Assembly: GCA_016936755.1 (NCBI GenBank)
Contig: JAFGXF010000060.1
Location: 20,449 to 84,448 of the forward strand
Direction: 5' to 3'
Length of the DNA: 64,000 nt
Source: Anaerolineaceae bacterium
GTDB taxonomy: Bacteria > Chloroflexota > Anaerolineae > Anaerolineales > Anaerolineaceae
Positions 1 to 64,000 of this stretch are shown here, piece by piece. The notes under the pieces are model-generated. The model was given only the letters and a program-made list of their open reading frames with translations, was not told the DNA's origin and searched no databases. Both the position numbers and the translations under genes were made by a program. Position 1 is the stretch's first letter. Every line of letters begins with the position of its first letter.

Positions 1-1
1 G

Positions 2-223
2 AGTGAACTTGTACAATGTCATTCGGGTTTCCGTTATGCCGACAGACCTGTTTCATTCCTATGGGAGTCAAACAAGTATAAAATAACCCGCATAATACAA
101 GAAGGCAAGACTGAAGGCGGCTTGTCCTTCACAGTTGCAACAAAATCCGATAGTGTCTTCCGTTTGCTCTATGATGAATGCAACGATCAATGGCTTATTT
201 ACCCTGCAGGGCATTTGGAATAA
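2..223 (+). CDS. 3' end of a truncated hypothetical protein (SELVQCHSGFRYADRPVSFLWESNKYKITRII...YPAGHLE*)
   Basis: Open frame from the window edge to TAA at 221-223, just upstream of the aminotransferase. Confidence 0.6.
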   Translation, partial: SELVQCHSGFRYADRPVSFLWESNKYKITRIIQEGKTEGGLSFTVATKSDSVFRLLYDECNDQWLIYPAGHLE

Positions 224-232
224 GGAGAGTAC

Positions 233-1396
233 ATGCGCTCGAATTATTTATCCAGGCGCGTAGCTGGTTTGCGTGTCTCTGGAATTCGTAAATTTTTTGA
301 CATTGCCGATGCAATGAAGGATGTGATCTCGTTGGGTATTGGCGAGCCTGATTTCGCCACACCCGCGCCCATATTAGAAGCAGGAAAGAAGTCCCTTAAC
401 CTGGGTGAAACACACTATACCTCCAATGCCGGGAAACAAGACCTTCGTCAAGCCATATCAGATCATTTACTTTCTCTTTACGGAATAGGTTATGATCCTG
501 GTAGTGAACTGATAGTTACAGTTGGGGTCTCTGAAGCTCTTTATATAGCATGTACGGCTTTATTGGATCCAGGGGATGAGGTTCTCATCCCCACGCCTTG
601 TTTCGTTGCTTATCAGGCAGAGGTTCTTTTAGCAGGAGGGGTTCCTGTCGAAATACCAAGCCGCTATGAAAATCAGTTTTCACTTGAGCCGGCTGATCTG
701 GAAAAGGCTATTACATCCCGTACCAAAGCCATCCTGATCGGCTATCCCAATAACCCTACCGGAGCTGTAGCATCTCGCGAAATCCTTCTTGAAGTTGCAC
801 GAATTGCTGAGGGTCACGACTTAATTGTCATCTCAGATGAAATCTATGATCGCCTGGTATATGGTGTCGAGCATGTCTGCTTCCCTACATTAGCAGATGT
901 AAAAAAGCGGACCATCTTGTTGGGTGGTTTTTCCAAGGATTATGCGATGACTGGTTGGCGCATTGGTTATGCCGCGGGGCCAGCAGAGCTCATTCAGGGC
1001 TTGGTCCGTGTTCATCAATACACGGTCATGTCGGCTCCAACCATTGCCCAGTCAGCAGCACTTGAAGCTCTCAAGAGTGGAGAGTCCTATGTACAGGATA
1101 TGTTGTCTGAGTATGATCGCCGCCGCAAATTGATCGTTTCTGGATTCAACAATCTTGGTCTGGATACTTTTGAGCCACGTGGTGCATTTTATGCCTTTCC
1201 AAGTATAAGAGCAACCGGGATGAATGACAATGAATTTGCTGAAAAATTACTCAGTGAGGAGCATGTGGCCGTGGTTCCCGGCTCAGCATTCGGACCCGGC
1301 GGTGAAGGTTTTGTGCGCTGTTGTTATGCAACTTCCTATGAACAAATCGAGGAGGCTCTTCAACGAATAGAAAAATTCATGCAGCGTTATGGTTAA
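233..1396 (+). CDS. PLP-dependent class I/II aminotransferase
   Basis: ORF 387 aa; PNNPTGAV, GGFSKDYAMTGWRIGYAAGP (PLP-lysine region), FVRCCYATS. Confidence 0.93.
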   Translation: MRSNYLSRRVAGLRVSGIRKFFDIADAMKDVISLGIGEPDFATPAPILEAGKKSLNLGETHYTSNAGKQDLRQAISDHLLSLYGIGYDPGSELIVTVGVSEALYIACTALLDPGDEVLIPTPCFVAYQAEVLLAGGVPVEIPSRYENQFSLEPADLEKAITSRTKAILIGYPNNPTGAVASREILLEVARIAEGHDLIVISDEIYDRLVYGVEHVCFPTLADVKKRTILLGGFSKDYAMTGWRIGYAAGPAELIQGLVRVHQYTVMSAPTIAQSAALEALKSGESYVQDMLSEYDRRRKLIVSGFNNLGLDTFEPRGAFYAFPSIRATGMNDNEFAEKLLSEEHVAVVPGSAFGPGGEGFVRCCYATSYEQIEEALQRIEKFMQRYG

Positions 1397-1402
1397 TTTG
1401 TG

Positions 1403-2875
1403 ATGAGTACTCAATATACCCCGGTTATCGGACTTGAGGTACACGCTGAGCTTCTAACCCGCACCAAGATGTTCTGTGCCTGCCCGGTGGTGGATACTGC
1501 CATAACAAAACCGAACACTTCGATTTGCCCTGTATGCTCAGGCATGCCGGGTGCATTGCCGGTCATTAACCGCCAGGCAGTTGAATTGGGCTTGCGAGTA
1601 GCCCTGGCACTGAACAGTAACATTGCTCCATTCAGCCTGTTCGCCAGAAAGAACTATTATTACCCCGACCTGCCCAAGGGATATCAAATATCCCAATATG
1701 AATATCCGTTGGCACTCGGGGGGGCATTGACCGTGACCACCTCAAGCGGGGCAGAAACCATCCAGCTGCGCCGGATCCATTTGGAAGAGGACACCGGAAA
1801 ACTGACTCACGCTTCTGATAACCAGGGTAAATACTCACTGGTGGATTTAAACCGCGCGGGTATTGCCTTGTTGGAAATAGTTACCGAGCCGGTATTGCAC
1901 AGCCTTGAATCCGTCAGGGCTTATTCCACAGGGCTTCGCGCAATCCTGAAATATATAAAAGCCAGTTCCGGCGATATGGAAAAAGGCGCCATGCGCTTTG
2001 AAGCCAATATTTCCATGATGAAAGTAAATGATCTGGAACTCGGCAAGCGTGTAGAAATAAAGAACTTGAACAGTTTTCGCGCAATGGAGAAGGCGATCCA
2101 ATATGAAATCGATCGCCAGACCAGAATACTTGATCAAGGCGGATTGGTCGATCAAGAGACAGTTGGTTGGGATGACACAAATGGGAGAACGATCAGTCAA
2201 AGAAGCAAGGAAGAAGCCCATGACTACCGTTATTTTCCGGAACCTGACCTGCCCCCATTGATTGTTGAAGAAAGCTGGATAGATAGTATCCGGTTATCCC
2301 TCCCGGAATTACCTCTCGCAAAAAAAATGCGTTTTATCAGTACCTTTGAACTGAATGATTATCATGCAGCGTTACTTTGTATTGATCCGGACGTGGCTGA
2401 TTATTTCGAGCAAGTTGTCCAGTGTAAAGCACCTGTTTCTCCTCAGCAGATTGCAAATTGGATTACGGGTGACGTTTTTGCATATTGCAATCAGCGTGAA
2501 TTATCCATTTTGGAGATTCCGATTACTCCTACAGTCTTAAGTTACATTATTGATCAGGTGGAAAATGGCAAGATCAGCCGTGCCAACGGCCGCCAGGTCC
2601 TTATTGAAGCAATGTCTTCCGGTAACCGACCAGAGCAACTCATCCAGGAACATGGCTACGGTATTCTGGAAGACGAAGCTGCTCTGACAACAATGGTGAA
2701 CAATTTAATCACACAAGCAGCCAGTGAAGCAAAAGCTTACCGATCCGGAAAAGTGTCTCTGCTCGAATGGTTCGTTGGCCAGGCTATGCAGCAGACACAT
2801 GGTAAAGCAGACCCCAACCACTTGCGGGAATTGATCCGGAAAACACTGGATAAGCAGGTTACAAATAACCAGTGA
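1403..2875 (+). CDS. gatB: Asp-tRNA(Asn)/Glu-tRNA(Gln) amidotransferase subunit B
   Basis: IGLEVHAELLT, KNYYYPDLPKGYQISQYEYP, EEAHDYRYFPEPDLPPL. Confidence 0.96.
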   Translation: MSTQYTPVIGLEVHAELLTRTKMFCACPVVDTAITKPNTSICPVCSGMPGALPVINRQAVELGLRVALALNSNIAPFSLFARKNYYYPDLPKGYQISQYEYPLALGGALTVTTSSGAETIQLRRIHLEEDTGKLTHASDNQGKYSLVDLNRAGIALLEIVTEPVLHSLESVRAYSTGLRAILKYIKASSGDMEKGAMRFEANISMMKVNDLELGKRVEIKNLNSFRAMEKAIQYEIDRQTRILDQGGLVDQETVGWDDTNGRTISQRSKEEAHDYRYFPEPDLPPLIVEESWIDSIRLSLPELPLAKKMRFISTFELNDYHAALLCIDPDVADYFEQVVQCKAPVSPQQIANWITGDVFAYCNQRELSILEIPITPTVLSYIIDQVENGKISRANGRQVLIEAMSSGNRPEQLIQEHGYGILEDEAALTTMVNNLITQAASEAKAYRSGKVSLLEWFVGQAMQQTHGKADPNHLRELIRKTLDKQVTNNQ

Positions 2876-2909
2876 TAGAATCAACGTCGATAAAGTGGCA
2901 AAAATAATA

Positions 2910-2937
2910 TTGACTTTCAGCTGATATCCTTTACACT
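2910..2937 (+). promoter_or_regulatory. Sigma70-like promoter upstream of gdhA (TTGACT-N16-TACACT)
   Basis: -35 2910-2915, -10 2932-2937, about 135 bp before the gdhA ATG. Confidence 0.5.
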
Positions 2938-2967
2938 TATAAGGGTGTTTTGAGAATTGGAGGAGTG

Positions 2968-3063
2968 GTGATCAAACCAATTGTCTTCCAACAAGAGCAA
3001 GACTGCGGGCACAGGACCGAGGTGCCCGCTTATTGTTTAATTAGGATCAAGTTCAAGAAATAA
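2968..3063 (+). CDS. Possible 31-aa leader peptide before gdhA (MIKPIVFQQEQDCGHRTEVPAYCLIRIKFKK*)
   Basis: GTG start just after GGAGG; stop TAA immediately precedes the gdhA SD (TAAGGAG). Confidence 0.3.
   Translation: MIKPIVFQQEQDCGHRTEVPAYCLIRIKFKK
3005..3029 (+). terminator. Hairpin in gdhA leader (GCGGGCAC-N9-GTGCCCGC then TTATTGTTT); attenuator candidate
   Basis: Perfect 8-bp GC-rich stem followed by a T-rich stretch, between the putative promoter and gdhA. Confidence 0.45.
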
Positions 3064-3073
3064 GGAGAAGAAT

Positions 3074-4360
3074 ATGGCAGGAACAACTAATGCTTTTGAG
3101 ATGGCTCAGCAACAATTCGATCATGTAGCAAAGCTATTGAAACTGGATCCGCAGGTATGTGAATTGCTGCGTTGGCCAATGCGAGAGTTCCATTTCCGTA
3201 TCCCTGTTCGTATGGATAACAGCAGCATTCGTGTTTTTGATGGTTATCGCATACAGCATAACGATGCGCGTGGTCCATGCAAAGGAGGCATTCGTTTCCA
3301 CCCGGCAGAAACCATCGACACGGTTCGTGCCCTGGCAACCTGGATGACCTGGAAATGTGCCGTTGCGGACATTCCACTTGGGGGTGGCAAAGGTGGCGTT
3401 ATTGTCGATCCGGCCACGCTATCGACATCAGAAAAGGAACGCCTTTGCCGAGGTTTCATTCAAGCGATCTGGCGCAATATAGGACCCCGCCAGGACGTAC
3501 CGGCCCCAGATGTGGGTACGACTCCCCAGATGATGGGTTGGATGATGGACGAATATTCCAAACTGATTGGGCAGTATACACCCGGGGTCATCACGGGAAA
3601 ACCACTGGGTGGCGGTGGTTCGCTGGGAAGAACAGAAGCAACCGGTTTTGGTGTGGTCTATACCATCCGGGAAGCCATGAAACACAATAAGATGGAACCC
3701 GGAAAATGCACAGCGGCCATCCAAGGCTTCGGGAATGTATCACAGTATGCCGCAATCGGGTTTACTGATCAACTTCACGGTAAAGTGGTTTGTGTCTCAT
3801 ACTGGGATCGGGATGATCGAAAACCCTATACGGTGAGTAAATCAGAGGGCATTGACCCGATTTTCCTCAAGTCAATTGCCGATCAATATGGCTCAATAGA
3901 TAAGGAAAAAGCCAGGGCTGCTGGATATTCCATTGAGGATGGAGATGCCTGGCTGAGTAAAGATGTGGATGTGTTAATTCCGGCTGCCCTTGAGGGTCAA
4001 ATCAACGGTGAATCTGTTAAAAAAATCAGCAAACAGGTAAGGATGGTGGCAGAAGGTGCTAATGGACCAACTACACCTGAGGCGGATGAGTATTTGAAGG
4101 CCAACAACGTTTTTATCCTGCCTGATTTCCTTTGCAACTCTGGCGGTGTGACTGTCTCGTATTTTGAGGGTGTTCAGAATGACATGAATTATTACTGGTC
4201 AAACGAAGAAGCTCTCAGCCGTCTGGATACCAAGATGACACAGGCTTTCAACAGCGTTTTGGAAATGTCGCTATCCGAATCTGCTTTTATGCGAGACGCT
4301 GCATACATGGTCGCCATCGATCGCGTAGTTAAAGCCATGCAATTACGTGGTTGGATATAA
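3074..4360 (+). CDS. gdhA: Glutamate dehydrogenase (Glu/Leu/Phe/Val dehydrogenase family)
   Basis: GPCKGGIRFHP, KCAVADIPLGGGKGGV, APDVGT, AAIQGFGNVSQYAA, LPDFLCNSGGVTVSYFE. Confidence 0.95.
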   Translation: MAGTTNAFEMAQQQFDHVAKLLKLDPQVCELLRWPMREFHFRIPVRMDNSSIRVFDGYRIQHNDARGPCKGGIRFHPAETIDTVRALATWMTWKCAVADIPLGGGKGGVIVDPATLSTSEKERLCRGFIQAIWRNIGPRQDVPAPDVGTTPQMMGWMMDEYSKLIGQYTPGVITGKPLGGGGSLGRTEATGFGVVYTIREAMKHNKMEPGKCTAAIQGFGNVSQYAAIGFTDQLHGKVVCVSYWDRDDRKPYTVSKSEGIDPIFLKSIADQYGSIDKEKARAAGYSIEDGDAWLSKDVDVLIPAALEGQINGESVKKISKQVRMVAEGANGPTTPEADEYLKANNVFILPDFLCNSGGVTVSYFEGVQNDMNYYWSNEEALSRLDTKMTQAFNSVLEMSLSESAFMRDAAYMVAIDRVVKAMQLRGWI

Positions 4361-4382
4361 AACCCTCTATATCAATATAAGA

Positions 4383-4408
4383 AAAACTCCCCGGAAATGG
4401 GGAGTTTT
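4383..4408. terminator. Bidirectional terminator AAAACTCCCC-N6-GGGGAGTTTT between convergent gdhA and the ATPase gene
   Basis: Perfect 10-bp inverted repeat with A/T flanks. Confidence 0.85.
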
Positions 4409-4416
4409 GACTTGTA

Positions 4417-7227
4417 TCAAACCTTTTTTACCAGGCGGCGGGTAAAGAAGAGTTTTGTTAACTCTGCTGCTATCGATGGGATAATCAGCAATGGGATTAT
4501 CTCTGACCATTGCAGCCAACCCAATGGACGTGTGTTGAAGACGGTCTGCAAGAAAGGCACATATACCACCAGCATGATCAGAACCAGTGATGACAGAACA
4601 GCCAAGTTCATAAATTTATTGCCAAAGGGGCCAATCTTTAGTATCGGGTAATATTCCGAACGGGCGGTATATGCCCGCAGAAGTTCGGAACAGGAAAGAG
4701 TAACAAAAGCCATTGTCTCTGCGAATTCAATATGTTGGGAATCTGTATACCGGCCAATATAAAAGGCGATTAAGGTGACGGCCGTGATAGCCACAGTCTG
4801 AATCACTATCCCGATCTGCATGTTACGGTTAATGATGGGTTCTTTTACCGGCCTGGGTTTCTGGTTCATGATGTCGGGATCACCCTTCTCAGTACTCAAC
4901 GCCAGGGCGGGTGCACCATCTGTGATGAGATTAAGCCATAGTAATTGAATCGCAGTCAAAGGCGGTGGCCAGCCAAAGATCGTCGCCAGAAAGATGACAC
5001 ATATTTCTGATACATTGCATGAAATCAGAAAGTAAACAAACTTTCTGATATTGCTATAGATGATCCTGCCCTGCTCTATTGCAGAGACGATACTGGCGTA
5101 GTTGTCGTCCGTTAAGACCATATCAGCCGTTTCTTTAGCGACATCTGTTCCTGTGATTCCCATTGCCACGCCGATATCTGCATGTTTGATTGCCGGCGCA
5201 TCATTCACACCGTCACCGGTCATTGCCACTATTTCTCCATTGGAACGCAAGGCGTCCACAATACGCAATTTATGCTCAGGCGATACACGTGCAAACACAT
5301 CAGTGTCCCGAACAATTTCCTGCAATTCCTGTTCAGAGAACGCGGTGATATTTTCTCCTGACATAACCTTGCGGCCGGGTCGCAGTAAACCGATGGATTC
5401 GGCAATCGCCTGCGCAGTATTAGGATAATCTCCGGTGATCATCATCGTACGAATACCCGCGATGTTTGCAGTAATTAAAGCTGGGGCCACCTCGCCTCTC
5501 GCAGGGTCAATCATGCCACTCAAACCGGTGAAGATCAGGCCCTGTTCCAGTTCATTAGCATCAATTTTTTTCGGCAGTTTGGGTATAATGCGAAATGCCA
5601 TACCAAGCACGCGCAAGGCATCCTTCGTCATCACATCATTTGCATCCGCAATGCGTTGGCGAGTACGATCATCCAGTTCATGTATATCGCCATCAATGGT
5701 CTGGTATTTGGTGCACAACCCCATGATCAGGTCGGGCGCCCCCTTAACGACCACAGCAATCTGATTGATATACCGGTCATCAATGAAAGGCGAGAAATCC
5801 TCTTTATCCGGTTTATTAATGGCATGCAGAGTGATCATGCGCTTACGCACCGAATCAAATGGCACTTCCTGTACACGCGGATAAGCGGCTTGTAGTTCAT
5901 CGTAGCTTACGCCCGCCTTTGCAGCGGCAACAATTAATGACCCTTCCGTCGGATCTCCTATGATCCGGTAAGTGGTCTCACCATTATCATTAACGGTCGC
6001 TTCCATTTGAGAATCGTTGTTTAGTGCACCAACCCACAGAACGGTTTTTATGGCGGGATAATCATTCAGTTGAATGGGTGTATCATCAACCTTGAACTTG
6101 CCATCTGGTTTGTATCCACTTCCAGTCACCTTAATAAACTGACCGTTCGCCCACAAGCGGGTGATGGTCATTTCATTCTGGGTGAGGGTCCCGGTTTTAT
6201 CTGAACAAATAATGGTGGCAGACCCCAGCGTTTCTACGGAAGCCAATCGACGGATCAACGCGTGCCGTTTAACCATTTCACGCATACCAAGTGCCAGGCT
6301 TATAGTCACAACTGCCGGCAAGCCTTCAGGAACCGCTGCAATTGCCAGGCTGACAGCAATCATGAAAATTTCCACAATCTCCTCAATTGATCCATGCGTA
6401 CGAATAATTCCAACGGCAAATACAATTGCACAGATACCAAGTGTTGCCCAGCCCAGAATTTTCGCAAGTTGATCAAGTCGCTTCTGTAAGGGTGTTTGTT
6501 CATCCTCCACCGACTGTAACATGGTGGCGATGAGTCCCAGCTGTGTGAACATTCCCGTGGATACAACCACGCCATGGCCTCGTCCATAAGAGATTAATGT
6601 ACCCATAAATACCGTGTTTCGCCGGTCGCCGATGGGAACATCGTTTTCCAACACAACCGCCGCATCTTTTTCCACTGCCAAGGATTCGCCTGTCAGCGCC
6701 GCTTCTTCAACTCTAAGATTCACTGCTTCAAGCAGCCGGATATCAGCAGGAACATAATTGCCCGCTTCAAGAAAAATAATATCCCCCGGAACCAGTTCCC
6801 TGCCCGGCACTGTTACGCGCCGCCCATCCCTCAAAACTTGCGCCTCAGGAGCTGCCAGTTTTTTTAATGCAGCAAGAGCCGCTTCTGCACGACTCTCTTG
6901 AACAACTCCCAGGATGGCATTCAACACAACGATCGCCATAATTGCTCCCGCTTCCACGTAATCCCCCAACAGCGCAGATATAACAGATGCAATCAATAAA
7001 ATAATAATCACAAAACTTTTCAGCTGATTCAACACCAGGACGAAGAAAGGCGTGCGCGGCCTTTCTTGTAATTGGTTAAGTCCATATTTCTCCAGGCGTT
7101 CTTTGGCTGCCCCACTGGACAAACCGGATTCCCCTTTGGTGTTTAGTTGATTAAGTGTATCTTCGACTCCCAGGCTGTGCCAATTGTTTTTAAGAGGCAG
7201 TGTGTTGGCTTCTTCTGTTTTTTTCAT
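4417..7227 (-). CDS. Cation-translocating P-type ATPase (SERCA/PMCA-like, calcium type)
   Basis: [38 protein letters not shown]. Confidence 0.94.
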
Positions 7228-7493
7228 TATGCGATTCTATTCCTTTCAGCAACCAATTTAATCAGCTGCAACATGGTTGCGCTTTATACCAACCTAACAG
7301 TCAGCGATTAATCCACGAATTCTACAGCTCACCTTGTTGAGTTCGTTCATCCTTTTAACCGGGATGGCGTCGTGTAACAACTCTGTGTTCGATGGCCAGA
7401 CGCCCCATACTGGTAAATTGGTCAATTATCGTATTCTTTCCTAAGGTAACCGGCATGACAACAGAAATGATTATACAAGTATCATCAATTCTA

Positions 7494-8756
7494 TTACTCA
7501 CTCTTGCCAGGTTTTATCACCGTACCAGAAGGGATGACTGTATTCTTTGGTATTACCACAATACCATCCCGTACAAACCAAGATTCGTGATCAAGATCGG
7601 TTCCAACTGGAAACCGCTCAATTATAACGCCTTCGCCAAGTCGCGCATTTTTATCGATTATAGCGCCGCTGATCTGGCAGCTATTCCCTATACCGATCCG
7701 TATACTCTGTCCATCTTCTTCATCAATGTAATAATCCGACCCCATCAGAATTGAGTCAACAATTCGACACCCCCCACCAATCCTGCTGCGTAACCCAACT
7801 ATTGAGTGAATAATCTCTGCATTCTCAATACAACCACCTTCGGCCAGTAAAACGTTTTCCAGGTGACTTTGGGTTACTCGGGTGCCAGGCAGGAAGCGTG
7901 AATGCGTATAAATCGGGTACTCAGGATCGTATAAGTTAAATTCAGCATCCAGCATGGTCAGTTTAAGGTTGGTCTCGTAAAACCTGCGGATGGTGCCGAT
8001 ATCCTCCCAATAACCTTCAAAATCATAGCCGTAAACCTTATGTGTGTGGATGGAGGCTGGAATGACGTCAATGCCAAAATCATCATAAGTGGTTGCCCGG
8101 AGCAATTCCATGAGTGTTTCCGTATTGAAAAGGTAGATGCCCATCGACCCGAAATATGGTCTTTCCTTGTCGTTGCGACTTATCATCCGTTCCAGGGTTT
8201 CAGGATCAGCTGGTTTTTCAGCAAAGTCGATGATCTTGGATTCTTTGTCCTTCTTCAATATGCCGAGGCGGGGGGCTTCGGTCGCACATACAGGTTGGGC
8301 GGCCACGGTGATATCAGCCCCTTTTTCCCAGTGAAACTCCGCCATTTCAGAATAATCCATCCGATATAAATGATCGCCCGCCAGTACCAGTATATATCGC
8401 GCATGTGCTGACTGGATCTCGAATAATTGTTTTCTGACTGCATCAGCCGTACCCTGGTACCAATCCAGACTTTGCGCTGTTTGTTCTGCTGCCCAAACCT
8501 GAACCCAGCCTGCATGAAATTTATCAAAGTTATAGGTGTTGGAGATATGCCGATGTAACGAGACCGAGTTAAATTGAGTCAGGATGGCTATCCGGAAAAT
8601 TGTTGAGTTAATGCAATTACTCAATGGGATATCGATTAAACGATATCTTCCAGCAATGGGAACTGCTGGTTTTGAGCGAAGCTTCGTAAGGGGAAAAAGC
8701 CTTGCGCCCTTCCCACCACCAAGGATTATTGCCAGGATGTCATCTGTAGATGGCAT
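7494..8756 (-). CDS. glgC: Glucose-1-phosphate adenylyltransferase
   Basis: ILGGGKGARLFPLTKLRSKPAVPIAGRYRLIDIPLSNCINS. Confidence 0.94.
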   Translation of the reverse strand: MPSTDDILAIILGGGKGARLFPLTKLRSKPAVPIAGRYRLIDIPLSNCINSTIFRIAILTQFNSVSLHRHISNTYNFDKFHAGWVQVWAAEQTAQSLDWYQGTADAVRKQLFEIQSAHARYILVLAGDHLYRMDYSEMAEFHWEKGADITVAAQPVCATEAPRLGILKKDKESKIIDFAEKPADPETLERMISRNDKERPYFGSMGIYLFNTETLMELLRATTYDDFGIDVIPASIHTHKVYGYDFEGYWEDIGTIRRFYETNLKLTMLDAEFNLYDPEYPIYTHSRFLPGTRVTQSHLENVLLAEGGCIENAEIIHSIVGLRSRIGGGCRIVDSILMGSDYYIDEEDGQSIRIGIGNSCQISGAIIDKNARLGEGVIIERFPVGTDLDHESWFVRDGIVVIPKNTVIPSGTVIKPGKSE

Positions 8757-8863
8757 GCCAACGCTCCTTCCTTATGATGTCGTGTCCTGTCCTGTTATTA
8801 CATTTTACACGATAAACAACATGCCCCGCCACTACTGCTCAGGTGGGCATGTTATAATCGCTG

Positions 8864-8945
8864 TGCCGAAGGTGGGAATCGAACCCACATTCCCGAGGGA
8901 ACACGATTTTGAGTCGTGCGCGTCTGCCAATTCCGCCACTCCGGC
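8864..8945 (-). tRNA. tRNA-Leu (anticodon CAA)
   Basis: Acceptor GCCGGAG/CTTCGGC, long variable arm, anticodon loop CTCAAAA, T-loop GGTTCGATTCC; CCA not encoded. Confidence 0.93.
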
Positions 8946-9008
8946 ATTGTCGATGTAGTATAACGAAATCCACCATGTCGGTCAAGATAATCATCAAGAA
9001 GGATAGCA

Positions 9009-10079
9009 ATGCGATTAGGTATCATCGGTTTACCCCAATCTGGAAAAACCACATTATTTAATGCCCTGACTCGCGGTAATGCACCTACGGGCATGTCTGC
9101 CGGAAAGTTGGAAGTGCATACGGCTGTGGTGGATGTTCCAGATGAACGGGTGGATCGGCTTTCCGGTCTATTCACACCCAAGAAAACCACCTATGCCAAG
9201 GTTACCTATGCTGATATAGCCGGCTTGGATGGTTCCCGGAGTAAGGAAGGGATTTCTGGTACCCTGCTAAACCAACTCACGCAAATGGATGGTTTGATCC
9301 ATGTAGTGCGCGTCTTTGATGATGAGAATGTTCCGCATGTCTCCGGCAGCATTGATCCAGCTCGTGATATAAAAATCATGGATGATGAATTCATTTTGAA
9401 TGATCTCATCGCCGTCGAGCGCAAATTGGATAGATTGCGGGAGGAAAAAACGAAAGGCGGAGGGCGCGATAAAACAACAGTTGGTTATGAAACAAGTCTG
9501 TTCGAGCGTCTTAAACACAGCCTTGATGATGAGAACCTTTTAAGGGATATTGAATTATCTACAGAAGAAGAGAAGGCCCTTTCTGGGTTTGGATTACTCA
9601 GTCGCAAACCTGTTGTGGTGGTATTAAACCTGTCCGAGTCACAATCCGCACCAACGATAGCTTACGAGCATAAACGTAGTCGGGTTGTCCCGGTTTATTC
9701 AAAGCTGGAGATGGAGATATCACAATTATCACCACAAGATGCGTCAGATTTTCTGGCGGAATATCATATTGAAGAACCCAGCCTGAATAAAATGATCCGT
9801 ATCTCTTATGAACTTCTGGGCCTTGAGTCGTTTTTTACTGGGGGTAAGGATGAGGTTCGTGCCTGGACGATACACCAAGGCGCACTGGCGCCTGAAGCTG
9901 CCGGTGAAATTCACACCGATATGCAAAAAGGTTTCATCCGGGCAGAAGTGGTCACATATGAAGATCTCATCTCTCTAGGTGGTTTTGCTGAAGCGCGCAT
10001 GAAAGGAAAGCTGCGTTTGGAAGGTAAAGACTACATTGTTAAAGATGGTGACATCTTAACCATCCGTTTTAATCTGTGA
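9009..10079 (+). CDS. ychF: Redox-regulated ATPase/GTPase YchF
   Basis: GIIGLPQSGKTTLFNALT; C-terminal TGS-like domain AWTIHQGALAPEAAGEIHTDMQKGFIRAEV. Confidence 0.95.
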   Translation: MRLGIIGLPQSGKTTLFNALTRGNAPTGMSAGKLEVHTAVVDVPDERVDRLSGLFTPKKTTYAKVTYADIAGLDGSRSKEGISGTLLNQLTQMDGLIHVVRVFDDENVPHVSGSIDPARDIKIMDDEFILNDLIAVERKLDRLREEKTKGGGRDKTTVGYETSLFERLKHSLDDENLLRDIELSTEEEKALSGFGLLSRKPVVVVLNLSESQSAPTIAYEHKRSRVVPVYSKLEMEISQLSPQDASDFLAEYHIEEPSLNKMIRISYELLGLESFFTGGKDEVRAWTIHQGALAPEAAGEIHTDMQKGFIRAEVVTYEDLISLGGFAEARMKGKLRLEGKDYIVKDGDILTIRFNL

Positions 10080-10892
10080 TCACATCCCCAAGAGGCTCTT
10101 TAATTCTTCTGGATTGACCCTGGAAGTTAGATTCAATGAAAGGGGGGTTACTGAAATCTGCTTTTTGACCAACACCGTGTAGATATCCGTATCAACTGGA
10201 AGTTGTCGCGGATCAACATTGATCTCATAACTGACATTGACCGGAGTATTCCAATCTGCTTGATCCCGATCTGGCCGGCGGGGGTAATAATATCCATGGC
10301 GAGCTTGTTGTGTGATGACACAGGGTGTATCTTTTGTGGCATCCTGTGGTACGTCAACCTTTAACAAGTCCACATCATCCGGCAGGGTGTGTAATAAAAC
10401 ACGTTTGGCGAATAAAGCAGCAAAATATGCTGCTGTAGAAAAATTCACATGTTGTGAATATCCTAATTGCTCTTCAAGATTGGCCTCCAATGATACGGCC
10501 AATGCCGGGATTCTTTGGCTGGCAGCTTCCATCGCAGCACCCACCGTACCAGATGCCGTTACGCTCTCACCCAGGTTTTCACCATAGTTGATTCCAGAGA
10601 CAACCAGATCTGGTTTGTGAGGAAGTATCTCAAGAACGGCATGTAATACAGCCTGTGCGGGAGTTCCCCCTACAGCATAGACCAACCAATCTTGCCCGTT
10701 GATCCGCAGCGTTTGCTCCATGATTGTTCCGTCTGAATAGTTTGGATAGGAACGCCCTGTGCCAGAGGATTGGTCACGTGGTGCTACAACATGCACATAT
10801 CCCACTGCGGAGAGGGCTTCAGCTACCGCCCACAAACCCGGGGATTTAATCCCATCATCATTGGTTACCAGTATTTGAGGTTTGCTTTTCAT
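10080..10892 (-). CDS. surE: 5'-nucleotidase SurE
   Basis: ILVTNDDGIKSPGLWAVAEAL, VVAPRDQSSGTGRS, VVSGINYGENLG; start chosen at an internal Met. Confidence 0.93.
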   Translation of the reverse strand: MKSKPQILVTNDDGIKSPGLWAVAEALSAVGYVHVVAPRDQSSGTGRSYPNYSDGTIMEQTLRINGQDWLVYAVGGTPAQAVLHAVLEILPHKPDLVVSGINYGENLGESVTASGTVGAAMEAASQRIPALAVSLEANLEEQLGYSQHVNFSTAAYFAALFAKRVLLHTLPDDVDLLKVDVPQDATKDTPCVITQQARHGYYYPRRPDRDQADWNTPVNVSYEINVDPRQLPVDTDIYTVLVKKQISVTPLSLNLTSRVNPEELKSLLGM

Positions 10893-10929
10893 AATCATTA
10901 AATTCCCAATCTTCACTTATCCTCTCGAC

Positions 10930-10959
10930 AAAAAACCGCTGACCCAAAACTGGCAGCGG
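10930..10959 (-). terminator. Rho-independent terminator downstream of tRNA-Arg
   Basis: On the minus strand CCGCTG...CAGCGG stem followed by TTTTTT. Confidence 0.8.
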
Positions 10960-10974
10960 CAACGATATCTTGTA

Positions 10975-11052
10975 TGGTGCCCCCGGCGTGACTCGAACAC
11001 GCAACCTATTGCTCCGCAAGCAAGCGCTCTATCCAAATTGAGCTACGAGGGC
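10975..11052 (-). tRNA. tRNA-Arg (anticodon GCG), 3' CCA encoded
   Basis: Acceptor GCCCTCG/CGGGGGC, D-arm GCTC/GAGC, anticodon loop TTGCGGA, T-arm GCGTG TTCGAGT CACGC, discriminator A then CCA. Confidence 0.9.
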
Positions 11053-11069
11053 AAAACTCGAGCAGAGCG

Positions 11070-11098
11070 ATTTTAATGCAATTAGAGGGGGGGGTCAA
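11070..11098 (-). promoter_or_regulatory. Sigma70-like promoter for tRNA-Arg: TTGACC-N17-TAAAAT
   Basis: Minus-strand -35 at 11093-11098, -10 at 11070-11075; an 8-C run spans the -35/spacer junction. Confidence 0.65.
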
Positions 11099-11134
11099 GT
11101 AGCAAATCCCAACCCCTCTGGATTCTGGGTCGGT

Positions 11135-13546
11135 TTATTCAGATTTAAACTTAACAACAGTCACTCCACTCCCGCCTTCTTTCTCGCCAGCTATTTCCCA
11201 GCTTTCCACATACGGCGAATTTCGTAATAATTCATTCACCACCTGCCGTAATGTTCCGGTACCTTTCCCGTGTACTATCCGTGCAAATGGAAGACGCGCC
11301 ATGTATGCATGTTCAAGGTAACGGTCCACCATTAACTCAGCCTCATCAACGCGGCGTCCCCGTATACTGAGTTCAAGTCCCGGAGATTCCCGGTAGACAA
11401 GCGGTCGTGAGGGCGGCGGTGTCATTTTCACTTTCACTTTTGTCTGTGTTTTCACCGGTGGGGTTTCATGATCCTCGTTTTTCTTGATATCTGAGAGTTG
11501 TGTACGTGCACGCAGGGAACCAAATTGCACCTCAACATCATTTTCGCTGATTTCAATTATCTCTGCCATCATCTGTAAGGAATTGACAAAGACACGATCC
11601 CCAAGATTAAACCGGGGCAACTCCTCATTTACTTGATTGGCCTTTTCATCCTGTTGGGGACCTACGCTTTCGATATATGAGCGGATTGTTTCTGCTGACT
11701 TTTTCACTTCGCCAATCAGTTTTAATGGCTGACGCGCCTTCGCAAGATCCCGTCGGGTCTCTTCGATTTCAGTAAGGAGCTCTTCCAAATCATTCTCGGC
11801 TTGTTTTTGTGTGGATGTCAGGATTTTCTTACGTTCATTTTCAATTTCATCCAGCTGTTTTTCAAGCCCCTGTTTAAGTCTCTCCACTTCACCACGCATG
11901 CGATCAGCAGACGATCGCACTTTCTTCGATGCGTCGCGCTGGCGAATGATCTCGTCCAACATGTTGTCCGTCTTCAATTCATCAGGGCTAAGTGAAGATC
12001 TGGCCTTTTCAATGATCCCGACAGGCATACCCAGACGTTCAGCAATGACCAGGGCATTGGATTTTCCTGGTATGCCAAGGATCAAATGATAGGTTGGTTT
12101 CAGTGTCTTCAGGTTGAACTCAAGGCTTGCATTCATCACACCCGAATTATTATAAGCAAATGCTTTCAGCTCCGGGTAATGGGTTGCCACCAGACTGGTG
12201 ATCCTTTTACCGATAAGGTATTCAAGAATGGCCCTGGCAAGAGATGATCCTTCCTGAGGGTCTGTACCTGCACCAAGTTCATCCAGAAGAACCAGCGAGT
12301 TTTCATCCGCATTGTGAAGAATGAAAATCAGATTTTTCACATGCCCCGAGAAGGTCGATAGCGATTGTTCGATTGATTGCTCGTCGCCGATATCCGCAAA
12401 AACACTCTGAAAAAGACCCAACTCCGAACCAGACTGGGCTGGAATATACATCCCGCTTTGTGCCATGAGGACCAATAAGCCAACGGTTTTTAATGTTACC
12501 GTCTTTCCCCCAGTGTTGGGTCCGGTTATAACAAGACTAAAGGTTTCCGAATCAAACAACACATCAATTGGAACGACGCTGGAAGGATCAAGTAATGGGT
12601 GTCGTGCTTGCAATAATCGGATTGCGCCAACAAGCCCTACCCCTTTTTTCTTGCTGTCAGTCTGGATAAAAACCGGTTCAACGGCATTCATATCCAATGC
12701 ATGCTTCGCGCGCATGAGCGCCATGTCAAAATGAGCCAAGGCATCCACAATGCCACAAATTTCCGATGAATGCTCACCGATTTTCACACTTAACTCCGAC
12801 AGAATCCTATGGACTTCGTTCCGTTCTGCCAACTCAAGCTCGCGCAATCGATTGTTTAACTCCACAACCACCAACGGTTCCACGAAAATCGTGGCACCTG
12901 AACTGGATTGATCATGTACTATCGATTTCAATTGATTTTTATACTCGGCCCTAAGTGGAATTACATAGCGTCCATCGCGCTGAGTAATGATGCCTTCTTG
13001 AAGCATCGCCGATGTGCTTGAATCCCCAATGATCTTTTGCAGCTTTGAAAACAGCCTGTCGCGAGAGACCTTCAACTCAGAGCGCAAATTGGACAACTTG
13101 GATGAGGCGTTGTCGAGTACTTCCGCCTGATCAGATATCACCTGATTGATGGCTTCGATGATTCCCAGCGGCAAAGCAATCCTTTTCAGTATGTCAAGAA
13201 GGATCGGGTATTGAGCTTCTTTCCGCTCAAACACTCTTAGCAGTTCTCTGCCAGAGATCAGGGTCGCCCTGACATCCTGAATTTCTGTGGGCAACAATAC
13301 ACCACCATGCCTGGCTCGGTCCACCAGCGCGCGCACATCATGAGCACCGCCTATACCAACAAAATCAGTAGTACTTAGAAGAAGTTGCGCTTCTCTGGTT
13401 TGTTTTTGCAGGATGTTGATTTGTTCGAAATTGATAAGTGGTTTAAGGCTCTTCGCCAACTCCGCTGATGCACTGAAAGAGGCATAACCAGCGAGTGCCT
13501 CAGTCACCTTAGAATATTCAAGTACTTTTAGTGTTTTTTCGTTCAT
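11135..13546 (-). CDS. mutS2: Endonuclease MutS2 (MutS-like ATPase with Smr domain)
   Basis: ITGPNTGGKTVTLKTVGL, LVLLDELGAGTDPQEG, C-terminal Smr RIVHGKGTGTLRQVV. Confidence 0.95.
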   Translation of the reverse strand: MNEKTLKVLEYSKVTEALAGYASFSASAELAKSLKPLINFEQINILQKQTREAQLLLSTTDFVGIGGAHDVRALVDRARHGGVLLPTEIQDVRATLISGRELLRVFERKEAQYPILLDILKRIALPLGIIEAINQVISDQAEVLDNASSKLSNLRSELKVSRDRLFSKLQKIIGDSSTSAMLQEGIITQRDGRYVIPLRAEYKNQLKSIVHDQSSSGATIFVEPLVVVELNNRLRELELAERNEVHRILSELSVKIGEHSSEICGIVDALAHFDMALMRAKHALDMNAVEPVFIQTDSKKKGVGLVGAIRLLQARHPLLDPSSVVPIDVLFDSETFSLVITGPNTGGKTVTLKTVGLLVLMAQSGMYIPAQSGSELGLFQSVFADIGDEQSIEQSLSTFSGHVKNLIFILHNADENSLVLLDELGAGTDPQEGSSLARAILEYLIGKRITSLVATHYPELKAFAYNNSGVMNASLEFNLKTLKPTYHLILGIPGKSNALVIAERLGMPVGIIEKARSSLSPDELKTDNMLDEIIRQRDASKKVRSSADRMRGEVERLKQGLEKQLDEIENERKKILTSTQKQAENDLEELLTEIEETRRDLAKARQPLKLIGEVKKSAETIRSYIESVGPQQDEKANQVNEELPRFNLGDRVFVNSLQMMAEIIEISENDVEVQFGSLRARTQLSDIKKNEDHETPPVKTQTKVKVKMTPPPSRPLVYRESPGLELSIRGRRVDEAELMVDRYLEHAYMARLPFARIVHGKGTGTLRQVVNELLRNSPYVESWEIAGEKEGGSGVTVVKFKSE

Positions 13547-13616
13547 TTCGCGGGAAGTGTAACATAATTCCCCTGGGTGGCTTTTATGCATGTGTATAAT
13601 TAATCATAAGATGATA

Positions 13617-14678
13617 ATGACCGACTTAATGGGCTCATTGGATAAGTTGACTCAAAAAGGTGTCCTGTTCCAACCAGAAGGGACTGGAAGCGCAGTACGC
13701 TGCCTGGCTTGTGCTCACCTTTGTCACATTCCGGAAGGCCGTCGGGGTATTTGTAAAGTCCGGTTCAATAAAGGCGGGAGTCTTCAGGTTCCCTGGGGTT
13801 ACGTTGCCGGATTACACCCTGATCCAATTGAAAAAAAGCCATTCAACCATGTTCTCCCGGGCAATCTCGCATTGACTTTTGGTATGCTGGGTTGTAATTT
13901 TCATTGTGAGTTCTGCCAAAACTGGCTGTCTTCTCAAGTAGGCCGGGATATCAATTCCAACGACTCAATTGGTTATATTCAAAAAATTACTCCCCAAAAA
14001 ATCATTACCCTTGCCCGGCGCGTCGGGGCGGAAGTCATTGCTTCCTCATATAATGAGCCACTGATCACAACCGAATGGGCAACCGAAGTGTTTTCATTGG
14101 CAAAAGAGAACGCCATCAAAACAGCATATGTTTCCAATGGGTATGCGACCCGTGAAGCCCTGGAAATGATTAAGCCCTATTTAACAGCATACAAGATTGA
14201 TCTTAAAAGCATGCAGGAGCACAATTATCGCTCCCTGGGTGGTGTTCTAAAAAATGTCCTGGAAACGATCCGCATGGTTCACGAAATGGGTATCTGGTTG
14301 GAAATAGTCACCCTGGTAATCCCTGGTTTTAACGATACCAATCAGGAGTTATGGGATGCCGCACGGTATATCAGCTCTATCTCGCGGGATATCCCCTGGC
14401 ATGTCACCGCCTACCATCCGGACTATCATAAACAGGATGCGCCAACCACACCAATCGCTACTCTGCAGCGCGCAGCCGAGATTGGGCAGGAGGCCGGTCT
14501 GAGGTATGTATATGCTGGTAACATACCTGGAAAAGCTGGGTCGCTTGAGGATACTTACTGCCCTGCGTGTCAGAAACTCCTCATTAAACGGGTCGGTTAT
14601 AGTGTCATGGAAAACAGGATATCTGCTGGTAAATGCCCTTTCTGTGGAGAAAGCATCGCCGGTATCTGGGAAATCTAG
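13617..14678 (+). CDS. amrS: AmmeMemoRadiSam system radical SAM enzyme
   Basis: CLACAHLCHIPEGRRGICKVR, GCNFHCEFCQNW, YIDLK-type TAYKIDLKSM, CPACQ...CPFCG. Confidence 0.9.
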   Translation: MTDLMGSLDKLTQKGVLFQPEGTGSAVRCLACAHLCHIPEGRRGICKVRFNKGGSLQVPWGYVAGLHPDPIEKKPFNHVLPGNLALTFGMLGCNFHCEFCQNWLSSQVGRDINSNDSIGYIQKITPQKIITLARRVGAEVIASSYNEPLITTEWATEVFSLAKENAIKTAYVSNGYATREALEMIKPYLTAYKIDLKSMQEHNYRSLGGVLKNVLETIRMVHEMGIWLEIVTLVIPGFNDTNQELWDAARYISSISRDIPWHVTAYHPDYHKQDAPTTPIATLQRAAEIGQEAGLRYVYAGNIPGKAGSLEDTYCPACQKLLIKRVGYSVMENRISAGKCPFCGESIAGIWEI

Positions 14679-14680
14679 GG

Positions 14681-15748
14681 TTATGGCATCTGGGTTGTTA
14701 AGGAAACGATAAACACATCCAAGGCAACGTCGGCAGGCATCAGGCTTCTCTTATTTGATAGATCAAGCTCCAATAATCGTCGATAAATCCCCTTTAATTC
14801 ATTCAGACTGTATCCCTGGGCTTGGTGGATATACTTCTCAACAATAGCTGCCGGTAATTTAATGAGCCCACACATCTCTGTGAGGGTCATGGCCGTGCCA
14901 AGGGCCTCTTTCACAATGATTAATAACCTGAACTGCCGACTGACCATACCGAACAATTCTTCTGCTGATGAATGAACCAGTAAATCATGCAATTTATCAA
15001 GAGCTTGTTTACCGTCCCGCCGGCCAATGGCATCAGCCATTTCAAATATGTTTTCGTCAATACCTGGTTTGGTTAAATATTCCACATCAGATATCTCAAC
15101 CGGTCTTTCGTAATTTACATAAGTAAGCAGTTTATCAAGCTCCTGGTGTGCTCGTTGTGTATCATTCCCGATTGCAAGGGCAAGTGCCTGGGCGGCGGGG
15201 GGGGATATTTGTCCCCCCATTTTCAGAACCTGACTGCTTATCCAGTTTATCATATCCTTTCCACGTGGCAATGTAAACACGCGGTAGTAAGCCATGGATG
15301 GATTGTTCCTCGCCCAGGCAATCAACCAGTGCTTTTCCGGCATCACCTTCCATCCCCACGCCCCCCGGTCACGGACCCATTCATCTTCAACGATCAAGAT
15401 CAGGGCTGTTGTGCGTGGAATGCTTTGGAAAAAATCAAGGATGTTTTTCTTATGGTCCAAGCTGTGTATCGTGGATTGGTTTTTAGTTTGGATTCCGTTA
15501 TCCGTTTTCCCCAGCTTCTCAACCAATCCTGTGAGAATGACCAGCCGTCTCTCTGAAAGAAATGGCATTGACAGGCAAGCAGACATAATATCTGCGTCTG
15601 AATCCAATTCCGCCTGGAGTCTGCTGATATTCATTTGTGCTGTGGTTGAATTCCCCATCTTCCCGATCAATACGTCAATGAAACTCATCAATCCAAAATG
15701 ATCGTCCCCATGCAGTAAATAGATTACCGGCTTATCAGTTTCTGGCAT
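14681..15748 (-). CDS. holA: DNA polymerase III subunit delta
   Basis: YLLHGDDHFG N-terminus, FLSERRLVIL, IFEMADAIGRRDGKQALDKLHDLL, RQFRLLIIVKEAL. Confidence 0.85.
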   Translation of the reverse strand: MPETDKPVIYLLHGDDHFGLMSFIDVLIGKMGNSTTAQMNISRLQAELDSDADIMSACLSMPFLSERRLVILTGLVEKLGKTDNGIQTKNQSTIHSLDHKKNILDFFQSIPRTTALILIVEDEWVRDRGAWGWKVMPEKHWLIAWARNNPSMAYYRVFTLPRGKDMINWISSQVLKMGGQISPPAAQALALAIGNDTQRAHQELDKLLTYVNYERPVEISDVEYLTKPGIDENIFEMADAIGRRDGKQALDKLHDLLVHSSAEELFGMVSRQFRLLIIVKEALGTAMTLTEMCGLIKLPAAIVEKYIHQAQGYSLNELKGIYRRLLELDLSNKRSLMPADVALDVFIVSLTTQMP

Positions 15749-15749
15749 A

Positions 15750-16250
15750 TTAGTAATTGGATGTGTTTACGGTGTATCGGTTGAACTTTCCGAATTGCCC
15801 CTGTTTAATTTTAATAATATCCAAGCCATCGAGATAACTGGAGGTCGTCACATGTCGTTGCAACCAGGTCCCCAGACGGGGAGAGAAAAGCAAGGCCAGG
15901 GTTGCTACAAGTATAACCAACGGCAATCTATTAAGTTTCCGCCTGGCGCCCAACATGCTCATCCAGGCAGCAAAGCCCGCAAGAATTCCTCCGGCGACAT
16001 AATTGGTACCACAGCGATCATGGATTACCAGTCCACGCCGCCCTCCAGACACACGCTGCCGCGCCTCCTGAATCGCATTGGTCAAAGTATCCAGTGTAAC
16101 CGGGCCAATGATGTAAAAACCAAACGGTGTGGAATATCCTGCCAACCGTAATCCAGGGTGTCGTTCTGAAAGCACATTAATGGTAGCGTGTTCCAGTCCG
16201 TGATTCCGTCTAATTCGGACAAAAAGTGACGCCCGTTTTGGTTTATTCAT
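15750..16250 (-). CDS. DUF6391-like membrane protein
   Basis: RRNHGLEHATINVLSERHPGLRLAGYSTPFGFYIIG; hydrophobic C-terminal half. Confidence 0.65.
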   Translation of the reverse strand: MNKPKRASLFVRIRRNHGLEHATINVLSERHPGLRLAGYSTPFGFYIIGPVTLDTLTNAIQEARQRVSGGRRGLVIHDRCGTNYVAGGILAGFAAWMSMLGARRKLNRLPLVILVATLALLFSPRLGTWLQRHVTTSSYLDGLDIIKIKQGQFGKFNRYTVNTSNY

Positions 16251-17662
16251 TAATTAATCCCTTTATTTGTCTTCATTGCTTTCGTCAATGCAGTCTCAAG
16301 AGCTTCTCTAATTGTACGCACTTCGACTACTTCAATATCAGTGGGCCTCTTATCCTTATTGTTTAGTCGTTTTGGTATCACAATTCGCTTAAACCCCAGG
16401 TTTGCCGCCTCTTTAATTCTTGGTTCAATCTGGCTGACCATGCGCAATTCGCCTGATAATCCTATTTCTCCCAGAAGTACCGTATCTGCTCGCACGGGTA
16501 CATCACGGTAAGATGAGGCAACTGCGGTTGCGATGGCAAGATCAAGTGCTGGTTCCATTATTTTCAACCCGCCAACCACATTAACAAAAACATCCTGTTC
16601 GCTGAGTGGAAGATTCAGCCGCCGGGCCAGTACCGCAACTACCATCAACAAGCGGTTAAGGTCCACCCCATTGGGAGTCCTGCGTGCATTACCGAAATTA
16701 GTATGGCTGGTTAGCCCCTGAATTTCAACAAGCAACGGCCTGGTACCCTCCATGGTGACCGAAATGGCTGAACCGGGAGAATTCACCAGGCGTTCTGCCA
16801 GGAATGCTTCAGATGGGTTGCTTACTTCAGTCAGTCCACGCTCACTCATGGTGAATACCCCTACCTCAGCAGTTGTACCAAAGCGGTTCTTTACCGAGCG
16901 CAATAAACGATATGTTTGAAACGCGTCACCTTCGAGATATAAAACAGTATCCACAATGTGTTCCAGGACCCGTGGGCCGGCAATTACACCTTCCTTGGTC
17001 ACATGTCCGATCAGGAAGACAGATACACTACTGGCCTTGGCATACTCACGTAATCTGGATGCACATTCCCTGACCTGTGATAAAGATCCGGCACTCGAGT
17101 CCATCTCTGGCAGGAAAGTGGTTTGAATAGAATCCACGATAATCAGTGCCGGCTGCGTTTGTGACAGATGGCTAAGGATAACATCCAGATTCGTCTCTGT
17201 GACCAACAACAGCTTATCCGGAAGAGCGGCGGTCCCGTCCAGCAAACGGGATGCACGCATCTTAATTTGTCGTTCAGACTCCTCGCCAGATACATATAAA
17301 ACCGGTATGCTCATGCCCAGCTGCATGGCCATCTGTAAAACCAGGGTGGACTTTCCAATACCTGGATCTCCCCCGATTAGAACAACTGATCCGGGAACAA
17401 TCCCTCCACCCAATACCCGTGCAAATTCCGCTATCGGTAAAACGAGTCGCTCGTCTACATCCCCTTCGATATCCTGCATTTTTCTGGGTGAGGAGAGACT
17501 TGAAGTACCTCCTGTTTTCAATCTGATGGCAGAACCGCCCGCGTTAGGTACAAACTCCTCCAGCATACTGTTCCATGTTCCACAGCCCGGACAGCGTCCG
17601 AGTAGTTTTGGGCTTGCCCTCCCGCATTGTTGGCATACGAAATGAGTGAACGTTTTTGTCAT
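16250..17662 (-). CDS. radA: DNA repair protein RadA
   Basis: FVCQQCGRASPKLLGRCPGCGTWNS zinc motif, GGDPGIGKSTLVLQMA, KNRFGTTAEVGVFTM. Confidence 0.95.
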   Translation of the reverse strand: MTKTFTHFVCQQCGRASPKLLGRCPGCGTWNSMLEEFVPNAGGSAIRLKTGGTSSLSSPRKMQDIEGDVDERLVLPIAEFARVLGGGIVPGSVVLIGGDPGIGKSTLVLQMAMQLGMSIPVLYVSGEESERQIKMRASRLLDGTAALPDKLLLVTETNLDVILSHLSQTQPALIIVDSIQTTFLPEMDSSAGSLSQVRECASRLREYAKASSVSVFLIGHVTKEGVIAGPRVLEHIVDTVLYLEGDAFQTYRLLRSVKNRFGTTAEVGVFTMSERGLTEVSNPSEAFLAERLVNSPGSAISVTMEGTRPLLVEIQGLTSHTNFGNARRTPNGVDLNRLLMVVAVLARRLNLPLSEQDVFVNVVGGLKIMEPALDLAIATAVASSYRDVPVRADTVLLGEIGLSGELRMVSQIEPRIKEAANLGFKRIVIPKRLNNKDKRPTDIEVVEVRTIREALETALTKAMKTNKGIN

Positions 17663-17708
17663 GGGTAAAAAAATCAAGGTGCCTTGCACCCCGATAGCAA
17701 TAACCTGC

Positions 17709-20216
17709 TTATGCCTTTACGCCGGCCTCTGCTGGGCTGTGTAACCCGTCTTTTGTCTTTGAGAGGATGATTTCCTTCTGGTCATTTACACACACCCAGA
17801 CCGTCTCTCCATCTTTAAACCCCCCGGCAAGAACAGCATCGGATAGGGGGTCTTCAATCTTTTGCTGGATGACTCGTCGAAGGGGTCGGGCGCCCATATC
17901 CGGGTCGTAACCTTCCTCGGCTAACCGTTGGATTGCCTCTCTGGTTGCTTTTATCTCGATTTGATTCTCCTGTAACCTCTCAGACACCTTTTTTAATTCC
18001 AAGCCCACTATCTGTTTTATATGATCTCTACTTAATGCGCGGAACACAATCACACCATCCAACCGGTTTACAAACTCGGGTCGGAAGACTTTTTTTAGTG
18101 CATCAAGTAATTTCTTCCGCATTTCTTCATAGTCTTTTTGCTCTTCGCTGGCTTCGTCCCGTTTGGGTGCAAACCCGAGCGTTGTCTGTCGGCGAATTTC
18201 ATCAGCACCAATGTTCGATGTCATTACAATGATGGCATTACGAAAATCCACCTTGTGGCCCCGGGCATCTGTAAGGTGGCCTTCCTCCATGATCTGGAGG
18301 AGCATATTATGGGCTTCTGTGTGTGCTTTTTCAACCTCGTCAAATACGATTATTGAATATGGTTTGCGCCGTATGGTTTCTGTCAATTGGCCAGCATCGT
18401 CATAACCAACATATCCGGGTGGTGCGCCTACCAGCCGACTTACCGTGTGGCGTTCCATGAATTCGGACATGTCCAACTGAACCATGGCTTCTTCACTTCC
18501 AAACAGGAAGCATGCAAGCGCTTTGGTCAACTCGGTTTTTCCCACACCGGTTGGACCAAGGAAGATAAAACTGCCTATTGGCCGTTTTGGATCCTTTAAT
18601 CCAGCTCGTGAGCGCCTGACCGCCCTGGCAACTGCACTGATGGCATCCTCCTGCCCAATAATCGATTTTTTAAGCTCTTTTTCCATTTTCAAGAGCCGTT
18701 CTGATTCTGCAGTGGCTATTTGCATAACCGGCACGCCGGTCCACATTGCAACCAGTTCCGCAATATCGTCAGCACTTACAACCGGGCTGGTTTCCCTGTC
18801 CCAATTTAATTGCAGGCTGCTGAATTGTTTTTCCAATAATACTTCCTGATCAGCAAGCCCGCTGGCCTCCTCGTCCCGTTGTTCCTCAATTGCCAGCGCT
18901 CGTTTTTCGCGGATCTCACGCAACTGAAGTATTAATTCCCTGGTAGTCTTGGCTGCTGGACTTTTATACATTCTAACGCGCGATGAGCTTTCATCTATCA
19001 GATCAATGGCTTTATCTGGAAGAAACCGGTCGTTCACATACCGTGCTGAGAGTCTTGCGGCGGCTTCCAGCGCCTCATTAGAAATGGTTAAACGATGATG
19101 TTCCTCATATGCACTTCGAACACCATATAAGATTTTTATCGTCTCGTCTACTGATGGTTCGTTAACTGTGATGGGTTGAAAACGTCTTTCCAGTGCCGCA
19201 TCACTCTCGATATGTTTTCGATACTCTTCCATGGTTGTGGCACCAATCACCTGGAGTTCACCTCTTGAAAGAGCTGGTTTTAAGATATTTGCAGCATCAA
19301 CCGATGAACCGGCTGCTCCGGCTCCCACCAACATATGAACTTCATCAATAAAGAGAATTGCTTTCGATAGTTTCAGCTCGTCAATTACTCGTTTCAGCCG
19401 TTCTTCAAATTGACCCCGGTACATCGTTCCTGCAACCAACGAGCCGACATCCAGCTGAAGAACTCGTTTTCCCAATAGAGGACCAGGCACATCACCGGCC
19501 AGGATGCGCTGGGCAAGGCCTTCCACAATTGCCGTTTTTCCAACACCCGGCTCTCCAATTAACGCCGGATTATTCTTGTTGCGTCGGGCAAGCACCTGGA
19601 TGACACGTTCGATTTCCATTTGTCGGCCAATGACCGGGTCAAGCTTGTTCTCTTCAGCCAGTGTTGTCAAATCGACAGCCAATTGATCAACAAGTGGCGT
19701 TTTCGTCTGACTTTGTGCATCCGCTTTTTGTGTAGACCGTTTACTCGAAACGGGTTCACCTGTAGCTGCGAGACCGGTGGATTCCTGCATAATCCGCCGG
19801 GTTTGCCGTCGAATCTGGTCTGGGCTTATGCCAAGGTTTTTTAAAATTTCAAACGCCGGCCCACTGGTAAGCCGTATCAACCCGAGCAGTAGATGTTCTG
19901 TCCCAATATAGCGATGTCGCAGCTGGCGAGCTTCATCAAAAGCGTTCTCAAGCGATTGTTGGGTGTCTGCAGATAACTCAAGCTTGGTGGTTCTTTTTTG
20001 GGTGCGGACGGTTAAGCGCTCGACCATATCCAACAAACGTTCCGGGGAAACGTTTAATTCCTTTAATACGCGCCCGGCCACACCATCTTCTTCCAAGACA
20101 AGACCGAGTAAGAGGTGCTCGGTATCGATCTGGGTTTGATGTAATCGCTCAGCTTCCTGGTGAGCAAGACTGAGGACGTGCCGTGCTCTCTGGGTTAAAC
20201 GTTCAATACCTGACAA
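17709..20216 (-). CDS. clpC: ATP-dependent Clp protease ATP-binding subunit ClpC
   Basis: Clp_N repeats, [18 protein letters not shown]-like [36 protein letters not shown]. Confidence 0.95.
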
Positions 20217-20403
20217 TGGCTTGTTTCTCCTGAAAGTCAGATCTATTACTTATATACATGCTTCAGGTCAATACGATTAGACGCTGACCGTAAATCTAAA
20301 ATGATTTTACCAAATGTCCGTTAGAAAAGCATTAAGGCTTTACGATTGATCAGCCCCTTGTTTTTCCGGATGTTGGATCATATATGCCCTGACAGTGGCC
20401 GGC

Positions 20404-20829
20404 TTAATCAAAATCCACGCCTTCATATTTCGATATCATTTTTCGCCAATCTTGTGATACCGGTGTGGTTCTTTCAGTACGATAATCAAAAGAAACCATT
20501 ACTGTTTCAGCTGTTGCCAGAACCTTTCTGCTGTCTTCATCCTCAATCTGGTATTGAAAAGTCAAGCTCTTATTCCCAATAGCTGACACCCTAACCCCAA
20601 CTTTAATGCTTTGGGAAAGCTTGGTGGGCGCCAGATAACTGACATGTGAATCAGCAACGATCAAGTCCAGATCAAGAAATGACTCTCCTGCCCATAAGCC
20701 TATTTCAACAATATATTTTATTCGTGCAAACTCGATAAAGGTTATGTATTTGGCATTATTGACATGTCCTTGAGCATCGATGTCATTATAGCGAATCTGA
20801 ATGGGTTGGTAGAATCTGAATTGTTGCAT
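20404..20829 (-). CDS. Acyl-CoA thioesterase (4HBT/hotdog fold)
   Basis: IRYNDIDAQGHVNNAKYITFIEFARIKYI. Confidence 0.9.
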   Translation of the reverse strand: MQQFRFYQPIQIRYNDIDAQGHVNNAKYITFIEFARIKYIVEIGLWAGESFLDLDLIVADSHVSYLAPTKLSQSIKVGVRVSAIGNKSLTFQYQIEDEDSRKVLATAETVMVSFDYRTERTTPVSQDWRKMISKYEGVDFD

Positions 20830-20976
20830 AAGTTGATTATACTGCCTGCCACGGATCCGTATGCAGCGGTAAAAGGTCATTTCGAGTGAATGACCTCTAT
20901 CACTTGCACGTCTCGTGTTTATAAAATATACTAATGCAATCTATATTACCCTTAATACCAAAAAAGGGAGATTATT

Positions 20977-21369
20977 ATGCAAATTACGCGTCAAGCTGAC
21001 TATGCCTTGCGGGCAATGCTTTACCTTGCCCGCCTTGGTCCCAATGAGCGCGCCCCCACAAGTGACATTGCCCATCAACAACACATACCACCCTCGTTTT
21101 TGGCGAAGATCATCTCCCAGTTATCCATCGCTGGTTTAATCCAAACCTCACGTGGAGCGCATGGTGGTGTATCCATGGCCCGCCCAGCTGAAAAAATCTC
21201 ACTTCTTGAGGTCGTGGAGGCTATTGACGGGCCAATCGCCTTGAATGAGTGCACCGGTAATATCGTCACATGTTCGTTTGGCGAAGATTGCCCTTTGCGC
21301 CCAGTCTGGTGTGAAATTCAGGTGGAAATGGTGAGCAAATTACGATCTACCAATTTTGGCCAATTTTAA
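20977..21369 (+). CDS. Rrf2-family transcriptional regulator with Cys triad
   Basis: MQITRQADYALRAMLYLARLG; CTGNIVTCSFGEDC spacing typical of [2Fe-2S] Rrf2/IscR proteins. Confidence 0.92.
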   Translation: MQITRQADYALRAMLYLARLGPNERAPTSDIAHQQHIPPSFLAKIISQLSIAGLIQTSRGAHGGVSMARPAEKISLLEVVEAIDGPIALNECTGNIVTCSFGEDCPLRPVWCEIQVEMVSKLRSTNFGQF

Positions 21370-21397
21370 TTAATTCAACGATAGTCTCTTCGTCTTT

Positions 21398-21428
21398 GCA
21401 CCTCCCCTGGAAATCTCGAGGGAGGTGC
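21398..21428 (+). terminator. Hairpin terminator GCACCTCCC...GGGAGGTGC after the rrf2 gene
   Basis: Perfect 9-bp stem downstream of the stop codon. Confidence 0.6.
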
Positions 21429-21494
21429 CATTTAATCATCTTTTCCTCCTCCCTCTCTGCACAACGCTCCTCATCCATGAGATAATACAACCTG

Positions 21495-22745
21495 ATGCTT
21501 ATACATTCTGCTGCTCAATTATTGACCATCGCTGGTTCCCCCCAACGAGGCCTTCACTTGGGCGAACTCGGAATCATTGAAAATGGTGCGGTACTTATCA
21601 ATGGCGAGACAATCGTCAAGGTGGGAGAGAGTCAAGAGTTACTCAGCCAATACCCGCACGAGTCTCTCTTTGATGCAAGTGGCCTTGTGGTCATGCCTGG
21701 ATTGGTAGATCCCCATACACACCTGCCGTGGGTAGGTGACCGCTCCGATGAATTCGAAATGCGATTGATCGGGAAGAGCTATATGGAAATCATGTCAGCC
21801 GGTGGAGGGATAAACAGCACCGTTGGGGCGACCATTAATAGCAGTTTTGATCAATTGCTCGATGAAACCAGGCAACGGGCAAGGACACTTTTTAATCATG
21901 GAACTACCACTGCAGAGGCCAAGACCGGCTATGGTCTGACGCTCGAAAATGAAATTCGCCTTCTCCAGAGTATTGATACGATTAATCAGGAAGGACCGCT
22001 GGAACTTATTCCAACTTTCCTGGGTGCTCATATCATCCCGCCTGATTACCAAGCTCATCCGGATGACTATGTACAATCCATATGCCTGGATATGCTTCCC
22101 CGCGTAGTTGATTGGTGGCGTACAAAAAACAAAAACGCCGCGTTGCCCTTTGTGGATGTATTCTGTGATCAGGGTGCGTTTTCTATTCAACAAACACAAA
22201 CCATATTTAAAGCAGCCTGTGGGCTTGGTTTTCCTATCAAAATTCATGCAGATGAATTTGCAAATCTGGGTGGTGCACAATTGGCCGTTGCTTTCCATGC
22301 CACCTCGGCGGACCATCTTGTAAAAACCAGCCCCGAAGACATCCAAGCCCTCGCTAAAAGCACAACAGTTGCCGTTTCATTACCATGCACACCTTTTGGT
22401 CTTGGGCACAGCGAATATACACCAGCGCGTGACCTCCTTGCGTCAGATGCCCTGTTCGCACTTGCAAGTGATCTCAATCCGGGGACGGCCTGGTGTGGAA
22501 ACATGCAATTCGTGATCGCCCTTGCCTGCCGGTATATGCATTTAACCCCGGCACAGGCTGTCGCATCCTCCACAATTAATGCTGCAGCAGCTATAAATCT
22601 TGCTGATCGTATTGGATCAATTGAGCCAGGTAAACAGGCGGACTTGATTATTCTATCTGTCAATGATTATCGCCAACTGGCCTATCGCTTCGGGATTAAC
22701 CTTGTCAAAAACGTTATCAAGAAAGGACGGGTATACTCCGTCTGA
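21495..22745 (+). CDS. hutI: Imidazolonepropionase
   Basis: VMPGLVDPHTHLPWVGDRSDEFEMRL, KTGYGL, IHADEFANLGGAQLA, SDLNPGTAWCGNM. Confidence 0.94.
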   Translation: MLIHSAAQLLTIAGSPQRGLHLGELGIIENGAVLINGETIVKVGESQELLSQYPHESLFDASGLVVMPGLVDPHTHLPWVGDRSDEFEMRLIGKSYMEIMSAGGGINSTVGATINSSFDQLLDETRQRARTLFNHGTTTAEAKTGYGLTLENEIRLLQSIDTINQEGPLELIPTFLGAHIIPPDYQAHPDDYVQSICLDMLPRVVDWWRTKNKNAALPFVDVFCDQGAFSIQQTQTIFKAACGLGFPIKIHADEFANLGGAQLAVAFHATSADHLVKTSPEDIQALAKSTTVAVSLPCTPFGLGHSEYTPARDLLASDALFALASDLNPGTAWCGNMQFVIALACRYMHLTPAQAVASSTINAAAAINLADRIGSIEPGKQADLIILSVNDYRQLAYRFGINLVKNVIKKGRVYSV

Positions 22746-22753
22746 TTTCAACT

Positions 22754-23398
22754 ATGCCTACGCCCGAACAAGCCCGTGCCTGGTTGCCTCTTGATGACCC
22801 TGTGCATGATTACGATCATGTCATGCGGGTTTACAGCATGGCAGAAATCATTGCCAAGGAAGAGGGCGCAGATCTGGAAATCGTTCGAGCGGCTGCCTTA
22901 CTGCATGATGCCGTTGGGAGCACACCAAATGCCCAGCCTGCGTCGCACCGGAATAACCACCATGGCAACTCAGCTGAATATGCGCTTGTTGTGTTAAAAC
23001 AGGAGGGCTGGTCGGATGATCGAATCAAGGCCGTCCAGCATTGCATCCGTGCACACCGATTCCGGTTTACCACAGAGCGACCAGAAACCATTGAAGCAAA
23101 AGTTCTATACGATGCCGACAAACTGGATGTGTTGGGAGCAATCGGTGCCGCCCGGACTATCGCTTACGCAATCCTCGCCGGTCAACCTGTATACGCCCAG
23201 CCATCAGAAAAATTTCTTAAGACTGGCACGAAAGAACCCGGTGAACCTCACAGCTCTTATCACGAGTTCTTATTTAAACTGATTAAAGTCAAAGACACTT
23301 TGCATACTGAGACTGCTCGAAGAATTGCGGCTGCCCGACACGATTTTTTAGTTGCTTATTACCAGGAACTGGTTGCTGAAGCCTCTGGTGAGAAGTGA
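22754..23398 (+). CDS. HD-domain phosphohydrolase
   Basis: HDYDHVMRVY, AALLHDAV, LYDADKLDVLGAIG. Confidence 0.9.
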   Translation: MPTPEQARAWLPLDDPVHDYDHVMRVYSMAEIIAKEEGADLEIVRAAALLHDAVGSTPNAQPASHRNNHHGNSAEYALVVLKQEGWSDDRIKAVQHCIRAHRFRFTTERPETIEAKVLYDADKLDVLGAIGAARTIAYAILAGQPVYAQPSEKFLKTGTKEPGEPHSSYHEFLFKLIKVKDTLHTETARRIAAARHDFLVAYYQELVAEASGEK

Positions 23399-23449
23399 AC
23401 TCAACAGAAATCCGTTCTATACTTGATCGTCTGCAAAAAGGTCATTCAA

Positions 23450-24589
23450 ATGGATAAAGGTTTGATTAAAGCATCAGATAATCGCACTCTTCCCATCGAC
23501 CAGATCATCCATGGGAACTGCTTGACGGTCATGCCGACTTTCCCGGATGCAAGCATTGACACGGTTTTCGTGGACCCCCCCTACAATCTACGGCTAAGCA
23601 GGGATCTTTGGCGCCCCAATCGTACCCGCGTGGAAGCGGTCACAGATGAGTGGGATCAATTCAATGATTACTCGGACTACGATGTGTTTACCCGTCAATG
23701 GGTTGCGGAATGCCGCCGGGTATTAAAGCCGGGCGGAACATTATGGGCAATCGGGACTTACCATAACATTCACCGTATCGGAACAATTCTCCAGGATATG
23801 GATTTCTGGATACTGAACGACATTGTCTGGATCAAGACCAATCCGATGCCCAATTTCCATGGCGTGCGATTTACCAATGCCCATGAGATCCTTATCTGGG
23901 CACAGAAACAGCGTAATTCGAAAACACCATTTAACTACCTGACTGCCAAATCCTTAAATGATGGTTTACAAATGCGAAGTGATTGGTTAATGCCAACCTG
24001 TGTTGGAAAAGAGCGCATTAAAAAGTCAGGGAAACGGGCTCATCCCACGCAAAAACCTGTGGGTCTTTTATATCGAATTCTGATTTCAAGCACACGGCCA
24101 GGTGATATTGTCCTGGATCCATTTTTTGGAACCGGAACGACTGGCCTGGTAGCTGATCAGTTGAAACGCCACTGGATCGGTATTGAGAAAGATATAGCAT
24201 ATGTTGAACTGGCACAGGAACGTATCCGCGCTGGCTCTCATCCGGATGCCAATCCCGCGCTATATTCTCTTGCCGAGAAACGGCAGCAGCAACGCATTCC
24301 ATTCGGTACACTGCTTGAGAATGGGCTACTACACCCGGGTCAGGAATTGTTCTTTGATAACAAAGATGGTCCTGTCGCGACGGTCCATTCTGACGGGTCT
24401 TTGCTTTGTGGAAGTCTTCGTGGCACTATCCATACATTGGGCCGCCAACTGCTCCAAGCGCCTTGCAATGGCTGGGTTCACTGGTTATACATGGATACTA
24501 AAAGTGGGCAGTTGCAAAGCATTGATGAACTGCGACAATCGCTTTTATCGAACTCTTTGAACCCTCGCGCAATATCTATAGACGATTAA
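23450..24589 (+). CDS. Site-specific adenine DNA methyltransferase, CcrM-like with C-terminal RAMA-like domain
   Basis: DPPYNL, HPTQKP, DPFFGTGTTGLVADQLKRHWIGIE; C-terminal IPFGTLLENGLLHPGQELFF...DGSLLCGSLRGTIHTLG. Confidence 0.92.
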   Translation: MDKGLIKASDNRTLPIDQIIHGNCLTVMPTFPDASIDTVFVDPPYNLRLSRDLWRPNRTRVEAVTDEWDQFNDYSDYDVFTRQWVAECRRVLKPGGTLWAIGTYHNIHRIGTILQDMDFWILNDIVWIKTNPMPNFHGVRFTNAHEILIWAQKQRNSKTPFNYLTAKSLNDGLQMRSDWLMPTCVGKERIKKSGKRAHPTQKPVGLLYRILISSTRPGDIVLDPFFGTGTTGLVADQLKRHWIGIEKDIAYVELAQERIRAGSHPDANPALYSLAEKRQQQRIPFGTLLENGLLHPGQELFFDNKDGPVATVHSDGSLLCGSLRGTIHTLGRQLLQAPCNGWVHWLYMDTKSGQLQSIDELRQSLLSNSLNPRAISIDD

Positions 24590-24610
24590 TGGGTCAAGAA
24601 GGAATAACGA

Positions 24611-25261
24611 ATGAATCAAGCCCACTTTGAAAAAATGTCTCAAAGCATAGTCAATGGGGATCCCGTACTGGCAACTTCCCTTGCTCAAAATGCCCTTGAT
24701 ATGGGAATCGACCCGCTGGATGCAATCACTCAAGGATTTGTGGTTGGTGTGGACCTGGTTGGCGCGGCTTTTTCCAAAGGGGATGCATATCTCCCCGAAC
24801 TCGTTATGGCAGGCGAGGCCATGAAAGCGGCGGTTGCTGTCCTTGAGCCAGAAATGCATCGCCGTGGTACAGAAAGAAAAACCTTGGGGAAAATCGTACT
24901 GGCCACTGTTGAGGGTGATATACATGAAATCGGTAAATCTCTGGTAGGCACGATGCTTTCTGCTGCAGGTTTTGAGGTGTTTGACCTTGGTGTCAATGTG
25001 TCCACTGCAAAGATCATTGAAAAAAGCAAGGAAGTTAAAGCAGATATCATTGGTTTAAGCGCTCTATTGACTACAACCATGGTCAAACAAAAAGAAGTGA
25101 TTAACTCTCTTATTAATGCCGGGTTGCGTTCGGCGGTGAAAGTCATGGTAGGTGGAGCTCCTGTTACCCGTGAATGGGTTGAACAGATCCAAGCAGATGG
25201 GTACAGTGAGGATGCTATCGGTGCTGTGGATATCGCCAGACAACTGGTGGGTCTATCCTGA
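24611..25261 (+). CDS. Corrinoid protein (MttC/MtbC-like, B12-binding)
   Basis: Cobalamin motif EGDIHEIGKSLVGTMLSAAGFEVFDLG; GGAPVT. Confidence 0.93.
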   Translation: MNQAHFEKMSQSIVNGDPVLATSLAQNALDMGIDPLDAITQGFVVGVDLVGAAFSKGDAYLPELVMAGEAMKAAVAVLEPEMHRRGTERKTLGKIVLATVEGDIHEIGKSLVGTMLSAAGFEVFDLGVNVSTAKIIEKSKEVKADIIGLSALLTTTMVKQKEVINSLINAGLRSAVKVMVGGAPVTREWVEQIQADGYSEDAIGAVDIARQLVGLS

Positions 25262-25272
25262 TCGGTTTTATC

Positions 25273-26745
25273 ATGCCCAAAGCCATAAAATCCATTACCA
25301 ATCCAAAGCTAAGCATTAATATTCTGTCCGACGAAGAGGTCCTCCAGATCCATCAGGCGACCCTGCACACCATAGAATCCGTCGGGGTGCGTTTTCCATC
25401 TCAGAAAGCCCTGTCATTATGGCGGGAATTCGGTGCCCAAGTTGACCCTGGAACACAGATCGTCAAGGTGAATTCAGACATAATTGAATCAGCTCTCAAG
25501 AACGCCCCTCCTGCTTATGTTTTAGGTGCAAGGACTCGTGAACAAGCTTGTCCTTTGGATGGCAACCACGTGTTCCTGGCAACAGATGGTTGTGGCGTGG
25601 AAGTGATTGATATCAATACAGGTAAGCGTAGACCCTCCTGTCTTCAGGATGTGGCAGATATTGCCCGCGTTGCCGATGGAACGGAAGAAATAGGTTTCCA
25701 CTGGGTGGCATTATCCGCTCAGGATAAACCCGCCGAAACCCGTGGATTACATGAGATCCGAGCGGTCTGGCAAAATTCGACAAAACATATTCAAACTGAA
25801 AGTATTTACAGCGAAGCCGAGGCACATGTGGCGGTTGAAATGGCATCTGCCGTCGCTGGTAGTGCCCAGGCATTGCGTGAACAGCCCGTCCTGTCAATAA
25901 TGCAATGCACCGCCTCTCCTCTCGGGCAGGATGGTGGCAGCATAGAGGCTGCGCTGATCGCTGCAGAAGCCGGCATCCCGATTGGGTTTATGACCATGAC
26001 GGCAAATCTGACCACCGGCCCCGCAACGCTGGCCGGTAATCTGGTGGTCGGTAATGCCGAAGTGCTCACCGCCCTCGCTTTGATCCAGTTGGCATATCCA
26101 GGCGTGCCGATATTTTATGCGGCAGCGCAAACGGCATCAGACCTTCGTACCGGTGCATATACGGGTGGCGGACCAGAGGATTTTCTGTATGGGGCGGCGA
26201 CCAACCGTCTGGCCAACTTTTACAACGTTCCATTGTCCATGGGTGCTTTTGCCACCGGTGCCAAGGAACCAAACTGGCAGGCTGGTTTGGAGAACAGCCT
26301 CTCTGCCTTCATGGCCTGTGTATCGATGTCAGATATGTTGCTGGGTGCCGGGTTTTTACATGGTAGTCGCATCTGGTCCTATGCCCAAATGATGCTGGAT
26401 TGCGAGATATTTTCAATCATCCATAAAATGATGGCCGGTATCGAGGTGAATGATGAGACCTTGGCGCTGGATACCATTGCCTCTGCGGGGCCTGGTGGTA
26501 ATTTCCTGACGCAAGCCCACACGCTGAAACATATGCGCGAGTTATTCCTGCCCAAATTCATGGACCGCCGTCCTTACAATACCTGGGAAGAAAAAGGAGA
26601 TGATGCCCGTACCTGGGCACTGGATCGAGCGCGACAAACCCTGGAAAACCACTTTCCAGAACCATTGGATCCAAAACTGGATGCGGCGTTGGAGGAAATG
26701 ATCCTGGGGCTGGAAGGTAACACAGAACATACACAAAGGGCTTGA
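25273..26745 (+). CDS. Trimethylamine methyltransferase (MttB) family protein, non-pyrrolysine type
   Basis: 490-aa uninterrupted ORF with MttB-like features (LHTIESVGVRF, THKHIQ-type TKHIQTESIY, GGPEDFLYGAATNRLANFYNVP). Confidence 0.92.
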   Translation: MPKAIKSITNPKLSINILSDEEVLQIHQATLHTIESVGVRFPSQKALSLWREFGAQVDPGTQIVKVNSDIIESALKNAPPAYVLGARTREQACPLDGNHVFLATDGCGVEVIDINTGKRRPSCLQDVADIARVADGTEEIGFHWVALSAQDKPAETRGLHEIRAVWQNSTKHIQTESIYSEAEAHVAVEMASAVAGSAQALREQPVLSIMQCTASPLGQDGGSIEAALIAAEAGIPIGFMTMTANLTTGPATLAGNLVVGNAEVLTALALIQLAYPGVPIFYAAAQTASDLRTGAYTGGGPEDFLYGAATNRLANFYNVPLSMGAFATGAKEPNWQAGLENSLSAFMACVSMSDMLLGAGFLHGSRIWSYAQMMLDCEIFSIIHKMMAGIEVNDETLALDTIASAGPGGNFLTQAHTLKHMRELFLPKFMDRRPYNTWEEKGDDARTWALDRARQTLENHFPEPLDPKLDAALEEMILGLEGNTEHTQRA

Positions 26746-26785
26746 GCTTTTATTTAGAATAATCCAATTCATGAGCAGCACATAA

Positions 26786-26947
26786 TCACCACGAACCCTT
26801 TTTACAAATTAATCCTCCCATTTTGTGCCTTTCAAATCTATTCCGGTTACCAGATACCCTAATTAATTTTCCATCCTCAGGTATGTCCTCATCAGACACA
26901 CGGCTAAAACCAATTTCCGTTCTGTTATCGTCATATAAAACCCTCAT
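26786..26947 (-). CDS. Small ORF, 53 aa (MRVLYDDNRTEIGFSRVSDEDIPEDGKLIRVSGNRNRFERHKMGGLICKKGSW*)
   Basis: Translated manually; below the ORF-track length cut-off; fills the only gap between convergent genes here. Confidence 0.35.
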   Translation of the reverse strand: MRVLYDDNRTEIGFSRVSDEDIPEDGKLIRVSGNRNRFERHKMGGLICKKGSW

Positions 26948-27000
26948 ACCAATCGATAGTTAAAGCGGAGCCTGGCGTGTCTATCATTCTGGTTTTCTAT

Positions 27001-27885
27001 TTATCCTGCTTCCTTCAATGCTCGTGCGATTGCTGACACATGCTCAGGCGTGTTCCCGCAGCAGCCTCCCACCACCTGTGCGCCCATCTCTTTATACCTC
27101 ACCGCGACCGCCCCCATTATCTCCGGTGTAACATCATAAATAGAACTTCCATCCACCAGATGTGGCAGTCCAGCATTTGGTTTAATCCATAAAGGCATAT
27201 CCGGCTGTGCCTCCCGGTATTCACGGACGACCAGCTCCATGTTCTCCAAGCTGGTGCCACAGTTTGCGCCGACCATGTCCGCGCCTATATCTGCATAATG
27301 ACGAATGACTTCCGCCGCTTTTAGACCCATCATGGTTCGGGTACCGCGGTCATAACTGAAGCTGACCACCACGGGTAGTTTTGTGGCAGACCGCGCAGCA
27401 GCATAAGCCGCATCAGCTTCTTCCAATGAAAACATGGTCTCGATCACAAGAAGATCAACGCCTCCTTCTGCAAGTGCCGTTGCTTGTTGTCTATAAGCTT
27501 CAGTCACTTGCGCAGGCTGGAGCGGTCCATAAGGCTGCATGAGTTGACCGGTGGGTCCCATTGAGCCGCCCACCAGTACCCCTTTTCCTTTCAAAGCTGC
27601 CTGGCGTGCAATGTTAACCGCTTTCAAGTTCATCTCAACAACTTGGTTGCCATACACCGATTCCTTCATGCGAAGGGCGGTACCCCCAAATGTGCAAGTC
27701 AGGATGATGTCCGAGCCAGCATCTACGAATTGCCCAGCCAGTTCAAGTAGCATCTTCGGGTTTTCCATGACCAAATTCTCGGGTGGCACGCCCGGCTTCA
27801 AACCCATGCGTTGCAAATTGGTACCTGTTGCACCATCTGCAACCAGTACTTTGCCTTTTTTAATTCTATCGATAAATTCTGTCAT
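27001..27885 (-). CDS. Homocysteine S-methyltransferase domain protein (MetH N-terminal-like, stand-alone)
   Basis: VADGATGTNLQRMG, GANCGTSLENME, VVGGCCGNTPEHVSAIA zinc-ligand Cys pair. Confidence 0.93.
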   Translation of the reverse strand: MTEFIDRIKKGKVLVADGATGTNLQRMGLKPGVPPENLVMENPKMLLELAGQFVDAGSDIILTCTFGGTALRMKESVYGNQVVEMNLKAVNIARQAALKGKGVLVGGSMGPTGQLMQPYGPLQPAQVTEAYRQQATALAEGGVDLLVIETMFSLEEADAAYAAARSATKLPVVVSFSYDRGTRTMMGLKAAEVIRHYADIGADMVGANCGTSLENMELVVREYREAQPDMPLWIKPNAGLPHLVDGSSIYDVTPEIMGAVAVRYKEMGAQVVGGCCGNTPEHVSAIARALKEAG

Positions 27886-27942
27886 GTTTACTCCTCGGGA
27901 TATGCTTGTGTTAATCAAATTATATGCCGATTAAAGCAAAGC

Positions 27943-27973
27943 TTGCGCCGGTCGCAATCCCCTTCCGGCGCAA
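27943..27973 (-). terminator. Terminator downstream of ssb: TTGCGCCGG...CCGGCGCAA
   Basis: Perfect 9-bp inverted repeat with T-rich tail (GCTTTGCTTTAAT) on the minus strand. Confidence 0.65.
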
Positions 27974-28008
27974 TACCTTATACTGTTTAGGGGTGTATAT
28001 TTATTCCA

Positions 28009-28392
28009 CTATGATTCTTCAGCTTCTTCCGGTGCCGCAACTGGCTCTTCTTCCTCTTCGGCCTCACGCCATTCGAGCATCTGCATCTGCGATAGGATCA
28101 CCTTGGTAAAATAACGAGTATCACCGTTATGATCGTATTTATCTGTCCGCATTCGTCCTTCCAGATAGACCAATTGGCCTTTATGCAAATATTTCTCACA
28201 GATATCTCCCAACTTGCTCCATGCTTCGATATTGAACCAATCGGTCAGGGTCTTGATCTCCCCCTGCTTATCCTTCCAGCGATGACCAACGGCCACCGAG
28301 AAAGTGACAACTTTTCGATTTCCTGCCGTGGTACGTGTTTCCGGATCCTTCCCCAGTCTTCCAATCAATTGAATCCTGTTTAGTGACGCCAT
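28009..28392 (-). CDS. ssb: Single-stranded DNA-binding protein (paralog 1, acidic tail without DIPF tip)
   Basis: MASLNRIQLIGRLGKDPETRTT, CEKYLHKGQLVYLEGRMRTDKY. Confidence 0.93.
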   Translation of the reverse strand: MASLNRIQLIGRLGKDPETRTTAGNRKVVTFSVAVGHRWKDKQGEIKTLTDWFNIEAWSKLGDICEKYLHKGQLVYLEGRMRTDKYDHNGDTRYFTKVILSQMQMLEWREAEEEEEPVAAPEEAEES

Positions 28393-28525
28393 GCATTCCT
28401 CCTGAGATATGGGTTGGCTGCGATGCGTCTGTTTTGAATCTGCAAAAAATCAAGTATGGTATATTTAGTTTAGATCAATTCGCATGGGTGTCAAGCGATT
28501 GGTTAATTGAAGTCGTGGAGCATGC

Positions 28526-29161
28526 ATGTATATTGCTATTGAGGGTGTAATAGGGGTTGGCAAGACCACTCTGGCCAGACTGCTTCAGCCACACTATAAG
28601 GCTGAGTTGTTGTTGGAGGTTTTCGAGGAAAACCCCTTCTTGAGCGACTTTTACAATGATCGCAAGCGATACGCTTTTCAAACCCAAATCTTCTTTCTTT
28701 TAAGTCGCTACCATCAACAACGTCGTGCAACAACAGCTGTACAGGAACATAAATGCAATTTAATCTCTGATTACACCTTCGACAAAGATGCTTTGTTTGC
28801 ACGTGTCAATCTGATGGGCGATGAACTGGAAATGTACAACCGAGTTCACCAGGCCTTGGCAGAGAAAATTTCCAGCCCAGACCTGATGGTTTATTTGAAA
28901 GCAGACACTGAGGTATTAATGCAACGCATCGCCTCTCGCGATCGTTCATATGAGCGTACGATGGAACGTGAATATATTTGTCAACTCAACCAGGCGTATG
29001 ATTCGTTTTTTACGTCACCACCAGAGAACGCTCGGACTCTGGTTATCGATACCAATGACTTAAACATCATCAGTCGATTAGAGGATTTGATATCCATCGA
29101 TCAGCGAATTAAACAGGCTCTCCACCTTCCACCCTATCAAACCGAGTTGCCACTCAAATAG
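28526..29161 (+). CDS. Deoxynucleoside kinase (paralog 1)
   Basis: IAIEGVIGVGKTTLARLL, ENPFLSDFYNDRKRYAFQTQIFFLLSRY, SDYTFDKDALFA. Confidence 0.92.
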   Translation: MYIAIEGVIGVGKTTLARLLQPHYKAELLLEVFEENPFLSDFYNDRKRYAFQTQIFFLLSRYHQQRRATTAVQEHKCNLISDYTFDKDALFARVNLMGDELEMYNRVHQALAEKISSPDLMVYLKADTEVLMQRIASRDRSYERTMEREYICQLNQAYDSFFTSPPENARTLVIDTNDLNIISRLEDLISIDQRIKQALHLPPYQTELPLK

Positions 29162-29164
29162 AAC

Positions 29165-30169
29165 ATGCGTATCACCCGAGAGTTGTTGCTTAATTCAGCC
29201 AAGGATTTTGTTGCGAAAGCTGTTCAAGCCGACCGCTCTATTACCGCTGTCTATCTAACGGGTTCTATGTTATCCAATGAACCTTTACTGGCTGGAACAA
29301 CAGACATTGATTTGGTTTTTATCCATGACCGCATACCGGCAATGCCACGTGAAATTCACAGGTTCACGGATGAAATCACTCTTGATCTCTATCATTACAG
29401 TCAGGATCTCTTTGAACAACCACGCCAGCTGCGCGTTGACCCAATCCTGGGGCCTGCCATTAATGAAACCCGTTGGGTATTACATGACTCACAGCACTGG
29501 TTTGAGTACACACAGGCGATTATCACGGCACAATTTGATCGCCCAGATCATCATGCTGCTCGCTTGCTTAAAATGACAGCAGACGCCCGTTCTGAGTGGT
29601 GGAAACTCGAAAACAAGAATGCTTTATCTATAAAGGATTTCCCTTCCTTTTTAAAATGCACAGAAATTTCCACCAATGCTTTAATGAGTATCAGCGGTAT
29701 TCCACTTACACCACGACGTTTCTTTTTATCCCTGGCTGAACGCAGCCTGTCAGTCAACAATCCACAAATTTCGCTCGCTCTTGCCTCGTTGTTGGGTTTC
29801 TCTTCTTTTGATTTTTCGGATTTGGAAGGGTGGATCCATTGCTGGCAAACGGCCATGGCTTCTTCCGAAATTCCAGGAATCGAGGCTTGCGACGTCCATC
29901 CTCACCGAAAGCTTTATTATATTAACCCTGTGAAAGCTTGGTATGAAGAAGGACAACTTGAATCATGCCTTTGGATCATGTTATATTCATGGACTTCTCT
30001 TTTTTCCAAATTTTCCTCCCTTTCTTCTGGCACCAAAGAGTATCCTTCTTTTCTATCAAGTCTTGGTTTTGATAAAACCTCTATCAAAGAAAAATTTGTC
30101 TTGCTCGATTCTTATCTTGATCAAGTGGACGATATAATCAATGCCTGGGTAAGCCAAGCCGGAGCATGA
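29165..30169 (+). CDS. Nucleotidyltransferase-fold protein of unknown function
   Basis: YLTGSMLSNEPLLAGTTDIDLVFIHD (GS...DxD motif); immediately follows the kinase gene. Confidence 0.7.
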   Translation: MRITRELLLNSAKDFVAKAVQADRSITAVYLTGSMLSNEPLLAGTTDIDLVFIHDRIPAMPREIHRFTDEITLDLYHYSQDLFEQPRQLRVDPILGPAINETRWVLHDSQHWFEYTQAIITAQFDRPDHHAARLLKMTADARSEWWKLENKNALSIKDFPSFLKCTEISTNALMSISGIPLTPRRFFLSLAERSLSVNNPQISLALASLLGFSSFDFSDLEGWIHCWQTAMASSEIPGIEACDVHPHRKLYYINPVKAWYEEGQLESCLWIMLYSWTSLFSKFSSLSSGTKEYPSFLSSLGFDKTSIKEKFVLLDSYLDQVDDIINAWVSQAGA

Positions 30170-30342
30170 ATTCCCATCAAATTATCTGTGGATATATTGT
30201 TGATTTCTTGTTGATAAGTATTGATTTTATCCTCGAGCTCTTTTCCTGTTGTGGATAAGTGTGGTGTTCTTACCAACTTTTGGTAATTATCCTTTTTTAT
30301 CCACAACTTTCCACAAAATATTTCGGGTTAATATTTATTTTC

Positions 30343-30370
30343 ATAACCCTATATATGGTGATAGGGTTAT
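30343..30370. repeat. 10-bp perfect inverted repeat ATAACCCTAT-N8-ATAGGGTTAT inside the oriC-like region
   Basis: Read directly from sequence. Confidence 0.9.
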
Positions 30371-30485
30371 ATTTATGCGCTGCCTGTAGGCATAATTATT
30401 GTATTTATTTACTTGCTAACATATCCACAGTGCTTATTATTATTATTAACATATATAACTATATAAGAATCTGAAATATGATTAC

Positions 30486-30514
30486 TTGAAAATAAGACAA
30501 ATTTCATGTAGAAT
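30486..30514 (+). promoter_or_regulatory. Sigma70-like promoter of the spoVS-like gene: TTGAAA-N17-TAGAAT
   Basis: -35 30486-30491, -10 30509-30514, about 80 bp before the ATG. Confidence 0.6.
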
Positions 30515-30592
30515 GTGAGGAAGAACTGTGGTTCAGCCCCCTTGGCTTTATTACATAGTAAACGGAAAGGGAATGCGGATTGGAGTATAACA

Positions 30593-30853
30593 ATGGACGT
30601 CATCAAAGTATCAGCAACATCGCGAACCGCAGCAGTTGCAGGGGCAATTGCCGGGGTAATCCGGGAAAAAAAACACGCTGAGGTCCAGGCTATTGGTGCT
30701 GGCGCAGTGAATCAAGCATTAAAAGCAGTTGTTCTGGCAAAGGGATATTTAGTCAACGATGGTATTGACATCGTTTGTGTTCCTGAATTTGTTGATGTGG
30801 ATATCGAAGGTAAAATTCGTACAGCGATTAAAATTATAGTTGACCCGCGTTAG
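30593..30853 (+). CDS. spoVS: Stage V sporulation protein S-like (SpoVS/Alba-like)
   Basis: MDVIKVSATSRTAAVAGAIAGVIREKKHAEVQAIGAGAVNQALKAVVLAKGYL. Confidence 0.93.
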   Translation: MDVIKVSATSRTAAVAGAIAGVIREKKHAEVQAIGAGAVNQALKAVVLAKGYLVNDGIDIVCVPEFVDVDIEGKIRTAIKIIVDPR

Positions 30854-31520
30854 AGGAATCCTGATTAAGGGCAGCAACCTCTTCAGGTGCAAAAACAACC
30901 TCCTCCCGGCCGGTTAATTTATCCTGTACCTTTTTAACAATGAGTTCAAGATGGCGTGGGTGTGCCACATAATCCAAGTCGTCTGCTGGTACGGTCAATA
31001 CCGGACAGAGAGTGAACGAATTGATCCAATCTTCATACAATGAGTTTAATTTCGATAAATACTCTGGGGTAATAGACTTTTCAAAATCGCGACCACGTAA
31101 TTTGATACGGGTGATTAATGTATCCACAGATGCACGTAAGTATATTACCAGATCAGGTGGTGGGAGGAAAACAGATAATATCTTATACAGGTCTTGGTAT
31201 GTCTCAAAATCGCGAACGTTAAGCGTTCCTTGTTGGAATAAATTTTTTGCAAAAATTTCAGCATCCTCATAAATACTACGATCCTGAATGGCCGAGCCAT
31301 TAAATTGAACGACTTGGTGATGAATTCGTAGTCGATGTGTGAGGAAGAAAACCTGTGAATGAAAACCCCAAGTATGCATGTCGTTGTAAAAATCAGCCAG
31401 GTAAGGATTTTGCGCTACTGGCTCGTAAAAAGGAGTCCAACCCAGACGTTGGCAAAGAAGCTCAACCAGAGTGGACTTCCCCACGCCGATGTTTCCTGCA
31501 ATTGCGATGAATTTATTCAA
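30834..31520 (-). CDS. Deoxynucleoside kinase (paralog 2)
   Basis: IAIAGNIGVGKSTLVELL, EPVAQNPYLADFYNDMHTWGFHSQVFFLTHRL, QDRSIYEDAEIFA. Confidence 0.93.
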   Translation of the reverse strand: MNKFIAIAGNIGVGKSTLVELLCQRLGWTPFYEPVAQNPYLADFYNDMHTWGFHSQVFFLTHRLRIHHQVVQFNGSAIQDRSIYEDAEIFAKNLFQQGTLNVRDFETYQDLYKILSVFLPPPDLVIYLRASVDTLITRIKLRGRDFEKSITPEYLSKLNSLYEDWINSFTLCPVLTVPADDLDYVAHPRHLELIVKKVQDKLTGREEVVFAPEEVAALNQDSSNAGQL

Positions 31521-31600
31521 GTGAAACCCTCCTGAATAATATATTACTGTTGTAACATGGAAGTTCTAATAATAACTGTTGTCTTTTGGGTCCCATCAGC

Positions 31601-32326
31601 TTACTTACTTATTTCTTGTTCCACAAGGGTAGCAAACACCTGGTACGGTTGAGCTCCGACGACCGGAATTCCATTAACAAAGAATGTCGGGGTCGATTGG
31701 ACTCCCAGGGCAATCGCATATGCCAAGTCCGCTTTCACTTCATCGGTGTACTTATTTGAAGAAAGACATTGTGTGAACTCTTCCAGATCCAAACTTATTT
31801 CGCTTGCGTAATTATGGATTGCTGTCGAATTTAACTGAGTAGTGCTTGAGTACACCTTGTTAAAATAATCCCAATACTTTCCCTGATCACCAGCGCAATT
31901 TGCCGCTTCTGCAGCTGCATTGGCACTATCATGGATGCCTGTCAGCGGGAAATCCCTGTACACAAAACGGATCTGGCCCTCATAGGTTTGCATTAGTAAA
32001 CCAAAAACCTCCAAATACCATTTTTGACAATAATAGCATTGATAATCACTGAACATGATGATCGTCACGGGAGCATCAAGCGGGCCAATGTATGGATCAT
32101 CGTCGACTGAAATATCATACCGCATTAGCGCTTCTTCATCATTATTCTGTGCAGCCTCTGCTTGGTTATCAACACCGCCACGACCCCAAACCAGAAAACC
32201 CAAGCCAAACCCCAGCAAGAACACAAAGGGAAGGATAAAATAATACACCCGCGCAGTATGGGTGTTTTCTTTCTTATTGGTCTTGGATGAACGTCTTGAT
32301 TTTCTCGATTGTGGAGAGTAAACCAT
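31601..32326 (-). CDS. Membrane-anchored DsbA-family thioredoxin-like protein
   Basis: N-terminal TM segment; IIMFSDYQCYYCQKWY; cis-Pro region GVQSTPTFFVNG. Confidence 0.9.
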   Translation of the reverse strand: MVYSPQSRKSRRSSKTNKKENTHTARVYYFILPFVFLLGFGLGFLVWGRGGVDNQAEAAQNNDEEALMRYDISVDDDPYIGPLDAPVTIIMFSDYQCYYCQKWYLEVFGLLMQTYEGQIRFVYRDFPLTGIHDSANAAAEAANCAGDQGKYWDYFNKVYSSTTQLNSTAIHNYASEISLDLEEFTQCLSSNKYTDEVKADLAYAIALGVQSTPTFFVNGIPVVGAQPYQVFATLVEQEISK

Positions 32327-32484
32327 GCGGCGATTATATCATGTTGATACCAACCGGTATTTAAGGGATTAACTTTAAATATGATAGTATTAAGTCATAA
32401 AAATGATAAATAACTGAAACAACTTGAGTAATACTGGCGTTTTTTGTTTTCATGTTGTATACTCATTAAAAAGGGCAGGGCCTA

Positions 32485-33615
32485 ATGAAAATCAATGTAT
32501 CACAACAGCAATTTTCACACGGGCTGAGCATTGTTTCCCGGGCAGTCTCATCCAGAAGCACATTACCAGTTCTATCAAATATACTTATCGCAACTGACGA
32601 GGGTCGTCTCAGGCTTTCAGCGACCAACCTGGAATTGGGTATAACAACTTGGATTGGGGCTCAAATAGAAGAAGAGGGCGCAACGACTGTGCCTGCGCGA
32701 ACGATCGTGGACCTAGTCACCGCCTTACCCAATACATCGGTTCAAATGGAGTTGGATACGACAACTCAAACACTGAATGTTGTGAGTGGAACCTCCAACA
32801 CAGATATCAAATGCATCGATGCACAAGAATTTCCACCGATACCAACACCTGACCTTAAAGAGGGAATTGAACTAAGTGTAGCTGAGTTTAAACAAAACAT
32901 CCAGCAAGTTGGATTTTCTGCTTCCAGTGACGAAGCCAGGCCGATCCTAACCGGAGTATTAATGACAATAGAGGGAAAGGATGTGTCCATGGTGGCAACT
33001 GATGGATTTAGAATATCCGTAAAAAAATCAACACTCTCAAAGGCCGGCCCCACCGGGGTATCCATCACAGTTCCTGCAAGAGCACTTGGCGAGCTCGCCC
33101 GAGTTGCTGTTAATGCCGAAGAAAAAATTACCATGGTGCTTCCGAAATCGCGTGGGCAGGTTATTTTCCACCTTAAGGATGTGGAATTAGTCTCTCAATT
33201 AATTGAAGGTAACTTCCCGGATTATCGGGCTATCATTCCACAATCATTTAAAACCCGCACAGAACTGACAACAGAGTCTTTATTGAAAGCATGCAAGCAG
33301 GCAGAGATTATTGCCCGTGAAGGCACCAATGTCGCAAAAGTAAGCATCAATCCGACTGGTGAGAATCAACCAGGAAAAATCGAACTTTCTGCTACTGCTG
33401 AGCAAACCGGCTCAAGCGAAATCACCGTGGATGCATCCGTTGATGGTGTCCCATTGCTGATTGCTTTTAATGTGCGCTATTTAAGGGAGGTATTAGAGGT
33501 TGTTAGTACCGCCAATGTGTCTCTTGAGACGAACGCAGCCAACACACCAGCAATGCTAAAAATGGTCGGAGACGACAGCTACATGCATGTGATCATGCCA
33601 ATGCACCTTGGATGA
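32485..33615 (+). CDS. dnaN: DNA polymerase III subunit beta (sliding clamp)
   Basis: MKINVSQQQFSHGLSIVSRAVSSRSTLPVLSNILI; C-terminal YMHVIMPMHL. Confidence 0.96.
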   Translation: MKINVSQQQFSHGLSIVSRAVSSRSTLPVLSNILIATDEGRLRLSATNLELGITTWIGAQIEEEGATTVPARTIVDLVTALPNTSVQMELDTTTQTLNVVSGTSNTDIKCIDAQEFPPIPTPDLKEGIELSVAEFKQNIQQVGFSASSDEARPILTGVLMTIEGKDVSMVATDGFRISVKKSTLSKAGPTGVSITVPARALGELARVAVNAEEKITMVLPKSRGQVIFHLKDVELVSQLIEGNFPDYRAIIPQSFKTRTELTTESLLKACKQAEIIAREGTNVAKVSINPTGENQPGKIELSATAEQTGSSEITVDASVDGVPLLIAFNVRYLREVLEVVSTANVSLETNAANTPAMLKMVGDDSYMHVIMPMHLG

Positions 33616-33618
33616 TCA

Positions 33619-35955
33619 ATGTATAGCGATGCCGGCCAGTCTAAACAACTTGTTAACATCACACTGATATTAAGCCAGTATCCAATACTTTCAAAAAAAA
33701 TTCGCGCCCGGATGAGGCGCGAATTATTTAAACAGCAGCTTGTTGAAGAGACGCATTTCGAAAAAGAAGTCAGACAAGAGGCTATCAAATCACAGGAAAG
33801 GGAAGGATTAGAAAACCCCTTTTTGGAAGAACCGGCCGAGATGTGGGAACGACGGCTGGAAGTCACTCGGGATTACTTAACAGATCTATACTTTTCCAAG
33901 TTTATGAATCCGGAGCAATTCAATACACTGGTAAAAGAAGTACTGGGCGAGCGCGGAATTGAACATGAAACCTCTATTTTATCCATAAATCCGGAACTGG
34001 CCCCACAGAATCTGCTGTTTGAGCAGGCGTTGACAATTGAAAGCTATCAGACCAGTAAACGCAGACGAATGGATCCGCGGCTTCAGGAAATAAAAGTGGT
34101 TTTGATCAAGAATTTGATCAGCGACCACTTGCCGTATATCAACATTGCCAAAGAATGGTTTACAATCTCTGATTTGGCTGAAATTCGCAAGCACAGGATC
34201 GGACCAGGGCGAATCGGCGGGAAGGCTGCCGGAATGTTGCTTGCCTCAACCATCATAAAATCAGTAGGAGATAAAGAGCTGATTGACAGCGTAAACATAC
34301 CCAAATCATTCTTTGTTGGGGCGGACCTGTTTTATGTGTTCATGTCAATGAATAACCTTGTCCATTGGAACGATCAGAAATACAAATCAGAAGATCAAAT
34401 GCGGAGGGATTATCCGCAAATTGTAAAAAAATTCGAGGACAGTAAATTCCCTCCAGAGATACTGGAGGAATTGGAACGTATACTTAATTTGGTTGGGAAA
34501 ACCCCCTTGATTGTTAGGTCATCAAGTCTGTTGGAAGACAACTTTGGAGCATCTTTTGTGGGAAAATACGAAAGCGTCTTCTGCCCAAATCAAAAAAGCA
34601 CAAAAGTAAATTTAAGGGAATTATGTCGGGCAATTAAACGTGTGTACGCCACAACTTTGAATCCAGACGCACTTCTTTATCGGCGCCGAAGAGGGCTATT
34701 GGACTACGACGAGAGAATGGCCGTTCTGATACAGGTTGTCGTGGGTGAAAAACAAGGCAAGTATTATATGCCACAGACCGCTGGAGTAGCATTCAGCCAT
34801 AACCAATTCCGCTGGTCACCACAAATTGAACCCGAGGCAGGGTTTGTGCGTCTTGTTTGGGGACTGGGAACACGAGCTGTAGATAGGGTTGGAAATGACT
34901 ACCCGCGTTTGATAGCACTCAGTCACCCATTACTCTATCCATCCAATTCGATTAAATCCATACGACGATACTCCCAGCAATATGTTGACCTGATCGATTT
35001 GGATGCGAATAAGTTTTGCACTTTACCGATAGGGAGCGTGTTATCGCCGGGCGACAGTACGGTTCGTCTTTTTACACAAGTTGAGCAGGATGGTTATATT
35101 CAATCATTGCTAGGTAACATTAAAACAAGCGATATACCCAACCTTATCTTCACTTTTGAAGATTTCATCAAACAGACAAAATTTGTGCCGATAATGAAAA
35201 AGATCCTTGGTTTACTGGAAGGGCATTACCATGCGCCAGTTGATATCGAATTTACTGCCAACATCATAAATTTGACGCCTACAACGAAAGATGTTGAAAT
35301 CACAATCGTTCAATGCCGGCCGCAGAGCAGATTAAGTGAATTAAAAGAAGTAAGAATACCCCCCGATTTAAAGAAGGAGGATATGGTTTTTTCTACCTGG
35401 TTTATGGTCCCAAGAGGACACATACCAAAGATACGATATATCCTTTTTGTCCCCCCGGAAGAATATTTCAAACTGGATACTTTGCAGGCAAGAAATGATA
35501 TTGGCAGAATCATCGGTTCTTTAAACCAATCATTAAAAGACGAAACCTTTATATGCATTGGACCGGGCCGCTGGGGAACGTCCAACCCTGATCTGGGAAT
35601 TTATGTGAATTATTCCGACATCTACAATGCAAAAGCATTGGTGGAACTTACCGGAAAAGGGCGAGGAGCTGTCCCGGAACCCTCGTTGGGCACCCATTTC
35701 TTCCAGGATCTACTGGAGGCACAGATCTACCCCCTGGTAGTAAATCTGGACGACAGCCGGGCGTACCTCAACCAGACAATATTTTTTCAGTCACCCGATC
35801 AAATATCACGATTCCACAAAGATGCAGAAAACAAAAAGACATGTCTTAAGGTGATTGACATTACTGACTATAAACCCGAACATCATGTGGAAATAATGAT
35901 GGATGATGAAAAAGGCAGAGCGGTTGCCTACCTGATGCCTGATATAACCAGCTGA
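33619..35955 (+). CDS. PEP/pyruvate-binding domain protein (PEP-synthase N-terminal-like ATP-grasp)
   Basis: GRIGGKAAGMLLA, LIVRSSSLLEDNFGASFVGKYESVF; no swivelling His domain recognisable. Confidence 0.85.
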   Translation: MYSDAGQSKQLVNITLILSQYPILSKKIRARMRRELFKQQLVEETHFEKEVRQEAIKSQEREGLENPFLEEPAEMWERRLEVTRDYLTDLYFSKFMNPEQFNTLVKEVLGERGIEHETSILSINPELAPQNLLFEQALTIESYQTSKRRRMDPRLQEIKVVLIKNLISDHLPYINIAKEWFTISDLAEIRKHRIGPGRIGGKAAGMLLASTIIKSVGDKELIDSVNIPKSFFVGADLFYVFMSMNNLVHWNDQKYKSEDQMRRDYPQIVKKFEDSKFPPEILEELERILNLVGKTPLIVRSSSLLEDNFGASFVGKYESVFCPNQKSTKVNLRELCRAIKRVYATTLNPDALLYRRRRGLLDYDERMAVLIQVVVGEKQGKYYMPQTAGVAFSHNQFRWSPQIEPEAGFVRLVWGLGTRAVDRVGNDYPRLIALSHPLLYPSNSIKSIRRYSQQYVDLIDLDANKFCTLPIGSVLSPGDSTVRLFTQVEQDGYIQSLLGNIKTSDIPNLIFTFEDFIKQTKFVPIMKKILGLLEGHYHAPVDIEFTANIINLTPTTKDVEITIVQCRPQSRLSELKEVRIPPDLKKEDMVFSTWFMVPRGHIPKIRYILFVPPEEYFKLDTLQARNDIGRIIGSLNQSLKDETFICIGPGRWGTSNPDLGIYVNYSDIYNAKALVELTGKGRGAVPEPSLGTHFFQDLLEAQIYPLVVNLDDSRAYLNQTIFFQSPDQISRFHKDAENKKTCLKVIDITDYKPEHHVEIMMDDEKGRAVAYLMPDITS

Positions 35956-35966
35956 CAGCGCAGGCA

Positions 35967-35982
35967 TGTTTCACGTGAAACA
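35967..35982. promoter_or_regulatory. parS: parS centromere site TGTTTCACGTGAAACA (exact consensus)
   Basis: Exact 16-bp palindrome between convergent genes. Confidence 0.93.
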
Positions 35983-35988
35983 ATGGTT

Positions 35989-37713
35989 TTATTGATCTTT
36001 CGATAACGAGGACAGGAGCTCATCCACAGATTGGAGTGTGCCTTGGCTGACACCCCCCAACATTTGAGCTAGTTCAAGGCGACGCTGATCCCTGGTTAAA
36101 AACTCAACAGATGTAGTCGTTCGGCCTGATTCAACCATCTTTAATACTTTAATATGCTGATCGCCATACGCCGCCAATTGTGGTAAATGTGTAACACAGA
36201 ACACTTGGTGTTGTCTGGCAAGGGACCACAACTTCTGACCAACCACTAGACCAACACGACCACCAATACCCTGGTCGATCTCGTCAAAAATCAAGGTTGG
36301 AATTGAATCAGCCCGGGCAAGAACATTTTTCAATGCCAGCATTAAGCGAGATGTCTCTCCGCCGGATGCTATTTTTACAAGAGATTTTAAACCCTCGCCA
36401 GGATTGGGGGCTACCAGAAACTCAACTTTGTCAGATCCAGTGGAGTCGAATGCGACCTTTCGCCCATTCGCCAGGGGAATTCCATTCGAATCATCCAATG
36501 TTTGAAAGTCCACCTGGAAGCGCGCGCCTGACATACGCAGGTCTGCCAGTTCCATCTCGAGAGCCTTCGAGAGCATGTCGGCCGCCCTTTTCCTTTGAGT
36601 GGATAAATCCTGATTGACTTTAGACAACTCGTTGATTAGCTTCTCTTGGGCGCCCTCCAACAAGGAGATTCGTTCTTCGGCGTGGGTGATGCCATCCAAC
36701 TCTAACCTGGCTTTATGTAGATAGGCATTTACTGCGTTGATCTCGCCGCCATATTTTCGCTTTAATGATTGGAGTAATTCAAGCCGTTCTTCAACTTCAT
36801 CAAGACGTTTGGGATTGAATTCGATTTGATCTTTATAAGCTGTTAATTCCCTGGTTATTTCGTTTAGGGTGGTTGCATAATTTTCTGCCATCTCCAGCAA
36901 CCCACTCTTGGTTTCATCCGTTTTGGCAATATTGTGCAATGATAGTATAAGGCGACCGGCCAACTCTGTTATTGATGGAGCGTCGGGCCGGTTTTCCTCC
37001 AATAAGACGAGCGCCTCATTTGTAGAGGCGGCCAGGCCTTCGGCGTTGGATAGCCGCGTTCGTTCTGCCCGAAGAGTCTCTTCCTCTTCGTCGGATGTTA
37101 ATCGGGCGGCTTCAATTTCATTGATTTGGAAGGTTAGAAGATCCACCCGCTGGGCAATTTCCTGTTCACTGCGCCGCAGACTTGAAAGTTCTTTTCGTAC
37201 TTCCATCAGCTTGTGATATATCTCGACGTATCGAGCTCTGGGAGCTTCAATGTCTGAAAACCGATCTAATAAACCAAGATGCTGGCGAACATCCAGCAAG
37301 GAAAGATGCTCTGATTGCCCATGAATATCAATCAAATTGACGCCAAGTTCTCTGAGAAGGCCGATATTGACGCTATGTCCGTTAATTCGGGCTGTATTTC
37401 TGCCCTCCAAACGCAGATCCCGTTCCAGTTGAACATAGTTGGGATCGTCAAAAATATCCTCCCGTTGAAGAATGGCGTGTATTGACTCCCGGTTGGATTC
37501 TGTGATACGAAATGTGGCTTGTAAATTGGCATGGCTGGTTCCCGTCCTGATGTTGGTGGGGTCGGTTTTACCGCCGACGAGAAGCTCCAATGCATCCAGA
37601 ATGATGGATTTTCCTGCACCGGTCTCCCCAGTGAAGATGATCAATCCATCACTAAATTTTAGTTCCAAGAGCGGGATGATCGCAAAATTCTCAATTCGCA
37701 GTTCAAGTAGCAT
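35989..37713 (-). CDS. recN: DNA repair protein RecN
   Basis: MLLELRIENFAIIPLLELKFSDGLIIFTGETGAGKSIILDAL; LIFDEIDQGIGGRVG. Confidence 0.95.
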   Translation of the reverse strand: MLLELRIENFAIIPLLELKFSDGLIIFTGETGAGKSIILDALELLVGGKTDPTNIRTGTSHANLQATFRITESNRESIHAILQREDIFDDPNYVQLERDLRLEGRNTARINGHSVNIGLLRELGVNLIDIHGQSEHLSLLDVRQHLGLLDRFSDIEAPRARYVEIYHKLMEVRKELSSLRRSEQEIAQRVDLLTFQINEIEAARLTSDEEEETLRAERTRLSNAEGLAASTNEALVLLEENRPDAPSITELAGRLILSLHNIAKTDETKSGLLEMAENYATTLNEITRELTAYKDQIEFNPKRLDEVEERLELLQSLKRKYGGEINAVNAYLHKARLELDGITHAEERISLLEGAQEKLINELSKVNQDLSTQRKRAADMLSKALEMELADLRMSGARFQVDFQTLDDSNGIPLANGRKVAFDSTGSDKVEFLVAPNPGEGLKSLVKIASGGETSRLMLALKNVLARADSIPTLIFDEIDQGIGGRVGLVVGQKLWSLARQHQVFCVTHLPQLAAYGDQHIKVLKMVESGRTTTSVEFLTRDQRRLELAQMLGGVSQGTLQSVDELLSSLSKDQ

Positions 37714-37724
37714 GATAGATAATA

Positions 37725-38276
37725 TTAACGTAATTGAATGCCAGATAAGCGACGATAACAGGTGGTGGCCGCGATGATGGCATATAACACTGGCCAGGCT
37801 AGCGAGAGCATTCCCATACCCATAACCGATAACTCAACCCCACCGACCAATAAAGTTGAGATCAAGATAAACAATATGGGGAAGGCAGTAAGTACGCCAC
37901 CGATAAACGTGGAGAGACCCACCAGTTTAAATAACGTTCGGTTCCTGCGTTTGCGGATTGCAAAACGAACCGCTTCAGCGATTGCCATCCCAGCTAGGGG
38001 CGACAAGAGCAGTATAAAAAAGCCAATCAGGTCGGTTAACAAACTGCCCAGAAAAGAAAGGGTTGCAGAAACCAACAACGCTACAGGGAAGTCGTACCAC
38101 CTGGCGGTGTCAAAGATCTTTTGCTGACCACGAATACATTCCGCACAGCGATAGCCTGTTTCTGTGTGAATAGCACAGCGCGCACATATTGGGCGATCGC
38201 AACGATTGCATCGTAATCCGGTTTCTACGGAAGGATGTTTATAACAGAATTGAGGTTGTGGCAATTCGCTGCTCAT
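37725..38276 (-). CDS. B-box-type zinc finger membrane protein
   Basis: CYKHPSVETGLRCNRCDRPICARCAIHTETGYRCAEC followed by TM segments. Confidence 0.75.
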   Translation of the reverse strand: MSSELPQPQFCYKHPSVETGLRCNRCDRPICARCAIHTETGYRCAECIRGQQKIFDTARWYDFPVALLVSATLSFLGSLLTDLIGFFILLLSPLAGMAIAEAVRFAIRKRRNRTLFKLVGLSTFIGGVLTAFPILFILISTLLVGGVELSVMGMGMLSLAWPVLYAIIAATTCYRRLSGIQLR

Positions 38277-39172
38277 CGATGAGTTCCGGTAATTGGGTTG
38301 TATTCCATGTATTTTGACAGGATATGATAAAAGTATCCCGGTCCTTCGAAACGAATCAGGGAAAGAACATGTCGGGATGCATTAACCTTAACGATATCAC
38401 CTTCTGTCAAGGTGACGGCGGGTTGCCCATCAAGGCTAAGAACCGCTCCGTGAGTCGAGATGGCGCTGATACAAACAGACACCCCTTCTCCTAAAACGAT
38501 TCCACGATCGATTGAAAGATGGGGCGCAACTGGAATGATTAATATATTGCGGAGATCGGGTGGCAGGATCGGTCCACCTGCAGCCAGGGCGTAGGCTGTT
38601 GACCCGGTTGCCGTGGCGGCGATCAGGCCATCAGCCATGTAGGAGGTTAATAGATAATCGTCAACTTGTGCAGTAATCTGGATCGGTCGGACAACACCAC
38701 CGCGGCCAATAAAAGCGTCATTTAATACCGTCCAACTGCCCCGCCTTTGGGTCATATTGATTAACTCAACATCCAGCATCATCCGTTGTTCAATACGATA
38801 ATTTCCAGACAATAAAGCATCCAGATTGTCTTTCCACTCGTTATGGTGGAGCTCAAAAAGAAAACCCATTCTGCCCACATTGACACCCAGAATTGGCAGA
38901 TTAAGGGGCGCACATACGCGGCCGACGCGCAGTAACGTTCCATCCCCACCTAAAGCAATCATCAAGTCTGGCTGCAGGGAGTTGATGGCAGGTTGAAGCT
39001 CGCGATCAGAAAAGGATTTACAGACAATGTTTATACCGTGCTGGACCAGATAGTTGGAGATATTCTCCCCCTCCTGCTCAGCCTCTTTCAGTGAGGGGTG
39101 GTATACAATAATTACATTCCGAAGATTGATTTTTTGAATTCCGGGGTTTAATATGGAGGGCATGGTCATCAC
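38273..39172 (-). CDS. nadK: NAD kinase
   Basis: LMIALGGDGTLLRVGR, NVGRMGFLFE, ATATGSTAYALAAGGPILPPD. Confidence 0.94.
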   Translation of the reverse strand: MMTMPSILNPGIQKINLRNVIIVYHPSLKEAEQEGENISNYLVQHGINIVCKSFSDRELQPAINSLQPDLMIALGGDGTLLRVGRVCAPLNLPILGVNVGRMGFLFELHHNEWKDNLDALLSGNYRIEQRMMLDVELINMTQRRGSWTVLNDAFIGRGGVVRPIQITAQVDDYLLTSYMADGLIAATATGSTAYALAAGGPILPPDLRNILIIPVAPHLSIDRGIVLGEGVSVCISAISTHGAVLSLDGQPAVTLTEGDIVKVNASRHVLSLIRFEGPGYFYHILSKYMEYNPITGTHR

Positions 39173-39189
39173 TCAATATTGCGCATAGT

Positions 39190-39831
39190 TTAATTTTTGG
39201 TTTGTTTGAGTTGTTCAGATAACTGGCGCATGGTTTTTTCCAGATGTTGTTCGCGCAAACTGATGGTCAAATCCCCTCTGGTCCTCTCGATAATACCACG
39301 AACAAGATCGGTTTGCCTGCGCAGACCATTTGTTACTGCATCCGGGTAATCCATTGTAATTAAACTGGAATATATGTCATCCATGCATGCCAGCAAACGT
39401 TCCGCTTCCTGTGAGTAACCCTGCCGGAGTATGTCCAGGCAGTGCCGGCGTAACTCCCCGATGCATTCTGCCAGCCCATTCAAGTATGTGGCGTGTTCAA
39501 CCCCCAGTGAATCGGGATCTGGTAGAGGTTTTTTTTCAATGATCGCGAAGGTTAAGCTTGCCTCGCAGAATTCCTTTAATGCATCTTGTGTATATCCGGC
39601 AAAATACAGATCGGGGAAGGACGCAAGGTTGCTTTTCAGTTGATTGACAAGCTTGTGTGTCTCGGCAATGTGCTCCTGCGCAAGGTCAACCTCTCCGCGA
39701 TGGGTTGCCCGGATGGCATTGGCTGAGTGACGTGTTATGGCGCGAGCATGTACCAGCGCCTGGTCGCGGGCACTGGTACACGCCTCCAGTGACTTGTTAA
39801 TACGATCAATAATTGATGCCAGGGTATCCAT
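39190..39831 (-). CDS. Translin family protein
   Basis: RDQALVHARAITRHSANAIRATHRGE, YLNGLAECIGELRRHCLDILRQG, LRRQTDLVRGIIERTRGDLT; start reset to MDTLASIID. Confidence 0.82.
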   Translation of the reverse strand: MDTLASIIDRINKSLEACTSARDQALVHARAITRHSANAIRATHRGEVDLAQEHIAETHKLVNQLKSNLASFPDLYFAGYTQDALKEFCEASLTFAIIEKKPLPDPDSLGVEHATYLNGLAECIGELRRHCLDILRQGYSQEAERLLACMDDIYSSLITMDYPDAVTNGLRRQTDLVRGIIERTRGDLTISLREQHLEKTMRQLSEQLKQTKN

Positions 39832-39835
39832 GATT

Positions 39836-40159
39836 TCAGTCCTCTGTTGGTTTCTCTGGAGGATGGACACCTTTAAATAGCGTGCTGGCCAGGTTGTTAT
39901 CGCCTGGAAGTCGTATTTCACCAAATACAGATTCGAAGCGCTTAAGGTTATCACCCAGTGCGTGGTAGAAAAGTTTGGCCCCAATAGGAGACATTAAAAT
40001 GCGGTTGATGATCTCTGCAGTTGTGTCACCAGGAAGAAGTTGAGCAAAGTCAAAAACCAGCTCACCAGGAGAATGAGAGATGCGGACCAGATTGGCATAG
40101 CTGGCCTGCAATGTTTCGCGGCTGGTGAACTTGGGAACGTTTGATTTTGGTGAATCCAT
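39836..40159 (-). CDS. DUF3467 domain protein
   Basis: YANLVRISHSPGELVFDFAQLLPG...RILMSPIGAKLFYHALGDNLKRFESVFGEI. Confidence 0.82.
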   Translation of the reverse strand: MDSPKSNVPKFTSRETLQASYANLVRISHSPGELVFDFAQLLPGDTTAEIINRILMSPIGAKLFYHALGDNLKRFESVFGEIRLPGDNNLASTLFKGVHPPEKPTED

Positions 40160-40173
40160 TGTCCTACTTATTA

Positions 40174-40590
40174 TTAGAATGGTATGTCTTCTTCGCTGGT
40201 TGATGGACTGGATTCAAATTCCTCGCCACCAGGCGCTTCGCTCTCTGTTCGGGGAGAAATGAACTTTACTGTAGTGGCAACCACCTCATAGCTGCTTCCG
40301 TTGGTGCCGTCTGCTCGCTGGAAAACGCGAGGCGATCCGTTGGTATCAGGTCGCAATCGACCCTCGATGAAAACACGCATCCCCTTGTGCAGATATTGAT
40401 TGCATACTTCGGCGGTTTTTCCCCACGCTGTTATGCGAAACCAAATAGTCTCTTTTACCTGTTGACCGTCATTTGAGTTGTATTGCCGGTTCGATGCAAC
40501 TGAGAAAGTGGTCACCCCCTGCCCGCTAGGCGTATAACGTAGCTCAGGGTCTTTTCCGACATTACCTAAGATAATAATTGTGTGAAACAT
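40174..40590 (-). CDS. ssb: Single-stranded DNA-binding protein (paralog 2, classic EEDIPF tip)
   Basis: MFHTIIILGNVGKDPELRYTPSGQGVTTFSVASNR...SEEDIPF. Confidence 0.95.
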   Translation of the reverse strand: MFHTIIILGNVGKDPELRYTPSGQGVTTFSVASNRQYNSNDGQQVKETIWFRITAWGKTAEVCNQYLHKGMRVFIEGRLRPDTNGSPRVFQRADGTNGSSYEVVATTVKFISPRTESEAPGGEEFESSPSTSEEDIPF

Positions 40591-40640
40591 GTGCCCTCCA
40601 GAAAGTAATGTGATTGATCGTTGTCCTCAGCCAATCCACT

Positions 40641-41519
40641 CTAATTGTAGTACATAACTGTCCACTCGCAAGCATACCATAACAGGTATTTTTCCAAGTG
40701 CCGACTCCAATAAGACTCATCATGTACACCAATAAACAGGTACCATTCATGTGGAAAGTGTCTCTCGGATAATTGCCGTTCGACAGTGCGAGCAATATTC
40801 AATTCCGGATCCTGATCACCGATATCGATATAAATATCTGGTGCAGCCTGGAGTGGAATTTCATCTAACCAATCAGGTATATGTGAAAGATCATTGACGA
40901 AGACCGGCAGGCTATGTAAGCCGATCCTTGAAAACAAACGCCACTCAGTTAAACCGAGATGCATCGCCCAGGCGGCACCACGTGACAGGCCGCCTACTGC
41001 ACGAAACTTCTGTTCTGCAAGAGTGCGATAGTGTAAATCAATATGTGGGATTAATTCTTGAATCAACATACGGCCGAAGGGGGAGTCAGCTGGCTGACGC
41101 CAGTCCGGGTCATTTGGCAGAACGATAATGACTGGTGGAATCCGTTGATTAGTAATAAGTTCATCTGCAATCTTAGGCAGGCCGAGTTGTATCCACTGGT
41201 TATGATCATAGGTCTGGCCATGCAGCAGATAAAGGACAGGGTAGCGTACTGTCTGTTGATCAGCATAACATGGAGGCAGATATATGTTGAATTTCACCGG
41301 AGCCTGGTACAGCTCTGAATCCATACTTGTCTCAACAACTATTCCAGTGGAATTGGAGCAAGCGGCAAGGCCAGGTTGTATGATAGATTTGGTGATTCCA
41401 GAATCGGATTTATTGATCCTGGCATTTATGGAATAGCAGAAGTGAGATATGCGCAGATTGGTCTGGGCGCTAAGACCAAGCAACAGGGTTAGTAGCAGCG
41501 TTATATGGAGTGAGTGCAT
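40641..41519 (-). CDS. Secreted alpha/beta-hydrolase esterase (putative esterase/Fes-like)
   Basis: N-terminal signal-like segment; YPVLYLLHGQTYDHNQW; nucleophile elbow GGLSRGAAWAMHLGL. Confidence 0.85.
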   Translation of the reverse strand: MHSLHITLLLTLLLGLSAQTNLRISHFCYSINARINKSDSGITKSIIQPGLAACSNSTGIVVETSMDSELYQAPVKFNIYLPPCYADQQTVRYPVLYLLHGQTYDHNQWIQLGLPKIADELITNQRIPPVIIVLPNDPDWRQPADSPFGRMLIQELIPHIDLHYRTLAEQKFRAVGGLSRGAAWAMHLGLTEWRLFSRIGLHSLPVFVNDLSHIPDWLDEIPLQAAPDIYIDIGDQDPELNIARTVERQLSERHFPHEWYLFIGVHDESYWSRHLEKYLLWYACEWTVMYYN

Positions 41520-41572
41520 ATATCAGGTGTTCCTTGACTGGATAGCGTCACAGCGATTATACTCGTGCCTGC

Positions 41573-41645
41573 CGGGGTGTAGCGCAGTTGGTAGCGCACC
41601 GCGTTTGGGACGCGGGGGTCGGCGGTTCAAGTCCGCCCACCCCGA
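41573..41645 (+). tRNA. tRNA-Pro (anticodon TGG)
   Basis: Acceptor CGGGGTG/CACCCCG, anticodon loop TTTGGGA, T-arm GGCGG TTCAAGT CCGCC. Confidence 0.95.
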
Positions 41646-41892
41646 CCTGTAATTCATAAAAGCACAGTATATTATGACTCCCAATAAACCCATATCAACT
41701 AACCTGATGGATGAGGTGCCATGTTATGGTCCAAGTTGGCAGAATGCATATTGTCGGCGTTCTCCAACAATAAAACCACTTCGTTCTGTACTGTACCGGT
41801 AATATTGAGTACTTATGGCTGGCACCTACTCTGTCTTCGTAATGTTGATTTGATTTTTCTGATAATACTGTATAAGTCCTCTGCTGTGATCC

Positions 41893-42636
41893 GTGAATAA
41901 ACCACAAAAAGCGCCTTTTCTTTCAATAATCATCCCGGCACACAATGAGATGCTCAGGTTGCCCACGACCGTTGCCTGCGTGGATGCGTTTATAAAATCC
42001 CAAACCTATCTGAGTGAAATAATAATTGTTGAGAATGCCAGCACGGATACCACGTATGAGCTGGCAATGGAGATGCGCAAGACAATCAGGAATCTTCAGG
42101 TTTTGAGAGAGCCGGTGAAAGGCAAAGGCCAGGCGGTTAAACGAGGCATGCTGGCTGCACGCGGAGAGTACCGCTTGATTTGTGATGCAGATTTGGCCAT
42201 GCCGGTTACGCAGATACACAAATTCATCCCTCCCGCATTGACAGATTTTGATGTTGCCATCGCCTCACGCGAAGCAAAAGGGGCTCAACGATATAATGAG
42301 CCATTATATCGACATTTGATTGGACGCGTATTCAACTATCTGGTGCGAATTCTGGTATTGCCTGGTCTACAGGATACCCAATGTGGGTTTAAGTGCTTCC
42401 GCGCAGGGGTGGTTGAGCAAATTTTTAAACGTCAATCCATGTCAGGTTGGGCGTTTGATGTGGAATTATTGGCTATAGCGCAAGAACTCGGGTATTCCAT
42501 TCGCGAAATTCCAATAGAGTGGTATTACGGACCTCACAGTCGGGTCAGGTTGATAGTAGATGCCCCCAAAATGTTCAACGACTTGATCAAAATAAGAGTC
42601 AATTTGCGGCGAGGTGTCTACCAATTAAACACGTGA
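41893..42636 (+). CDS. Family 2 glycosyltransferase (dolichyl-phosphate glucosyltransferase-like)
   Basis: LSIIIPAHNEMLRLPTT, RLICDADLAMP, DTQCGFKCFR. Confidence 0.9.
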   Translation: MNKPQKAPFLSIIIPAHNEMLRLPTTVACVDAFIKSQTYLSEIIIVENASTDTTYELAMEMRKTIRNLQVLREPVKGKGQAVKRGMLAARGEYRLICDADLAMPVTQIHKFIPPALTDFDVAIASREAKGAQRYNEPLYRHLIGRVFNYLVRILVLPGLQDTQCGFKCFRAGVVEQIFKRQSMSGWAFDVELLAIAQELGYSIREIPIEWYYGPHSRVRLIVDAPKMFNDLIKIRVNLRRGVYQLNT

Positions 42637-43289
42637 AACACCTCAATATCGCCCCACCTGATCTGTCACATGAAAAGGCTTTATGGAAGGCGGGGTTTCG
42701 TTTTATCGGAGGGATTGACGAGGCGGGGCGTGGGGCTTGGGCTGGCCCGGTATTTGCAGCAGTGGTTATCTTGGCAGATTGTGAAGCAAATATGCCTTTG
42801 GTGGGTTATATCCGTGATTCCAAACAAATGACCCCCAATCAACGCACTAAGTGGGTTAAGCCTATAAAAGACGTCTGTCTTGATTGGGGTGTGGCCTATG
42901 CCAGCAATGTTGAGATCGATTCCCATGGTATTGTGCCGGCAACATACCTTGCCGTCAGGCGCGCGCTGCGCAAACTACGAAAAAAACCGGATTACCTGAT
43001 ATTGGACTACCTGACGGTTAGTGGAATTTCAATTCCACAGGAGTCCCTGGTACGAGGGGACCAAAGAGTCTTTTCCATAGCCGCAGCGTCTATCCTGGCA
43101 AAAACCGCACGCGATGAGTATATGATCAAGATGGGTCGCATATACCAGGCATATTCATTTCCTTCTAACAAGGGATACGGAACCGACCAACATCAGAGAG
43201 CGTTATTAAAGTCGGGGATATGTGATATTCACCGCGTCAGTTTTAAGCCAATTGCTAGAATAAAAAATCGTCCGCACGCGGACGATTAA
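42633..43289 (+). CDS. rnhB: Ribonuclease HII (GTG start overlapping the upstream stop)
   Basis: GGIDEAGRGAWAGPVFAAVVIL, DSKQMTPNQR, IAAASILAKTARD. Confidence 0.93.
   Translation: MKHLNIAPPDLSHEKALWKAGFRFIGGIDEAGRGAWAGPVFAAVVILADCEANMPLVGYIRDSKQMTPNQRTKWVKPIKDVCLDWGVAYASNVEIDSHGIVPATYLAVRRALRKLRKKPDYLILDYLTVSGISIPQESLVRGDQRVFSIAAASILAKTARDEYMIKMGRIYQAYSFPSNKGYGTDQHQRALLKSGICDIHRVSFKPIARIKNRPHADD
43266..43287 (-). terminator. Terminator for galE located inside the 3' end of rnhB
   Basis: AATCGTCCG-CACG-CGGACGATT perfect 9-bp stem, TTTTTT tail on the minus strand. Confidence 0.8.
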
Positions 43290-43296
43290 TTTGAGT

Positions 43297-44310
43297 TTAT
43301 TCGTACCCCAAGCGTTCCTTGCGTAACGCGCCCCATTTTAATGCATCACTGATTCCTTGTTCCAGACTCATTTCTGCTTTCCAGTTTAACAGGCTTAAGG
43401 CCGTGTCTGCATTGGCATAGGAACCAGCAACATCCCCGGGTCGTGGATCCACTTCACGCTTTTCAAGTGTTTGACCGTATACTTTTTCAAAAGCGATCAC
43501 CATTTCACGAACGGTGACCCCGCGCCCGGTACCGAGGTTGATAACCTGATAAGGACACGCACGGTTATCTGTAGCCTGGATGACCGAATCAAAGTGCTGC
43601 ATTGCATTGATATGGGCAGACGCCAGGTCCCAGACATGGATATAATCCCGGATGCCCGTGCCATCGCGGGTAGGCCAGTTCGTTCCGGTAATGTTAAAGA
43701 CCGGCTGTTTCCCGCGTGCCACATCCACCAACTTGCCAAGGATGTGGCTTGGATCTTTGGCGTGGATACCAGAGCGCATGAGGGGGTCTGCACCAATCGG
43801 GTTGAAATATCGCAAGGCGATTCCTTTCATCCCGTACGCCACGCAAAAATCCTGCAGCACCATCTCCATCATATATTTTGTTCGGGCGTAAGGGCTATTG
43901 GGTTTCAATGGTGAAGATTCGTTGACCATGTATCCGGGGACCACATCATAGATCGCCGCTGACGAGCTAAAAACCACACGCGGATAACCTAATTGATGAA
44001 GCTGATGAAAGAAATTTGTGGATTTCCATACATTTTCAGCGTAATACTCATATGGTTTCTCGACCGATTCTGGGACGACAATCAAAGCAGCACAATGGAT
44101 GGTTCCTTGAATATCCGGATGATCAGTGAATATCTGTTTTAACAATTCTGTATCAAGAATATCACCACGATAAAATATCCTATCGCGTGTAAATTCAATT
44201 TTCCCGGTAATCAATGAATCCAATATAATGGGCGTATGCCCCTGATCAAGCAGCGCGGAACAAATAGTGCTTCCGATATAACCAGCACCACCGGTAATTA
44301 GTACCTTCAT
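43297..44310 (-). CDS. galE: UDP-glucose 4-epimerase
   Basis: MKVLITGGAGYIGSTICSALL, YARTKYMME, RYFNPIGAD. Confidence 0.94.
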   Translation of the reverse strand: MKVLITGGAGYIGSTICSALLDQGHTPIILDSLITGKIEFTRDRIFYRGDILDTELLKQIFTDHPDIQGTIHCAALIVVPESVEKPYEYYAENVWKSTNFFHQLHQLGYPRVVFSSSAAIYDVVPGYMVNESSPLKPNSPYARTKYMMEMVLQDFCVAYGMKGIALRYFNPIGADPLMRSGIHAKDPSHILGKLVDVARGKQPVFNITGTNWPTRDGTGIRDYIHVWDLASAHINAMQHFDSVIQATDNRACPYQVINLGTGRGVTVREMVIAFEKVYGQTLEKREVDPRPGDVAGSYANADTALSLLNWKAEMSLEQGISDALKWGALRKERLGYE

Positions 44311-44328
44311 GGTTTTCTCCGATGTAGT

Positions 44329-46371
44329 TTATTGATTGGTGCAATTATAATCTGACTCAATCGATTGAAGCGCTTGTATCTGTTCAGGGCTGGCAGCGGT
44401 GGTTTTAGCGATACGTGACCAGGCATTGCACAACATGGTAATGACCCCTTCTCCACCGTGAGAGACCGTATCCCGACTGAGTTCAACGGCACGATCCCAA
44501 TGACCAAGGTGAGCATACCCTTCTATAAAAGGCAATCTTTCAGTGGCTTCATTTGGATTATCGTTCAGTGTAAATGCCAAATCCCCATATGCGACGATTG
44601 CCGACCAGTCTTTTTTCTGTCTGGCAAGATCTGCTTTTTCGAAGTAATAACACCAAGTCGGTGCGGGTTCCTGTCCAAACACATGATATGGAGGGACAGC
44701 CTGGTTGTCAAAACGGATTTGCTCAAGATTTGAGAACCTTGCTGCTTTAGCTGACAGCGCGGGAAGGCGTTGGTAATTATCATCCAATTTACGATCCAAT
44801 AACCGGATGCAGGAAGGTGGAACAGCAAAGAGGGCGATTGAATTATCTGTGGTACCGTTGAAAGAAAGGGTGCTATAGTCCTGGTTAATTGGTAGTCCTT
44901 CAGTCAATCCGGTAAGGCCAGACCCCAGACGAACGCTGATATAGTCCAGTAAATAGGGCATATCCAGGGATTTGTTTTCCGGCGCGTATACCCAATTCAC
45001 TAATGCGGTTAAGGAATTATCACTGTAATAACGCAGGGGAATGTCATTGCTGAGGAGTGCTGTGCCGGGTTTAAGATCGGGCGCCCGCCAGGTTAACTGC
45101 CAGTAGATGTCTTTGATGATCTCCCATTCGTATCGAAAACGGTTGGTTGTTTGCAAATGCCATGAACAGGAAAAACCAACCAGAAGCGCTATGATTATGA
45201 GCTTTACCGTATTGTATCTGGGAATACAGTCGATAAAACCTGTTACAAGTAATGCCGAGCCAAAAATGAAAGGAAGAGTAAAACGACTGCCAAGTGGGTC
45301 GAGATCGACTTGAAGACCTGCGATCCAGAATGGCCAGCCGGCGATAAACAAAGCAAGAGCCCCAACCGAAATCGCCTGGGTGGGCCAGGAGGAATGAGTT
45401 ACTCGGGTTACAGGTTGAGCTTGCTTTATCTCGTTTTTACGCCGATACAGAAACGCTAAAGTTGCACCAGTACCAGCAATCAACACAGCCCAGGATAGGA
45501 TAAGCATATTTCTGCCCAACATATTAAAATCATTTGGTATAAATGGATTAAACCATGCGAAAAAGCCAGCACGCAAGATTGAAGTGGAGATAAGGGGTAA
45601 TAATGCACTGAGTCGATCACCCAGCGATTGACTTTGGTCAATAAGAACCGGCACGTAATAGGGAAATTTAAAGAAAAATATACGCCAGGCCCCATATACT
45701 ACTAGAATCGCCATATAGGGAAGTGATACCAATAAGGTTTGTAATAACCGTTTTCCTTTTTCTGATATTTTTTCCTGAAAAACGATAAACAGAAAAAGTG
45801 GACGTAATAGCTCAAGGGATATGAAATATTCCATCGTAAAGATACTGACGGCACCGGCAATTAGAGATAAGATGGTCACTGGCCAGAAGCGATGGGGGTG
45901 ACGAACGGCCCATAGCATGCCCCCAAATGATAAAAACGTCAGCAGAAGACAGACAAGGTGTATATTGAAGACAGTCGCTATGGGAAGCTCGCGAAACCCC
46001 GGATAAATTGCGAATAACAAAGACACCCAAAGCCGTTGTTTATCAGCAGCAGGCCAAAGTTGCTTTAATGTCCACCATACAGCCACCGCCCCTGCCCAGC
46101 GCATGAGCAAGGCCAAAATATGATACCCCAGTGGCGATTCACCCAAAAAGTACGTTGTAACAATGAACACCCATGCGGAAAATGGACGATGATTGGAGTT
46201 GTAGGAGATGTACCCACCAGGGCCAAACATGTGGTAAACCCACATATTGGGGAGGTCGTCCCAGTAATAACCGAGAAAAGGGATTAGTGGGCTGTAAGCG
46301 AGGATACATATGAATAGCAAGACAAGCGGGGGTGGAATTTGCCCAAAAAACCTCAGAACTTTACGCACCAT
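44329..46371 (-). CDS. Large multi-spanning membrane protein (glycosyltransferase/mannosyltransferase-like topology)
   Basis: Many TM segments; N-terminal YYWDDLPNMW typical of polyprenyl-dependent GT-C enzymes. Confidence 0.6.
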   Translation of the reverse strand: MVRKVLRFFGQIPPPLVLLFICILAYSPLIPFLGYYWDDLPNMWVYHMFGPGGYISYNSNHRPFSAWVFIVTTYFLGESPLGYHILALLMRWAGAVAVWWTLKQLWPAADKQRLWVSLLFAIYPGFRELPIATVFNIHLVCLLLTFLSFGGMLWAVRHPHRFWPVTILSLIAGAVSIFTMEYFISLELLRPLFLFIVFQEKISEKGKRLLQTLLVSLPYMAILVVYGAWRIFFFKFPYYVPVLIDQSQSLGDRLSALLPLISTSILRAGFFAWFNPFIPNDFNMLGRNMLILSWAVLIAGTGATLAFLYRRKNEIKQAQPVTRVTHSSWPTQAISVGALALFIAGWPFWIAGLQVDLDPLGSRFTLPFIFGSALLVTGFIDCIPRYNTVKLIIIALLVGFSCSWHLQTTNRFRYEWEIIKDIYWQLTWRAPDLKPGTALLSNDIPLRYYSDNSLTALVNWVYAPENKSLDMPYLLDYISVRLGSGLTGLTEGLPINQDYSTLSFNGTTDNSIALFAVPPSCIRLLDRKLDDNYQRLPALSAKAARFSNLEQIRFDNQAVPPYHVFGQEPAPTWCYYFEKADLARQKKDWSAIVAYGDLAFTLNDNPNEATERLPFIEGYAHLGHWDRAVELSRDTVSHGGEGVITMLCNAWSRIAKTTAASPEQIQALQSIESDYNCTNQ

Positions 46372-46383
46372 AAAAGGATTTTA

Positions 46384-48759
46384 TCATTTTCCTCGATTAT
46401 TCGGGCACCTCTCGGTCTCCACCCAAAGTTGAGATCCATCGGTAATAATGTGAACCCAGCCGTTCTGTTTGGTCGTCAACATGGATATGTCTTCATACAA
46501 GCCCGCCCCACCAGTTGTTGATTCACCGGGAGCGGAGTTCACTATGATTAAGGTTGGATTTGCCAACCGTATGATACCCCGGGGATTATGTTCTTGGTCC
46601 CCGTTCGCAGCCAGTTGGATTACCGAAAAGGTTTCGTTTGATTGAGTGTTAAGACTCTTGATCAACCAATCGGACCGATCAATATTAATAGGGATCAACA
46701 TGAAGAAGTCTTTCCAATTCAGAAAAAACACACCATTATCAGTTTGGTGCATCGTAAATCGTAAAAAAACATCAGGCGCTAACTGGAATGTAGTTTGAGA
46801 CAGATCCATTGAACTGGTGATTTTATTTACAGAAATACTTTCACACAAATCTCGAGCCCCAGAATGTCTGGCGGGATCACCAATCCAAATTAGATGGTCA
46901 ATGGTAACGCCGTTCGTTCCATGAGATATGGAGCGGATGGATTGTTTATCTGTGACAGGTAGGAAAACGAGATCCAATGAGTGATTATGGGGAGGAAGCC
47001 ATTTTCCCAGGTCAGCGGACAGCTGGCTGCTTTGTGATCCGCCCCCAATTAATATGTATCTACCAGTAGGAGACTGCAGCAGAACACTTTCTGAGGGGCC
47101 ATTTTCAAAAATCACAACATGCAGTTTTCCATCTGGTGTCGATAATGCTGTTCGCCAAAGTATCGCCACGACCGCTGAGCATAAGAGGATGATCAAACCG
47201 GGTTGCATCAGGCGTTTAATGAATGAGCCTGTCCCCAGTAAAAAGACTAGAAAGATGATCGCATAATAGAGAACAAAAAAGCCAACCCCCAAGTGTATTG
47301 ATATAATCGGATTCCCATTTGTGGCATTCAGTAATTCGACCACCTTGATAGTGTACGCTAAGAATGGCCAGGCAAGATATGCCACCAGTTGGCCGAGTGG
47401 TAACCAAAGTAGACTTAATAACAAAGCCAATCCACCCAGAATCATTACCGCAGGCTGGGCGGGTAGTATTAATGGATTTGAAATCAACGCCAACCACGAA
47501 AAGGCATGGAAGTGATAAGCCATTATTGGAAATGTTGTGATCAAAGCCGCGATGGTATAAAGACAATATTCAGCAATTGGGTCAGCAACCTTGTCGACCA
47601 CCCTGGATTTGAATAGCCGATATAGTATCTGCTTGGTAAATGTCGACATCTGTCCAGCAAAAAGGATCAACCCCAGGGTTGCCATGAATGAAAGCTGAAA
47701 AGAGATATCCCATGGTAGAAACGGATTGACCAGGCACATGATTGCGCCGGTGAAAGCAAGACTGTTCACCCCGGTTTGTCTCCTGCCTATCAAGCTGGCA
47801 AACAGCCCCAAGCTGCCCATGATGGCAGCACGGACCACAGAAGGACTGGCGCCGGTGAGGATAACATATATCCCAAGGGTAATTGCTGTGATTAATGCCC
47901 CTTTCTGTGGACCGAAAAAACGATAAAAGATAATGGAGAATAATGCCGCCAGTATGGATATATTGAATCCCGAAATAGCAATGATATGCGTTGTACCTGT
48001 ATTGCGAAACGCCGTTTGAATATCTGGGGGTATGTCATTTTCTATACCCAGCAAGATACCAGATAACAATGCGGATTCAGGGGCTGGAAACACAATAGAT
48101 AGTATTGACTGTGCTTTACTCCTTAAGGCATAAATCCAGCCCACAATGGGATTTCCATGATCCCCGTCAATGAATATGATTTCTGGATAATAAAGCGATG
48201 AATGAATACTGTGGTGGGCCAGATACTCTCGATAGGAAAAGTCCGCTTCATCACTCGGTGTTGACAACCTGCCAGTTAATCGGATCTCATCACCATACTC
48301 CCACGCCGTAGTGATGCCGGTAGTGACGATGACCTTTCCCATTATGGGCCGTGATATTGATGGGGGCAATCCTAATGAAAGTGAGTGGGTTTTTACGGTA
48401 ATCAACTGGGATGCATTACGTCTGTCGGGATAATCCGTAATCACCCCGATGATTGTTACAACACCTTTTTCATTGTACCAGGCCAGATGACCTTCTGATA
48501 ACGGTAAACAGGCAGCCTGCATTCTGACCAAACCGATTATGAAAGAGAGGATCAATAGGATTGGCGGCAGACCCAAGCGATGGCTTTTGCGAATCAACCA
48601 AAAAACCCCCGGCCATCTTCTGGTGATCAATAACATCAGCCATAGCCCCAACGCCCCGGTCAAGCTGATAATGCCGGCAGATAAGGAAAAACCGGCATAT
48701 TTGGCAAAAATCAAGCCAGCCAGGTAAGTCAAGGCCACCCATGTTAATGGGGGCAACAT
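46384..48759 (-). CDS. comEC: ComEC/Rec2 DNA uptake channel
   Basis: TGTTHIIAISGFNISILAALF, GASPSVVRAAIMGSLG, C-terminal beta-lactamase-like region. Confidence 0.9.
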   Translation of the reverse strand: MLPPLTWVALTYLAGLIFAKYAGFSLSAGIISLTGALGLWLMLLITRRWPGVFWLIRKSHRLGLPPILLILSFIIGLVRMQAACLPLSEGHLAWYNEKGVVTIIGVITDYPDRRNASQLITVKTHSLSLGLPPSISRPIMGKVIVTTGITTAWEYGDEIRLTGRLSTPSDEADFSYREYLAHHSIHSSLYYPEIIFIDGDHGNPIVGWIYALRSKAQSILSIVFPAPESALLSGILLGIENDIPPDIQTAFRNTGTTHIIAISGFNISILAALFSIIFYRFFGPQKGALITAITLGIYVILTGASPSVVRAAIMGSLGLFASLIGRRQTGVNSLAFTGAIMCLVNPFLPWDISFQLSFMATLGLILFAGQMSTFTKQILYRLFKSRVVDKVADPIAEYCLYTIAALITTFPIMAYHFHAFSWLALISNPLILPAQPAVMILGGLALLLSLLWLPLGQLVAYLAWPFLAYTIKVVELLNATNGNPIISIHLGVGFFVLYYAIIFLVFLLGTGSFIKRLMQPGLIILLCSAVVAILWRTALSTPDGKLHVVIFENGPSESVLLQSPTGRYILIGGGSQSSQLSADLGKWLPPHNHSLDLVFLPVTDKQSIRSISHGTNGVTIDHLIWIGDPARHSGARDLCESISVNKITSSMDLSQTTFQLAPDVFLRFTMHQTDNGVFFLNWKDFFMLIPINIDRSDWLIKSLNTQSNETFSVIQLAANGDQEHNPRGIIRLANPTLIIVNSAPGESTTGGAGLYEDISMLTTKQNGWVHIITDGSQLWVETERCPNNRGK

Positions 48760-48809
48760 ATTAAATTGGTTACATCAGTATAACCCAAATGGAAATAAAT
48801 TGCTATTGA

Positions 48810-49475
48810 TCAGGATGTTGAATTAAGCAATACTCTCAAGCGGGGATGATCACGATAAAACCCATGATATTGTTCAGGTAGTAAAGCAGCGATCTGGCAC
48901 ATGATCTCATCTGTGCAACGATTCAACCAGGATGAACGATCTCTCTGTGACATGGGAGGTAACCAGAATGGTTTTCCGTATCGAACTACCAATCTGGGAA
49001 AGTGAAATGCCATCAATTTCATTATCGCACTTTCCGTGCCTGCGATTCCAACGGGCACAATCGGACACTGAGCGCGTGCTGCCAGAAGTGCAGCGCCTGG
49101 TTTGCCCTCAATCAGAGCGCGGGTGTTGCTTCGGGTTCCTTCCGGTGCAATGCCTATCGCTCCCCCATCCTGTATGTATTGCCTGGCAGCGCTCAATGCT
49201 GAAAAATCCGCCTTCTCTCTATCCAGCCAGATCACTTTGGCAGCATTCAGTATGATGCTGAAAAGGGGGTGTTTTTTGTATTTATCTGCAGCAAGTGCTG
49301 AAATATCGGGTCGATTTGGTGTGATGAAAAGCAAAGGTACATCCAGGCGACTCATATGGTTCGTGGCGATGATAATCCCGCCCGTTGTGGGGACGTTCTC
49401 TACACCCACAAATTCTGTTCTTGTGAGGTGTCGGAATGCATAGCTGATTAATTTGAGTAATGTTTTTCGTTCCAT
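48810..49475 (-). CDS. plsC: 1-acyl-sn-glycerol-3-phosphate acyltransferase
   Basis: ATNHMSRLDVPLLF (HX4D-like NHMSRLD), IAPEGTRSNT. Confidence 0.9.
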   Translation of the reverse strand: MERKTLLKLISYAFRHLTRTEFVGVENVPTTGGIIIATNHMSRLDVPLLFITPNRPDISALAADKYKKHPLFSIILNAAKVIWLDREKADFSALSAARQYIQDGGAIGIAPEGTRSNTRALIEGKPGAALLAARAQCPIVPVGIAGTESAIMKLMAFHFPRLVVRYGKPFWLPPMSQRDRSSWLNRCTDEIMCQIAALLPEQYHGFYRDHPRLRVLLNSTS

Positions 49476-49550
49476 TGCCGGTCAGTTCCAGATTTCCTTA
49501 AATAATAACACTTATGTTGAAAGAAGTATTCATCTGCTTTGGAAAAAATT

Positions 49551-50219
49551 TTACCCGGGGCTTTCCTCAGTTGATTTGGATTTATTTATTCGATTCTTGA
49601 TTAATTCAACAAAGACAGGTAGGACCGAGATCAGGACGATCGCAACAATAACCAGTGAAAAGTTATTTCTTACAATTTCCAGGTTGCCAAAGAAGTACCC
49701 ACCAAATATAAAAAGAGCCGTCCATACCAATCCACCAACCACGTTATAAGTAATAAAGCGCCCATAAGACATCGCGCCAACACCTGCCACAAAAGGAGCG
49801 AATGTGCGGATGATTGGCATAAAACGAGCCAGGAAGATGGTTATGCCGCCATGCTTTTCATAGAATCTATGAGTTCGGTCCAGGTACTCTCTTTTCAGGA
49901 AAGGCACTTTTTCTGTAAATACACGTGGACCGATATAGTGACCGATCCAGTAATTAACAGTGTCTCCCAGGATGGCCGCGGTCGCCAGACTGAGAAACAA
50001 CCCCCCAACAGTTAGAGGACTTTCAGGTAAAGCCGCCAGGGTTCCTGCCGCAAAGAGGAGAGAGTCACCGGGTAGAAACGGAGTAATTACAAAGCCGGTT
50101 TCCATGAAAATAACAAAAAACAATGGCACATATGTCCATCCGCCTATTTGTTGGATCAATTCACCCAGATGCTCATCCAGATTTATAAACAAATCGATTA
50201 CAGTTTGTATAAATTGCAT
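49551..50219 (-). CDS. DedA family membrane protein
   Basis: VIFMETGFVITPFLPGDSLLFAAG; FLARFMPIIRTFAPFVAGVGAMSYGRF. Confidence 0.93.
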   Translation of the reverse strand: MQFIQTVIDLFINLDEHLGELIQQIGGWTYVPLFFVIFMETGFVITPFLPGDSLLFAAGTLAALPESPLTVGGLFLSLATAAILGDTVNYWIGHYIGPRVFTEKVPFLKREYLDRTHRFYEKHGGITIFLARFMPIIRTFAPFVAGVGAMSYGRFITYNVVGGLVWTALFIFGGYFFGNLEIVRNNFSLVIVAIVLISVLPVFVELIKNRINKSKSTEESPG

Positions 50220-50222
50220 ATA

Positions 50223-51428
50223 TTATCCCTTTAATAATTTATCATTGAACATTAAAAAAACCAACAGTAGGATGAACGTAACACCCAGTAATATCAGAGG
50301 CATATTGCCCGGTTGTGTCAATTGCCAGGAATTTAGTAATGCTGGACTGATCATTTGCGTGATACCCTCAATAGTTACCAACCCATTCCAAACAGCATGA
50401 ATGATAATCGATATTAAATATGATAGGGCGGCTTTGATATAACCCCGGCCACTGACAGCAGATGCTAACCCCCAGCCACCAATAGCGCCGGTGGTTATAT
50501 GCATCAGTCCAGCACCTGCGCGACCCAATAATTGGAACCACCATTGATCCGATCCATCAAGAACCGGTACGGTTAACAGGCTTTCTGTTAGAGCAAAACC
50601 CGCACCACCCATGGCGCCTATCATTGCTCCCATGCGTGGGGTTGGTTTGTGCCAGGCCAGCAGCCAAAGTGGGATCTGTTTTACTGCTTCCTCGATGATC
50701 GGTATGAAACCGGATAACAGGGACAGAAGTAAAAACCGATTGACAGGGCGGGCGAAAAACGCTGTAAGCACATTGGTGAGTATGTCAGGATTATCTTGCG
50801 CACCGGCCAGTCGGTTTAGGGTCATTTCCAATTCGCCGATGACCGCTGTATTTTGGGAGATAAAGAGGAAGAAAAGCATCAAAGCAATGGCTATGGCGCC
50901 GAGTTCAATCAGGGTTCCCACCAGAGGAGAGATGACGATCCCGGCACTCAGAGCCCCCCAACCACGGGAGCTTTGCAATGAGTCTGAGCGCTTGATTACA
51001 AGCGACACAAACAAGGTGATAGGGATAATCACAGCGAGGATGGTCAGGATAGGAAAAAGGAATGGCAAAGTTATACCACGGGTGATTACCAAATGTCCCA
51101 ATAGAAGCGTTCCACCCCAAAAGAAAAACAAAACCACAATGAAAACGGGTGACTGAAACCGAGAAAAAAAACGACTGCCAGTGAATCGTATTGCTTTCCC
51201 ACTTATTGATTTAATTTTATGGATGGAAAAAGGTAACAGCAATATACCCAGTACCATCATGACCAATCCATAAACAAAAACCAGACTGGAATCAATGCCA
51301 GAATGATTGGTTACAATTATTTGGATTATCCCAACCAGTGCCAGAAGGCCTCCGGCTATCAGGGCAAAAGCAGCGGCTGTGATTGACAGAACCATTTGAA
51401 TGAGGCAATAGGTGTTGGCCTGACGCAA
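50223..51428 (-). CDS. PrsW-like intramembrane glutamic protease family protein
   Basis: IIEEAVKQIPLW, GAGFALTESLL, IHAVWNGL. Confidence 0.8.
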   Translation of the reverse strand: MRQANTYCLIQMVLSITAAAFALIAGGLLALVGIIQIIVTNHSGIDSSLVFVYGLVMMVLGILLLPFSIHKIKSISGKAIRFTGSRFFSRFQSPVFIVVLFFFWGGTLLLGHLVITRGITLPFLFPILTILAVIIPITLFVSLVIKRSDSLQSSRGWGALSAGIVISPLVGTLIELGAIAIALMLFFLFISQNTAVIGELEMTLNRLAGAQDNPDILTNVLTAFFARPVNRFLLLSLLSGFIPIIEEAVKQIPLWLLAWHKPTPRMGAMIGAMGGAGFALTESLLTVPVLDGSDQWWFQLLGRAGAGLMHITTGAIGGWGLASAVSGRGYIKAALSYLISIIIHAVWNGLVTIEGITQMISPALLNSWQLTQPGNMPLILLGVTFILLLVFLMFNDKLLKG

Positions 51429-51457
51429 GGATGTAGATGGTAATGGAGTAGTAATGG

Positions 51458-52693
51458 TTATTTTACCTCGACGATCACTTGATATATTTTATCGCCTTTA
51501 GCGATAGTTGTCCCCTGTGAAAGGTCACGTTCAGACAGTGAGCGAACCACTTCCATTCCTTGAATAACTTTACCAAAAACCGTGTACTCACCATTCAGAT
51601 CTGACATGGGGACCATGGTAATAAAGAATTGGCTGCCGTTGGTGTCAGGCCCTGCATTGGCCATGCCAACTACTCCCGGAGAGTCAAATTTTAAAGAATC
51701 AGTAATTTCATTTGGAAAAGCATACCCGGGTCCACCATATCCCGTGCCTGAAGGATCACCGGTTTGAGCCAAATACCCCTGAACTACACGATGGAAGGTA
51801 ATGTCATTGTAAAAACCGTTTCTTGCCAGGTAAACAAAGCTGTTGACTGCAAAAGGCGCCTTATCTGGAAAAAGCTGAATGACAATAGCACCCTTTTCGG
51901 TTTCGAGTGTGGCGATATATTGTTTTGCTGCATCGATTGTGTATGGGGGACAGCCGGTTATCTGCCGTTCTTCGAGCAGCATCAAGCTGATGACATCCTT
52001 TAAAATTGAATATTCCCTTGGTCCCTGATACATCACCCCGTTTATAACGAGAAAGGGCGTATAGGGAATACCCAGAGAGATGGCTTCTTCGCGGGCAGCA
52101 TTTACCTTGTCAATGATTACCTGGCTTTTAAGGTCATTGACAAGTATCTCCGGGTCGATCCCGATGTTAACAGCGGCTAGCTGAAGCCAGTCTTCAAAAT
52201 CTTGGGCGTTTAGTAATGACCACTCGGCCCGCCTCTCGAATAGCGTTTTTGTCATTGGCCAGAAACCACCCTGAACTCCGGCGGCCTCTGCTGCCTGGGC
52301 GGAGATTAGCGATTTATCATGAACCGGGTTGGGAAAGTGGCGCACTACTATTCGGAGCTCATCAGGGTAATCCAATCGTAGCTGATCCAAATCTGGAGCA
52401 AGACCAGCGCATCCAGGACATTGATAATCCACATATTCCACGATGGTTACGATTGCTTCTCCCGGTCCATCTACCCAATCATCGTTTGTGATGGCTGGGA
52501 CTAACAACCTCATGGCCTCATCTGTTGAATCTGGGGTTGTTTCGGTACTGCTTACCAAAGTGCAATAACCCTGATAATTTGCAGGGATGGTTGTAATGGA
52601 TGATCCTGATGTCGGATTTTGCGTGATCGCTTGATTACACGCGCATAAAAACAGCCCAACGAAGAGTGGAGATATGATATGACGTTTCATCAT
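51458..52693 (-). CDS. DsbA-like thioredoxin fused to cyclophilin-type peptidyl-prolyl isomerase (lipoprotein)
   Basis: Lipobox-like FLCAC; YVDYQCPGCAGLAP; cyclophilin TFHRVVQGYLAQTGDPSGTGYGGPGYAFPNE, NAGPDTNGSQFFITM. Confidence 0.92.
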   Translation of the reverse strand: MMKRHIISPLFVGLFLCACNQAITQNPTSGSSITTIPANYQGYCTLVSSTETTPDSTDEAMRLLVPAITNDDWVDGPGEAIVTIVEYVDYQCPGCAGLAPDLDQLRLDYPDELRIVVRHFPNPVHDKSLISAQAAEAAGVQGGFWPMTKTLFERRAEWSLLNAQDFEDWLQLAAVNIGIDPEILVNDLKSQVIIDKVNAAREEAISLGIPYTPFLVINGVMYQGPREYSILKDVISLMLLEERQITGCPPYTIDAAKQYIATLETEKGAIVIQLFPDKAPFAVNSFVYLARNGFYNDITFHRVVQGYLAQTGDPSGTGYGGPGYAFPNEITDSLKFDSPGVVGMANAGPDTNGSQFFITMVPMSDLNGEYTVFGKVIQGMEVVRSLSERDLSQGTTIAKGDKIYQVIVEVK

Positions 52694-52783
52694 TAATTTA
52701 ATGATGGAAAATATCCAGCGCAAGATAATTGTAACATTTACATTTACATTAGACCGGCTGGTCGTGCATAATAATGGAATGGA

Positions 52784-53428
52784 TTAGCCTTCATGGTGTG
52801 GAGAGATTGATTTTAGTGTTTTCGCAACAGCTTGACGCATGTCAGCCTGAACAAGGTCGCGGTCCCGGTTGGCGTCAATGACATTCCATATATGGGGAGC
52901 TGCTTCAGCCATAGAACGGTATCCTTTTCTGACCCGCTCGTGAAATGCCACGGAATAAGCATCCAACCGATTCCATTCGCCACAGTCTGTCTTTCGGCGC
53001 AACCCTCTTTCAACCTCAATATCCAGCAATATGATTAAGTCAGGTTGCAAGCCGCTTGTAGCAAACTCAAGAAGTTTCTTGAGTACATCCAAATCAACTC
53101 CATGGCCATATCCCTGATAGGCTAAAGTCGCGTCTGCATAACGATCAGAAATAACGACAACACCATTGGCAAGAGCTGGTTTGATCACTTCCTCAACCAA
53201 CTGGGCGCGGGCAGCCAGAAAAAGAAGAGTCTCTGCCTGGGGTGTTAGTGCTTTATTGTCCAGGGAGACCAAGACCTTCCTGATTTGATCACCAATAAAC
53301 GTGCCACCTGGTTCGCGGGTCAACAACACTGTATGTCCGAGTGAGTGAACATAATCAGCCAACAATGGAATCTGGCTGGTTTTCCCACTCCCCTCCGGGC
53401 CTTCTAGTGTAATAAAAAAGCCAGTCAT
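52784..53428 (-). CDS. tmk: Thymidylate kinase
   Basis: FITLEGPEGSGKTSQIPLL, LLTREPGGTFIGDQIRKVL, VISDRYADATLAYQGYG. Confidence 0.95.
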   Translation of the reverse strand: MTGFFITLEGPEGSGKTSQIPLLADYVHSLGHTVLLTREPGGTFIGDQIRKVLVSLDNKALTPQAETLLFLAARAQLVEEVIKPALANGVVVISDRYADATLAYQGYGHGVDLDVLKKLLEFATSGLQPDLIILLDIEVERGLRRKTDCGEWNRLDAYSVAFHERVRKGYRSMAEAAPHIWNVIDANRDRDLVQADMRQAVAKTLKSISPHHEG

Positions 53429-55053
53429 TAATCCCTGAATATCCTAACCCGGCGATTGGGTTCTTTCCCAAAGGATTGGGAAACCAACTGTGCTTGACGG
53501 GCCATATCATGTTGCAGTCTGCGCAAGGCTGCATCAGCGGGGGGTAAATCTACCCATCGCTCTCCATTCAGGACCGCTTCGATTGCAGCGCGGGTTTGCA
53601 TGTTGGATTTCTCATTGACAGGCTCTTCGATGACATTCCCTGGCAGGTTGAACAGGTCGGCGAGGAATTGCTCCATTTGATTGATCGTATTCGCTCTTAA
53701 GACATAAATCGGGATGCCCCGTTGCTCCGCGTCCAGAATGGATTGCTGGCGATTGCGATAATAAGTCCGCATCGTGACCAGTGTCTGGGCCTCTTCCAGA
53801 TCTTTAACCACTAATGCCGGAACACCCAATCTTCGCGATGCTTGTAAAAGGCGGTTCCGGGCGATTCCGTATGGGTAAATACGAATGGGGGCGTGATCGC
53901 GTGCATTTTTGCTGATGGGCGTGGAATTTGTCATGCGATCAGAAATGTGTTCAGAAAAGCCTGTTTTATTGAGGTAATGTCGTTGGAAAGGTGCCGTATC
54001 CATATTCCCGGAGTTGCGTTGCGCACTGGAGATTGGACGGTTTTCACTCTTGGCTGCTGGTTTTTCGATATGTATCTCGTTGTTTTCATCCCGGTAACGA
54101 AATTCAGGAGTTAATGAATAGCCACGCACAAGATTATCAACCGCAGCACTCACATCTTGGTATATCGCCAAATGATTCCGCTCTTGAATTTCGATTAACA
54201 TATCAAAGGTGGGTGGCGCACGGCGCTCCAAAACAGTCTTCTGTGTTCCGCGCCGACGGGCTTCTTCATCGGATAGGGTGACTGATTCAATGCCGCCGAT
54301 CAGATCAGATAGCGTTGGGTTAAGTAATAAGTTCTCTAAGGAACGCCCGTGTGCCGTTCCAATCAGCTGAACACCGCGTTCCGCGATAGTTCTGGCTGCT
54401 GCTGCCTCAAGTTCCCGCCCGATTTCGTCTATCACGATCACTTCGGGATTATGATTTTCAACCGCCTCGATCATCACCTCATGTTGTAAGGATGGCTTTG
54501 ATACTTGCATGCGGCGGGCCTTCCCTACGGCAGGATGTGGAACATCACCATCTCCACCGATCTCATTGGAGGTGTCCACAATGACCACCCGCTTAGACTC
54601 AGCCAGAATACGGGCAGCCTCCCTTAACATAGTGGTCTTGCCAATCCCGGGCTTTCCCAGGATCAACAGGCTTTTTCCAGATTCGACCAGATCCTGAATA
54701 ATATCGAGGGTTCCATAGACTGCCCGGCCGACCCGGCATGTAAGGCCCACGATATGCCCGCGTCGGTTGCGAATGGCAGAGATGCGGTGTAACGTTCGCT
54801 CCAAACCTGCTCGGTTGTCGCCGTCAAACTCCCCAATTCGTTGAACGACATAATCCAGGTCCGCGTGCGTGGCTTCATTTGTCGTTAGTGGAATCTCACT
54901 ATCAACGAATCGCGCGGTCGGATTTCTGCCAAGATCAATAATGATTTCCAATAGGTTGTCACTATTATTAGCTTCTGTTACCGCTTTTGAAATCGTGATT
55001 GGCAATACCTCCAGCAATACTTGGAGATCATCGGTTATTCTTTTTTGATTCAT
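53428..55053 (-). CDS. Ycf45/SpoIIIAA-type AAA ATPase with C-terminal R3H domain
   Basis: LLILGKPGIGKTTMLREAARIL, VIVIDEIGRELEAAAARTIAERGVQLIGTAHG; C-terminal LRRLQHDMARQAQLVSQSFGKEPNRRVRIF. Confidence 0.9.
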   Translation of the reverse strand: MNQKRITDDLQVLLEVLPITISKAVTEANNSDNLLEIIIDLGRNPTARFVDSEIPLTTNEATHADLDYVVQRIGEFDGDNRAGLERTLHRISAIRNRRGHIVGLTCRVGRAVYGTLDIIQDLVESGKSLLILGKPGIGKTTMLREAARILAESKRVVIVDTSNEIGGDGDVPHPAVGKARRMQVSKPSLQHEVMIEAVENHNPEVIVIDEIGRELEAAAARTIAERGVQLIGTAHGRSLENLLLNPTLSDLIGGIESVTLSDEEARRRGTQKTVLERRAPPTFDMLIEIQERNHLAIYQDVSAAVDNLVRGYSLTPEFRYRDENNEIHIEKPAAKSENRPISSAQRNSGNMDTAPFQRHYLNKTGFSEHISDRMTNSTPISKNARDHAPIRIYPYGIARNRLLQASRRLGVPALVVKDLEEAQTLVTMRTYYRNRQQSILDAEQRGIPIYVLRANTINQMEQFLADLFNLPGNVIEEPVNEKSNMQTRAAIEAVLNGERWVDLPPADAALRRLQHDMARQAQLVSQSFGKEPNRRVRIFRD

Positions 55054-55095
55054 ATAACTTTCTAGATATCCTTCTTAATCAGTAATTTTAATCCA

Positions 55096-55962
55096 TTAAT
55101 GATTGCTGATCCGGCAGGGTGTGATTGGCTGTGATGGTTTGGCTTTACGTTTATCGATTTGCATTAATTCAGTTGTTTTGAATTCCTTAACGTAGCTGGC
55201 CAGATGTTTTACCAGTATGGCTTGATGAGAATTATAGTCAGCGTTCATCATTTCAATACTTCGGAACAACCAGGATTGATATGATCGTATTGATAGATAC
55301 ATGGGGCGCGACAGTCTCGCTGGCAAACATTGAGTCAGATCACACAACAAATCACCGACGCGGGATACCTCGGGATCGAATAACGGGTGTATCCAGATCC
55401 CATGTGGGCCGCTGCGCACATCTGCAAAGGCGATTATACGCTCCGCCTTGTGACAGACCCAGAAGCGGGAGCGGAAACGAGCAGGTAAGTCAGTTATCTG
55501 AGAGATGGGTGGGATATTTGCCTGTAATAATTGGGTAACCTGCCACCAATCGACTTCTGCCAGAGGGCACCATTCCCCTGCACTCTCCAGACTGCTGGAA
55601 TTGCTCACTTGGTCGCCAAGTTTCCAGATATCCTGCCAGGCACTGACGGTAAAACCACAGAATTTCATTTTTTCCAATAGTGGATGTTTATGGTCAACCT
55701 CAGCAATCAGGTGCATCACGCCCAATCGTTGTGTGCGCTCGACCATGTCCCCCAGAATGACAGCAAGTGTGTTTTCTTGGATTACTGCACTTCCACCCAA
55801 CAAGGTGAGGTATCCCAGCTGCTCTTGTGATGTAGCCCTGACCTGGGCGATGGTTTCCATGCCTTCCCCCTGCTGATATAACAGGGTTAATATGGTCTGG
55901 CCTGGATCAAACTGGGATGCCATCCACCAAAAACCCTGAGGCGAGCCGTACATGAATTTCAA
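55096..55962 (-). CDS. GNAT-like acetyltransferase-related protein (TTG start; reading frame remains open further upstream)
   Basis: ATSQEQLGYLTLLGGSAVIQENTLAVILGDMVERTQRLGVMHLIAEVDHKHPLLEKMKFCGFTV. Confidence 0.55.
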   Translation of the reverse strand: MKFMYGSPQGFWWMASQFDPGQTILTLLYQQGEGMETIAQVRATSQEQLGYLTLLGGSAVIQENTLAVILGDMVERTQRLGVMHLIAEVDHKHPLLEKMKFCGFTVSAWQDIWKLGDQVSNSSSLESAGEWCPLAEVDWWQVTQLLQANIPPISQITDLPARFRSRFWVCHKAERIIAFADVRSGPHGIWIHPLFDPEVSRVGDLLCDLTQCLPARLSRPMYLSIRSYQSWLFRSIEMMNADYNSHQAILVKHLASYVKEFKTTELMQIDKRKAKPSQPITPCRISNH

Positions 55963-56088
55963 GGCACTGTTTAATGCAACAGCATCTTCCAGGATGTGCT
56001 GGTTGAGGAGTAATTCCGGAAGCGAAATGGAACGAATCCTAATAATTGGGCCTCTGATTAATTTATTCTACCATGTTGAAATCGAAGT

Positions 56089-56967
56089 CTACATATACTG
56101 ACGCATAGCGTCCAGCATACGGACAAAGCGCACTGTTGCACCAACATCATGGACCCGAATGATATCAGCCCCGCGCATGATCCCCAAGCCCACAGCTGCA
56201 AGCGTACCCTCCAGGCGTTGATCTGGGGGTAAATCAAGAGTCAATCCGATAAAGGATTTGCGCGAAGGACCCAGGAGGACCGGGTAACCGAGTTCATGAA
56301 TCTCGTTCAGATGAGCGATCAGGGTCATATTTTGCTCGACGGTTTTTCCAAATCCAATTCCCGGATCGAGGATGATCATATCATCCGTGATGCCTGCTGA
56401 GTGTGCAAGTGTCACGCTTTGAAGCAATTCGGTTATCACATCCTTTGCTAGATCATCATATTGAGTACCTTGCGGGTAGTTTGACAGACGCAATGCAAGT
56501 TTGGGATCAGCCGGTTGTGAACGGTTGTGCATTAATATCAAGGGTGCCTTATGTTTTTTTACCACCTCGGTCATACGGGGATCAGCTCTTAATGCCCAGA
56601 TATCATTGATCCAATCGACACCCATCTGTAAACCGGTTTCGGCAACAGATGCTTTATAGGTGTCCAGAGAAAGTGGTATTCCCAAGTTCTCGTTGATAAG
56701 CGCCTGAATTATGGGGATAACCCGCCTTAGCTCTTCTTCTTCACTGATGGGAGGTGCTCCCGGACGGGTGCTTTCACCACCAATATCCAGGATATCTGCA
56801 CCCGCTGTTATAAAATTACGAGCTTGTTCCAATACCTGATCAAGCACATTTTCATGAACGAGTAAGCCGTCACCAGAAAAACTATCCGGGGTGATATTAA
56901 TAATTCCCATGATGTAAGTTCGCTCTCCCCAGGAAAAATCGGCAAAAGTATTTTTCATGTACTGCAA
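56089..56967 (-). CDS. folP: Dihydropteroate synthase
   Basis: IMGIINITPDSFSGDG, DIGGESTRPGAPPISEEEEL, ILDPGIGFGKT. Confidence 0.95.
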   Translation of the reverse strand: MQYMKNTFADFSWGERTYIMGIINITPDSFSGDGLLVHENVLDQVLEQARNFITAGADILDIGGESTRPGAPPISEEEELRRVIPIIQALINENLGIPLSLDTYKASVAETGLQMGVDWINDIWALRADPRMTEVVKKHKAPLILMHNRSQPADPKLALRLSNYPQGTQYDDLAKDVITELLQSVTLAHSAGITDDMIILDPGIGFGKTVEQNMTLIAHLNEIHELGYPVLLGPSRKSFIGLTLDLPPDQRLEGTLAAVGLGIMRGADIIRVHDVGATVRFVRMLDAMRQYM

Positions 56968-57467
56968 CCCTTCTCATGATTAACAAAGATTTCCACACCG
57001 GTCTTGTCGATCGCAGCAGCAAGAGATCTTATTGTCATGCCGGTGATTGGATGGAGCAGGTCCGCGGCAATATCCGACAAGGGCAGCAGTACAAACGCTC
57101 GCTCGGTAAGCCGGGGGTGCGGGATCGTTAAACCCTTCGATGATACTACCAGGTTGTCGTAAAACAGGATATCAAGATCAATCAGCCGTGGTCCAAAGCG
57201 AATGGATGGTTGGCGACCCATTTCAATCTCAATGGATTTCAGATTTTTCAGCACCTTGCGGGGAGTGAGTGTAGTGGCTGCCTCCAGCACACAGTTAAGA
57301 AATAAAGGTTGATCCTGATAACCCCATGGTACGGTTTCATAAATGGGTGACACAATCCTCGGACGAATATCAGGTTCGAGCATCTGAATCGCTTGCGTTA
57401 AATTGCTTTGTCGGTCTCCCAGGTTGGATCCGAGGCCCAGATAAATACGATGCTTCATTCTTTCCAT
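56955..57467 (-). CDS. folK: 2-amino-4-hydroxy-6-hydroxymethyldihydropteridine pyrophosphokinase
   Basis: YLGLGSNLGDRQSNL, RFGPRLIDLDILFYDN, IPHPRLTERAFVLLPL. Confidence 0.95.
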   Translation of the reverse strand: MERMKHRIYLGLGSNLGDRQSNLTQAIQMLEPDIRPRIVSPIYETVPWGYQDQPLFLNCVLEAATTLTPRKVLKNLKSIEIEMGRQPSIRFGPRLIDLDILFYDNLVVSSKGLTIPHPRLTERAFVLLPLSDIAADLLHPITGMTIRSLAAAIDKTGVEIFVNHEKGCST

Positions 57468-58537
57468 ACTTCGAGGATAGTGATGAGATCTGATAGTAAA
57501 CCATATGCAGTGGTTCCAGGGCCAGGATTGCTCTCGAGAATCCCCAATCCTGGAAGCGTGTCTGTTTCAAATTGAATATAGGAACTCGTGCCATTTACTG
57601 AATAAAGAGTTGAATCTGAGTTAACACACTCAGGGGCAACGCGTGCTGATACATTTCGCCCTTTTTTTCGGGCCGAACAAACCAGCTTCCAGCGCTTGCC
57701 TTCTGCTTTGGCAGCAGAGATCATTTCTGGAGTAACGCCTCTAATTCCCTGTCGATCAACCTGCGAGGGTGTTAACGCCACTCCCAATAATACCGTGGAG
57801 AGAGCGGCAACCTTAATGGCGGCGTCCCAACCATCAATGTCTGCTGAAGGATCAGTTTCTGTAATACCAACCGCTTGAGCATATTTTACCGATGCTTCCA
57901 AAGTATCACCTGATTCCATTCGTGATAAAAGGAGGTTGGTACAGGAGTTAAGTATTCCATGAAATCCGATCAACTGGGAAGCCGGGAGACATGATTGAAA
58001 CAAAGAAAAAATAGGTGCACCATCCATGACAGATGACTCAAAACGGAAACAACGCCCTTGATTCCTTGCCAGGTTAGTCAATACTTCATATCCATGTACA
58101 ACTGGGCCTTTATTGGCGGTGATTACATGCATACCTCTCTCAAGCGCATGTCGAAGGTGGTTTATTGCGGGTTGGCCGGTCTTTTGATTCACGGGAGTAT
58201 TCTCCAGTAGAATATCCCCTTGGCAAACGTCGATGAATTCCATGGTGGTATTTACGGTCGGCCCCTTGTTGAGCAATGAATAATCCCCTGATCGCTTTGT
58301 AACCGGGTCGATCTTCAGGGGGTCAATTCCACCCGGATCAATGGCGTAGCCATGTCGATTAGTGGCGATACCGGTGATTTGTATTTTGACCCCGTATTGA
58401 TCAGAGAGCAGCGCGTGTTTATTGTGTAGCAAATTAACAAAAGCTTTGCCCACATTGCCAAAACCAACCATTACCAGACGTATTGTTCTCATTCTTGCCA
58501 TATCCTTTGTAACTGTAGTGATCAAATTGGAGGCCAT
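57455..58537 (-). CDS. Homoserine dehydrogenase
   Basis: LVMVGFGNVGKAFVNLL, HVITANKGPVVHGY, GILNSCTNLLLSRME, DPSADIDGWDAAIKVAALS. Confidence 0.93.
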   Translation of the reverse strand: MASNLITTVTKDMARMRTIRLVMVGFGNVGKAFVNLLHNKHALLSDQYGVKIQITGIATNRHGYAIDPGGIDPLKIDPVTKRSGDYSLLNKGPTVNTTMEFIDVCQGDILLENTPVNQKTGQPAINHLRHALERGMHVITANKGPVVHGYEVLTNLARNQGRCFRFESSVMDGAPIFSLFQSCLPASQLIGFHGILNSCTNLLLSRMESGDTLEASVKYAQAVGITETDPSADIDGWDAAIKVAALSTVLLGVALTPSQVDRQGIRGVTPEMISAAKAEGKRWKLVCSARKKGRNVSARVAPECVNSDSTLYSVNGTSSYIQFETDTLPGLGILESNPGPGTTAYGLLSDLITILEVWKE

Positions 58538-59241
58538 GGTATTGTGCGCCGGGTGCTCGGTGGAATGGGATAAAGACCACCGATCAGCAACGACCTCATT
58601 CTACCTGCCAATGCAGATAATTCAGCGGGACTTAACAAAGAGATTACTTGGTCATAAACACCGATTTGTGTGGTTAGATCAATATTCACCCGTTCGATAT
58701 CAGCCAGTAAATCATGGGGTATTTCTTCACCTGCGTGATCCCAGGCAACTGTTCGAAGTTTCTCAACCACATGAAAGGTGAGTCCATGGTCGATAAGCCA
58801 GACATGCCCATCCGGATCCTCGATAAAGTGGCCGGCTTTTCTGTCTGCGTTATTGAGCATGTAATCAAAAAGCAGGATCTTCCGACGAAGCGCAATATGA
58901 GCATCTGACAAAGTGAAATAATGGGTTTGCGGGTCATGTGTGATGAAAGCCTGGAGAGAACCAGGCCCCATTGGGCCTTTTTTTCGATGAACGGTTGGCG
59001 GAACCAGACCCCATTTCAGTGCTTCACTGAACACATACGTTGCCACCTCCCGTTTGAACAGCGTTCTGGGAGGAAAATCCCATAACGGTCTTTCACCTGC
59101 ACTCGGTTTATAAACTGCCCGCAGCTCATGAGAAGTGGTTCTGACATTTACCAGAAAGGTACCATTGGAGCCTTGCAAAAACTGACCCGCCAAGTCGATT
59201 TCCCCACATTGTAAATCCCTAAGAGTCGCCAGCTTGTCCAT
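58522..59241 (-). CDS. SCO1664-like protein (PI3/PI4-kinase-like fold)
   Basis: NVRTTSHELRAVYKPSAGERPLWDFPPRTLFKREVATYVFSEALKWGLVPPT; LLFDYMLNNADRKAGHFIED. Confidence 0.85.
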   Translation of the reverse strand: MDKLATLRDLQCGEIDLAGQFLQGSNGTFLVNVRTTSHELRAVYKPSAGERPLWDFPPRTLFKREVATYVFSEALKWGLVPPTVHRKKGPMGPGSLQAFITHDPQTHYFTLSDAHIALRRKILLFDYMLNNADRKAGHFIEDPDGHVWLIDHGLTFHVVEKLRTVAWDHAGEEIPHDLLADIERVNIDLTTQIGVYDQVISLLSPAELSALAGRMRSLLIGGLYPIPPSTRRTIPWPPI

Positions 59242-59782
59242 CTTGTATTATTTGGGATTTTTTATGCCCATTTTTCTTTGGGCAGACATGCCCTTTGGGA
59301 CCAATTACCTCGCCACATAATGGGCAAATTGGGCGACCTCGATCAGCCAATTCAACGCACCAATGCGCCAGACGACGAAGTTGATTGCGATTGCACCACA
59401 AGCGAACGACCCCCCGCTCTTCAGTGTCCTCTGCTTCGACAGACACCTCACGTAAGACCATAATGATCATATCTTCTGACAGGTCATAGCCCAGGCCGAA
59501 ATCACCTATTCGGAACAAAGGCTCCACGGGGGATTTTAATTGCATATCTTCTTCAGTATATGTTGAAGAGGCATCTTCAAGATCCGGATGGTCCTTTTTG
59601 ATATCTGCCAGGAATTGTTCAATGGCTACTGCCAGGGCTTGCAATTGTATTTTTTCCACAAGCAGTGAGACAAGCTCTCCCCCCTTCGTTGCTTGAATGT
59701 AAAAGACACGCTGACCGGGTCTGCCGATGGCGTTGGTTATGATATCATCTACTGGGTGAAATTCTATTTCTATACCTGGCAT
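59219..59782 (-). CDS. DUF3090 family protein
   Basis: GRPGQRVFYIQATKGGELVSLLVEKIQLQALA; C-terminal zinc-ribbon-like CPLCGEVIGPKGHVCPKKNGH. Confidence 0.88.
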   Translation of the reverse strand: MPGIEIEFHPVDDIITNAIGRPGQRVFYIQATKGGELVSLLVEKIQLQALAVAIEQFLADIKKDHPDLEDASSTYTEEDMQLKSPVEPLFRIGDFGLGYDLSEDMIIMVLREVSVEAEDTEERGVVRLWCNRNQLRRLAHWCVELADRGRPICPLCGEVIGPKGHVCPKKNGHKKSQIIQDGQAGDS

Positions 59783-59843
59783 AAAAAATTCCTGACGCGG
59801 GATTCCCACATTATAAGACATTCCAACCGTGGTCTGGTAGAAG

Positions 59844-62435
59844 ATGAACACAATTAATAACCCCCTCTTATCTCGAAGTGCGATAAAAACAAGTCGTGAA
59901 TTGTGGGTTGTTCGGTGGTTAATATTGCGGAAAAGGCTGGCAGGGCGCAGGAAACGGGAAAAACGGGCGGGAACACGATTCGGTTTTTCAGGTTTTGGTT
60001 TGGGCTTGATGACATTGGGTATCAGCGTTTTGCTTATATGGGGTGGTTTCTATGTCTACCAGATCCTGTCAGGGCTCCCATCCATTGGGCGATTGGAGCG
60101 CCTGGCAGGCCCGGGTGGCAGTATCTATTCTCCCACTCATTATTATGATCAGACGGGTCAGTCACTGATTGATGATGAAAGGGTGGCGTTTTCCCACTTG
60201 GAACACATCGCGTTTTCATCAGATCAAGCACAACCCGAAGGAGTGATGCTTGCGACATATGCACTGGCTGTCCTGACAAGCATGGATGGAACACATATAT
60301 TCGATCCCAACCTGGCACCGCCGATCTCGATCGAGGAGCGCCTGGTTTTAAATTTACTGCTCTCTACCGAACCGCCTTCGACAGGTAGAACGATTCGCAC
60401 GAAGCTGTTGTCTGTTATGGCAGTTACCAGGTATGGACGGTGGACTTTGCTGGATTGGTTCCTGAACACAACATCATATGGACATGGTACCTGGGGGGCT
60501 GAACAGGCAGCTCGGCTTTATTTTAATAAAGCGGTCACGCAGTTGGATTCGGGTGAATCTCTGGTGTTGGCTGTCATTGCGTTGAATCCCGAGGCGAATC
60601 CAATTGATACCCCCGAGTTATTTAATATCACATTGCGATCGGTTGGTATACACTTGCTTTCCACCGGATTGGTGAATGCCGAAGTGCTTAACCTTGCTGA
60701 CAATGCTGTCAGTGAAATTTCCACCCCAATAAATGAAAATGACAAACACGTATCTGCATTTGTTGCTACTGTTAATAAACAATTGGACGATGCATTGGTA
60801 AGAGACCTCCCTCTTCAGGGAGGGTTGACAGTAATAACGACATTGGATATGAACATCCAGCGGCAACTTGAATGCGCCGTGGGATCGTTACTTGGTGTGG
60901 AGAGCATCAGAGCCGATTGTTTTCTCATACAGGAAGAAATAAAGAAGCCACAATTGCATACCTCAATTCCTGATGGATTGATGGTCAGTTTCACTTTGCT
61001 GGATCCTGTCACCGGGCAAATCAAGGCCATGCTCGGGGATTTCTCGCCCACCTCTGGGCAACAGGGTTTGCTGAAACCGCATCCAAGCGGATCGTTGACA
61101 ACCCCCTTTATCTATTTACTTGGCATGTTACATGGCATGAGCCCCGCCAGCCTGGTATGGGATACGCCTACTGGATTTATGGATTCGCAATTGGATCAGT
61201 ATGTTGCTCAGTATGAGTACCAGGGACCGATGAGTGTGCGAACTGCGTTGACAGATGACCACCTGGTGCCTGCCGCCAAATTGCTGGATGGGTATGGCCG
61301 GGAGGGCGCACTGGCTTTGATGAGCAGTTTTGGGCTGCAATTTTATGCCAGTGAGGGTATGCCATTTTCCACTGCTGTAACAGACGCCATCTCGATTGCT
61401 CAAGCATTTGGGGTTCTGGCAAATGATGGTAAGCGACCCGGAAAAACAAGTTTTAACAACATCGTGGTGGAACAACCGATGACCATCCAAAAGATCATCG
61501 ATCATGAGGGCCAGACCCTCTGGGAGTGGAAAGAGTCCCCCCAGCAACCATTGATCAGTTCGGAGTTGGCTTTCCTGATCAACGACATCCTTATCAGTGG
61601 CGGCCTTGAGTCGATGGATTTTAGAGGATCGACCAAAAGTGGTTTAACCCATGAGAATAATGATTTCTGGCGGGTGGTATATACACCCGATTATGTCTTT
61701 GTAGTATGGATGGGCCTTCCAGATACGCAAGAAGGTATTAATTTTTCAAAAACGGGAATTGACCTTGAGCTGATCCTCATACTGGAGAATTACTACCAAC
61801 CTGACCACGAATGGCAGATACCAGATAACATCATACGCTTGGAAGTATGTTACCCATCGGGATTGTTGCCGGGAGAGGCCTGCCCCGAGACGGTAAAGGA
61901 GTATTTCATCTCTGGAAATGAGCCGGTATCAATCGATAACTTGTTCAAGCAGATTCGGATTGACAACGAGACAGGGAGACTTGCCACTGTTTTCACGAAC
62001 CCTGCCCATGTCGTGCAACGGGTTTATTACAATCCCCCGCCTGAAGAAGTCTTCTGGGCACACACGTTGGGTTATCTCGCAGCCCCATCTGAATTTTCGG
62101 TTTATCAATCCAGAAATGTAGGTAGAACCATCCAGCTGGAAGAGCCTCAGAACTTCGCCAATGTGCAGGGAACTATAGAAATTAAAGGAACACTTTCAGT
62201 TGTTTATTTTATTTCATATCGATTTGACTTGGGGGTTGGCCTGGCGCCCGATCAGTGGCTGCAGATCGGCAGTTCAAACAAGGACTTGCCTATCGACAAT
62301 ATTTTAGGTTCTCTGGACACAACAAAATTCCAGAATGGGCTTTATACACTTAGGATCCAGGCTGTATACTCGGGAAATATTGTGGATGACGCCTACCTGG
62401 TTATTCTTATAAACAATCCGGAGACGGTTGATTGA
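59844..62435 (+). CDS. Class A penicillin-binding protein-like protein (GT51 plus transpeptidase folds) with degenerate catalytic motifs
   Basis: LLDWFLNTTSYGHGTWGAEQAARLYFNK (GT51 region); LTVITTLDMNIQRQLE; PSGSLTTPFIYLLGML at the SxxK position; TKSG. Confidence 0.83.
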   Translation: MNTINNPLLSRSAIKTSRELWVVRWLILRKRLAGRRKREKRAGTRFGFSGFGLGLMTLGISVLLIWGGFYVYQILSGLPSIGRLERLAGPGGSIYSPTHYYDQTGQSLIDDERVAFSHLEHIAFSSDQAQPEGVMLATYALAVLTSMDGTHIFDPNLAPPISIEERLVLNLLLSTEPPSTGRTIRTKLLSVMAVTRYGRWTLLDWFLNTTSYGHGTWGAEQAARLYFNKAVTQLDSGESLVLAVIALNPEANPIDTPELFNITLRSVGIHLLSTGLVNAEVLNLADNAVSEISTPINENDKHVSAFVATVNKQLDDALVRDLPLQGGLTVITTLDMNIQRQLECAVGSLLGVESIRADCFLIQEEIKKPQLHTSIPDGLMVSFTLLDPVTGQIKAMLGDFSPTSGQQGLLKPHPSGSLTTPFIYLLGMLHGMSPASLVWDTPTGFMDSQLDQYVAQYEYQGPMSVRTALTDDHLVPAAKLLDGYGREGALALMSSFGLQFYASEGMPFSTAVTDAISIAQAFGVLANDGKRPGKTSFNNIVVEQPMTIQKIIDHEGQTLWEWKESPQQPLISSELAFLINDILISGGLESMDFRGSTKSGLTHENNDFWRVVYTPDYVFVVWMGLPDTQEGINFSKTGIDLELILILENYYQPDHEWQIPDNIIRLEVCYPSGLLPGEACPETVKEYFISGNEPVSIDNLFKQIRIDNETGRLATVFTNPAHVVQRVYYNPPPEEVFWAHTLGYLAAPSEFSVYQSRNVGRTIQLEEPQNFANVQGTIEIKGTLSVVYFISYRFDLGVGLAPDQWLQIGSSNKDLPIDNILGSLDTTKFQNGLYTLRIQAVYSGNIVDDAYLVILINNPETVD

Positions 62436-62472
62436 ACCAGGTATGTATCTCTCGTCGGGCACACGGTTGTTA

Positions 62473-62796
62473 TCATGCCACAATCATGATCAGCAACATG
62501 CTTACCGGTGTCCTTGCAACCAGGCTGTGAGGTAGTTTTGCCGGCATATAAGCCCAAGAACCTGCATCAACCTTTAATTTCTCATCACCAAGTCTTAAAT
62601 CTGCTTCGCCAGCCAAAAAATGCAATATGGCAGGATAAGCAGCTGTATGCTCAGTCAACTCCTGTCCCTCAGCAAACCCGAAAAGGGTCACCTTGACCTT
62701 GTCATTGGTGGTCAATGCCTTGCTGAGAATGCTTCCTGAGGGGATGCCATCCATTTCTTTGGCGATATTCTGATAATACTCGAATGACCCGCGCAT
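62473..62796 (-). CDS. Cupin domain protein
   Basis: LFGFAEGQELTEHTAAYPAILHFLAGEADLRLGDEKLKVDAGSWAYMPAKLPHSL. Confidence 0.88.
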   Translation of the reverse strand: MRGSFEYYQNIAKEMDGIPSGSILSKALTTNDKVKVTLFGFAEGQELTEHTAAYPAILHFLAGEADLRLGDEKLKVDAGSWAYMPAKLPHSLVARTPVSMLLIMIVA

Positions 62797-62809
62797 ATTA
62801 ACCTCGCTT

Positions 62810-63775
62810 TTACACAAATGGTTTGAACCCTTCGCCTAAAGCCTCATGGACATGGCCGATCACCATGAATGCGTCCCGGTCGATCTCCTGAACCAGTGCT
62901 TTCAATCGATGAGTTTCTGAGTGAGTGATGACACAATACAGAACCGGGCGCCCCTTGCGGGTATAAGCACCCGTGCCCTCCAGTATGGTCACGCCACGGC
63001 CCAGGTTGGCCAGGATGGTCTCACTGACTTCTTGAGACGAATCTGTGATGATCATGGCTGCTCGATAGACACTGCTGCCCTCGGAAGCCAGCTCGGCGGC
63101 CATGCCACTGACATAGATCATCACCAGGGCATATAGCGCTAATGTCCAACCGAAAACGAAGCCGGCCGATAAAACCACGAGTGAATCAGTAACCAGATAA
63201 GCATGTGAAATGGAGATGCCGAATTTGTGGTTGAGAATCCGACCCAGAATATCACTTCCGCCGCTGGTGCCCTGCCCCCGGTAAACAAGACCAAGACCTA
63301 TCCCTAAAACGACACCGCCATAGAGCGTGTTTAGAATGACGTCATCCGTGATACCAGTGGGGGGCAGATAGAAGACCAGAAAATCGGTAAATAATGAGAA
63401 CGCAGCCACAGAAACGGCTGTGCGCAATGCAAATCGTGGTCCTCCCAGGAATCGCCAGCCAAGAATGAAGAGAGGCGCGTTCCCCAGCAGGACCATTAGT
63501 CCGATTGGCCAGCCGGTAAAGTGGTTTATTAATTGTGACATACCACTGATCCCCCCGCTTACAAGTTTGGAAGGGATAAGAAACAGGCGCATGGCAAACG
63601 CCTGGACCAGCGCACCGATTAAAATCAAAGAATATGCTTTGGCGGTATGCCAGGTAAGGTGTTTTCGAGCCACGACCTTTATTTTTGATGGAGATTTCTT
63701 TTTCACAGGATTAATCCAAATTGAGATGGTCTGATTATATCCTGCTGGCCGGTGGCTTGACCGGAGCATGCCCAA
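62810..63775 (-). CDS. YitT family membrane protein (DUF161/DUF2179)
   Basis: IPSKLVSGGISGMSQLINHFTGWPIGLMVLLGNAPLFILGW; C-terminal DUF2179 GVTILEGTGAYTRKGRPVLYCVIT. Confidence 0.92.
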   Translation of the reverse strand: MGMLRSSHRPAGYNQTISIWINPVKKKSPSKIKVVARKHLTWHTAKAYSLILIGALVQAFAMRLFLIPSKLVSGGISGMSQLINHFTGWPIGLMVLLGNAPLFILGWRFLGGPRFALRTAVSVAAFSLFTDFLVFYLPPTGITDDVILNTLYGGVVLGIGLGLVYRGQGTSGGSDILGRILNHKFGISISHAYLVTDSLVVLSAGFVFGWTLALYALVMIYVSGMAAELASEGSSVYRAAMIITDSSQEVSETILANLGRGVTILEGTGAYTRKGRPVLYCVITHSETHRLKALVQEIDRDAFMVIGHVHEALGEGFKPFV

Positions 63776-63796
63776 CGGGTAGAATACGGGTCACAA

Positions 63797-63867
63797 GCGG
63801 GCGTCGCCAAGTGGTAAGGCATCAGCCTTCCAAGCTGACATCGCGGGTCCGAATCCCGTCGCCCGCT
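63797..63867 (+). tRNA. tRNA-Gly (anticodon TCC)
   Basis: Acceptor GCGGGCG/CGCCCGC, anticodon loop CTTCCAA, T-loop GGTCCGAATCC. Confidence 0.94.
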
Positions 63868-64000
63868 CTAGTTATTGAGCGCTATAATTGAGTAACAAAT
63901 TGTAGCTCAGCAGCAGAAAGTGACGGGTCACATGGCTCCCCCTGTGGGTGTAACCGCTTGGGGGATGGGGCTTTGATAAAATAATCACAGAGGGCCCGTA

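Follow-up and report, generated by a model that had tools for sequence, protein, structure and literature searches.

A probable class A PBP pseudoenzyme, degenerate in both catalytic domains, is maintained across the Anaerolineales

Introduction

Class A penicillin-binding proteins (PBPs) rank among the major drug targets, and it has long been suspected that catalysis is not their only role. The window analysed here, a 64,000-nucleotide stretch of contig JAFGXF010000060.1 (positions 20,449 to 84,448, forward strand) from the Anaerolineaceae bacterium assembly GCA_016936755.1, encodes a class A PBP-like protein that appears to lack the catalytic residues of both its GT51 (GT) and its transpeptidase (TP) domain. 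Is such a protein truly dead in both domains and, if so, what could keep it in the genome? The original prediction, made from the sequence alone, was of a maintained pseudoenzyme, perhaps acting as a scaffold in an unusual cell envelope. We refer below to this protein as the window PBP, and to proteins with the same catalytic positions replaced as dead PBPs.

Results

An intact ORF with the predicted fold of a class A PBP

The ORF had been read as intact at 863 aa, and it is. Its main features are:

59844..62435, + strand: dead class A PBP ORF, 863 aa, intact, from the ATG at 59844 to the stop codon ending at 62435
59985..60071, + strand: transmembrane helix, residues about 48-76 (hydrophobicity; helix 18-75 in the AF2 model)
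60072..60629, + strand: pseudo-GT51 domain, residues 77-262 (PF00912 match at 163-258; fold)
60978..61808, + strand: pseudo-transpeptidase domain, residues 379-655 (phmmer and NCBIfam alignments; fold)
61818..62078, + strand: C-terminal domain 1 (CTD1), residues 659-745; C669 and C680 are invariant, and no other region of the window PBP is better kept
62124..62417, + strand: Ig-like beta domain, residues about 761-858 (strands in the AF2 model)

The TTG at codon 20 (59901) is an alternative start that matches the N-termini of relatives about as well as the ATG does. A sequencing or frame artefact was ruled out by intact homologues of the same kind. Domain models recognise the protein in part: PF00912 (GT51) scores 49.2 bits against a cut-off of 27 and covers residues 163-258, the second half of the domain only, while no transpeptidase domain is found by Pfam at E<=1 (PF00905 unmatched). 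The NCBIfam PBP_1a model reaches 168 bits, far under its cut-off of 508.75, and the NCBIfam class A PBP models, all sub-threshold, span residues 167-717. PF00905 is above its cut-off in the dead orthologues L126 and L130. Pfam also finds in these two proteins a second Ig-like domain (Big_7/BiPBP_C), which is present in most relatives and absent from the window PBP.

An AF2 model computed from the window protein and 69 orthologues has a mean pLDDT of 85.8 and a pTM of 0.77. Its top PDB matches in Foldseek are class A PBPs, the best being S. aureus PBP2 (3dwk; E 9e-27, about 670 columns). Over these columns the model shows the N-terminal membrane anchor and the GT-linker-TP order. By its predicted fold the window PBP is a complete class A PBP, and it is within this fold that the catalytic residues are missing.

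Both GT51 catalytic glutamates are replaced

Residues were placed by aligning the window PBP with the intact paralogue from the same genome (L047) and about 150 relatives. The catalytic positions of the GT51 domain are:

60261..60311, + strand: first catalytic Glu motif (Glu1, EDxxFxxHxG); M147 in TSMDGTHIFDP (alignments)
60321..60347, + strand: GGSTITQQ position, residues 160-168; reads PPISIEERL
60399..60401, + strand: second catalytic Glu (Glu2, RKxxE); T186

A functional GT51 domain has two catalytic Glu residues and the GGSTITQQ motif; the window PBP carries M147, T186 and PPISIEERL in their places. The Glu1 segment had been called degenerate, which the alignments confirm. The GGSTITQQ equivalent had been placed about 10 residues late, at STEPPSTGRTIR, which is the loop after the true equivalent. 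A residue census was then taken over 113 non-identical dead proteins, with some positions scorable in 111 or 112. Glu1 is kept in 4/111 and lost in 107/111, Glu2 is kept in 70/111, and the two are found together in none of the 113. Most residues of GGSTITQQ and the Lys of RKxxE are likewise lost.

The transpeptidase motifs are lost or altered

DD-transpeptidases are defined by the motif set SxxK, SxN and KTG (PMC4810414). At these positions the window PBP reads SLTT, DHL and KSG:

61092..61103, + strand: SxxK position, S417-L-T-T420; Lys in 0/113 dead proteins
61257..61265, + strand: SxN position, D472-H-L474; Asp in 103/113 dead proteins
61635..61643, + strand: KTG position, K598-S-G600; Lys kept in 99/112 dead proteins

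The earlier placement of all three motifs (SxxK as SLTT, a degenerate SxN, KTG as KSG) was right. The SxxK Ser persists in 74 of the 113 dead proteins, and neither the Ser nor the Asn of SxN is found in any (0/113 for each). Alternative catalytic motifs elsewhere in the window PBP were sought and rejected, the only further SxxK sequences lying at residue 12, in the cytosol, and at residue 810, in the Ig-like domain.

The same replacements recur across the Anaerolineales

Most of 60 relatives searched carry a full-length orthologue at 28-35% identity in which these motifs are likewise replaced. Among GTDB representative genomes, a scan returned 392 relatives, and the best 80 were kept for a motif check; all 80 are from Chloroflexota, and their labels are nearly always Anaerolineae, Anaerolineales or plain Chloroflexi. 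The same replacements occur in 80/80, including the proteins of Longilinea arvoryzae, Anaerolinea thermolimosa, Leptolinea tardivitalis and Ornatilinea apprima. All catalytic motif residues are kept in 18/18 active proteins of a type we call D and in 31/31 other active (B/C) class A PBPs. Replacement at identical positions in 113 relatives puts the pattern far beyond chance. Motif-intact orthologues occur in sister families, which makes the loss an old one and not a local event. The prediction of a class A PBP dead in both domains thus appears, from the 113-sequence census, to extend to a whole lineage of the Anaerolineales, with neither a valid SxxK and Glu elsewhere in the protein nor a recent local pseudogene found.

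Three genomes of the family (G009, G014 and G015) have no dead PBP, so it is not essential everywhere. In L057 (G036:C26) the dead PBP is split into ORFs of 620 and 420 aa around an unresolved stretch, which is probably an assembly gap.

The gene is under purifying selection and conservation has shifted

Pairwise dN/dS (NG86) is 0.07-0.25 among dead pairs versus 0.11-0.20 for active paralogues of comparable genomes; one near-identical pair (L176/L177; dS 0.005, dN/dS 0.34) is uninformative. A local pseudogene is ruled out by these low values and by orthologues with the same losses. The window PBP lies on a long branch (2.0-2.2) and has no close relative from which a dN/dS of its own could be taken. 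Of the 99 columns with at least 97% conservation in the other sequences it retains 79, at an overall identity of about 31%. Dead PBPs thus combine lost motifs with a gene under purifying selection, as is characteristic of a pseudoenzyme, and the shared losses, the low dN/dS and the predicted fold together support the earlier description of a maintained pseudoenzyme.

Mean pairwise identity among the active D-type proteins is higher in the GT core (0.65) and the N-terminal half of the TP domain (0.64) than in CTD1 (0.47) and the Ig-like region (0.41). Within the dead family CTD1 (0.59) and the Ig-like region (0.50) exceed the two TP halves (0.49 and 0.42), and the GT core stands at 0.60. The weight of conservation has shifted away from the catalytic cores and towards the C-terminal domains, the GT core alone staying as high.

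Dead PBPs probably descend from active D-type class A PBPs

Among proteins from other families in the order and class, the relatives that score best are D-type class A PBPs of 1000-1100 aa with all motifs intact. In the dead-bearing genomes that were studied in detail, no active D-type protein was seen beside the dead one. Initial trees mostly favoured one origin for all dead forms. In a revised tree, from which the longest branches and the motif columns had been removed, the dead proteins of Anaerolineales group with active D-type proteins of the same order (SH-aLRT 97), those of family f46 with active f46 proteins (99), and those of f33 with an active protein from a neighbouring family (97). 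This topology favours at least three apparently independent catalytic losses in one orthologous gene slot, and a single dead clade is compatible with the AU test (p-AU 0.254). No synteny was found between dead and active D loci, so their orthology rests on the tree, on length, on a shared Arg mini-domain and on there being no second D-type gene in the genomes checked.

Dead D-type PBPs with different replacements occur in other families of the class (L185 in G204, L198 in G178, L189/L190/L197 in f46, L199/L206/L208 in f33). Some of them still have the ED of the GT motif, as though their decay were less advanced. A fourth type of class A PBP is represented by L242 (8700+) and L243 (9654-), from G204 and G119; it has a Pro/Arg-rich N-terminus and a GCxGC-like Cys motif immediately ahead of the membrane helix.

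An Arg-rich cytosolic mini-domain precedes the membrane helix

59922..59951, + strand: Arg-rich cytosolic mini-domain, residues 27-36 (ILRKRLAGRR), at the N-terminal end of the membrane helix

The position of R31 is Arg in 68/70 dead rows. A loose form of the Arg pattern is present in 80/113 dead proteins, against 5.0 expected from shuffled N-termini, as well as in 8/18 active D-type and 1/31 other class A PBPs. The putative mini-domain is common to dead and active D-type proteins and is not shared by the other class A PBPs. A positive-inside topology signal is a simpler reading of its charge but does not account for the fixed Arg spacing. In Firmicutes, GpsB binds an Arg motif in the cytosolic mini-domains of class A PBPs (PMC6335420). 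The window genome (87% complete) yielded no DivIVA/GpsB-family protein, and GpsB is therefore probably not the docking partner here.

Gene neighbourhood

56089..57467, - strand: folP and folK (Pfam HPPK); neighbourhood shared with f12 dead-PBP loci

The window PBP gene stands by itself: a DUF3090 gene diverges from it, and folK-folP lie close by. Dead PBPs of f12 also lie beside folK-folP, which supports orthology. Read from a GTG start, the DUF3090 ORF overlaps the start of the dead PBP by 8 bp; it is adjoined by a gene for a SCO1664-family PI3K/HipA-like kinase (58522-59851 for the two; TIGR03843, TIGR03847).

At 19 loci a TPR membrane protein of about 580-870 aa is encoded directly upstream of the dead PBP on the same strand, with a gap of mostly 3-21 bp; other dead-PBP loci carry a shorter TPR/zinc-ribbon protein or recN upstream. 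Across 37 genomes of the family the dead PBP and the TPR protein co-occur (Fisher p 0.006, or 0.0004 when two genomes in which the TPR gene runs to a contig edge are left out, both uncorrected for relatedness), and 8/37 have one without the other. Linkage does not hold in the window genome itself, where the TPR orthologue sits on another contig and is followed by a different gene. That orthologue (L182, 7987-9711 of G000:C79) precedes a 170-aa protein resembling an LTD-type domain.

Discussion

We propose that the dead PBP is probably a pseudo-class A PBP acting as a non-catalytic scaffold or adaptor of the envelope. It probably descends from an active D-type class A PBP, a type still present in other families of the order and class. 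In Anaerolineales the GT and DD-transpeptidase sites were lost long ago while purifying selection kept the membrane-anchored architecture. Through the Arg mini-domain the protein may dock to a partner in the cytosol or the membrane. One candidate partner is the TPR membrane protein that is co-operonic with the dead PBP in many relatives. The rigid extracytoplasmic body (pseudo-GT, pseudo-TP, CTD and Ig-like domains) may hold or regulate other wall-synthesis proteins, or the wall polymer, at the docking site. A scaffold role is a plausible fit to the Arg mini-domain, the C-terminal shift in conservation and the TPR neighbour; from these sequence features we infer the docking, the identity of the partner and the scaffold or regulatory role.

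The main rival to a scaffold is a rewired TP pocket, in which a Ser/Thr-Asp-Lys site would act as a sensor or receptor for stem peptides or other fragments of the wall, or would perform other chemistry. Ser or Thr at the SxxK Ser position, Asp at the SxN Ser position and Lys at the KTG position are found jointly in 98/113 dead proteins, the window PBP among them (S417, D472 and K598), and the column of D472 ranks 34th of 259 in the TP domain for conservation. The signatures GSLLTPF, LANDYL and KxGQT are new and appear repeatedly across the dead lineage. The retention of the set indicates that the pocket is not random and, like the Arg mini-domain and the shift in conservation, points to a non-catalytic role. 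Against binding or chemistry, the Asp beside the KTG Lys may be a mere salt bridge replacing the old polar network, dead proteins of f46 and f33 do not retain the set, and the TP domain is less conserved than CTD1. The Lys of SxxK is the general base of PBPs, and it is never kept. A rewired pocket is an unlikely explanation that still deserves real weight. A bolder combination, in which the Anaerolineae slot became non-catalytic at least three times and the TP pocket in Anaerolineales was rebuilt into a novel Ser/Thr-Asp-Lys site for binding or catalysis, seems to us doubtful.

The dead PBP could also be a more specific kind of scaffold, one that allosterically assists or inhibits the single class A PBP still active, by forming heterodimers or by competing for its activators. 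The window genome (2.29 Mb, 87% complete) encodes one intact class A PBP, the paralogue L047, which answers the earlier call to look for one, together with three class B PBPs and two SEDS proteins, an inventory that favours the scaffold reading in general. In 26/26 genomes checked, one or more canonical GT51 proteins are encoded, and each dead-bearing genome among them has one strongly degenerate GT51 match, at the dead locus. Pseudoenzymes often regulate their active cousins (PMC11266112). The genes for the dead PBP and the active paralogue are, on the other hand, unlinked, and we give this version only a slim chance. The same inventory gives no sign of the unusual cell envelope that had been suggested: the standard peptidoglycan synthases are all present in the window genome.

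A decaying relic or pseudogene is very improbable: the window PBP is among the most derived members and a few members of the family have lost the gene, but ORFs are intact in about a hundred genomes at the dN/dS given above, conserved columns are retained and the AF2 model is well folded. Equally hard to credit is a synthase still active through shifted catalytic residues, for which the frequent Glu2 and SxxK Ser would speak, but which would have to work without Glu1 in nearly all dead proteins, without most of GGSTITQQ, the RKxxE Lys, the SxxK Lys and SxN, and in the window PBP without either Glu.

If the scaffold reading is correct, an old, lineage-wide form with neither active site would mean that the non-catalytic part of a class A PBP is worth keeping alone, which is directly testable. 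The apparently independent losses in one slot, alongside active sisters, would offer a natural experiment on the non-synthetic roles of class A PBPs. Counts of annotated 'class A PBP' genes in Chloroflexota overstate the number of working synthases. No published report of the dead family was found in a literature search conducted mostly outside subscription journals.

Comparison with known systems

Class A PBPs such as S. aureus PBP2 (3dwk) and A. baumannii PBP1a (3udf) share with the modelled dead PBP the membrane helix and the GT51-TP order over about 670 columns. The dead PBP differs from these canonical proteins in lacking the GT and TP catalytic signatures and in having extra CTD and Ig-like domains.

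The closest active relatives are the D-type PBPs of Anaerolineae (L048, L051-L055, L059, L184, L186-L188 and L212), which are the best-scoring active relatives and are sister to or nested with the dead proteins in the tree. They have a similar length, the same Arg mini-domain and the same CTD and Big_7 domains, but retain EDxxF, GGSxITQQ, RKxxE, SxxK, SxN and KTG, which the dead family does not. The PBPs bound by GpsB, B. subtilis PBP1 and L. monocytogenes PBPA1, likewise use an Arg-containing helical mini-domain as a docking site (PMC6335420); unlike the dead PBP they are active, and their motif is SRxxR(R/K). The nearest precedent is provided by Streptomyces class A PBPs without SxxK, in which SxN and KTG are mostly conserved and which are treated as able to function (PMC6273383), whereas in the dead PBP both domains appear to be dead.
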